Origin: Paracoccaceae bacterium
GTDB lineage: Bacteria; Pseudomonadota; Alphaproteobacteria; Rhodobacterales; Rhodobacteraceae
DNA length: 36,089 nucleotides
Assembly (NCBI GenBank): GCA_007692585.1
Contig: REBU01000045.1
Span: 1 to 36,089, forward strand
Direction of reading: 5' to 3'
Shown: piece by piece, positions 1-36,089 of the stretch
Layout: every line of letters starts with the position of its first letter
Numbering within the stretch: position 1 is the stretch's first letter
Notes under the pieces: model-generated
Database searches by the model: none
What the model was told of the DNA's origin: nothing
Seen by the model: only the letters and a program-made list of their open reading frames with translations
Made by a program: the position numbers and the translations under genes

Positions 1-59
1 AGGCTCATCGCAAAAGGATCAATCTGCATCCCAAAAAACATCTGGAATGGGGGCAACAT
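1..59 (-). CDS. Possible start of a gene downstream of tonB (partial)
   Basis: An ATG at 59 opens a frame that stays open to the window edge and begins MLPPFQMFFGMQIDPFAMSL, rich in Met and Phe. It lies 9 bases past the tonB stop on the same strand, so it could be the next gene of the B12 operon. I see no convincing Shine-Dalgarno sequence, and 19 codons are too few to identify a family. It could equally be non-coding. Confidence 0.3.
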   Translation of the reverse strand, partial: MLPPFQMFFGMQIDPFAMS

Positions 60-68
60 AAGCGGGGG

Positions 69-878
69 CTATTCGAAGCGTAGCGGCAAATTGAACTGAT
101 GACTGCCCGAAATCCCGGCTGGTGCGCGCGGCAGGCGCGCGCGTTGCACTGCACTGATGGCCGCGGCATCAAGCGCAGCTTGGCCTGAGCTCTGCGCAAC
201 CGAGACGCTGACCAGGCGCCCATCGGCAGCGACTTGCAAGCGCAACTGCACGACCCCGCGCGCGCGCAGGGCCGGGCTGCGCTGCTGGCGCTGGATCGCG
301 GCGCGAATGGCCCCACCCCATTGCGCGAGTTGGCTGGCGCTGGCGGACGTGCCACTTTGCGTTTGCGCATCGCCTCTGCCTTGTTGCGCGGTCTGGCCTT
401 GCCCTGCTGCGCGTGAGGCGGCACGGCCGCCCGACTGCGGCGGGGGCGCCGCGCGCGGGGTCGGTGCGGCGGGGCGTGCCCGCGGGCGCGGCGTGTCGCG
501 GCGTTCGGGCTGGGCGAAGAGCTGCGGCACAGGGTCGGCTTCAGGCAAAACATCTCGCAAGGCCGGGGGCGTCATGGGTTGGACCAGACGTGTTGCATCG
601 GACGGAGCGATCACAGGATCGGGCAGCGCGTCAGGCACAGGGGCTGCAACAGGCATGGGTTGGGGTTCAGGCGCGAGCGCGGGCGGAGCGTCCCAACGGG
701 CCACCATCTCGGCAATGGCCTGATCCGCGCCAGCGAGGGGCGCACCGGGCTGGGTGATGTCCTGCGCCCCGCCCGCGCCCCCTGCGGCCATGCCATCGGG
801 TTGCGTCGCGGCAAACACCGCCAGATGCGCAAGCGCTGCGACAGAGGCAAAACCGAGAAATTCCAGCGCCGGTTTCAT
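69..878 (-). CDS. tonB: TonB-family energy transducer
   Basis: A 269-residue TonB-type protein that would carry proton-motive-force energy from ExbB/ExbD to an outer-membrane receptor, most likely the BtuB encoded in the same operon. An N-terminal hydrophobic anchor (about residues 5-25) is followed by a long Pro/Ala/Arg-rich periplasmic spacer (about 60-185). The C-terminal domain (about 190-269) holds the typical V-x-L-x-L-x-V-x2-D-G-x-L strand pattern, the A-x2-A-V segment and a final LPLRFE strand. Its ATG overlaps the stop of the upstream exbD by four bases, which supports translational coupling. It is the last clear gene of the riboswitch-led operon. The TonB call is firm; the partner receptor is inferred from synteny. 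Confidence 0.9.
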   Translation of the reverse strand: MKPALEFLGFASVAALAHLAVFAATQPDGMAAGGAGGAQDITQPGAPLAGADQAIAEMVARWDAPPALAPEPQPMPVAAPVPDALPDPVIAPSDATRLVQPMTPPALRDVLPEADPVPQLFAQPERRDTPRPRARPAAPTPRAAPPPQSGGRAASRAAGQGQTAQQGRGDAQTQSGTSASASQLAQWGGAIRAAIQRQQRSPALRARGVVQLRLQVAADGRLVSVSVAQSSGQAALDAAAISAVQRARLPRAPAGISGSHQFNLPLRFE

Positions 879-1270
879 TCTGCCCCCGTGATGGCGGCCA
901 GTGTAACCTCGGTGATCCCGGCCTGCGCCAGATCGCGCAAGGTTGCTGCAAACATCTCTGCCGCTAGTGCTGCATCCGCGCGCAGGATCAGCGGGCCGGG
1001 TGCCATGGCCAGCGCCGCGAGCGCTTCCGCGCCTTGCAGTTCGTCATGGATCAGCACACCATCCGCCCCAAGCCATGCAACGCGCGCGGCCTCAGGCAAG
1101 GGCGCATTTGTCCGCGTGAGAACGGGCGGCGTGAGCTCGACCGGGTCGGTGGGTGCGATCTGGGCAGACATCAGGAAAAAGATCAGAAGCAGGAACACCA
1201 CATTGATCATCGGCACCACGCTTTCGCGCGAGGGCTTGCGGGGCGGAGGCGAGAAATCCAGCCCGCTCAT
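875..1270 (-). CDS. exbD: ExbD/TolR-family biopolymer transport protein (second copy)
   Basis: A 131-residue ExbD/TolR protein: a short cytoplasmic N-terminus, one membrane segment (about residues 20-38) with the family PMINVVFLLLIFFL pattern, then a periplasmic domain. In known ExbB-ExbD motors the Asp in the membrane segment carries protons. Here the equivalent position in MINVVF appears to be Asn, while the neighbouring copy keeps MIDVVF. This copy may therefore be structural rather than proton-conducting, which is an inference from the motif. Four-base overlaps with tonB downstream and with the other exbD upstream show one translationally coupled set. Confidence 0.9.
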   Translation of the reverse strand: MSGLDFSPPPRKPSRESVVPMINVVFLLLIFFLMSAQIAPTDPVELTPPVLTRTNAPLPEAARVAWLGADGVLIHDELQGAEALAALAMAPGPLILRADAALAAEMFAATLRDLAQAGITEVTLAAITGAE

Positions 1271-1659
1271 GGGGTCACCACGACAAGGCGCGCATGCCCT
1301 GACGCCTGCAACAGTTCCGTCACGCGGGCCACGTCCTGCACGCGCGCGCCGTCGCGCGGGCGCAGGATGATGAGCGCGTCGGGCGTGGGCATCAGCGGGA
1401 CGAGCGCACCGGCCAATACCTCCGCGTCAGTCACAACCCCGTTAAGCCAGAGCTGCGCGCCGTCGAATTCAACAAGGCGGGGCGGGCCATCATAGGACGC
1501 AGCCCCGCTGCCACCAGGCGCGAGCGCGAGCCCCACATCCTGCCCGAAGCGCGCGGCCAGCATGAAGAACACCAACAGCAGGAACACCACGTCAATCATT
1601 GGCGTCAGGCTGGGGCGGCGCGCAGGGCGCGGGGTTGCGAAGCGAAACATCAAGCGCAC
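1267..1659 (-). CDS. exbD: ExbD/TolR-family biopolymer transport protein (first copy)
   Basis: A 130-residue ExbD/TolR protein with a basic N-terminus, one transmembrane helix (about residues 20-38) containing LTPMIDVVFLLLVFFM, and a periplasmic domain. The membrane Asp expected to be essential for proton use is present, unlike in the adjacent copy. Its start overlaps the end of exbB by 10 bases and its end overlaps the second exbD by four. Paired ExbD paralogs beside a single ExbB are common in TonB systems dedicated to one uptake pathway. Here they would power the cobalamin receptor. Confidence 0.92.
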   Translation of the reverse strand: MRLMFRFATPRPARRPSLTPMIDVVFLLLVFFMLAARFGQDVGLALAPGGSGAASYDGPPRLVEFDGAQLWLNGVVTDAEVLAGALVPLMPTPDALIILRPRDGARVQDVARVTELLQASGHARLVVVTP

Positions 1660-2273
1660 CCTGAGGTGAAGATGCGTGTGGCAAGGTCTTCAAGGTCAAG
1701 CTGCACGCGGTCGCAGATGCTTTCGAACCAGCTCAGCGCCATCGCCGCCGGGATCGCGACGGCCATGCCCGCCGCCGTGGTCAGAAGCGCCTGCCAGATG
1801 CCGCCTGCAAGTGCTGCGGGGTCCGCGCGATTGCCCTCGGCCTGCAGCGCCTGAAACGCTTCGATCATGCCCAGAACCGTGCCCAGAAGCCCGATCAGCG
1901 GCGCAATGGTTGCAATCAGTTCCAGCGCGCGCAAGCCCCGCCGCGCCTGCATCATCGCCATTTTGCCAATGCGCGCAGTTTCCTCGCGCGCGGCAGGCTC
2001 GGCCATCGCAGGCGCAAGCCGGGTCTGCATTGCGCGGCGCGCAACGCGGGCGCGCAACCCGTGGCGTGTGGCGAGCCGGGCCATTGCGTCTTCGCGCCCA
2101 CCCTCCTGCCAGGCGCGCACCGCCGCTTCCGACGGGCCGCGCGACCATGCGCCGAGCCGCGCCAGATCCCAGAATTTCCACAAAATCAGCGCCGTGGTCA
2201 GCACCGATAGCACCGCGATCACCCAAAGCGCCGGGCCGCCCCGCGCCAGAAACGCCATCAGTTCCGCATCCAT
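1650..2273 (-). CDS. exbB: ExbB/MotA/TolQ-family proton channel
   Basis: A 207-residue inner-membrane ExbB-type subunit forming the proton channel that drives TonB together with ExbD. A first hydrophobic segment lies near residues 14-32. A long cytoplasmic stretch follows, then the ExbB/TolQ signature region around residues 110-185 (IATIAPLIGLLGTVLGMIEAF, split by conserved Gly/Pro, and a second LLTTAAGMAVAIPAA membrane segment). The length is usual for the short ExbB class. It starts three bases after the cbiZ stop, so it belongs to the B12 operon. TolQ is the alternative, but linkage to tonB and a TonB-dependent receptor favours ExbB. Confidence 0.92.
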   Translation of the reverse strand: MDAELMAFLARGGPALWVIAVLSVLTTALILWKFWDLARLGAWSRGPSEAAVRAWQEGGREDAMARLATRHGLRARVARRAMQTRLAPAMAEPAAREETARIGKMAMMQARRGLRALELIATIAPLIGLLGTVLGMIEAFQALQAEGNRADPAALAGGIWQALLTTAAGMAVAIPAAMALSWFESICDRVQLDLEDLATRIFTSGCA

Positions 2274-2276
2274 CCC

Positions 2277-2969
2277 CTACCCTCCGCTGATCCGGCCAAT
2301 CGTGGCCTGCCAGTCACGCGCGCCCGCGCTGACCGCCGAGAGCACCGCCTGCCCGATCGCTTCGCCGATCGCCGTATGCAGCCCGGCATAGTCATTCGTG
2401 CCTTCGGGCGCGGCGATGGCGATGCAATCTGTCCCCGTGCCCGTCGCGCGACCGGCCCCGTCGGGCAGGTTGTGGCCGGCCTCCAGAATGGCCGCGGTGC
2501 GGGCTTGCGTTGCGATGCTCAACCCCTCCAGCAGCCCCGTTTGCGACAGCGGCGCGTCAAGCCGCAGGGCGATATTGATCGTGCCAAGCCGCGCGCGCAA
2601 CTCCTGCGCCAGATCGCGGTTCCAATCGCGGCCCGAGCGGTCAACGCGGTGACCGACGCGTTCGGCATTGGACAGTCCGACCGTGGCCACGGCCTGCGCC
2701 GTGACGCCCTCAACCTGCGCGGATGCCACATGATGCGCCGTCACATCGCGCGAAGTCAGCATGCAGACGCTACCCAGCGCGCCGCGCGTGCGCAATTCCC
2801 GGCGCAGCCAGTCGCCCACATCGAGGCCCTCAGGCAGATCGGCATTGCGCACCTGCCGCCACAGGATCCGGCTTGCGCGCAGGTAGCCCGCCCCATGCGG
2901 GGCCCAGGACAGCACCGGCAAGGGCGCGCCGAGGTCGAATTCCAGCCATGGGGCGTCGAGCCGGATCAT
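2277..2969 (-). CDS. cbiZ: Adenosylcobinamide amidohydrolase
   Basis: A 230-residue CbiZ-family enzyme. The family hydrolyses the aminopropanol side chain of adenosylcobinamide (and of pseudo-B12 in Rhodobacter) to give adenosylcobyric acid, so foreign corrinoids can be rebuilt into usable cobalamin. Family features seen are VSMLTSRDV-like text (here CMLTSRDVTAHH), the ATVGLSNAERVG segment and the GTGTDCIAIAAP segment near the C-terminus. I chose the ATG at 2969 because it overlaps the ATPase stop by four bases and the family similarity begins there; longer upstream frames lie inside the ATPase gene. Placement directly after a B12 importer fits salvage of imported corrinoids. Confidence 0.9.
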   Translation of the reverse strand: MIRLDAPWLEFDLGAPLPVLSWAPHGAGYLRASRILWRQVRNADLPEGLDVGDWLRRELRTRGALGSVCMLTSRDVTAHHVASAQVEGVTAQAVATVGLSNAERVGHRVDRSGRDWNRDLAQELRARLGTINIALRLDAPLSQTGLLEGLSIATQARTAAILEAGHNLPDGAGRATGTGTDCIAIAAPEGTNDYAGLHTAIGEAIGQAVLSAVSAGARDWQATIGRISGG

Positions 2970-3721
2970 ATCACCCCCACCGGCTGGACAATGGGACCGT
3001 CGGGGCTGGTGGTGATATGCGCACGGATCTGAAAGACCTCCGCAAGCAGATCGGGCGTCAACACGTCCTCGGGCCGCCCATCCGCCGCGATCCCGCCGCG
3101 CCAGAGCACCACAAGCCGCGTGCAATAGCGCGCCGCCAGCCCCAGATCATGCATCGAGGCGATGACCGTGCGCCCGCCTCGCGCTTCATCAGCCAGCACC
3201 TGCATCAACCCCAGTTGATGCGCGGGATCGAGTCCGGCAGCAGGTTCATCAACCATCAGAAGCGGCGTGCTCTGCGCCAGCGCCCGCGCGATCAGAACGC
3301 GGGCCTGCTCGCCGCCTGAGAGTTGCGTGGCGATGCGGCTGCGGAAGCTCTCCAGCCCCATCCGCGTAATCGCGCTGTCAATGGCGGCCTGATCCTCAGA
3401 CGCGGGCGCAGCACCAGGCGCGAGATGCGGCAGACGGCCCAGCGCGATCAGCGTTTCAACCGTGACAGGCCAGGCAATTTCACGCGCCTGCGGCAACCAA
3501 GCGACCGTTTTCGCGCGGGTTTTCAGCGCCAAGGCGGTCAGCGAGGACGCGCCGCGATGCGCCATCAGCCCCAAGGCACCGCGCATCAGCGTCGTCTTGC
3601 CCGCCCCGTTGGGACCGAGCAGGCCCACGCATTCGCCCGGCCCGATCTGTAGCGCGATGTCGCGCAGCACATCGCAGGGGCCGCGCGCGACGCTGAAATT
3701 CTTGAGCATCAGCCCGCTCAT
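2966..3721 (-). CDS. btuD: Cobalamin ABC importer, ATP-binding protein
   Basis: A 251-residue ATPase of the iron-siderophore/B12 (FecE/BtuD) group. Walker A is GPNGAGKTT near residue 36, the signature LSGGEQARVLIARAL lies near residue 140, Walker B is LLMVDEPAAGLD, and the switch His is in ASMHDLGLAARY. It would power the permease encoded immediately upstream. The start at 3721 gives a four-base overlap with the permease stop and places the first beta strand correctly. The frame stays open further upstream but only as antisense-like sequence within the permease gene. Siderophore or haem transport is possible for the fold; the riboswitch and cbiZ point to corrinoids. Confidence 0.92.
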   Translation of the reverse strand: MSGLMLKNFSVARGPCDVLRDIALQIGPGECVGLLGPNGAGKTTLMRGALGLMAHRGASSLTALALKTRAKTVAWLPQAREIAWPVTVETLIALGRLPHLAPGAAPASEDQAAIDSAITRMGLESFRSRIATQLSGGEQARVLIARALAQSTPLLMVDEPAAGLDPAHQLGLMQVLADEARGGRTVIASMHDLGLAARYCTRLVVLWRGGIAADGRPEDVLTPDLLAEVFQIRAHITTSPDGPIVQPVGVI

Positions 3722-4698
3722 GCCTGCGCCCGCGTCTTGTAGATCAGGTGCAGAAACAGCGGCGCGCCGACAATCGCGGTCAAAACGCCGAGTTTCAGAT
3801 CGCGCGTAGGCAGGATGACGCGCACGGCAATATCGGCCATCAGCACCAGCACCGCCCCGCCCAAGGCCGAAGCAGGCAGCAGCACCGAGGGGCGCGCACC
3901 AACCAATGGGCGCAGGATATGCGGCACGACCAGCCCAACAAAGCCAATCGCCCCCGCCACCGCCGTCGCCGCGCCGACCATCGACGCCACGCCCAGAACC
4001 AGCGCCAACCGCAAGCGGCCCAGATGCACGCCCATGGAGGCCGCGGCATCTTCGCCTAATGTCAGCGCGTCGAACTTGCGCCCTTGTGCGAGTAGCACCA
4101 GCCCGCCCAAGACGATGAACGGGGCCGCAAGCCAAACATGGGTCATCGAGCGGTCCTGCAGCGAGCCCATCATCCAGAAGACGATTTCGGAGGCCGCGAA
4201 CGGGTTGGGCGAGAGGTTCAGCACCAGCGAGGTCAGCGCGCCCGCGAGCGCCGAGACAGCGATGCCCGCAAGGATGAGCGTGATGGAGCCGCCATGCGCG
4301 CCTGCAAGTGCCAGGATGATCAGCACGGCCAGCACCGCCCCGGCGAGCGCTGCGAAAGGCAGCGCCAGCACATGCATCGCGGCAAAGCCTGTCTGGAGCG
4401 CCAGCACCGCGCCCAGCGCCGCTGATCCCGACACGCCGATCAGCCCCGGTTCGGCCAGCGGGTTGCGCAGATAGCCCTGCATCGCTGCCCCCGCCAGCCC
4501 CAAGGCCGCGCCCACCAGCACCGCGAGGATCGCGCGCGGCAGGCGGATTTCACGCATCACCAGCGTCTCGGCCAGCGCGTCGCCCCGGAACAGCGCCGAC
4601 AGCGCCTGAGCGGGCGCCAGCCCTGCCGGGCCGATGAGCAGGGAGGCCGCGAAGAGCACCGCCACCAGCGCGCCGAGTGTGATCCAGAGCGCGCGCAT
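3718..4698 (-). CDS. btuC: Cobalamin ABC importer, FecCD/BtuC-family permease
   Basis: A 326-residue, very hydrophobic protein of the FecCD/BtuC family, whose members form the inner-membrane channel of B12, haem and siderophore importers. Recognisable family blocks are REIRLPRAILAVLVGAALGLAG (shown in parts: R-x-P-R, then the Gly-rich helix), MQGYLRNPLAEPGLIGVSGSAALGAV, the GxAVSALAGALTS block and the GFVGLVVPHILR block. The ATG at 4698 lies one base past the upstream gene's stop and is a typical start just before the first helix. An ATG at 4713 is an alternative. It is tightly coupled to btuD downstream. Confidence 0.92.
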   Translation of the reverse strand: MRALWITLGALVAVLFAASLLIGPAGLAPAQALSALFRGDALAETLVMREIRLPRAILAVLVGAALGLAGAAMQGYLRNPLAEPGLIGVSGSAALGAVLALQTGFAAMHVLALPFAALAGAVLAVLIILALAGAHGGSITLILAGIAVSALAGALTSLVLNLSPNPFAASEIVFWMMGSLQDRSMTHVWLAAPFIVLGGLVLLAQGRKFDALTLGEDAAASMGVHLGRLRLALVLGVASMVGAATAVAGAIGFVGLVVPHILRPLVGARPSVLLPASALGGAVLVLMADIAVRVILPTRDLKLGVLTAIVGAPLFLHLIYKTRAQA

Positions 4699-4699
4699 C

Positions 4700-5554
4700 C
4701 TAGCCGCCCTCATGCAAGGCCGCGAGGCGCGCAATCGCGCGCAGCACGGCGGGCGTGCCGCAGACCCATTCGGCATCGCTCAGCGCATGAGCCGCATGCC
4801 GGTCGCGCAGCGCCTCCATCGCCGGATGGCGAAGAACGTCTTCGGATCTTGAAGCACCGGGATAGGGCTGGCCGGAGATCACGAGGTCAGGCATGAGCAT
4901 CACCAGCCGCTCCATCGCCAGCGTGCCCCCGCCCGAAAGACCGGCTTCTGCGGCGATATTGGTGAAGCCTGCGGCGGTCAGGATTTCATGGGCGAGCGAA
5001 TTTTCGCCCGAAGTGTAGTTATTGGCGTAATGCAGCGCGGCGCGGGTCGCGCGGTCACGATCTGCACGCAGGGTGGCCAGATCGGCCTCAAATTGCGCGA
5101 TCACCGCTTCGGCCTCCGCCTCGCGGCCCAGTAGGCGACCGACTTCGCGGATATTTTCGGGGATGGCGTCAAGCGTGTTGACGATGGGGAGCTGCGCGAC
5201 CTCAACGCCCAGACGGCGCAACAGCCCGACCGTGTAGGAGGACGTGAAGGTGCCCGCCAGGACCAGATCGGGGTTGAGGCGAAACACCTCCTCGCCCTGC
5301 CCGTAATTAATCGGGTAGCGCTGCGCTTCCTCCAGCATGACCGAGACATTGGGATCATGCGATATCCGCGAGATCGAGATGAGCTGGCCGGGCGCGGCCA
5401 GCATCATCGCCAGTTGATCCGTGCACAGATTGATCGAGACCACCCTTTCGGGTGGCCCCGCCAGCGCCGCCCCGGCCCAGAGGCCAAGGGCTGCGCCAAG
5501 GGTTCTAGAAGCGCGACGCAACGCCAAGGTAGAAGGCCCTGTCGGAGGTGGCAT
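4700..5554 (-). CDS. btuF: Cobalamin-type ABC importer, periplasmic binding protein
   Basis: A helical-backbone (BtuF/FepB class) substrate-binding protein of about 284 residues. An N-terminal signal peptide with a hydrophobic core (LGAALGLWAGAALAG) precedes the mature start PERVVSINLCTDQLAMML, typical of cobalamin-binding proteins. Later blocks NPDLVLAGTFT and LLRRLGVEVAQLP match the hinge region of the family. The start is uncertain. The ATG at 5554 overlaps the 3' end of btuB by 50 bases and gives a full signal peptide, and TTG codons a few residues later are alternatives. Its place between receptor and permease, under a cobalamin riboswitch, supports corrinoid binding; the substrate is inferred from context. 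Confidence 0.85.
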   Translation of the reverse strand: MPPPTGPSTLALRRASRTLGAALGLWAGAALAGPPERVVSINLCTDQLAMMLAAPGQLISISRISHDPNVSVMLEEAQRYPINYGQGEEVFRLNPDLVLAGTFTSSYTVGLLRRLGVEVAQLPIVNTLDAIPENIREVGRLLGREAEAEAVIAQFEADLATLRADRDRATRAALHYANNYTSGENSLAHEILTAAGFTNIAAEAGLSGGGTLAMERLVMLMPDLVISGQPYPGASRSEDVLRHPAMEALRDRHAAHALSDAEWVCGTPAVLRAIARLAALHEGG

Positions 5555-7385
5555 AGCCGGAAATCTGCTGATATTGTTTGTCGAACAGGTTCTCGACACG
5601 CAACGTCAGATCCGCGATGTCATTGACGCGGTAACGGATGCCTGCATTCACCACCGAATAGCTCGGCATCCCACCTGTGCGCCCGCCGACATGCTGCAAG
5701 CTGATATTCGAACTGACGCGGTCGTTCCATTCCGAACGCAGCCCCAAAGCAAGATCATGCCGCGGGACCCGCGCCAGCCGCGCGCCTGAGGGGTTACGCG
5801 CATCCGTGTAGGTATAGGCCAGATCGACGCGCTGCGTTTCACTCACGGGAATGGCCGCCCCCAATTCAAAACCGCGACGCCGGGTCTCGCCCTCGATGTT
5901 CTGATAGTGGTTGGTAAAGCCTGCAGGGACAGGGCTAGGGCAGACAGGGCTCCACGGCGTCGGGACTTCCCCGCAATAGGTGATCGCGTCATCCGTCGTC
6001 AGCTGAAACAGGGTTGTCGTGACCGTGGCCCCGGATGCAAAACGGTAATCAGCCCCGATTTCTGCGCTGATACTGGTTTCGGGGGCGAGGTCGGGATTGG
6101 GGGCAATGCTCCAGACCGGGTTACCCAATTGCTCGTTGATCGAGGGCGCACGGAACCCGCGCCCAAGCGCGCCCCGCAGCACAAGCCCGTCTGTCGCCTG
6201 CCATGCCGCCGCGATCCGGCCGGTGTAGAACGTGCCGAAGCCGGAATTGCGATCCGCACGGAGCGTTGCAGAGACATCCAGCCCATCGAGCGGGGCCCAG
6301 AGCGCTTGTCCGAAGACCCCGCTGGTGCGTGTGCTGTCAGGCCCTTGGCCACGCACGGTAATCGTCTCGCGCTGGGTGTCTGCGCCGTAGATCAGGGTCA
6401 GCGCCGGTGACAGCTCCGTGACGCCCTTGTAGGCGAAGCTGATGCGACGCCCCTCGAACACACCTTGCGGGTTGCCGCGCGGCTGGAACGCTTCGCGCTC
6501 AAGATCGTAGAGCGTCGCGCTTACTTCATGAACGCTGGTGCCGATGGCGTATTCCCCAAAGACCCGCGCGCCATAGTCGCGCCGTTTCAACAGGTTATCA
6601 ACATCCCTGGTCGCTAAGTCGTACTCATTGTCTGAACGCTGGAAAAACGCCGACACGCCCAGTGCCCCCTCATCGGTAAGCTGGTAGCGCCCCGAAAAAC
6701 TCAGACGGTTGGTTTCAAGCCCGTCAGGTTCCAGACCGGTCGCGCCGAGGAAAGGCTCATGGGTCGAAAAGCCACGGGAGCGCAGATGGCTGATATTGAC
6801 CGCGGCCTCGAAACGCTCGTCGCGGAAAGCAATCCCGTAGCGGGCGAGATAGGTGCGGAAGCTCCCGGCCTCAAGCTGCACGCTCTGGGTGAAGCCGTCT
6901 TCGGTTGCCCCAAGTGTGCTGATATTCACCACACCACCGACGGCAGACCCGCCGTAAAGCGCGGATTGCGATCCGCGCAAGATCTCGATCCGGCCAATAT
7001 CCGCAGTGGAAAGGGTGCCGAAATTAAATGCTGTCTGCGGGGAGGACGGATCATCAACGCGGATGCCGTCCACATAGACCGCGACATATTCAGGTCCGGC
7101 CCCGCGAATGCGCAAGCTGGCCGAGCCACCCAGACCACCGTTTTGCGTGACTGTCACACCGGGCAGTCGGGCGAGGTAATCGACAAGCTGGATCGCGCCA
7201 TCGGCTTCAAGATCCTCGCGCGTCACGACGCTGACTGATGACGCGGCGCGCGACAGCTCCGTGGGGGTAAGATTGGCGGAAAATGTCACTTCTTCCAGAT
7301 TGATGATCTGCTGCGCGCTTGCGGGAGCAGCCAGCGCGCCCACCAGCGCGGTCGAGGCGCAGAGCCTCAGGAATGTGTCTTGCAT
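5505..7385 (-). CDS. btuB: TonB-dependent vitamin B12 receptor
   Basis: A 626-residue outer-membrane receptor. A signal peptide (about residues 1-24, ending ASA) is followed by a TonB-box-like segment NLEEVTFSA. A plug domain comes next, with the motifs SVVTREDLEADGAIQLVDYLARLPGV and LRIRGAGPEYVAVYVDG (in parts), and then a beta barrel ending in the classic terminal aromatic, SRF. The ATG at 7385 has AAGGTG six bases upstream; a GTG at 7394 is less likely. It is the first gene after the cobalamin riboswitch and heads the uptake operon. The fold is certain; B12 as ligand is inferred from the riboswitch, the Btu importer and cbiZ. Confidence 0.93.
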   Translation of the reverse strand: MQDTFLRLCASTALVGALAAPASAQQIINLEEVTFSANLTPTELSRAASSVSVVTREDLEADGAIQLVDYLARLPGVTVTQNGGLGGSASLRIRGAGPEYVAVYVDGIRVDDPSSPQTAFNFGTLSTADIGRIEILRGSQSALYGGSAVGGVVNISTLGATEDGFTQSVQLEAGSFRTYLARYGIAFRDERFEAAVNISHLRSRGFSTHEPFLGATGLEPDGLETNRLSFSGRYQLTDEGALGVSAFFQRSDNEYDLATRDVDNLLKRRDYGARVFGEYAIGTSVHEVSATLYDLEREAFQPRGNPQGVFEGRRISFAYKGVTELSPALTLIYGADTQRETITVRGQGPDSTRTSGVFGQALWAPLDGLDVSATLRADRNSGFGTFYTGRIAAAWQATDGLVLRGALGRGFRAPSINEQLGNPVWSIAPNPDLAPETSISAEIGADYRFASGATVTTTLFQLTTDDAITYCGEVPTPWSPVCPSPVPAGFTNHYQNIEGETRRRGFELGAAIPVSETQRVDLAYTYTDARNPSGARLARVPRHDLALGLRSEWNDRVSSNISLQHVGGRTGGMPSYSVVNAGIRYRVNDIADLTLRVENLFDKQYQQISGYATSDRAFYLGVASRF

Positions 7386-7534
7386 CTGCAACACCTTGTT
7401 GCGACCCGGTCAGGGGCCGTGATCAGAAGTCTTGTCATACGGATGCAAACGCACCGCAGACGGCGAAAGATGCCACCGCTACGGTAAAACCGTTACCCGC
7501 AGCGCCACCCGCGCCGGGATAGGGTGATCACTTT

Positions 7535-7699
7535 GGCAGGTCTCCTGACTCGCGGGTCTCAGCTCTGTCGGGCCTTCCCATGACTTGCGTCACAGTGGCA
7601 TATGCCGACATCGCTCGCCGCCTACAGTTGCGGGGGCAGTCACGGAATTGCGCCCTATCTGGCCGCGCACCGCGTTCCCTATTACCGAAGGCAAGTGCC
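7535..7699 (-). promoter_or_regulatory. Cobalamin riboswitch in the btuB leader
   Basis: On the minus strand the conserved blocks of the adenosylcobalamin aptamer occur in order. They are a 5' GGCA, AATAGGGAA, TGCCCCCGCAACTGTAGG, the B12 box TATGCCACTGTG, CATGGGAAGGC, and the 3' block CGAGTCAGGAGACCTGCC. The 5' GGCA can pair with the 3' TGCC to close P1. About 150 bases separate it from the btuB start. In that leader, 7477-7504 can form a hairpin (ACGGT/ACCGT core with CGCT/AGCG outside) that may belong to the expression platform. Binding of cobalamin normally switches such operons off. Confidence 0.96.
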
Positions 7700-7705
7700 T
7701 TCGAA

Positions 7706-7939
7706 CCAAAGTAACGATGGGTTAACACTCGAATAGAGATTCGACAAGCATCGACACGGGCCCCGGACACAGCTTTCGCATGCTGGACGCGGGTGAGGAC
7801 ACTGGTCTGGGCTGTGGTGCGGCACTCGTCAATTCTCTGGACCTCTCGCGCTGAGCAGAATACCACACTTATCGCGAGCAACAGGGTCGACCAAAACACC
7901 AGAACGCGAAACACGCATTGATCAGGACGACAGTTTGTC
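7706..7939. other. Intergenic region between the B12 riboswitch and the nucleotidyltransferase gene
   Basis: About 230 bases that should hold the promoter of the B12 operon (minus strand) and that of the divergent nucleotidyltransferase gene (plus strand). I see no convincing protein-coding gene and no lasso-type leader peptide here. No clear -35/-10 pair stands out. Confidence 0.5.
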
Positions 7940-9190
7940 ATGGGCGAGACCGACCGCACCATCGCTGCTGGCCCCAGGCTGTCGCCTGCAGAGGAACGGC
8001 TGCTCCTTTTGTTGTCGCGCCCGGCCCTGACCCCGGAGCAAACCGCAACCGCCTTTGAATTGTGCGCGCAGGTGACACAATGGCCGTTGCTGATCACGAC
8101 GAGCTACAGGAAATTCGTTCTGCCTATGGTCTTGGGCAACCTGTCCGGGCTGCCGCCCGACGCCATGCAGGAGAATCTGCGCAAGTCGATGCGGACCATG
8201 TCGCGGACCATCACCTCCATGACGCTGCAAAGGCTGGCGGCTTTTGACTGGTTTCATGCGCATTGCGTTCTGCCAGCCGGCGTCGAGTATGCTTATTTCA
8301 AGGGCCCTGCCCTTGCATCGCATCTCTATCCCGATCCGTGCGCCCGCTTTTTTCGCGATGTCGATATTCTGGTGGCCGCGCAAGATCGTCTTAACCTGTT
8401 GCGGCGTGCACGCGATCTGGGTTGCAAACTCTATGGACATGCCTGGGCCGATGCAACGGAACTGAGCCTTGTCGATGACACTGCGCTGGAGGATTTCCTG
8501 TTCATCAATTCGGTGCCGCATATCATGACGCCGCAAGGGCTGCTGGTCGAGATGCACACCGAGATCGATTATCACACATCGCTTTTCGACACGCGTGCGC
8601 TCCTGCGGGGCAGCATGGATGTGACCATTCGCGGGCAGCCGGTCAGGATGCTGTCTGATACCGAACATTTCGTCTTCATCTGCTATCACCACACGCGGCA
8701 TATGTGGAGCAAGTTGCACTGGATCGCCGATCTCGATGCGTTCTGCAATGCGCCTGGTTTCGACCGCACGGCTGCTCTGGCGCTCGGTCGCAGGCTCAGG
8801 ATCGAAACCACGATCAGTGCCGCGCTGGAGTTGCATGATCTGGCGTCGCAGGGCAGACATCCGTCAGAATTTGACCGCCTTACGCCCGGCGCTGATCTGC
8901 TGCAGGCTTGTCTTGAAACGCTGGGCGGCGATCTGGAGCTGGAAACCGCGCTGCGCAGGCGGCGCAAACAGCGCGCGTTTGCGCTGGGTTTTGACTGGCA
9001 ACCGACACCAGTATCGCACTGGCATCGGGTGTGGCTTCGGCTGCGCAAGATCAAGGTCAGCTATGCGGTTTTTCGCCGTATCCCGGGCGGGCGCAACTGG
9101 CGTCACCTGCGCTACGGTTGCGCACTCGGGATACGCGTGATGACCGACGGCCCCCGCGCCCTGCGCGCAGCGCTCGGGCGGCGCGCGTGA
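7940..9190 (+). CDS. Nucleotidyltransferase family protein (PF14907 type)
   Basis: A 416-residue protein of the uncharacterised nucleotidyltransferase group (PF14907). The diagnostic region is around residues 118-146: Y-F-K-G-P-A-L-A, then a Tyr/Pro loop and R-F-F-R-D-V-D-I-L-V, giving the K-G and D-x-D elements of the polymerase-beta-like active site. A second block, VEMHTEIDYHTSLF, and the HHTRHMWSKLHWIADL block are also typical. Family members are found with HPr-kinase-like proteins, PqqD-like proteins and lasso-type enzymes, and some may modify peptides. Here it stands alone, divergent from btuB and 3 bases from the convergent queF, so a link to the RiPP genes 15-27 kb away is inference. 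The substrate is unknown. Confidence 0.85.
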   Translation: MGETDRTIAAGPRLSPAEERLLLLLSRPALTPEQTATAFELCAQVTQWPLLITTSYRKFVLPMVLGNLSGLPPDAMQENLRKSMRTMSRTITSMTLQRLAAFDWFHAHCVLPAGVEYAYFKGPALASHLYPDPCARFFRDVDILVAAQDRLNLLRRARDLGCKLYGHAWADATELSLVDDTALEDFLFINSVPHIMTPQGLLVEMHTEIDYHTSLFDTRALLRGSMDVTIRGQPVRMLSDTEHFVFICYHHTRHMWSKLHWIADLDAFCNAPGFDRTAALALGRRLRIETTISAALELHDLASQGRHPSEFDRLTPGADLLQACLETLGGDLELETALRRRRKQRAFALGFDWQPTPVSHWHRVWLRLRKIKVSYAVFRRIPGGRNWRHLRYGCALGIRVMTDGPRALRAALGRRA

Positions 9191-9193
9191 CCC

Positions 9194-9658
9194 CTAGCCC
9201 CGGCCACGATAGGGTGCAACGCCCTGATCGGGGATCCAGACACCTTCGGGCGCAGCGCCGGTCTGCCAGAAGACATCGATCGGAATGCCCCCGCGCGGAT
9301 ACCAATAGCCGCCGATGCGCAACCATTGCGGGCTCAGGAAATCGCGCAACCGCCGCGCAATGGTGATCGTGCAATCCTCATGAAACGCGCCGTGATTGCG
9401 GAAGGACCCGAGATAGAGCTTGAGCGACTTGCTCTCGACCAGCCACTGCCCCGGCACATAGTCGATCACCAGATGCGCGAAATCGGGCGCGCCAGTCATC
9501 GGGCAGAGCGAGGTGAATTCCGGCGCGACGAACCGGACGCAATAGGCCAGATCCGCTTGCGGGTTTTGCACGCGCTCAAGCTCCGCCTGTTCGGGATTTT
9601 CAGGCAGGGGCGTGGCCCCGCCAAGCTGCGTCAGGCCGCTATAAATGCTCTCGCTCAT
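9194..9658 (-). CDS. queF: NADPH-dependent 7-cyano-7-deazaguanine reductase
   Basis: A 154-residue QueF of the short (YkvM-like) class, which reduces preQ0 to preQ1 in the queuosine pathway. Seen are the catalytic Cys in [19 protein letters not shown], the E-S-K-S-L-K-L-Y-L QueF motif that binds substrate and NADPH, and the downstream FHEDC segment. The start has AAGGAG eight bases upstream, lying within the 3' end of queC, whose stop is only 3 bases from the queF ATG. The two genes are co-transcribed and should share control by the preQ1 riboswitch upstream of queC. The downstream neighbour is convergent. Confidence 0.95.
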
Positions 9659-9661
9659 GGC

Positions 9662-10372
9662 TCATACTCCTTTCTGGGAGGGCGCGCCGGCAAACGCCGC
9701 GCGCCAGAAATCGGGGTCGTCATATGCGGTTGGGTCGGGGATGGCAGCCAGATGAAACGCCTCGCGCCGCTCGACACAGGTGCCACAGCGACCGCAATGG
9801 TTCAGCCCGCCCTTGTAGCACGACCAGGTCTGCGCGAAGGGCGTGTTGACCGCCGCGCCTGCGCGCACGATATCAGCCTTGGTCGCGGCGACGAAAGGCG
9901 TTTGCAGGCGGATATCGGCATAGCCCTCGAGAGCCGCGCGCTGCATGTCGGCAAACGCCTGCGTGAAACCAGGGCGGCAATCAGGATAGATGAAATGATC
10001 GCCACCATGCACGCCAATCGCGACCGCGTCATCGCCCTCAGCTGCGGAAATGCCGAATGCGATGGTAAGCATGATCGCATTGCGATTGGGCACGATCGTC
10101 AGCTTCATCGTGTCTTCGGCATAGTGCCCGTCAGGCACCTCGACGCTATCGGTCAGCGCAGAGCCGGTCAGCACGGCCCCGATGCTGCGCATGTCGATGA
10201 TGTGATGCGTAACCCGCAGTCGCTGGGCGCAATCGGCGGCATAGCCAAGTTCCTTGCGGTGACGCTGGCCATAGTCAAATGAGGTGAGCCGCGACAGCGT
10301 CCCCTGATCCGCCAGAACATGCGCAAGCGCGACTGAGTCCAGCCCGCCAGAGCAGATGAGATTGGTCGTCAT
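9662..10372 (-). CDS. queC: 7-cyano-7-deazaguanine synthase
   Basis: A 236-residue QueC, an ATP-dependent ligase that converts 7-carboxy-7-deazaguanine to preQ0. The N-terminal PP-loop is S-G-G-L-D-S near residues 8-13, followed by FDYGQRHRKEL. The zinc site near residues 195-205 is C-Y-K-G-G then C-G-R-C-G-T-C. The length matches the family. queD and queE are not in the window. The gene follows a preQ1-I aptamer whose 3' strand contains its Shine-Dalgarno sequence, so translation is expected to fall when preQ1 is abundant. Confidence 0.95.
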   Translation of the reverse strand: MTTNLICSGGLDSVALAHVLADQGTLSRLTSFDYGQRHRKELGYAADCAQRLRVTHHIIDMRSIGAVLTGSALTDSVEVPDGHYAEDTMKLTIVPNRNAIMLTIAFGISAAEGDDAVAIGVHGGDHFIYPDCRPGFTQAFADMQRAALEGYADIRLQTPFVAATKADIVRAGAAVNTPFAQTWSCYKGGLNHCGRCGTCVERREAFHLAAIPDPTAYDDPDFWRAAFAGAPSQKGV

Positions 10373-10378
10373 GTCTCG

Positions 10379-10415
10379 TCCTTGTTTTGGTAACCGGGTA
10401 GGCTGCGACCGGTGC
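10379..10415 (-). promoter_or_regulatory. preQ1-I riboswitch in front of queC
   Basis: The minus strand reads ACCGGTCGCAGCCTACCCGG and continues TTACCAAAACAAGGAC. This is nearly the same layout as the well-studied preQ1-I aptamer of Thermoanaerobacter tengcongensis: a G/C stem, the GTCGCAG loop, an A-C-C-C strand and an A-rich AACAAAACAAGG tail. ACCGG pairs with CCGGT, and the A-rich tail would form the pseudoknot. The AAGGA of the tail is also the queC Shine-Dalgarno sequence, seven bases before the ATG, so ligand binding would block ribosome access directly. Confidence 0.92.
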
Positions 10416-10462
10416 GAATTGGCTACTGCGCGCGTGCGCGAAAGACAACCCCTTTGCCGGGC

Positions 10463-11248
10463 TCAGGGCACATCAAACAAGGGCTCTGCCGCGACCGTGC
10501 GCAAGAGCGCGATCAGCCCGTCGACATAATGCGCCGCTGTCGCCTCGCCTTTCTCAGCCGTGGCAATCGCGGCATTGCCGACGGTCCCGGCCGCGTTCAG
10601 GTCGGACGAAATCCAGCCATAGGACACAGGGCCAATCGGTGAGATCGCGCCTGCCTCGGCGCTGGAGATGAAATCGCGCGCCTGCGTCATGTCGACCAGC
10701 TCAGGGCGAAACGCGAGCATCAGCGAGGTTTCCACATCGCCGCCATGGATGCCGTAAGCCAGTTCATGCGCGGGATACATGCCGTCGGGCTGGCCAAAGC
10801 TGCCCCATTGGCATTTGACCGCCAGCATCCCAGCCTGCACCCGCAATTCCCGCGACAGGATCGAGATCAGGTCGAGATTGCCGCCGTGGCTGTTGACGAT
10901 GACGATCTTGCGCACGCCCGCCCGCGCGACCGAAAGCCCGATCTCGGTCCAGATGCGCAGTGCGTTTTCGGCACTCAGCGTCAGCGTGCCCGGCGCGTGC
11001 AGATGCTCGTTCGATTTGCCGACCGCCTGCACCGGCAGGATGCGGATATCCAGATCCTCGGGGCAGCGGCTGCGCAAACGCGCGAGCAAGCCCTCGGCGA
11101 TCATCGTATCGACGCCCACGGGCAGATGCGTGCCATGCTGTTCAATCGCCGCCGTGGGCAGGATCGCGATGGTGCGCATCGGGTCGATATCGGCATATTC
11201 GGTGGTGCGGTATTCCGCCCAGTCCAGTCGGCGCATCGGGGGCCTCAT
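10463..11248 (-). CDS. Creatininase-family hydrolase
   Basis: A 261-residue protein of the creatininase (creatinine amidohydrolase) superfamily of metal-dependent hydrolases that open cyclic amides or cleave formamides. The metal-binding pattern is visible: E-Q-H-G-T-H-L-P (Glu/His near residues 36-40), D in VGVDTM, H in NSHGGNL, and the late E in HGGDVETSLML. It is the last gene of the nine-gene minus-strand operon and its ATG overlaps the preceding stop by four bases. The true substrate cannot be read from sequence; creatinine, a hydantoin-like ring or another cyclic amide are all possible given the deaminase and oxidases upstream. Confidence 0.85.
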   Translation of the reverse strand: MRPPMRRLDWAEYRTTEYADIDPMRTIAILPTAAIEQHGTHLPVGVDTMIAEGLLARLRSRCPEDLDIRILPVQAVGKSNEHLHAPGTLTLSAENALRIWTEIGLSVARAGVRKIVIVNSHGGNLDLISILSRELRVQAGMLAVKCQWGSFGQPDGMYPAHELAYGIHGGDVETSLMLAFRPELVDMTQARDFISSAEAGAISPIGPVSYGWISSDLNAAGTVGNAAIATAEKGEATAAHYVDGLIALLRTVAAEPLFDVP

Positions 11249-12156
11249 GTTGCGTAGGTGGCGCTCAGGCGCGATTGCAGATAGGCCGCGCCAGTGGTGG
11301 GCGCGTATTTCGCGGCCCCTGTGCCCGGCAGGGCGGTGATCTGCGCGTCCGGGTTGGGGTCGAGGAAGAACGCCACCGACTGGCGCGGGCGCGGCGGCGG
11401 CAGCACGCGATGGGGCGTCGAGACATAGATATCATTCGTCCAACGCATCAAGCAGTCGCCGATATTGACCACGAACGCGCCCGGCACATGCGGCACGTCT
11501 TGCCAATCGCCCCCACGCGGGCGCACTTGCAACCCCGGCGCGCCGTCGGTCAACAGCAGCGTCAGCGCGCCGTAATCCGTATGCGCGCCCGCGCCGATCT
11601 CGCCCGACGCGCCCGACGCCGCCGGGTAGGAGAGCAGGCGCAGCGTGGCCATGGGCGCGTCGAAATGCGGCGCGAAGTGCTGGGGCGGCAGGCCGAGGTC
11701 GCGGGCCACGGGCTCCAGCAGCGCCACGCCAAGGCCCCAGACCGCGTTGAAATAGTCGAGCATCACCGGGCGAAACTCCAGCAGATCGGGCCAGAGATTG
11801 ACACCACGAAACGGCTCGCCGCGCAGCACGCGCGGATCATCCGGGGCAAGGTCGAGGCCGATATTGAACGCTTCCTTGCGGTCGATCTGCCCCGAGCTCT
11901 CATCGAGCGATTCCGAGCCGAGATACGCCCAGCCGCGATTATGCGGGTTGCTGGCGATGGAAAGCGGGCGCTTGGCGGTTTCCGGCAGCGCGAAAAACCC
12001 CTGCGCCTGACCAAAAACCTGCGCGATCAACTCGGGCGCGATGCCGTGGCCGGTGAGCAGGAAAAACCCTGTCTCGCGGCAGGTCGCGCCCAAAGCGCGG
12101 GCAAAGCTGTCGGGGTCGCGCGCATTGTCGCGCCAGTCGAGGACCGGCACGCTCAT
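11245..12156 (-). CDS. Isopenicillin N synthase family Fe(II) oxygenase
   Basis: A 303-residue member of the isopenicillin-N-synthase-like, non-haem Fe(II)/2-oxoglutarate-dependent group. The iron facial triad is visible as H-T-D in GAGAHTDYGALTLLL (about residues 192-194) and the later His in STPHRVL. The R-x-S in RQSVAFF is the usual co-substrate-binding pair. A DIOX_N-like N-terminal half contains GFFLLTGHGI. Both ends overlap neighbours by four bases. In this operon it probably hydroxylates or demethylates the imported compound or an intermediate. It is not evidence for beta-lactam synthesis. Confidence 0.88.
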   Translation of the reverse strand: MSVPVLDWRDNARDPDSFARALGATCRETGFFLLTGHGIAPELIAQVFGQAQGFFALPETAKRPLSIASNPHNRGWAYLGSESLDESSGQIDRKEAFNIGLDLAPDDPRVLRGEPFRGVNLWPDLLEFRPVMLDYFNAVWGLGVALLEPVARDLGLPPQHFAPHFDAPMATLRLLSYPAASGASGEIGAGAHTDYGALTLLLTDGAPGLQVRPRGGDWQDVPHVPGAFVVNIGDCLMRWTNDIYVSTPHRVLPPPRPRQSVAFFLDPNPDAQITALPGTGAAKYAPTTGAAYLQSRLSATYAT

Positions 12157-12779
12157 ACCTGCACCTGTTGGCCTTGCGGCTCAGCACCGATCAGCCCCGC
12201 CATGGCACGGCCCACGCGGGTCAGATGCGCGGCGCGACTGGCAGGCGTAGAGCTGTCCATCAGGTAATGCGCGGCATATGCCGTGCGGGCGCGCCTGGCG
12301 CAAAGGAGCCGCACCCCGCGCAGGAGCGTGCGCTTGCCCGGTGCGCCGACGAAGAAGGTCAGCCACCGGCTCGCCCCGCAGGTGGTGAAGGCGCCGAGCC
12401 GCGTGATATGCGTCAGCCCCGGACGGATGGTCTTGTTCACCCCGTCGGGCATCAGGAAGGCCACATCGGGCAATAGCACGCGGTCGAGCCAACCTTTCAG
12501 CATCGCAGGCAGCCCGTACCACCATGTCGGATAGACGAAAATCAGCGTGTCACACCATTCGATATCCGTGGCGGCCGTGTCCACGGGCGCGCGATTGGCG
12601 GGGGTGTCAAGATAGCCCTGCCATTCGGATTGCGTGAGGCACGGCTGAAAGCCTTCGGCATAAAGATCGCGCAGGCGGATTTCAGCACCTGCCGCGCGCA
12701 GATGCTCCAGCACCACATCGCGGACAGCGGCGGTAAAGCTCGCCGGGTCGGGGTGGCAATAGATGACGAGCGCGCGCAT
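12153..12779 (-). CDS. Flavodoxin-fold NAD(P)H dehydrogenase (quinone)
   Basis: A 208-residue flavoprotein of the Flavodoxin_2 / NQO / MdaB-KefF group. Features are the N-terminal strand and phosphate loop ALVIYCHPDPASF, the FVYPTWWYGLPAMLKGWLDR block that contacts flavin, and TTCGAS near residue 140. Members reduce quinones or other electrophiles with NAD(P)H. It is a paralog of the next gene, and tandem copies between an FAD-linked oxidase and an oxygenase suggest electron transfer or reduction of a pathway intermediate. The exact substrate is unknown. Confidence 0.85.
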   Translation of the reverse strand: MRALVIYCHPDPASFTAAVRDVVLEHLRAAGAEIRLRDLYAEGFQPCLTQSEWQGYLDTPANRAPVDTAATDIEWCDTLIFVYPTWWYGLPAMLKGWLDRVLLPDVAFLMPDGVNKTIRPGLTHITRLGAFTTCGASRWLTFFVGAPGKRTLLRGVRLLCARRARTAYAAHYLMDSSTPASRAAHLTRVGRAMAGLIGAEPQGQQVQV

Positions 12780-13360
12780 CAGAAGACCTCCATCTCGCGG
12801 CCCACGCGGGCCAAGAAACCCGCACGCGTGACATCATTGGCACGATTCATGTCATACAGCGCGAGATAGCGCAATTTCTCGGGCCGGGTGACGTGCCAGA
12901 GCGCGCGTTTGACGACATGGCGCGGCGGATCGCCTGCCAGCAGCGCGCGAACTCTGGTGCCGCCATAGGTGGTCACTGCGGCCAGTTTGCGGATATGGGT
13001 CAGGTTCGGGCGCACCTTGCCCTCTTCCAGCCGAAACGATACGCCGGGCAGGAATACACGGTCGAAAAACCCTTTCAGGATCGCGGGATAGCCAAAGTTC
13101 CAGACCGGGAAGACCAGCACCAACGCCTGCGCGGCCAGCACGCGGTCAACGTAAGGCTGCACCGGGGCCGTGTTCGGGCCGACATCATGATACCCGCGCC
13201 GCTCGGCCTCAGACAGCACCGGCGAGAAGCCTTCCGCGTTCAGGTCACAATCATCCACCTCCCAGCCGCGCGCCTTCAGCGTCTCGACCACGCGGGCATG
13301 CAGCGCGGCGGAAAAACTTTCCGCGCAGGGGTGGGCGAAGAGGACGAGCGTGCGGGTCAT
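12779..13360 (-). CDS. Flavodoxin-fold NAD(P)H-dependent oxidoreductase (paralog)
   Basis: A 193-residue relative of the preceding protein. It begins TLVLFAHPCAESFSAALH, with the FMN-phosphate loop, followed by LVFPVWNFGYPAILKGFFDRV and VTTYGGTR. One-base overlaps with the FAD-linked oxidase upstream and the sister flavoprotein downstream show tight coupling. Two tandem copies that differ through most of their length may form a heterodimer or act on different substrates; this is inference. General quinone detoxification is the alternative role. Confidence 0.85.
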   Translation of the reverse strand: MTRTLVLFAHPCAESFSAALHARVVETLKARGWEVDDCDLNAEGFSPVLSEAERRGYHDVGPNTAPVQPYVDRVLAAQALVLVFPVWNFGYPAILKGFFDRVFLPGVSFRLEEGKVRPNLTHIRKLAAVTTYGGTRVRALLAGDPPRHVVKRALWHVTRPEKLRYLALYDMNRANDVTRAGFLARVGREMEVF

Positions 13361-14760
13361 TACTCGGCGGCCTTCATGCCGGGATACTCGTAGATGCGCT
13401 CGAATTTCCAGGCCGGATCGTCCCAGGCGATCATCTTGCCGGGATTGAGCAACCCCTTTGGATCGGCCTCGCGCTTGAAATTCAGCTGCCGGTCATCGAC
13501 CGTCTGCCGCCCGCCCTCTTCCAATGTGAAGCGATGCGGGTTGAAGATCATGCAGCCCGCGTCCTCATGCATGCGCACGATCTCATCCAGCCGTTCTTCA
13601 GTGGTGAATTTCACCAGTGACAGCCCTGCGAACATCACCTTGCCATTTTCGCGGATCACTTCGAGGTGCTGCAGCACTTCGGGCGACAGCGCCGCGCGCA
13701 TCGCCTGCACTTTCGCGATATGGTCAGGGTAGCCGTAGCGCACCTGCAGATAGGTGATGCTTGGGTCCATTTTCAGCGCGCGCAGGGTGGTGTGGTTCCA
13801 GCCATATTCAAACACATGGCCCGGATCGCGCGGCCAGTCATTGGCGTCGGACTGGTAGATCACGCGGGCGGCAGGGCGGCGGGCGGTGAAAGTGTTGAAC
13901 CCGTCCATCGATTGGGGTGCTACCATCAGGCCGACCAGATGCGTGCCCTCGGTGACATGCGGCGCGACGCGCTGGAAATAGCTATGCGCCGTAGGGGCCT
14001 CATAGACCGAGGCGATCTTGATCAGGATCCCGTCCTGATTGGCGAGCTCTTCCGTGTAGCGGATCGCGTCATCGAAATCGTCAAAGGCCACGAACAACCC
14101 GACCCAGTCATAGGCGGGCGCGAGCGGCATTTCCAATTCGGTGATGATCCCGTTCGTGCCGTAAGCGTGGCTCACGCGGGCCAGTTCCTCGCCGCGGAAT
14201 TCCAGAACGCGCGGCTCTTCTTCCATCGTCACAACCCGCAGGCGGATGATATTGCCCAGGTCGCGTAAGGACCCCCAAGTACAGGAGCCGATGCCGCCAG
14301 AGCCCCCCGCGACAAAGCCGCCAATCGTCGCCGTGGCCCAGGTCGAGGAAAACATGCGCAATTCCTGCCCGGAATGGGCCTTGCAGGCTGCGTCCACGTC
14401 TTTGAGCAGGCAGCCCGGCTCCACGATCACGCGGCCCGGATGGACCTCTTTCACGGACGCCATGTTCTTCAGATGCAGGATGCAGCCGCCCGCCATGGGC
14501 ATGGCCTGCCCGTAATTGCCGGTCCCTGCCCCGCGTGTTGTCACGGGCACGTTGTGGGCGTAGCAGGCGCGCAGCACTTCGATCACCTCGGCTTCACTCT
14601 TGGGCGAGACCACGAAATCGCCCTCCAGATGGTCCATGCGGGCCTTCAGGACCGGCGAATACCAGAAGAAATCGCGGCTCTTGGCGCGGATCGAGGTCGG
14701 GTTCTCGTCCAGTTCCAGATGCGACAGGGCAGCTTTGGCGGCAGCGATATTGGCGGTCAT
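13360..14760 (-). CDS. FAD-binding (PCMH-type) oxidase/dehydrogenase
   Basis: A 466-residue FAD-linked oxidase of the FAD_binding_4 (PF01565) superfamily, which includes D-lactate and glycolate dehydrogenases and several amine and sugar oxidases. The FAD region is around residues 60-200: VVSPKSEAEVIEVLRACYA, V-T-T-R-G-A-G-T-G-N-Y-G-Q-A, VIVEPGCLL, and GGFVAGGSGGIGSCTWG with the Gly-rich loop. The C-terminus ends with FNPHRFTLEEGGR and the LLNPGKMIAWD motif found in this class. It sits between the amidohydrolase and two flavin reductases, overlapping both neighbours. The substrate is not identifiable. Confidence 0.88.
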   Translation of the reverse strand: MTANIAAAKAALSHLELDENPTSIRAKSRDFFWYSPVLKARMDHLEGDFVVSPKSEAEVIEVLRACYAHNVPVTTRGAGTGNYGQAMPMAGGCILHLKNMASVKEVHPGRVIVEPGCLLKDVDAACKAHSGQELRMFSSTWATATIGGFVAGGSGGIGSCTWGSLRDLGNIIRLRVVTMEEEPRVLEFRGEELARVSHAYGTNGIITELEMPLAPAYDWVGLFVAFDDFDDAIRYTEELANQDGILIKIASVYEAPTAHSYFQRVAPHVTEGTHLVGLMVAPQSMDGFNTFTARRPAARVIYQSDANDWPRDPGHVFEYGWNHTTLRALKMDPSITYLQVRYGYPDHIAKVQAMRAALSPEVLQHLEVIRENGKVMFAGLSLVKFTTEERLDEIVRMHEDAGCMIFNPHRFTLEEGGRQTVDDRQLNFKREADPKGLLNPGKMIAWDDPAWKFERIYEYPGMKAAE

Positions 14761-16028
14761 GATGTCCTCATCAAATGGTCGAGTTCAGCGTAATCGGGCA
14801 AACGGCGGTCAATCGCGCGGCCCTGCCGCAGCACGATACGGTCGGATTGCGGCCGGGCCAGCGCTTCGGTCCAGCTGCGCGCGGGCAGGATCACCAGATC
14901 AGCGGGCGAACCGGGCGTAAGGCTTGGGCCAGGCAGGCTGCAGGCACGCGCAGGATTGCCCAGAAAGGCGTTGATCCAGTCGGGGTCGGAATGGTCCAGA
15001 TGGGCGATGCGCGTGGCTTCGCGCCAGACCTCGATCATGTCGAGATCACCATAGGCGTAAAACGGATCGCGCGTGTTGTCCGACGCAAAGCTGACATTGA
15101 TGCCGCGCGCCTTCATTTCATGGACGAGCGTGATGCCGCGCCAGCGGGGCGTGCGCCCGGGCGTGCGGTCCTGCAGATACATGTTGCACATCGGCAGCGA
15201 CACGATGTTGAGCCCCGCACGCGCCACCAGATCGAGGGTTCCCAGCGCCTCGGCCTCTGGCTGGACGGCGAGCGAGCAGCAATGGCCGACCGTCACCGGC
15301 TTGTCATAGCCGAGTTCCAGCACTGTTTCGGCAATCACCCGCAGCGTCGCAGCAGCAGGGTCGCCCGTTTCATCCGCGTGGAAATCAACTTCCAGATCGC
15401 GGTCCATGGCAAGCTTGAAGAACCCGTGCAACTGCCCGCGCAGCTCTGGCACAGGATAGGTCACAAGCCCCAGCACACCGCCATGCTCGGCCACGATATC
15501 AGCAGTGCGCGCGTAGTCGCCTGCCATATCGACCTTGTCCACGCCTGCAAGTGCGGCACCTTGCAACGCGATTTTCCCGGCCCATTCTTCGCGCAATTCC
15601 GCAAAAACCGGCCATGAAATCGCGTCTTGCGGGGCGATGGAGTCAATATGCGTGCGGATCGCGCGCGTGCCGTAAGCATAGGCGCAGCGCAGGGCGAAAT
15701 CCATGCGCGCGCGCACATCCTCGGCGCTCCATGCGGCCTGTCGGTCTGCTGCGACAGTGGTCAGCGCGCCCATGAAGGTGCCGTCGGGATTGGGGCTGCG
15801 CGGCCAGATATGGCCCTTGTCGAGATGCGTGTGCATGTCGATGAAGCACGGGAGCACCAGCGCGCCGCCCATGTCTATCACCGGCACATCTGCGCGCTCG
15901 GAAATCGCGGTCCCGTCGATGGTGAGCGCATGGCGCGTCAATCCGCCCGACTGTCCCAGCAGGCAGGCAGGCACTGTGATATTGTCCAGCCGGAAGGGGC
16001 CGGTCGCAGGCAGGGTCTTGAAATCCAT
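14757..16028 (-). CDS. Cytosine-deaminase-like amidohydrolase
   Basis: A 423-residue TIM-barrel amidohydrolase close to the cytosine deaminase (CodA) group. Metal and catalytic motifs seen are H-T-H-L-D-K near residues 65-70, F-H-A-D-E-T-G, VGHCCSL and the S-D-N-T-R-D-P-F-Y block, which corresponds to the D-x-x-x-D-P-W-Y region of CodA. Enzymes of this group deaminate or hydrolyse pyrimidines, triazines and related N-heterocycles. Its ATG shares one base with the permease stop. With an NMT1-type importer it suggests a pyrimidine-like substrate, but CodA activity itself is not proven. Confidence 0.85.
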   Translation of the reverse strand: MDFKTLPATGPFRLDNITVPACLLGQSGGLTRHALTIDGTAISERADVPVIDMGGALVLPCFIDMHTHLDKGHIWPRSPNPDGTFMGALTTVAADRQAAWSAEDVRARMDFALRCAYAYGTRAIRTHIDSIAPQDAISWPVFAELREEWAGKIALQGAALAGVDKVDMAGDYARTADIVAEHGGVLGLVTYPVPELRGQLHGFFKLAMDRDLEVDFHADETGDPAAATLRVIAETVLELGYDKPVTVGHCCSLAVQPEAEALGTLDLVARAGLNIVSLPMCNMYLQDRTPGRTPRWRGITLVHEMKARGINVSFASDNTRDPFYAYGDLDMIEVWREATRIAHLDHSDPDWINAFLGNPARACSLPGPSLTPGSPADLVILPARSWTEALARPQSDRIVLRQGRAIDRRLPDYAELDHLMRTS

Positions 16029-16876
16029 CAGGTCTCTCGCTTCAGGGCACTTTCATGCCATTTACGCAGCAGCATATGGCTGAGGAAAGACAGCCCCGCA
16101 AAAATCACGACGCCCGTGACCGCGATCAGGATGAGAGCTGCGAACATGCGCGGGATGTTCAGGCGATACCCGGCCTCAAGGATGCGAAACGCCAACCCCG
16201 ATCCGATCCCGCCCGTGCCCGCGACATATTCCGCGACCACGGCCCCGATGAGCGCAAGCCCGCCTGCGATGCGCAGCCCCCCCAGGAAATAGGGCAGAGC
16301 CGAAGGCAAGCGCAGATAGCGCAAGGTCTGCCAGCGCGTCGCGCCATAGATGCGGAACAGGTCGCGCAGATTGTGATCAGCAGAGTTCAGCCCCAGCGTG
16401 GTATTGGCGAGGATGGGAAAGAAGGCCACAAGCCAGGCACAGATCAGCAACCCCGCCGTGCGGCTATCGACATAGATGAAGATCAGCGGCGCGATGGAGA
16501 CAACCGGCGTCACCTGCAGGATCACCGCATAGGGGTAGAAGGACATCTCGACCAGACGGCTTTGGGTGAAGGCGACGGCCAGCCCGACGCCGCCGATCAC
16601 CGCCACGGCGAGCGCCATCATGGTGATCTGCAGCGTCACCAGAAGCGCGTCGAAGAGCATTGGCCAGTCCTTGATCAGCGTCTCCAGCACCAGACCGGGG
16701 CGCGGCAGGATGAAATGCGGGATCTCGTTCCAGACCACCAGCCGGTCCCAAAACCAGATCAGCGCGATCATGACCGCGACTGGCAAGAGCCATTTGCCGA
16801 AGCGATCAAAGCGCGCAGCGCGCTGGCGGCGCAGGTCTTCGGCGTCAAAGAGCGGTTGGTTTTCGGCAATGCTCAT
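16028..16876 (-). CDS. ABC transporter permease (NMT1/SsuC-like importer)
   Basis: A 282-residue inner-membrane permease of the BPD_transp_1 family with about six hydrophobic segments. The EAA loop is around residues 175-200: DLFRIYGATRWQTLRYLRLPSALPYFLGGLRIA, read in parts. This loop contacts the ATPase encoded just upstream in transcription order. It overlaps the ATPase gene by four bases. Permeases of this type serve sulfonate, nitrate and hydroxymethylpyrimidine (ThiY/NMT1) importers, so the substrate is open. Confidence 0.9.
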   Translation of the reverse strand: MSIAENQPLFDAEDLRRQRAARFDRFGKWLLPVAVMIALIWFWDRLVVWNEIPHFILPRPGLVLETLIKDWPMLFDALLVTLQITMMALAVAVIGGVGLAVAFTQSRLVEMSFYPYAVILQVTPVVSIAPLIFIYVDSRTAGLLICAWLVAFFPILANTTLGLNSADHNLRDLFRIYGATRWQTLRYLRLPSALPYFLGGLRIAGGLALIGAVVAEYVAGTGGIGSGLAFRILEAGYRLNIPRMFAALILIAVTGVVIFAGLSFLSHMLLRKWHESALKRET

Positions 16877-17652
16877 GCAGGCTCCCCCATCGCGTCATGC
16901 AGCGCTTCCGAAGTCTGGCGGCAGAGCGCGGCATATTCGGCAGAGGTGCGGAATTCTTCGCTGCGCGGATAAGGCGCATCGACCTGCACTTCGCGGATCA
17001 CCCGACCGGGGCGCGCAGCCATGACCACGATCCGGTCGGACAGAAAGACAGACTCAAATACCGAATGGGTCACGAAAATCACGGTGCAGCCGATCTTGGA
17101 TTTCAGCGCCAGCAGGTCATTGTTCAGCCGGAAGCGCGTGATCTCGTCGAGGGCGGCGAAAGGCTCGTCCATCAGGATCAGCCGCGGCTTCGTCACCATC
17201 GCGCGAGCGATGGAGACACGCATCTTCATGCCCCCCGACAACTCGCGCGGATAGGCTTCGAGGAACTTTTCCAAGCCCACCAGCCGCAGCGCTTCCATGA
17301 TGTCGTCCTTGACCGAGGCATAGCTCTTGCCCTTCAGCCGGAAGGGCAGCCAGACATTCTGCGCCACTGTCGCCCAGGGCATCAGCGTCGGTTCCTGAAA
17401 CACCACGCCGAGATCGTTTTCAGACTGCCCCCCGGCCCAGTTGATCCGCCCGCTGCTGGGGATCGACAGCCCTGCGATCAGCCGCAGGGCCGTGGATTTG
17501 CCGCAGCCCGATGGCCCCAGAAGCGAGATGAAATCACCTTCATTCACCGAAAGGTTCATGTCGCGCAGCGCCACCACATTCCCGTTGAAGGTCTTGGTGA
17601 CATTGCTCATATCGAGCACAGGCGGGCGCTGGCCCAGCGGCGGGGGTTTCAT
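16873..17652 (-). CDS. ABC transporter ATP-binding protein (NMT1/SsuB-like importer)
   Basis: A 259-residue ATPase of the nitrate/sulfonate/taurine/HMP class. Walker A is GPSGCGKST, the signature LSGGMKMRVSIARAM, Walker B LILMDEPFAALDE and the switch His in FVTHSVFES. The start at 17652 lies 26 bases after the binding-protein gene; a downstream ATG (MSNVTKTF) is a less likely alternative. It completes an importer with the permease and NMT1-like binding protein and leads into the catabolic genes of the same operon. Confidence 0.92.
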   Translation of the reverse strand: MKPPPLGQRPPVLDMSNVTKTFNGNVVALRDMNLSVNEGDFISLLGPSGCGKSTALRLIAGLSIPSSGRINWAGGQSENDLGVVFQEPTLMPWATVAQNVWLPFRLKGKSYASVKDDIMEALRLVGLEKFLEAYPRELSGGMKMRVSIARAMVTKPRLILMDEPFAALDEITRFRLNNDLLALKSKIGCTVIFVTHSVFESVFLSDRIVVMAARPGRVIREVQVDAPYPRSEEFRTSAEYAALCRQTSEALHDAMGEPA

Positions 17653-17678
17653 GGCGGCTCCGTTTCGCAAGTCGGCGC

Positions 17679-18671
17679 TTATTGCGGACGCAATTCCAGG
17701 CCCAGACCGTTGCCCACGAAATCGAAATTCACCGCAGAGGTCCAATCCAGCCCGGCATCGACCACCCCGGCCTCAACCATGGCCGCATAGAAGCCCTCGA
17801 CCGCTTCCGGGGTCATCGCCCCGATGCCCAGCTCCAGCGTGTCACCACTGTCCACGATACCGTTTTCGATCATCATCGAAATGGCGAAATCCACCTTGTC
17901 ACGGGTCATGTCGGGATTGGCTTCAAGGATCATGGCGATCGCGCCTTCATTGTCGCCATAGAGGAAATTATACCACCCGAGGATCGAGCCATTGACGAAG
18001 CACTCCACCACTTCAGGGCTGTTATCGATGGTCGACTGCATCACCTCGACCGTAGTAGCGTAGGTCGAATAGCCCGCATCGGCGATCAGGAAGACATTGG
18101 GCATGAAGCCTGCCTCGGTCAGGATCGCGAAGGGCTCTGACGACAGGAAGCCCTGCATCCCCATGCGCTTGTCGGCAAGGAAGGGCGCGGGATTGAACGT
18201 ATAGGGGCGGCGCTGCTCGACCGTGAAGCCATGCGCGGCGATCATCCACTGGTAATAGGACGTGAAGCCATTATCGCCGATCAGCAGGGTCAGATCTTTC
18301 AGCTCTTCCCAGGTATCAGCCTCGCCGGGATGCGAGATGATCACCTGCGGATGCTTCTGGAAGGTCGCCATGACGGCAACGACGGGAATATTCTCGGCTG
18401 CGGCGTTGAACGCCTGCAACAGATCACCGCCCATATGGAACTGGATGCGATTGGCCATCAGAAGGGCCCCGTTATTGACCTGCGGACCGCCGGAAATGAT
18501 TGTGACATCCAGCCCGCATTCAGCATAGGTGCCGTCGGCGACGGACTGATAGAAACCGCCATGTTCCGCCTGTGGCAACCAGTTTGTGCCGAATGTGACA
18601 GGTGTCAGGGCAAGAGCGCCGGTGACAGAAGACGTCAGCGCAATCACGGACAGGGAGGCAGGTTTCAACAT
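17679..18671 (-). CDS. NMT1/THI5-like periplasmic substrate-binding protein
   Basis: A 330-residue binding protein of the NMT1/THI5-like family, which includes proteins for pyrimidine (HMP) and other small nitrogenous compounds. A signal peptide (about residues 1-21, ending ALA) precedes a mature start with LPQAEHGGFYQSVADG, the characteristic N-terminal binding segment (compare W-x-P-x-x-x-H-x-G-F/Y). The ATG at 18671 has GGAG seven bases upstream. It is the first gene of the nine-gene operon and faces ridA across a 237-base promoter region. The ligand is unknown. Confidence 0.9.
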   Translation of the reverse strand: MLKPASLSVIALTSSVTGALALTPVTFGTNWLPQAEHGGFYQSVADGTYAECGLDVTIISGGPQVNNGALLMANRIQFHMGGDLLQAFNAAAENIPVVAVMATFQKHPQVIISHPGEADTWEELKDLTLLIGDNGFTSYYQWMIAAHGFTVEQRRPYTFNPAPFLADKRMGMQGFLSSEPFAILTEAGFMPNVFLIADAGYSTYATTVEVMQSTIDNSPEVVECFVNGSILGWYNFLYGDNEGAIAMILEANPDMTRDKVDFAISMMIENGIVDSGDTLELGIGAMTPEAVEGFYAAMVEAGVVDAGLDWTSAVNFDFVGNGLGLELRPQ

Positions 18672-18908
18672 GGCAAAACTCCGTGGATAAAGGTTGCGTT
18701 TTGATCGCAACACCACCCGAGCAAGTCATTTCCAAACCCGTTACCCCCTGACCCGCGCCCAGCAATCGCCCAGTTTATGGGCAGCCAGGAAAGGAATCGG
18801 CGCAAAATTAAGCGCCCAGCGGGCCAACCTGCGGCCCGAAACATCGCACCATAGGCCCGCAAGCGGCGACGCGGGATAACGGCGGTGCCGAATCGAGATG
18901 AGACGTCT
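18672..18908. promoter_or_regulatory. Divergent promoter region between the catabolic operon and ridA
   Basis: The 237 bases should carry both promoters. Close to the binding-protein start is an inverted repeat, GTTGCG at 18693-18698 and CGCAAC at 18706-18711, separated by seven bases. It could be an operator or a leader hairpin. I do not recognise a known riboswitch. No regulator gene is adjacent. Confidence 0.45.
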
Positions 18909-19310
18909 ATGAAAGCTCTGACGCCCGCCAGCCTGCCGCAGCCCTTCGGGCGCTATTCACACGGGATCACTGCACCGCTTGCGGGCCAGTTGGTCGTGAC
19001 GTCCGGGCAACTGGCGCTCGGCCCGGACAACCACATCCCGGAGGGGGCCGAGGCGCAGGCGCAACTCTGTTTCGCCTCCATCGCGGCCATTCTGGCAGAA
19101 GCAGGCGCGACGCGTGCAGACATCCTGCGCGTCAACGCTTTCGTGACTGACCGCAGCCATATGACGGGCTACATGGCCGCGCGAGATGCGTTTTTCGAGG
19201 GTGTGACGCCTCTGCCGGCGTCAACCCTCGTTATCGTGCAGGGCTTCACGCTGCCCGAATTCGTGGTCGAGATCGAAGCGCTCGCGCTGGTTGGTCAGCC
19301 GCGGGACTGA
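18909..19310 (+). CDS. RidA/YjgF/YER057c/UK114-family protein
   Basis: A 133-residue Rid protein (family fold: trimeric chorismate-mutase-like). Seen are the N-terminal PFGRYSHGI, VTSGQLALGPD and the terminal VVEIEALALV. RidA proper hydrolyses reactive 2-aminoacrylate and uses a conserved Arg in a P-A-R-S-T context. Here the matching text is L-P-A-S-T, so the Arg seems absent, placing it among the Rid subfamilies without classical imine deaminase activity. Rid proteins occur with amine and pyrimidine catabolism (for example RutC), so its divergent position next to the operon is meaningful. I used the ATG at 18909; an in-frame GTG lies 24 bases upstream. Its end overlaps galU by 16 bases. Confidence 0.88.
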   Translation: MKALTPASLPQPFGRYSHGITAPLAGQLVVTSGQLALGPDNHIPEGAEAQAQLCFASIAAILAEAGATRADILRVNAFVTDRSHMTGYMAARDAFFEGVTPLPASTLVIVQGFTLPEFVVEIEALALVGQPRD

Positions 19311-20197
19311 TCAAGCTTTGCAAGTCGGTCGCGCAGCAGAGCCTCAAAGCGGACCGTGTATTCCGGGTCTTTCAACGCGACATCGACAATCGCATTCAGA
19401 TAGCCGAATTTCGAGCCGCAATCATAGCGGGCCGAAGGGTTGGTGATCGCGCCGACCTGCCCACGCGCGGCAAGGATATCAATCGCATCCGCCAGCTGGA
19501 TCTCCCCACCCGCACCTGGCGGCAAATCGCGCAAAACCTCGAACACATCAGGGGTAAAGACATAGCGCCCGTAGGAGGCCAAGCGCGACGGGGCCTTCTC
19601 GGGCGCGGGCTTTTCGACCAGACCAGCGACTGGCATGACCCCGTCCTCGCCTGCAACCGCACCGTCTGCAAGGCGCAGGATGCCGTATTTCGAAACATCG
19701 TCCAGCGCGACTTCGGAGACAGACAGCAGTGTCTGCGGATTGCGCCCAAAGGCTTCGACAAGCGCTTTTGTGGGCAGAATATCGCCCTGCATCAGGTCAT
19801 CGGCCAGCAAGACCGCGAAGGGGTTGTTGCCCACGGCGGGTGCCGCACAGAGCACCGCGTCGCCCAGACCTTTCGGCTCTGGCTGGCGCACAAAGATACA
19901 TGACACGCCCTGCGGCACGATGTTGCGCACCATATCGCGCATTTCGGTCTTGCCCTTGGACATGAGCTGATGTTCCAGCTCCAGATTGGCGTCGAAATGA
20001 TCGCCCACGGCACGCTTGTTGCGGCCAGTGACGAAAATAATCTCGGTGATTCCTGCAGCGACAGCTTCTTCAACGGCATATTGCACGATCGGCTTGTCGA
20101 TAATCGGCAAAAGCTCCTTTGGCATGGCTTTGGTAGCAGGCAAAAATCTCGTTCCCAGCCCGGCCACAGGGAAAACAGCTTTGGTAATCGGCGCCAT
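19295..20197 (-). CDS. galU: UTP-glucose-1-phosphate uridylyltransferase
   Basis: A 300-residue GalU that makes UDP-glucose from UTP and glucose-1-phosphate for polysaccharide synthesis. The nucleotide-binding start is FPVAGLGTRFLPATKAMPKE, followed by LPIIDKPIVQYAVEEA, the substrate loop RQPEPKGLGDAVLCA, and VEKPAPEKAPS near the sugar site. The ATG has AAGGG six bases upstream. With galE 3 kb away it supplies precursors for the export system further right. It is convergent with ridA. Confidence 0.95.
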   Translation of the reverse strand: MAPITKAVFPVAGLGTRFLPATKAMPKELLPIIDKPIVQYAVEEAVAAGITEIIFVTGRNKRAVGDHFDANLELEHQLMSKGKTEMRDMVRNIVPQGVSCIFVRQPEPKGLGDAVLCAAPAVGNNPFAVLLADDLMQGDILPTKALVEAFGRNPQTLLSVSEVALDDVSKYGILRLADGAVAGEDGVMPVAGLVEKPAPEKAPSRLASYGRYVFTPDVFEVLRDLPPGAGGEIQLADAIDILAARGQVGAITNPSARYDCGSKFGYLNAIVDVALKDPEYTVRFEALLRDRLAKLDQSRG

Positions 20198-20448
20198 GAC
20201 AGGCCCTTTCGCTTTAATCTTCGTCGCGCATGGGTAGCTTGCCGCGACCGCCGATGCAACCGATTGCCCCTGCCTAAAAGGCTTTCAGCGCGTTCAATCA
20301 ACCGCGGTGCCTTGAAACGGTGCCAAGCGCGGCAAATCGCCGCCGGGGCATCTTTTCCAGCGCACGCTGACTTTACGCAATCTTGGTGGCGCGGCCGCAT
20401 CTTGGGGCGCGAAATCCTTCTCTGCCCTCACACCGGAGATCTGTGCCC
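20198..20448. other. Divergent intergenic region galU / DUF2793 gene
   Basis: About 250 bases between two divergent genes. It presumably contains both promoters. I see no RNA gene or short gene in it. The plus-strand gene has CGGAGA upstream of its ATG. Confidence 0.5.
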
Positions 20449-22110
20449 ATGTCCGACCAAACTGCCCGATTGGGGCTTCCCTTCATTCAGCCCGCGCAGG
20501 CGCAAAAACATGTCACGCATAACGAGGCATTGGCGCAGCTGGACCTTCTGGTACAACTCAGCGTGCAGGAGTTTGATGCGACCACGCCACCAGCACTGGC
20601 ACAGGAGGGACACATCTGGGCCCTGGGCGCGGCGCCGTCAGGGGCCTGGGCGGGACAGGCCGGCCAGCTTGCGGGTTGGGTGAATGGCGGCTGGCTGTTC
20701 ATCGCACCACGCCTAGGCTGGAGCGCGACACAGATGACCGCGACCGGGGCCGAATTGCGGGTCTTCACGCCATCGGGCTGGACCGCCCCCCTGCCCAGCG
20801 CGCTCGACAATCTATCCGGGCTGGGGATCAATGCCAGCCATGATGCGACCAACCGGCTGAGCGTGGCCTCTGCAGCGACGTTGCTGAGCCATGAGGGGGC
20901 GGGGCATCAGATCAAGATCAACAAGTCTGGCACCACAGACACCGCCAGCCTGCTCTATCAGACCAACTGGTCGGGACGGGCCGAGATGGGCACGACAGGC
21001 AATGACGATTTCAGCATCAAGGTCAGTCCCGATGGCGCGACATGGCTGGATGCGCTGAGCGCCAGCCATGCAAGCGGGCTGGTCAATCTGCCCAACGGGC
21101 TGAGCGTGACCGGGACGCTCACACTGCCCGCAAACAGCGTTGCGCGCGCGGCTCTGGCCCATGGCGCGGCGCGGAGCGTCATCGGGCGCGGGTCCAGCTC
21201 TGCCGGGGCTGTGGCCGATATTGCAGCGGGCAGCGACCATCAGGTCTTGCGCCGCGCGGGCTCCTCGATCAGCTTCGGCGCGCTGTCCATCGGTCAGACT
21301 GCGGCGGTGACGGGGCAGTTGCGCGTCGTCAATGGTGGCACCGGGGCTTCGACCGCAGAAGACGCACGCAGCAATCTGGGGTTGGGCAATGCCGCAGAAG
21401 CGACCCTGAGCACCAACGCGGCCGATGCAACCGAAGGGCGCGTGCCGGTCTTGCGCGCGGCCGGGGGGATTTTCGGGCTGGGCGGCACGGCGGGCGTGGC
21501 CTATCCATTGGCCGATCTGAACGCCGATCCGACTAGCGTGCCCGCAGGCACCTATCTTCTGGGCGCGGGGCTGGCCAATAACCCGGTCGGCGCTGGCAGC
21601 GTGCAGGTCACGCATCTGGGCGCGGGCGTCGTGTTTCTGGAAGCCCGACGCGATCTGGACGGCACGCGGTTGTGGTTTCGCGCTTGGCGCGCAGGGGCAT
21701 GGGGTTTTGCCTGGGCGCGGGTCTGGCACAGCCGCAACACGACGGTCGATGCCAACGGGTTTATCCGCGAAGCCTCGCCCATCCTGCGGCTGTTCCATGA
21801 TCACACCGAAGAACCTGTCGAGCCTGTCGGCGCCGTTTTCAAACGCGTCGGGAAGGGCCGCTACAGCCTGAGCAATGTCGCCCCGCTGGCGCGCAAAGGC
21901 TGGCAGATCGAAGTGCCGCAGGACGAAAACGGCACAAGGCTGGTCCATATCGCGACGCGATATGACCCGCGCGCGCACCGTCTAACCGTGACCACGACCG
22001 CCCCGGACTGGTCCGAGGCACAGATGCGCTGGGTTGCCGGAGCGCCGCGCGACATCCCGGCAGGTCGCTGGGTCGACCTGCGCTTCAGCGCGCCAGAGCA
22101 GGACGGATAG
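20449..22110 (+). CDS. DUF2793 domain protein, phage/GTA spike- or tail-like
   Basis: A 553-residue protein with a DUF2793 domain at its N-terminus (about residues 1-90): R-L-G-L-P-F-I-Q-P-A-Q-A-Q-K-H-V-T-H-N-E-A-L is the hallmark opening. The middle is rich in short Gly/Ala/Ser/Asn repeats such as L-R-V-V-N-G-G-T-G-A-S-T-A, typical of phage tail-fibre shafts. The C-terminal third, with alternating Trp-rich strands, may be a receptor- or sugar-binding domain. DUF2793 occurs in prophage tails and, to my knowledge, in the head spikes of Rhodobacter gene transfer agents, which can be encoded away from the main cluster. No other phage genes are near. A hairpin terminator follows. Confidence 0.8.
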   Translation: MSDQTARLGLPFIQPAQAQKHVTHNEALAQLDLLVQLSVQEFDATTPPALAQEGHIWALGAAPSGAWAGQAGQLAGWVNGGWLFIAPRLGWSATQMTATGAELRVFTPSGWTAPLPSALDNLSGLGINASHDATNRLSVASAATLLSHEGAGHQIKINKSGTTDTASLLYQTNWSGRAEMGTTGNDDFSIKVSPDGATWLDALSASHASGLVNLPNGLSVTGTLTLPANSVARAALAHGAARSVIGRGSSSAGAVADIAAGSDHQVLRRAGSSISFGALSIGQTAAVTGQLRVVNGGTGASTAEDARSNLGLGNAAEATLSTNAADATEGRVPVLRAAGGIFGLGGTAGVAYPLADLNADPTSVPAGTYLLGAGLANNPVGAGSVQVTHLGAGVVFLEARRDLDGTRLWFRAWRAGAWGFAWARVWHSRNTTVDANGFIREASPILRLFHDHTEEPVEPVGAVFKRVGKGRYSLSNVAPLARKGWQIEVPQDENGTRLVHIATRYDPRAHRLTVTTTAPDWSEAQMRWVAGAPRDIPAGRWVDLRFSAPEQDG

Positions 22111-22114
22111 CGCG

Positions 22115-22150
22115 CGCCAAGCCTTCCGCTGCGCGCTTGGCGGGGTCGTT
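22115..22150 (+). terminator. Intrinsic terminator after the DUF2793 gene
   Basis: CGCCAAGC at 22115-22122 pairs with GCTTGGCG at 22135-22142 and is followed by GGGTCGTTTT. It lies directly after the stop at 22110. Confidence 0.65.
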
Positions 22151-22382
22151 TTGGCAGCGCTTGATCCATTGGGGCTGATCACGCTTTCCCCATATCACCT
22201 GCGGTCCCCGCCACCGCGCGTGCGTCGCAACCATCGGACCAGCCGGGCACATATTCTGCGCTGGCAAAAGCGATGGCCAATCTTGCGGGCGTGAGAGGCG
22301 GAGCACTGGACTGCGTCCGATTTCTTCGGTTCGCGCAAGACAAGTTGACCGGTCGCACGTCGCGCGCGTGACCGAAACCCGC
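22151..22382. other. Gene-free stretch between DUF2793 gene and galE
   Basis: About 230 bases between two convergent genes. Short frames exist on both strands but none shows a recognisable protein pattern with a good ribosome-binding site. Confidence 0.45.
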
Positions 22383-23372
22383 TCAGCGCGGCGGCGCGTT
22401 GCCGTGCAGGCGCAAATGCCAGCGCCAGGCGTCGCGGATCATGTCATCAAGCGTCGCCTGCGCCTCCCAGCCCAGCTCAGTCCGCGCGCGGGTACTGCCC
22501 GAAACCAGCCGTGTCGCGTCGCCCGCCCGACGCGGCCCGAAGCGTGCGGGCACCGGCACGCCGGTGACGGCCTCCGCACGCGCGAGCACTTCGCCAACGC
22601 TGTAACCTTGTCCTGTCCCGAGGTTGAACACCCGACTTTCCCGACCGGCCTGCAACCAGTCCAGCCCCAGCAGATGCGCGCGGGCGAGATCCATCACATG
22701 GACGTAATCGCGGATGCATGTCCCGTCAGGCGTGTCATAATCTGTGCCATGGATCTGCATTTCCGGACGCAATCCGGCCACAGCCTGCAGCACCACAGGG
22801 ACGAGATGGGTTTCGGGGTCATGCGCCTCGCCGATCTCGGCTTCCGGATCGGCCCCGGCCACGTTGAAATAGCGAAACACCACAGAGCGCAATCCGTGGC
22901 TGGCGGCAAAATCGCGCAGCATATCCTCAATGGCACGCTTTGAGGCCCCATAGGCGTTGAGCGGCGCCTGAGCGCTCTGCTCATCCAGCGTCACCCCATC
23001 CTGCTCGCCATAGATCGCGCAGGTCGAAGAAAACACCAGCTGTTTGCAGCCTGCCCCCAGCATCGCCTCGATCAGGGTCAAGGCGCCCAACACATTGTTA
23101 CGCCAATACTTCCCCGGCTCGGCCATGGCTTCGCCGACCTGGCTGAAGGCCGCGAAATGCAGAACGGCTTCAGGTTTGTGACGCGCGAACGCGTCTGAAA
23201 GTGCGCCTGCATCCGTCAGATCAAGTTGCTCGAATGGCCCAAAGCGCACAGCCGCGGCGCGTCCGGTCGACAAATTGTCCAGCGTGACAGGAATATGCCC
23301 TGCTTGCGCCAGAAGTTTGCACATATGCGCGCCAATATAGCCCGCACCGCCGGTCACAAAAATAACGCTCAT
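22383..23372 (-). CDS. galE: UDP-glucose 4-epimerase
   Basis: A 329-residue extended SDR enzyme interconverting UDP-glucose and UDP-galactose. The NAD-binding motif is TGGAGYIGAH at residues 7-16. The catalytic Ser/Thr region is S-S-T-C-A-I-Y-G, with the Y-G-A-S-K-R (Y-x3-K) motif further on. YFNVAGADPEAEIGE and RDYVHVMDLARAH are standard GalE blocks. AGGGC lies upstream of the ATG. It lies downstream of the small peptide gene on the same strand, with 188 bases between. Confidence 0.95.
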   Translation of the reverse strand: MSVIFVTGGAGYIGAHMCKLLAQAGHIPVTLDNLSTGRAAAVRFGPFEQLDLTDAGALSDAFARHKPEAVLHFAAFSQVGEAMAEPGKYWRNNVLGALTLIEAMLGAGCKQLVFSSTCAIYGEQDGVTLDEQSAQAPLNAYGASKRAIEDMLRDFAASHGLRSVVFRYFNVAGADPEAEIGEAHDPETHLVPVVLQAVAGLRPEMQIHGTDYDTPDGTCIRDYVHVMDLARAHLLGLDWLQAGRESRVFNLGTGQGYSVGEVLARAEAVTGVPVPARFGPRRAGDATRLVSGSTRARTELGWEAQATLDDMIRDAWRWHLRLHGNAPPR

Positions 23373-23431
23373 CGTGTTGCCCTGCTCGACTCGGACCGAC
23401 GCACTAACAGGTTCCGTGTGGCGATACCAGT

Positions 23432-23452
23432 GGTGAGGGATGTAACCTCACC
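23432..23452. repeat. Perfect 7-bp inverted repeat upstream of galE
   Basis: GGTGAGG (23432-23438) and CCTCACC (23446-23452) with a 7-base loop. It sits 60-80 bases before the galE start and has no T-tract on either strand, so an operator or RNA hairpin is more likely than a strong terminator. Confidence 0.5.
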
Positions 23453-23526
23453 CCCATCATGCCTCATTACGGACACGCGCAAAGAGGAAACATGTGGCGA
23501 TGACCATGGTCAGCACGGCATGGAAA

Positions 23527-23541
23527 GCCGCGCAAGGCGGC
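23527..23541 (-). terminator. Weak hairpin after the RiPP precursor gene
   Basis: GCCGC at 23527-23531 and GCGGC at 23537-23541 form a 5-bp stem, followed on the minus strand by TTTCC. It begins about 20 bases past the precursor stop. The T-run is short, so termination would be weak. Confidence 0.35.
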
Positions 23542-23560
23542 GCACCTCGACTGTCAGAAG

Positions 23561-23713
23561 TCAGGAACAGGACCCGGTGAGGCCAGTTTTATCGCAAGAT
23601 GTTGGCGTCGTTATAAAGTCTTCACCCATAGCCGGAGTAACGCCGCTCAGGGTTTTCGTCACATCGAGGGTTTTGATTTTAGGCGCAATCCAGATTTTCT
23701 GTTTCTTGGTCAT
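23561..23713 (-). CDS. Candidate lasso-type RiPP precursor peptide
   Basis: A 50-residue peptide read codon by codon from the ATG at 23713, with AAGGTG eight bases upstream, to TGA at 23561. Residues 1-22 form a Lys-rich leader with W8-x2-P11-x-I13-x2-L16-D17-V18-x2-T21. This matches the lasso leader rule (aromatic-x2-P-x-L/I, then Thr two residues before the core) and the LDV-x2-T form of paeninodin-type leaders. The predicted core is S23-S50, beginning S-G-V-T-P-A-M-G-E-D-F. With core start S23 the ring acceptor is E31 (position 9); with G24 it is E31 or D32 (8 or 9). The tail holds C40 and C49 and ends in Ser. A PqqD-like gene lies 126 bases upstream in the same direction. Function is inferred; another RiPP class remains possible. 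Confidence 0.75.
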   Translation of the reverse strand: MTKKQKIWIAPKIKTLDVTKTLSGVTPAMGEDFITTPTSCDKTGLTGSCS

Positions 23714-23742
23714 TTCATATTCACCTTTTCTACCCCAGGATG

Positions 23743-23771
23743 ATCGTAACAGGCTTTACTCAACCGCGCAA
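23743..23771 (-). promoter_or_regulatory. Possible promoter of the precursor gene
   Basis: On the minus strand TTGCGC (23771-23766) and TACGAT (23748-23743) are separated by 17 bases, 30 bases before the precursor ATG. Each hexamer matches the sigma-70 consensus at four of six positions. A private promoter would let the peptide be made in excess over its PqqD-like partner. Confidence 0.4.
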
Positions 23772-23839
23772 CAATACGGTTTTAATGAAAAATCACTTGA
23801 ACCTGGCTCTCAAGCTCGCCTTTTGCACCATGTAACTGT

Positions 23840-24094
23840 TCAGGCCCGCTCCACGAGCCCTGCCTCCAGCAATTCATCAACAAAACGATGCGTTTCCGCG
23901 CGGCAAGTGTCGGCATCCACGTCATAGCGGGCCATCAGGGCGCTGCAGATATCGTCCATACTGCGCGGGGTTTCGATCAGCTCCCAGATATCGGCCCCGA
24001 CAGTGCCAGTCGCAAAATATTTGCCCGCTTTCTCATCAAACAATACAAGATCATCCTTGACCCTGCTGGCATAAGCACTTTTCCTTGCAATCAT
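23840..24094 (-). CDS. PqqD-family RiPP recognition protein (lasso B1-like)
   Basis: An 84-residue PqqD (PF05402) protein, the winged-helix RRE that binds leader peptides and hands them to modifying enzymes. Visible is the core D-D-L-V-L-F-D-E-K-A-G-K-Y-F-A-T-G, then G-A-D-I-W-E-L-I-E-T-P-R-S, and a helical end F-V-D-E-L-L-E-A-G-L-V. I chose the ATG at 24094 because GAGGGG lies six bases upstream; ATGs at 24115 and 24127 are in frame but lack such a site. It precedes the precursor gene and is divergent from the ABC exporter. It could act as lasso B1, or as the PqqD partner of an HPr-rel-A system. Confidence 0.88.
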   Translation of the reverse strand: MIARKSAYASRVKDDLVLFDEKAGKYFATGTVGADIWELIETPRSMDDICSALMARYDVDADTCRAETHRFVDELLEAGLVERA

Positions 24095-24140
24095 GTCATT
24101 CCCCTCAAGTGCCATCATCAAACTCATTTGCTATTGTCTG

Positions 24141-24152
24141 GTAAACATTTAC
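24141..24152. promoter_or_regulatory. Small palindrome between pqqD-like gene and exporter
   Basis: GTAAACATTTAC: 5-bp arms GTAAA/TTTAC around CA. It lies in the 263-base divergent region, about 50 bases before the PqqD-like start, where a regulator could bind. Shortness makes chance occurrence possible. Confidence 0.3.
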
Positions 24153-24357
24153 GCGCAAAGCGAAGATCCGATCAATACGATTCGCGCCCATAACGCCGCA
24201 CAGATACCCTCGTTAACTATGATTTAGGGCCGATGGCATACCCTTGCACCGCTCCCGAGCGTTGAAGCCGCGAACTGCCCTTGTTGTAGGCGCGCAAACC
24301 AGACAGATTACACAGCACAGACGGCCTGCCCGTCGCAACATTCTGGACACACCGACG

Positions 24358-26199
24358 ATGAGCCTGCGCAAGCGCCTCCAATCCCGACTGACCCTTTGGA
24401 AGAAACTCTTCAAGCTGCTGAGCTTCTGCAGCCGCAACCTCAGCCTCTCGGTCGCCGCCCTGTCGGTCCTCGAGGCTATGGCAGGCATTGCAGTGCTCTT
24501 TCTGATCAAACAACTCGTCGACGGGATCTCGATGCAGCTGGGCGATACGGGTGGGCTGAGCAATACCGGATCGATCTTTCAGGCCCTTGGCCTGATCGGG
24601 TTGATGATGGTGCTGACCGTCGCGTTTCAGCGCATGGCGGAATATGCGCGCCACCGACAAGGCACGGAGGTCGCGGATCATGTCGATCGCATGATCCATG
24701 AACGTGCGATCGCCGTCGATCTCGCTTTCTATGAAAGCCCTCAATATTACGATTCACTCCAGCGCGCGCGCGCGGCGGGCAGCCAGCGTCCGGCACAGGT
24801 GGTGACAACTCTCGCGAATTTCTTCCGCAGCATCATCTATCTGATCGGGATACTCGCGCTGATGGCCTCGCTGGATTGGCGGCTGGTTGTGCTCTTGCTG
24901 CTGAGCATGGGCACGGCGCTGGTGGTCCGGCTGCATTTCACAAAGCTGCTCTTTGCATGGCAGCATCGGCGCGCGCAGATGGAACGCAGGGCGAGCTATC
25001 TGGACTGGCTGCTGACCTCGGATCATCACGCCAAGGAGCTGCGCATCAGCCGCCTCGGCGGCGAGCTGCGTGACCGCTACAGCAATTTGCGGCGCCAGAT
25101 CCGTACCGAACAGCTGGCCATCGAGAAACGCAAGATGCTGGCCGAGGTGGCCGCGGCAGGGGCTGCGGCGCTTATATTCTTCGGCGCAACCGCGTGGCTT
25201 GTGATGCGGGTGATTGATGGCAGCGTGGGTCTGGGCGATCTGGTGCTCTTCCTGCTGCTGTTCCGCCGTGCGGAAACCAGTGGGCGCGAATTCGTCAATT
25301 CACTCTCGGCGCTTTATGATCACCAGCTGTTCTTGACCCAGCTTTTCAGCTTTCTTGAGGTCAAGGCGCAGCTCGCCCCCCCTGCCGCACCTCGCGCCCT
25401 GCCTTCGCCCGTGCGCGAAGGGCTCCGTTTCCACAATGTCTCTTTCCGTTACCCCAGCAATGAGGCCTCTGCCCTGTCCGATGTCGATTTCGAGCTGCCC
25501 GCCGGGCAGGTCACAGCGATTGTCGGCGAAAACGGGTCGGGCAAGACTTCGCTGATAAAGCTGCTTTGCCGACTCTATGATCCGGGTCAGGGCCGGATAA
25601 CCCTCGACGGGATCGACATTCGCGAATTCGACCCGGTGAGCTATCGCAAGCTTTTCAGCGTGATCTTTCAGGACTATGCCTGCTATGCTGAAACGGTCAG
25701 TGAAAATATCCGTTTCGGCAATATCGAAGCTGCGCCCGATGATCCCCGGATCCGTCATGCTGCGGATTTGGGCGGGGCCACCGAATTCATCGCCGATCTT
25801 CCTCAGGGATTTCAGACCCCCCTGACACGATTGTTCGATGATGGGCGCGAGCTGAGCCTCGGCCAGTGGCAGCGCGTCGCGCTGTCGCGTGCGTTCTTTC
25901 CGCAATCGCCCTTCATCATCATGGATGAGCCCACCAGCGCCGTGGACCCGCGCGCCGAAGCCGAATTGTTCGAGAATTTCCGCGCCCGGCTTGAAGGGCG
26001 CGGTGCGCTGATCATCTCGCACCGGCTGTCGACCATCCGCATGGCGGATCGAATCTACATGCTGGAAAAGGGTCGGGTTCTGGAAAGCGGAACCCATGAC
26101 GAGCTGATGGAGAAGAATGGCAATTACGCCAATCTGTTCTCGCGCCAGGCACGGTCCTTCCTGTCGCCCGCCCCTGCAATGAAAATGCCCCCCGTCTGA
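24358..26199 (+). CDS. ABC exporter, fused membrane and ATPase domains (lasso D-like)
   Basis: A 613-residue type-B half-transporter. The membrane domain covers about residues 20-310 with five to six hydrophobic segments. The ATPase follows with Walker A GENGSGKTS near residue 389, a Q-loop in VIFQDYACYAETV, the signature L-S-L-G-Q-W-Q-R (L for the first G of LSGGQ) near residue 498, Walker B FIIMDEPTSAVD and switch His in ISHRLSTI. There is no C39 peptidase domain, so leader removal must be done elsewhere, as in lasso systems where B2 does it. Divergence from the PqqD-like and precursor genes supports peptide export; polysaccharide-linked export is the alternative. I used the ATG at 24358; ribosome-site evidence is weak. 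Confidence 0.88.
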   Translation: MSLRKRLQSRLTLWKKLFKLLSFCSRNLSLSVAALSVLEAMAGIAVLFLIKQLVDGISMQLGDTGGLSNTGSIFQALGLIGLMMVLTVAFQRMAEYARHRQGTEVADHVDRMIHERAIAVDLAFYESPQYYDSLQRARAAGSQRPAQVVTTLANFFRSIIYLIGILALMASLDWRLVVLLLLSMGTALVVRLHFTKLLFAWQHRRAQMERRASYLDWLLTSDHHAKELRISRLGGELRDRYSNLRRQIRTEQLAIEKRKMLAEVAAAGAAALIFFGATAWLVMRVIDGSVGLGDLVLFLLLFRRAETSGREFVNSLSALYDHQLFLTQLFSFLEVKAQLAPPAAPRALPSPVREGLRFHNVSFRYPSNEASALSDVDFELPAGQVTAIVGENGSGKTSLIKLLCRLYDPGQGRITLDGIDIREFDPVSYRKLFSVIFQDYACYAETVSENIRFGNIEAAPDDPRIRHAADLGGATEFIADLPQGFQTPLTRLFDDGRELSLGQWQRVALSRAFFPQSPFIIMDEPTSAVDPRAEAELFENFRARLEGRGALIISHRLSTIRMADRIYMLEKGRVLESGTHDELMEKNGNYANLFSRQARSFLSPAPAMKMPPV

Positions 26200-26218
26200 T
26201 ATATCAGACGAGGGGCAT
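26185..26218. terminator. Strong shared hairpin between convergent exporter and export-lipoprotein genes
   Basis: ATGCCCCCCGTCTGAT pairs with ATCAGACGAGGGGCAT with one mismatch and a two-base loop, about 15 base pairs. The stop codon of the ABC gene lies inside it. On the minus strand it is followed by TTTTC, so it best terminates the minus-strand export-lipoprotein gene but may serve both directions. Confidence 0.8.
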
Positions 26219-26238
26219 CCAATTGCTCTCGGATCAGA

Positions 26239-27417
26239 TCAGAAGGACCGGATGTTGTTTCTGACCTGCAACGGTTGCCCGGTCAGTGAAGTGGCGTTGT
26301 TGAAGAACGTACGGAACTCAATCGCCGCCGCATTCGTCACGAAGATCACATCGTCATCGCGCATCATGAATTGATTGGCGAGGAAGAAGATGTCTGGCGA
26401 GCGGTAATTGGCGCGATAAATCGTCGGGATTTCGTGTTCGAACCCTTGATATTCGCTCATATCGACGCCCATCTGCTCCAGCACATGGCGCGACTCTTTA
26501 CGATAGATAAGCACCTGACGCGGGTCCGCCTGCCCCTCCTGCAGGCTGGCAACACGCGCCACAGCCTCATTGAGCGTCACCTCTTCAGATGCGAAGCGGA
26601 AGTTCCCGACAAGCCCGGTTGCGCCAAAGGCGAAGAAGGTCTTGTCTTCCTCAGTGATTTCCAGAACATCGCCCGGTGCGAGAAAGATATTCTCGGCGGG
26701 GTTTTCGGTGATCACGCTATAGGCCACCTTCGCGCTCGCCCCGTTGCGGCGCAGCGTCACAAATGTGCTGCTTGCCTCGCCCCGGATTCCGCCCGCGCGC
26801 GCGATCAGTTCCAGAACGCGCACGCCACCTTCACGAAGCGGAAACACACCCGACGACCCAACATCGCCGATAACCGAGACGCGGCTGAAATTCTGCTCGA
26901 CGATCTCTACGGCTATTTCCGGCTCGATCGCACGATCTTGCAGCCGCTGACGAATCTGGCTCTCAACGGCTGCGGGTGTCTGACCTGCTGCCTGAATGAT
27001 CCCCGCAAACGGCACAGTGATACGCCCGTCCTGGTCAATCCGCTGTGGCGGCAGTTGCACGAAATTGCCCGGGCGCACACCCGCTTCCTCGGGCAAGAAC
27101 AGACCACCTGTCTGGCTCTCAAAGACGGTCACTCGCACAATGTCCCCTGGCCCGAGTCGCAGCGACGGAACCGTGGCGCGCGACGCCCCGAAGGTGCGGA
27201 ATTCGCTGTCGGTATCCTTAGATACAAGCGGCAGGATGTTCCGCGTTACGTCCACGACAACATATTCGTAGCCAAGGGTGGCTTGGTCATTCTTCAGCGA
27301 GGCTGTCGCATTTGCATGAATATTGGGTTCGCGCGGTCCGGAGCCCGGCAGCATGGCACAACCTGACAGGAGCACAGCCAGCGTTAATGGCGCAGCTGTT
27401 CGATATATAAAAACCAC
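26239..27417 (-). CDS. Outer-membrane polysaccharide export lipoprotein (Wza/KpsD-like)
   Basis: A 392-residue protein of the polysaccharide biosynthesis/export (Poly_export, SLBB) family, forming the outer-membrane channel for capsule or exopolysaccharide. The start is best placed at a GTG (27417): GAGGGA lies seven bases upstream and a compact lipoprotein signal with lipobox L-S-G-C results. An ATG at 27441 lacks a ribosome site. Poly_export motifs are LRLGPGDIVRVTVFES and ITVPFAGIIQAAGQT; SLBB-like strands follow (VIGDVGSSGVFPL, ELIARAGGIRGEA). It is divergent from the polymerase and works with the Wzc-like kinase. Confidence 0.92.
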   Translation of the reverse strand: MVFIYRTAAPLTLAVLLSGCAMLPGSGPREPNIHANATASLKNDQATLGYEYVVVDVTRNILPLVSKDTDSEFRTFGASRATVPSLRLGPGDIVRVTVFESQTGGLFLPEEAGVRPGNFVQLPPQRIDQDGRITVPFAGIIQAAGQTPAAVESQIRQRLQDRAIEPEIAVEIVEQNFSRVSVIGDVGSSGVFPLREGGVRVLELIARAGGIRGEASSTFVTLRRNGASAKVAYSVITENPAENIFLAPGDVLEITEEDKTFFAFGATGLVGNFRFASEEVTLNEAVARVASLQEGQADPRQVLIYRKESRHVLEQMGVDMSEYQGFEHEIPTIYRANYRSPDIFFLANQFMMRDDDVIFVTNAAAIEFRTFFNNATSLTGQPLQVRNNIRSF

Positions 27418-27668
27418 TTTTATGTCCCTCGTTTGCCACATTGTTTTGGTGTTGCGTAACAAAAAACTGTCTCAGGGTGTATTCCAGATCTGTCAAAGTC
27501 AGTTTTTTTCTTGCAAGCCGCCCGGCAATGTTGCGCCGAAGACACGTTTCTTGGTTAATCACCACAATACAACTTGAATTTTCATGCCTTAACAGCCGCT
27601 TCAGGCCTTACAGGCGAGGATAAACGGGCCGACTGTCGTGCGGCGTCAATTCAAGTGGAAGATGCACC
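27418..27668. promoter_or_regulatory. Divergent promoter region of export lipoprotein and polymerase genes
   Basis: About 250 AT-richer bases that must carry the promoters for both divergent polysaccharide genes. A run of seven T residues near 27504 stands out. I cannot assign specific promoter elements. Confidence 0.4.
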
Positions 27669-29150
27669 ATGCAAATGCCCAGCAATTTCAGGTCGTCCTC
27701 ACGGCACGCGACCAGATCTCACGGCAGGTCTGTGCAGGCCGGATACCGACGCACTGTCCTGTGCTTGATGGCCATTGCCATAGGGCTCGCGTTGATGATG
27801 AACGGGTCCGTTGCGACACCCTATCGCCAGATCAGCACCCTGTTGCTGAGCGTGCCGCTTGTTCTGAGTTTGGGCATCGCGATTACTGAGGTTGAAACGC
27901 GGCGCATTGTCAGATGGGCGCTGATTCTGCTCAGCACGATGACGGGCTGGATTGTGCTTCAAACCCTGCAAATGCCCATCGACGCATTGGCGCATCCGGT
28001 CTGGTCGGATCTCTCGCAAGCCGGGATCGAGGCGGGTCAATACATATCGGCCGCCCCTGCGCAAACCCGCGAATCGCTTCCCAGCCTAATTCTGCCGGCG
28101 CTGGTTTTCATCGCGATGTTGATGCTGTGTCAGCGCAAGGCAGATGCGATCTTGGCCTGGAAGATCCTGGCTGTGATCGGGGTGGCCCTGACGCTACTCT
28201 GCATCATTCTGGAACTGTTTTTCGAAGGAACTCTGTTCTTTTCGTCGCGCCCCGTCGGGCAATCAAGCTTCAGCGGCATCATGGTTAACCGCAATGTAAC
28301 CGCGTCTTTTCTCGGAATGACGGGGCTCTTGCTGGGTGCGTGGCTGCTGCTGCCTGATGAGCAGGCCCGCTACAACCGAAGTGACATAGGCAAGAGGATC
28401 AAGGTGCCCCTTGGCCTGCAAAAAAGCATCATTGCCGTGTTCCTGTTCCTGACCATCGTGACGCTTCTGGTCACGCGTTCGCGTGCCGGAGCAAGCTTCG
28501 GCTTGTTTGCCCTGACACTCAGCTTCATGGCCTGTATCGCCATGCAGCGCGGCCAGTCGCAAGCTGATCCGCCCGCGCGACAGCTGGGCTTCAAATCCAC
28601 GCTGGCAGCTTTGGCGGGGTTCGGGGTTTTCGCGGCCTTCGGCGGACCTGTCATGTCGCGCATGGCGTCGCGCGGGCTGGATGATTCGCGCTGGTGCGCG
28701 TGGCAGGGAACCTGGCAGGCCATTCGCGAGACACCATTGACCGGCGCGGGGTTCGGCACGTTCACCGAAGTTTTTCCGCGCTTTCGCGATGCGGAGTGTC
28801 TGGGAACAACCGGATGGTGGACGCGGACCCATAATCTCTATCTGGAATTCCTCGCCGGGACGGGGCTGATTGGCGCGGCGATCGGATGCGCAGCACTTTA
28901 CATGCTGGTCCGAATCCTCACGATCGGGCTGTCGCGGCGCAAGTCACTTCGACCGATTGTGATCTTTTCTGCCGGGAGCCTGCTCTTCTTGTTGTTGCAT
29001 TCAGGCTTTGATTTCCCGCTCCAGATTCCGGGGGTTTCGTTCTATTTCGCCGCAATCATGGGGGTGGGTTGTGCTGTCGCGCTGCTCGAACGCAGGCCGC
29101 GGCCCAGCAAAGGCGCGCGTCACAGCGTGGAAAAATCGAACAGCACCTGA
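27669..29150 (+). CDS. O-antigen ligase / Wzy-like polysaccharide polymerase
   Basis: A 493-residue polytopic membrane protein with about ten to twelve hydrophobic segments. The Wzy_C signature region lies at about residues 265-400: RSRAGASFGLFALTL in one periplasmic edge, then GAGFGTFTEVFPRFRD and the T-H-N-L-Y-L-E-F-L-A-G-T-G-L-I-G block, which is the ligase/polymerase hallmark. It would join repeat units or ligate glycan in the periplasm. GTGGAAG lies upstream of the ATG. It is the only polymerase-like gene in the polysaccharide region; glycosyltransferases and a flippase are not in the window. Confidence 0.9.
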   Translation: MQMPSNFRSSSRHATRSHGRSVQAGYRRTVLCLMAIAIGLALMMNGSVATPYRQISTLLLSVPLVLSLGIAITEVETRRIVRWALILLSTMTGWIVLQTLQMPIDALAHPVWSDLSQAGIEAGQYISAAPAQTRESLPSLILPALVFIAMLMLCQRKADAILAWKILAVIGVALTLLCIILELFFEGTLFFSSRPVGQSSFSGIMVNRNVTASFLGMTGLLLGAWLLLPDEQARYNRSDIGKRIKVPLGLQKSIIAVFLFLTIVTLLVTRSRAGASFGLFALTLSFMACIAMQRGQSQADPPARQLGFKSTLAALAGFGVFAAFGGPVMSRMASRGLDDSRWCAWQGTWQAIRETPLTGAGFGTFTEVFPRFRDAECLGTTGWWTRTHNLYLEFLAGTGLIGAAIGCAALYMLVRILTIGLSRRKSLRPIVIFSAGSLLFLLLHSGFDFPLQIPGVSFYFAAIMGVGCAVALLERRPRPSKGARHSVEKSNST

Positions 29151-29300
29151 CCCGCCCCCAGCGCCCCCGTGCTTCACGATTTTTCCCGAAAATTACCGTA
29201 AAACACTAAGAATACGCCCCGCAATTGACATAGTTCGGTCGCGCGCAGGCAGCCTTGGCTTCGCATTCTGAGCTCGGGTGAATTTTTGGTGGGGTCGTCT

Positions 29301-29984
29301 ATGTCAAGGCGCGTATTTTCGGCTGCGCGGCGCAGCCACAAGGATCTATCATCGTCCACGAAGAAGGGGCCGAAGCGTGCGGGAAGCTTTGCAACGGCAA
29401 TGGCGCTCTTTGTTGGCTTGGGGTGCGCAACAGGGCCGACATCCCTCGCGGCCATGGAGACACGTTCGCATCGCGCCAGCTTCGACAACTCTGTCGATCT
29501 CGTTCCACGCCGACCTGTGCTGGCCCATGTGCGCTTCTGTCTGTTCTATCCCGACCAATGCGAAACTCGCATGGATCGGCGCGACCTGACACTCGGCCCC
29601 GCTGAACATCTCAGACAGATCCGGCGCGTCAACAATGCGGTGAATCGCGCCATTCGCCCGCAGCCTGATGGAGAGTTCGACTCCTGGGACATCAATGTCA
29701 CGCATGGCGATTGCGAAGATTACGCGCTGCAAAAGCGCAAGGAGCTGATCGATATGGGCTGGCCGACACGCCTATTGCGCATCGCGATCACGCGCACGGG
29801 GGACGGGACGCTCCATGCGGTCTTGCTTGTAAAGATTGATGGCACGGATTACGCCTTGGATAATCTGACATCTCAGGTTCTGCCCTGGTATCAAACCCCA
29901 TATGAGTATCTGATGGCGCAGGGCACGCAAGACACGCGGTCGTGGTTTACAGTCATGCCTCGTCAGCGCGGTGGCACGAGTTAA
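29301..29984 (+). CDS. Transglutaminase-like cysteine proteinase (BTLCP, LapG-like)
   Basis: A 227-residue secreted protein of the BTLCP family (PF06035), which includes the periplasmic adhesin protease LapG. A hydrophobic N-terminal segment (about residues 30-51) suggests export. The catalytic Cys is in THGDCEDYALQKRKEL, the His in GTLHAVLLVKI and the Asp in DYALDNLTSQ, the full triad. The ATG at 29301 has GTGGGG six bases upstream. It follows the polymerase on the same strand. The target may be a surface adhesin or a matrix protein; no lapD or adhesin gene is present here. Confidence 0.88.
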   Translation: MSRRVFSAARRSHKDLSSSTKKGPKRAGSFATAMALFVGLGCATGPTSLAAMETRSHRASFDNSVDLVPRRPVLAHVRFCLFYPDQCETRMDRRDLTLGPAEHLRQIRRVNNAVNRAIRPQPDGEFDSWDINVTHGDCEDYALQKRKELIDMGWPTRLLRIAITRTGDGTLHAVLLVKIDGTDYALDNLTSQVLPWYQTPYEYLMAQGTQDTRSWFTVMPRQRGGTS

Positions 29985-29988
29985 GCTC

Positions 29989-30489
29989 TCAAAAAACTTC
30001 GTCCCGTCGCGCCATGACCCGCGCTTCATGCGGGGCGTAGCGATGAGACAACTCCAGAAACTGCGCCACTCGCGCCGTGTCCATACCGAGTGACCGCGCG
30101 ACGACTGCAAGATTGAGCCACAACTCTCCATCCATCGGCGCGCAGGCAGTTGCTTGAGCAGCAAGCGCAAAAAGTGCTTCGCGGTGCTGGGTTAATTCCG
30201 GGTCGTCTGCAGGAAAGAAGGGATTAACCCCTGCCCGATGGGCATGCAGCGCGGTGACGTAAAACTGAAGGATCAGAAGCGTCTCGTCGCGCAGGACAAC
30301 ACAGTTGCGCACCAGATCATGCGAAAGAATGGGTGCGATGATTTCCTTGTCCCCCAGATCAAACCGCCCCTCATGGATTTCCGCGACCATGTCGCGATAC
30401 CCTTTCCACGCGACATGATGAACAAGATGCGGCCAGCTCAACGCGAGCGCGCCGAACAAAAACGCCGCGAACAGAGTCCTAGACAGCAT
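29989..30489 (-). CDS. Hypothetical exported protein co-transcribed with the tyrosine kinase
   Basis: A 166-residue protein with an N-terminal membrane or signal segment (about residues 3-20, AAFLFGALALSW). It has a helical remainder, including an Ala/Leu-rich repeat-like C-terminal half (WLNLAVVARSLGMDT and FLELSHRYAPHEARV) that resembles a tetratricopeptide fold. I recognise no family. Its start is 5 bases past the Wzc-like gene's stop, so it is almost certainly in that operon and may assist polysaccharide assembly. The function is unknown. Confidence 0.75.
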   Translation of the reverse strand: MLSRTLFAAFLFGALALSWPHLVHHVAWKGYRDMVAEIHEGRFDLGDKEIIAPILSHDLVRNCVVLRDETLLILQFYVTALHAHRAGVNPFFPADDPELTQHREALFALAAQATACAPMDGELWLNLAVVARSLGMDTARVAQFLELSHRYAPHEARVMARRDEVF

Positions 30490-30494
30490 CCCGA

Positions 30495-32819
30495 TCAGGT
30501 TTCGCGATGGTAGCTGTCATAATATGTCCGATAGTATTTGTAGGACTGATAATTGCCATACGCCTTGGCTTTCTTAGGATCATACATATTCAGAAATGCG
30601 CCGTAGCATTTCCCCTGGACCCGCGGATCAGCGGCAAGAATGCGCTGCGCCAGGGTCAAATTTGTCCCGCCCCATTTGAGAACGAAGAAAACACCATCGA
30701 GCCGGTCCAAAATCGCCCGGGCATCAACAACCGGACCAAGTGGCGGCAAATCCACGATCACAAAATCATATTCGCGGTCAAGCTGGTCGAGCATCGCGGC
30801 CATTTCCTTGCCCCCCATCCATTCCGCACTGTGCGCGACACGAGTCTTGCTGTTGGGAATGATGTGCAGACCTGTGTCGTCCGCGACATGGATGACTTCG
30901 CGCCAGCTGACTTCGCCCAAAAGGACGTTGATCAACCCGACTTCAAATTCGGTGCCGAGGCTTTTCGACAAGCCTGGCTTGCGCATGTCCGCATCGATCA
31001 GGATCACCCGTGCGCCTTGTTGGGCCAGAAGATTTGCAAAATTCGCGGCGACCGTTGTCTTCCCTTCACCGGGGAAGCATGAGGCAATCCCGACGCGCGG
31101 CGCGCGGTCAAGCTGGCTATGCCGTAATGTCAGGCTCATCTTGCCCGTTCGCAGCGTTTCGGAGAAATGTGACAAAGGGTTGTCGACAGAAAATGACAAG
31201 CGCTGTGACAAGTTGACAGAGCGAAGCGATGTCGGAAGCGCATCATTCGATCGCGCCGCGGTGCTGTTGGAATTACGCCCCATGATGGTCAGGCTGCCCA
31301 GATATTCCAACCCAAGGACGCTACGCACTTCTTCTTCGCTGCGGACGTGGTCATCGCGCAGATCGCGTACGATGACATAAACTGCTGATGCAAGGGCACT
31401 CAGAATGATCCAGAGCATCAGAACAAGCGGTGGATTAGGGGCGCTCTGGAACGCTCCTTGTGCCCGGTTCAGGACCCGCGCAGATGTTGCCGGTATCTCC
31501 TGACGTTGAGTTGCCTCCTGAAAACGCTGTTGAAAACTGATATAGAGGTTGTTGACAGTTTCCGCATTGCGTTCGAGCTGTCGCAATTCAGCGATCACGG
31601 CCTGATCATCGCCAACGCGTAAACCTGCTTGCGCTTGCGCGGCCTCAAGGCTTGCAACGCGTTCGCGCGCGGCACTGATATCATCGCGCACGAGTTCGGC
31701 AGATCTGCGGATTTCCTCGAACATCAGCCCTTCGATTTCCTGAAGCTCGCGCAGACGCCGTTGTGACTGCGTGTGATCATCGCCCAGCGTCGCCGCAAGA
31801 CTGTTATAGCTGCGCAGGACGTCCAGGTAGCGTGAGCGCAATCCAGACGTAATCCCCTGTGTGGCTGTCTCGCGCACAACGGCTGACGTGTCGCCGCTGG
31901 CTACGATGTCGGTCAGGCGCCGGTTGCGCGCTTCCAACTCGACCAGCTCGGCCCGCGCCGCGATCAAATTTTGCGAGAGCCGGTCGAATTCTGCATCGCC
32001 CAAGGCGGCGATATTCACCCCCAAGAGATTATTGGCGGCTCGAAACTGTTCTGCAATCGCAGTTGTCTGTTCGGCCTGCACCCTCAGCTCATCGCGTCGC
32101 TGCCTGAGCCAGTCGATCGCACGTTGCGATGCTATATCCGAGGATTCCAGCTGATCCTCGATGTAAGCTTGAGCAATTGCGTTTGCGACACGGACCGACA
32201 AATTTGGGGACGTGGATGTATATCGGATCTGAATCACACGGCTGCCGCGGACGACACCGGCTGTCATATTGGAGCGCAACCTTTGGGCCGCGCGATCAAT
32301 AGCAGAGCGTTCGAGCTCTTCCGACGTTATATCGAATCCAGGCGCGACAGGCACATCGGATGACAAGGTCGAACTGACAAATAAGATAAGGCTGGAGATC
32401 TGGCTGCGAATGAACCCGATAATGCGGCCAAGCCCGGATTGCGGGACCGTCAGGAAGGACCGGTCTTCATGCAAGGCCAAGCGTGTGACCACCCGCTCGG
32501 CGATGCGCTCTGATCGCAGGACTTGCAACTCGGTCTCGACCTCAGTATCGCTTTGGCGCGTCCCTGAAACACCTGAAAAATCGCGGAAAATTTCTGCTTC
32601 AGACGACCGCCCGATATTCAGGTCGACCTGCGCAGTGTATAGCCGCGTGCTTGTCGCCAGCATCGCAATGGCAATGGCAATACCCACCAGAATGGAAAAC
32701 CCGATGAAGCGCCAGTTTCGAGTAAGGGCGCGGACACCCTTCATCAGGTCAATCTCGTCGTTGTTCGTTGGCGAGTCTGTTCCCTTCGCGACGAAGGCAC
32801 CGGTATTGAATTGATTCAT
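30495..32819 (-). CDS. Polysaccharide co-polymerase / tyrosine autokinase (Wzc-like)
   Basis: A 774-residue BY-kinase fused to its Wzz-like membrane domain. The first transmembrane helix is near residues 36-54, then a long periplasmic coiled region, a G-rich motif and a second helix near residue 460. The cytoplasmic kinase has Walker A F-P-G-E-G-K-T-T, Walker A' V-I-L-I-D-A-D-M-R-K-P and Walker B F-V-I-V-D-L-P-P. The C-terminal tail is Tyr-rich (eight Tyr in about 17 residues), the autophosphorylation cluster. AGGA lies seven bases before the ATG. It controls chain length and export with the Wza-like lipoprotein. Confidence 0.93.
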   Translation of the reverse strand: MNQFNTGAFVAKGTDSPTNNDEIDLMKGVRALTRNWRFIGFSILVGIAIAIAMLATSTRLYTAQVDLNIGRSSEAEIFRDFSGVSGTRQSDTEVETELQVLRSERIAERVVTRLALHEDRSFLTVPQSGLGRIIGFIRSQISSLILFVSSTLSSDVPVAPGFDITSEELERSAIDRAAQRLRSNMTAGVVRGSRVIQIRYTSTSPNLSVRVANAIAQAYIEDQLESSDIASQRAIDWLRQRRDELRVQAEQTTAIAEQFRAANNLLGVNIAALGDAEFDRLSQNLIAARAELVELEARNRRLTDIVASGDTSAVVRETATQGITSGLRSRYLDVLRSYNSLAATLGDDHTQSQRRLRELQEIEGLMFEEIRRSAELVRDDISAARERVASLEAAQAQAGLRVGDDQAVIAELRQLERNAETVNNLYISFQQRFQEATQRQEIPATSARVLNRAQGAFQSAPNPPLVLMLWIILSALASAVYVIVRDLRDDHVRSEEEVRSVLGLEYLGSLTIMGRNSNSTAARSNDALPTSLRSVNLSQRLSFSVDNPLSHFSETLRTGKMSLTLRHSQLDRAPRVGIASCFPGEGKTTVAANFANLLAQQGARVILIDADMRKPGLSKSLGTEFEVGLINVLLGEVSWREVIHVADDTGLHIIPNSKTRVAHSAEWMGGKEMAAMLDQLDREYDFVIVDLPPLGPVVDARAILDRLDGVFFVLKWGGTNLTLAQRILAADPRVQGKCYGAFLNMYDPKKAKAYGNYQSYKYYRTYYDSYHRET

Positions 32820-33169
32820 CTTACGGTCCTAAAGCCCTTGTCAGGGTATATCTAAATCACAAACGTTCTGTAAAAAACAGCGTCTGGCGGGAGTCTTTGC
32901 TGTGGTGACGTCTCTTAACTGCCTTAGCGCGGCTCGGTCAAGCAACAGCACGGCGCGCAGTCTGCACAATTTCATGAGTACACGACGCCACGGAGCGCAC
33001 GTTTGGTGCCGCCTTATGATCAGGTCAGGCATTTCAGACACGACAGGCTGATGTGACCGGCCCCAGCCAATGGTCTGCACAAAAAACAGGCGTAACCGGT
33101 TGAATGGCCTGACTGCAGGCCCGGAAAGTTTCGCCCCTGCCCTTCCACGGTTCGTGTAGGGCTGCGCGT
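32820..33169. other. Intergenic region upstream of the tyrosine-kinase gene
   Basis: About 350 bases. It should contain the promoter of the kinase operon; TTTACA and nearby TAGATATA on the minus strand, 40-70 bases before the start, are suggestive. Just after the phosphatase stop, GCCCT and AGGGC can form a hairpin but no T-tract follows. A 79-codon minus-strand frame here shows no recognisable features. Confidence 0.4.
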
Positions 33170-33940
33170 TTAGGAGCGGGCCACGTCCGTCGTCGCGATG
33201 AAACTGCAGGTTCCATGATCAATAATCGCGGCCGTCAGGCGATTTGTCGCGTAGCCGCCTGTATCCACCGCAATCCGACCCTGATCGAAAATAGGCTCCT
33301 TGTGGATATGGTGGCCATGCGCGACCCAAATGCCATCTGTACGCGGGGTCTGCAGGAAGTCGCGATGGCCCCAGACGAGATGATCTTCTGACTGATTCTC
33401 GACAGGCTTATTCGGATTCGCACCGGCATGGGACACAAAAACATTGCCAGAACGATAGCTGGAGGGAAGTTTACGCAGCCATATTTCCGCCGGGAACCCC
33501 AGCGCATCGCGCAGCGCAGTGCGCGCGATGCGGAACCCCTCAGCGCTGCCGTCGGGAAGCGCGACACCAAAGCTCGACAAGGTCTGTTTGCCGCCATTGC
33601 GCAACCAGGCCGTCCCGGTTTTCTCGGGCGCGTCGAGAAAAGCCAGCAGCATGTCTTCATGGTTCCCCTTCAGACATGTCACTTTTCCCGGCCAGATTTC
33701 CGTCTGCAAATCCAGCATGATCTTGATGACTTCTGCGCTCTCTTCACCACGGTCAACATAATCGCCGACAAACACCAGCGGAAGATCGCAGCCCTCGCGC
33801 TCCGTCAGCCTTTCCAGCAAATCGACCAGAAGATCGGCGCGACCGTGAACGTCCCCGACGACGCCAAAACGGTAGTCGGGCAACAGCTTTGCGCTGAATT
33901 GCGGCGAAAACCAGTTCTTGAGGAAGGAAATTGCGGCCAT
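33170..33940 (-). CDS. Metallophosphoesterase, PP2A-like Ser/Thr phosphatase family
   Basis: A 256-residue metallophosphoesterase. All signature blocks are present: G-D-V-H-G-R (residues 29-34), F-V-G-D-Y-V-D-R-G-E (about 57-66), K-G-N-H-E-D (about 89-94), V-S-H-A-G and the late V-A-H-G-H-H and D-T-G-G-Y. This is the bacterial PrpE/PphA-like class, which can dephosphorylate Ser/Thr (sometimes Tyr) residues or dinucleotides. It sits upstream of the Wzc-like kinase, separated by 350 bases, so it could act in the same pathway or on the product of the HprK-like kinase. The substrate is unknown. Confidence 0.9.
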   Translation of the reverse strand: MAAISFLKNWFSPQFSAKLLPDYRFGVVGDVHGRADLLVDLLERLTEREGCDLPLVFVGDYVDRGEESAEVIKIMLDLQTEIWPGKVTCLKGNHEDMLLAFLDAPEKTGTAWLRNGGKQTLSSFGVALPDGSAEGFRIARTALRDALGFPAEIWLRKLPSSYRSGNVFVSHAGANPNKPVENQSEDHLVWGHRDFLQTPRTDGIWVAHGHHIHKEPIFDQGRIAVDTGGYATNRLTAAIIDHGTCSFIATTDVARS

Positions 33941-34475
33941 GGCTCCCGCGCGCTACCAAGGTGTATCTTCGTTGAATAACTTAACGCACTTGAAAGACGA
34001 AAACAGGCCCATCTGCACTCTGCAAGCGATTCCATGCTTATGCGACCGGTAAGCTACTGATCGCGGGTCATTCCACTCTTTCCGATAGCACGCCGCAGCC
34101 CTGGGTCGATATGTGCTCTGGACTGGCATGTCATCACAAGGCTCCAGCCCCCGGCCGCACGCGCGTCCGGCACCGTAGAACGAAAATTGATCCTTGCATC
34201 AGTCACAATCGCCCCCCCCTCGCTCTGCACGGCTAGCTGCGCAGCGGGTGCGCTTCCGTGCAAAGATAGGCGTTCTCTGTGGCACTCGCAACACCTGCGT
34301 CAGGTCGACTTCAGCGCGCGCGTCGCGACATTACCAATGATGCGCAAAACATCGCCAGGTTCACTAGCGCCGCATTAAGGGCACCTCAGTACAAGTTTGA
34401 CCCTTTGCGCTGAACCTGTCCCTTGCGCAAACCTTCGCCACGGTATAGCCGAGAGCGCAGGAGCATCACAGCTTG
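33941..34475. other. 535-base gene-free region before the B2-like gene
   Basis: The region separates the phosphatase (minus) from the B2-like gene (plus) and should hold both promoters. It contains a run of eight C (about 34209-34216) and several short frames on both strands. A 69-codon minus-strand frame with a TTG start (34054-34263) has a protein-like composition but no recognised family. I found no second lasso-type leader here. Confidence 0.4.
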
Positions 34476-34973
34476 ATGACCCGACCTGCAAAGATGAGAC
34501 GCCTCGTGATCCGCCGCATCCGAAATTTCCTTGGCCTCGCAAGATCGCGCAAACGCCTGCTGGCAGAGGTCACGATCGAGCTTCTGCGCGCGTCATGGAC
34601 CGTGCGGCGTCGTCCTTTCCAAACCTATGTGACGAGTTTCGGCAACCCCAAGCCGGGTGATTTCGTGGATGACAGTCTCGAGAACCTGCCAGTTGGCCAA
34701 TTGCGCGATCTGCATTGGGCGCTGACGCGTGTCAACCGCGTTGCGCGGGGACGCTTCACTTGTCTGATGCTGGCCATGGCCGGAAAACGTGTGCTTAATC
34801 GACGTGGGGTTCCCAACAGCCTTGTTCTCGCCGCGCGGCCTGACCGAGGCGCGGATAACGACCCGTTTGGCGCGCATTCCTGGCTGCGTTCGGGACAGTA
34901 TGTCGTCATCGGTGCCGAAGAAAGCGTCGGGCATATTCCGCTGGTCAGCTATCACTCGACACCGCTGGACTAA
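34476..34973 (+). CDS. Lasso peptide biosynthesis B2-like transglutaminase-fold protease
   Basis: A 165-residue protein matching the lasso B2 / Transglut_core3 (PF13471) family, cysteine proteases that cut the leader from lasso precursors once B1 presents it. An Arg-rich helical N-terminus precedes the catalytic Cys96 in R-F-T-C-L-M-L-A-M-A. Next come N-R-R-G-V-P-N-S-L-V-L-A-A-R and His134 in D-P-F-G-A-H-S-W-L, the family's Cys-His layout. I used the ATG at 34476; a TTG three bases earlier is also possible, since GGAG lies nine bases before it. It is followed by the HprK-like gene. The pair is separated by 10 kb from the B1-like and precursor genes. Confidence 0.88.
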   Translation: MTRPAKMRRLVIRRIRNFLGLARSRKRLLAEVTIELLRASWTVRRRPFQTYVTSFGNPKPGDFVDDSLENLPVGQLRDLHWALTRVNRVARGRFTCLMLAMAGKRVLNRRGVPNSLVLAARPDRGADNDPFGAHSWLRSGQYVVIGAEESVGHIPLVSYHSTPLD

Positions 34974-35023
34974 GCGCGGAAAACCGCGCTAAGTGGTCGA
35001 CGGGTCTTTTTGGCCCGCCGTGG
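34973..35023 (+). terminator. Two tandem hairpins between the B2-like and HprK-like genes
   Basis: AGCGCGG (34973-34979) and CCGCGCT (34984-34990) form a perfect 7-bp stem with an AAAA loop, starting in the stop codon of the B2-like gene. A second stem, CGGGTC/GGCCCG, follows with a TTTTT loop around 35011-35015. They may act as an attenuator lowering kinase expression relative to B2, or stabilise the upstream message end. Confidence 0.5.
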
Positions 35024-35052
35024 GTTTAAAGACGTTTCTTTCGGAGATTACA

Positions 35053-35904
35053 TTGAAGTTATATCATCTTTACGGACTGGCCGTCGCCTCTGATTTCGAC
35101 TGCCCGGAGCTGAGCGAACTGACGCCCGAGCAAGTGTCCGCGCGCGGCTATGCAACGGTCGAGTTACGGCGCGCGACTGAACCGCTCACGCTTGAAGGCG
35201 GGCAAACGCTCACCCAGTGGCTTTGCGTAACGCCCGATGCCTGTCTGTGTGAGTTTACCGGGATCGCCCAGTTCCTGATCGAGCGCCCGGACCGGATTAC
35301 CGTGCGAATGATGCCCGGCGGCGTGGAAAGTGACATGCGGGCTTATTTGTTCGGCACCGGTTTCGGGGTTTTGATGCATATGCGCGGGCTGGTGCCGCTG
35401 CATATTTCTGCGATCAAGACACCGGATGGGGTCACCGCCTTCACGGGCGAGTCGGGTGCGGGAAAATCGACAAAGGTTGCCGAATTGCATTTCAAGCATG
35501 GCTGGCCGGTCATCTGTGACGATGTCGCTGTGCTGCATCCCGACGACACGCTGCCGATCCTGCATGCGGGCATGAACCGGATCAAGCTGTGGAATGACGC
35601 CGTGGAACGCTTTGGGGTGGACCCTGCCCGGCTGACGCGCGACATCATGCGCTTCGACAAATTCCACCTGAACGATCCAGACATGTTTGTGGAAGAACCT
35701 CAGATCCTCGAAACGCTGATTGAGATCGCCGATCACGGCAAACACCAGTCGCAACCGGTCGGCGCAGACGCATTCACCTTGCTGATGAATGCAGTCTACC
35801 GCCCTGAATTTGCAGCAATTTTCGCAGATCGCGGAAATATCTTCAAAACGATCAGCCGGTGCGCGGTGCATATCAACACCAAGTCGGGGAAAACCGACCC
35901 GTAA
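35053..35904 (+). CDS. HPr-kinase-like protein (HprK-related / lasso peptide kinase type)
   Basis: A 283-residue P-loop protein resembling the C-terminal kinase domain of HPr kinase/phosphorylase. Walker A is G-E-S-G-A-G-K-S-T at residues 132-140, preceded by H117 in V-P-L-H-I-S-A-I. The acidic pair D156-D157 follows in V-I-C-D-D-V-A-V, as in HprK. The N-terminal half is the alpha/beta part typical of HprK-related kinase A. I place the start at a TTG (35053) with GGAG six bases upstream; a GTG at 34993 lies in the hairpin region. Relatives phosphorylate the C-terminal Ser of paeninodin-type lasso precursors, and the candidate precursor here ends in Ser. The substrate is inferred. Confidence 0.85.
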   Translation: MKLYHLYGLAVASDFDCPELSELTPEQVSARGYATVELRRATEPLTLEGGQTLTQWLCVTPDACLCEFTGIAQFLIERPDRITVRMMPGGVESDMRAYLFGTGFGVLMHMRGLVPLHISAIKTPDGVTAFTGESGAGKSTKVAELHFKHGWPVICDDVAVLHPDDTLPILHAGMNRIKLWNDAVERFGVDPARLTRDIMRFDKFHLNDPDMFVEEPQILETLIEIADHGKHQSQPVGADAFTLLMNAVYRPEFAAIFADRGNIFKTISRCAVHINTKSGKTDP

Positions 35905-36036
35905 GCGCGCGATACACTCTTTTTCACGTCTTGAACCGGGCGGTACATGCCGCGCAATTCTGCGCAGGATCCGCACAACGGCGTTGTTCGCTGTTGCGGG
36001 TTCCGTTTTATGCAACCTGAAGCCAGAGGAGGAAAA
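35905..36036. other. Spacer between HprK-like gene and tRNA-Val
   Basis: About 130 bases with no recognisable gene or strong terminator. It separates the plus-strand kinase from the minus-strand tRNA. Confidence 0.5.
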
Positions 36037-36089
36037 TGGTGGGCGATAACGGATTTGAACCGCTGACATCTTCGATGTGAACGAAGCGC
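36037..36089 (-). tRNA. tRNA-Val (anticodon CAC), 3' part
   Basis: Reading the minus strand, the anticodon stem-loop is CTTCG-TTCACAT-CGAAG with anticodon CAC. The T arm is AGCGG-TTCAAAT-CCGTT, the acceptor 3' strand ATCGCCC with discriminator A, and CCA is encoded. The D arm and 5' acceptor lie beyond the window. It decodes GTG valine codons. Confidence 0.93.

Follow-up and report, generated by a model that had tools for sequence, protein, structure and literature searches.

A putative paeninodin-type lasso peptide precursor without a linked cyclase gene in a polysaccharide locus of a Paracoccaceae bacterium

The locus described here raises the question of whether a small gene, A1, encodes the precursor of a lasso peptide, and of how such a peptide would be made where no gene for the asparagine-synthetase-like lasso cyclase, LasC, lies beside it. 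The window, that is, the whole stretch of DNA analysed, comprises 36,089 nucleotides and constitutes an entire contig (C108) of a draft genome (G000; 3.26 Mb in 116 contigs, 98% complete by estimate). A1 almost certainly encodes the peptide from which a knotted lasso peptide would be made, in a host related to soda-lake bacteria. The best explanation overall, which is considered very probable, is that A1 encodes the precursor of a secreted lasso peptide, for which a LasC encoded outside the cluster would have to act in trans. The gene and its parts are as follows.

23561..23713, minus strand: lasso precursor gene A1, 50 amino acids (reading of the open reading frame, orthologs and dN/dS)
23722..23727, minus strand: ribosome-binding site AAGGTG, 8 nucleotides upstream of the A1 ATG
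23648..23713, minus strand: leader, residues 1-22, with W(-15), P(-12), I(-10), L-D-V and T(-2) (alignment of precursors)
23564..23647, minus strand: core, 28 residues, SGVTPAMGEDFITTPTSCDKTGLTGSCS (all 11 precursors compared have E9 and end in Ser)

An earlier note on this DNA had described a complete small gene with an ATG start, a TGA stop and an AAGGTG site, encoding W8, P11, I13, L16-D17-V18, T21 and S23-G-V-T-P-A-M-G-E-D, and all of these features were recovered at the same positions on re-reading (translation MTKKQKIWIAPKIKTLDVTKTLSGVTPAMGEDFITTPTSCDKTGLTGSCS). The lasso-type reading proposed there is supported and a paeninodin-type precursor fits the evidence: A1 carries the aromatic-x2-P-x-L/I leader motif and the Thr at -2 that characterise lasso precursors, and Glu at core position 9 provides the conserved acid expected at core positions 7-9. 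The leader type and the position-9 ring acid are those of paeninodin, core position 1 being Ala in paeninodin and Ser in A1. Small open reading frames homologous to A1 were found in five further genomes of the genus (G008, G009, G010, G023 and G025), and comparison with the closest ortholog, in G010, gives a dN/dS of 0.12 (0.07 for the leader part); for the core alone the synonymous sites are saturated (pS 0.79), so that its dN/dS is unusable. A1 is a real gene and not an artefact. No promoter-like site was found in 23300-24400.

The conservation of the leader and of the ring acid in relatives, one of the checks by which the reading could have been overturned, held when tested. In 10 aligned precursors W8, P11, L16, V18 and T21 are invariant. 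Glu at core position 9 and a terminal Ser are common to all 11 precursors compared, of which G000 contributes two and G010 four. All 11 also carry T(-2), S/T/G at position 1 and G2; the pattern that first found several of the precursors contained W/Y/F, P and T, and the pattern used to split leader from core contained T(-2), residue 1 (S/T/G) and G2, so that the constancy of T(-2), S/T/G1 and G2 is partly built in. E9 and the terminal Ser are absent from both patterns. Likewise, no frameshifts were present in the orthologs read, which belong to other species.

The earlier note had left the core start open between S23 and G24 and the ring acid between E31 and D32; S23 and E31 are favoured, and G24 and D32 are not. 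A core beginning at S23, with T21 at -2 and L22 at -1, is supported. Since Glu occupies core position 9 in 11 of 11 precursors and the position of D32 is held by Trp in the nearest A1 ortholog, E31 is likely the ring acid, which predicts a nine-residue ring, S23-E31, closed by an isopeptide bond between S1 and E9, with D32 outside that role. Two tail cysteines (Cys18 and Cys27; Cys25 in G008) are present in three of three A1 orthologs. Class IV lasso peptides are defined by one disulfide wholly in the tail (PMC9266682), and a predicted Cys18-Cys27 disulfide would place the A1 product in that class. The C-terminal Ser28 is a predicted phosphorylation site and probably the target of a kinase; its conservation fits the presence of the kinase K described below. 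According to the same source, the paeninodin precursor is phosphorylated by PadeK at its C-terminal Ser, a site retained across clusters that encode a kinase of this type. Overall, the leaders are conserved and the cores diverge.

The search against lasso precursor models that the note had suggested did not bear it out for the A1 peptide itself. No Pfam or NCBIfam model matches it (no match at E up to 1 in the NCBIfam scan), and it fails the paeninodin family model NF033524 (cut-off 27 bits), which its paralog in this genome passes (28.9 bits). An orphan precursor of G010 also passes (29.1 bits), and of the other seven precursors scanned five match below the cut-off and two do not match.

Four further genes of the window are assigned to the same system.

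23840..24127, minus strand: B1, stand-alone RRE of the PqqD family (PF05402), predicted to bind the leader
24358..26199, plus strand: D, ABC exporter (PF00005)
34473..34973, plus strand: B2, leader peptidase (NF033537), start codon uncertain, conserved from about 34506
35053..35904, plus strand: K, HPr-kinase-like precursor kinase (conserved kinase residues)

A1 is flanked by B1 and D, the group being set between GalE and polysaccharide export/polymerase genes, while B2 and K lie about 11 kb from A1, beyond polysaccharide genes, a Wzc-like gene and a phosphoesterase. The combination of an RRE with a transglutaminase-like peptidase was found in B1 and B2, B1 by the Pfam PqqD model (69.2 bits, cut-off 23.4) and not by the lasso-specific cut-off (NF033536 lasso_PqqD_Bac, 66 bits against 80). 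The B1 profile matches three solved sequences, the top two being a lasso PqqD (9x90) and TbiB1 (5v1u). A second PqqD of the genome, on contig C84, adjoins PqqC-like and radical-SAM PqqE-like frames, as named by eye, and was set aside. B2 scores 58.4 bits with NF033537 lasso_biosyn_B2 (cut-off 33) and also exceeds the Pfam cut-off; Cys97 and His135 are invariant in six sequences, and at the position which we take to hold the third catalytic Asp neither B2 nor five relatives have an Asp. A comparison of B2 with solved structures gave no match, and that of K gave seven weak matches (best E 0.26). In K, H117, G132, G135, G137, K138, S139, D156 and D157 are invariant in six sequences, with the K-to-D distance one residue longer than in BsfK, and the same H-G-G-G-K-S-D-D set is reported for lasso precursor kinases (PMC10368454). 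K and the C-terminal Ser of A1 together present the combination that marks kinase-type lasso clusters, for which phosphorylation is predicted. D has a 97% identical ortholog in locus L028, and its homologs adjoin LasC in L030 and lie one gene away from LasC in L029.

With these components the following route is proposed. B1 would bind the 22-residue leader through W8/P11/I13 and L-D-V, and K would phosphorylate Ser28, perhaps followed by a candidate nucleotidyltransferase, N, discussed below. B2 would cleave after L22, reading T21 at -2, and LasC would link the Ser1 amino group with the Glu9 side chain, so that a nine-residue ring surrounds the tail, in which Cys18 and Cys27 could form a disulfide. 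The finished lasso would be exported by D. Monoisotopic masses calculated for the A1 core are 2762.208 in linear form, 2744.198 as a lasso, 2742.182 with the disulfide added and 2822.149 with disulfide and one phosphate; those for the orphan precursor A2 described below are 2982.432 (linear) and 2964.421 (lasso). The genes, their motifs, their conservation and the selection upon them are observed; every chemical step in this route is inferred. LasC, being outside this cluster, would act in trans, as the layout in G010 implies.

The distribution of the family in relatives bears upon this last step. With an E limit of 0.1, the first six precursors used as queries matched eight of the 37 genomes in the genus, and six of these hold clear precursors (G000, G008, G009, G010, G023 and G025); the weak matches in G012 (E 0.055) and G014 (E 0.09) fall within frames of 305 and 532 codons, respectively, and were rejected, and pattern matches lacking the L-x-V-x2-T form were discarded by eye. 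Across the family, with an E limit of 0.001, precursors were identified in two of 394 genomes, namely the window's own and G348, of another genus, whose precursor has directly upstream a LasC-like frame 35-41% identical to the LasCs of this set. In the named collection B1 has relatives in 10 loci, three of them close: Natronohydrobacter sp. CSBr16_62 (93%), a Rhodobacteraceae MAG (74%) and an Alphaproteobacteria MAG (67%). Loci L028, L029 and L030 are apparently the same contigs as L070, L075 and L076 (alike in lengths and genes) and were counted once. Nearly complete sets are linked in two of them: L030 carries D (truncated where the contig stops), C (LasC), B1, A, K, B2 and N, and L029 carries D, N, C, B1, A and K (cut). 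More distant B2 genes with PqqD-like genes beside them were also seen in L012, L025 and L026 (G008) and in L013 (G023), which suggests several different lasso-type clusters in one genome of the genus.

Further precursors were read in G000 and in G010, the nearest relative found.

L002 213-365 (G000:C111) and L069 606-755 (G010:C219): orphan precursor A2, adjoining smpB- and uvrB-like frames
L068 3982-4155 and 4413-4565: precursors A3 and A4 of G010, next to LasC (reading of the sequence)

A2 lies between the smpB- and uvrB-like frames in G010 and adjoins them in G000 as well, there at the end of a contig (names by eye), and no lasso enzyme was seen near it in either genome. Its 22-residue leader is identical in the two (six synonymous and no non-synonymous differences), and its core has diverged (13.5 of each). 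A working RRE-guided system would be expected to leave just this trace, a leader held constant and a core free to vary, which argues against long-standing decay. In G010, contig C297 carries LasC, a second K, A3 and A4, while C62 carries A1 with the sole detected B2 and the sole strong B1, so that A, B1, B2 and C do not occur together at any one of the loci detected there; as this genome is 83% complete, the point about a single locus is provisional. The best reading is that the lasso genes are scattered through the genome and that the cyclase acts in trans, which is seen only as gene layout and in G010. A stronger form, put forward tentatively and judged somewhat doubtful, is that one B1/B2/C set serves three unlinked precursor loci (the A1 polysaccharide cluster, the orphan by smpB/uvrB and the two precursors by LasC), each locus needing another, and that A1 yields a lasso with a tail disulfide and a C-terminal phosphate. 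As a separate observation, the cysteines of A3 are Cys7, within the ring, and Cys32, within the tail, which is suggestive of a ring-tail disulfide.

The window's own cluster contains no LasC; those of relatives do. Eight of 37 genomes of the genus have a LasC at least 56% identical to the L030 protein, two of these sequences being truncated at contig ends. It adjoins D or B1 in G006, G023, G024 and G025, has B2 on one side and the phosphoesterase on the other in G008 and G009, and lies beside an apparent B2 start in G020. Both usual places are empty in the window and in G010.

33941..34472, no strand: intergenic stretch from the phosphoesterase gene to B2, the LasC site in G008 and G009, with no LasC remnant

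A search for remnants in the gaps of the window returned chance matches only (E 1.3 or worse). In the draft genome PF00733 has four matches, each covering at most 73 of 354 profile positions, the one in the window being QueC. The LasC proteins of L030 and G010 as queries found none in G000, the L030 query having found LasC in G010, and 8 kb of DNA around the G010 LasC matched only the kinase in G000. A position just beyond the contig end is unlikely by synteny with G010: the contig breaks off within a tRNA adjoining K, and the G010 copy of K is followed by tRNA-Val and a Lon-like frame (by eye). Known plasmids gave 214 matching records, all below 60% identity and none covering 80% of the query, with 11 of the best 15 of the 214 annotated as asparagine synthase. 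LasC of this genome is either unassembled or lost.

We lean towards the former, that is, LasC elsewhere in the genome within an assembly gap of the 116-contig draft. The estimated completeness of 98%, the location of the G010 LasC on a separate 11-kb contig and the presence of LasC in five of the six genomes with a clear precursor, G000 being the only one without, are consistent with a gap; however, no contig holds LasC or its G010 flanks, and the gene probably does not lie simply past the contig end.

A degenerating cluster that has lost LasC for good, its peptide being at most phosphorylated, cut and exported in linear form, or not made, is unlikely. Such loss would explain why LasC is missing from both usual places and from the assembly, but every other component is intact, and comparison with G010, whose locus likewise has no LasC, shows purifying selection on them; from the shared layout the loss there would precede the split of the two, yet E9 remains conserved and G010 has a LasC. 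Between the window and G010, dN/dS is 0.048 for B1, 0.070 for B2, 0.044 for K and for D and 0.12 for A1, within the range spanned by their neighbours in the locus (Wza 0.030, Wzc 0.047, GalE 0.086, phosphoesterase 0.141 and Wzy 0.152). LasC may nevertheless have disappeared recently from the lineage to which the window belongs.

A polysaccharide cluster is also the setting of the HPr-rel-A system, a non-lasso RiPP kind with a PqqD protein and an HprK-related kinase A. That A1 belongs to this kind is very improbable: B1 (33.9 bits with TIGR04353, cut-off 35) and K (27 bits with TIGR04352, cut-off 200) do match its models but both stay under the cut-offs, whereas B2 passes the lasso B2 model, a paralog passes the paeninodin model, E9 is constant and the clusters of relatives contain a LasC-like protein (best NCBIfam match NF033535, 223 bits, itself under the cut-off of 525).

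The chance that A1 is a fortuitous frame and the longer opposite-strand frame of 233 codons (23226-23927) the true gene is negligible, as that frame, which does exist, runs antisense across GalE and B1, and A1 recurs in G008 and G010 with the same neighbours at a dN/dS of 0.12. A strict leader-plus-ring pattern has one match in the window and none in 200 first-order Markov simulations of it, and, having been composed when A1 was already known, provides a sanity check only; a loose pattern occurs once against 316 times in the 200 simulations (about 1.6 each) and is by itself uninformative. Conservation is the real test of A1.

The precursor of a secreted lasso peptide, which remains the preferred reading of A1, is a further member of a known lasso type; what is unusual is the layout, with no linked cyclase, with orphan precursors and with the parts scattered across a polysaccharide locus. 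Lasso mining tools start from biosynthetic enzymes and their neighbours, and could miss clusters without a cyclase as well as orphan precursors without a nearby lasso gene. Should a single enzyme set supply precursors at unlinked loci, lasso repertoires would be larger than now counted, and the leader common to these precursors would be a routing signal. No description of unlinked lasso precursors or cyclases was found in the open-licence literature searched, and the main text of a genome-mining paper on the related Roseibaca, Roseinatronobacter and Rhodobaca contains no word beginning with 'lasso' (PMC10584327).

Paeninodin of Paenibacillus (PadeA, K, C, B1, B2 and D) resembles the present system in its split B1/B2, its kinase and a C-terminal Ser as substrate (PMC9266682, PMC5067487), and differs in that the A1 core is unrelated and has two tail Cys, LasC is missing from the cluster, and A/B1/D and B2/K are about 8 kb apart in a polysaccharide locus. 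SyanK of Sphingobium (SyanA/SyanK) is, like K, a proteobacterial lasso kinase. Pseudomycoidin combines a kinase with a nucleotidyltransferase (PsmK, PsmN), as may be the case here, but psmK and psmN lie in one cluster, while K and the candidate N are apart from the precursor. The class IV peptides LP2006, pandonodin and the felipeptins have two tail Cys, as A1 does; their clusters are described in that review without a kinase (PMC9266682), and the disulfide here is a prediction. The nearest parallel found to an unlinked cyclase is citrulassin, which needs a PAD encoded outside its cluster (PMC12971885). In that case the unlinked gene is for a tailoring enzyme, and in the present one it is the cyclase that defines the class, along with additional precursors.

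The candidate nucleotidyltransferase lies some distance from the precursor.

7940..9190, plus strand: N (candidate), NTP_transf_5 nucleotidyltransferase (PF14907, 112 bits)

N is 48% identical to its counterpart in L030, and its homologs adjoin B2 in L030 and G006 and D in L029. Homologs of at least 45% identity occur in six of 37 genomes of the genus (G000, G006, G008, G010, G023 and G025), each with lasso genes, and weak matches only (31-33%) in four more; none was found in that search in G009, G020 and G024, all of which bear LasC. In G008 the homolog is next to the more distant B2, and in G000 a second copy lies near sugar-nucleotide genes. With distribution and neighbourhoods so patchy, a role for N in the lasso system is a guess. 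The repeated placement of the genes in polysaccharide loci (the window, G008 and G010) hints, speculatively, at an envelope-related role.

Elsewhere in the window, a cobalamin riboswitch (7518-7725, minus strand) lies upstream of genes for a TonB receptor, a binding protein, a FecCD permease, an ABC ATPase and CbiZ, which probably form an operon for uptake and salvage of B12 or cobinamide. Between GalU and GalE, 20383-22110 (plus strand) encodes a protein with DUF2793 and a phage tail C-terminal domain.
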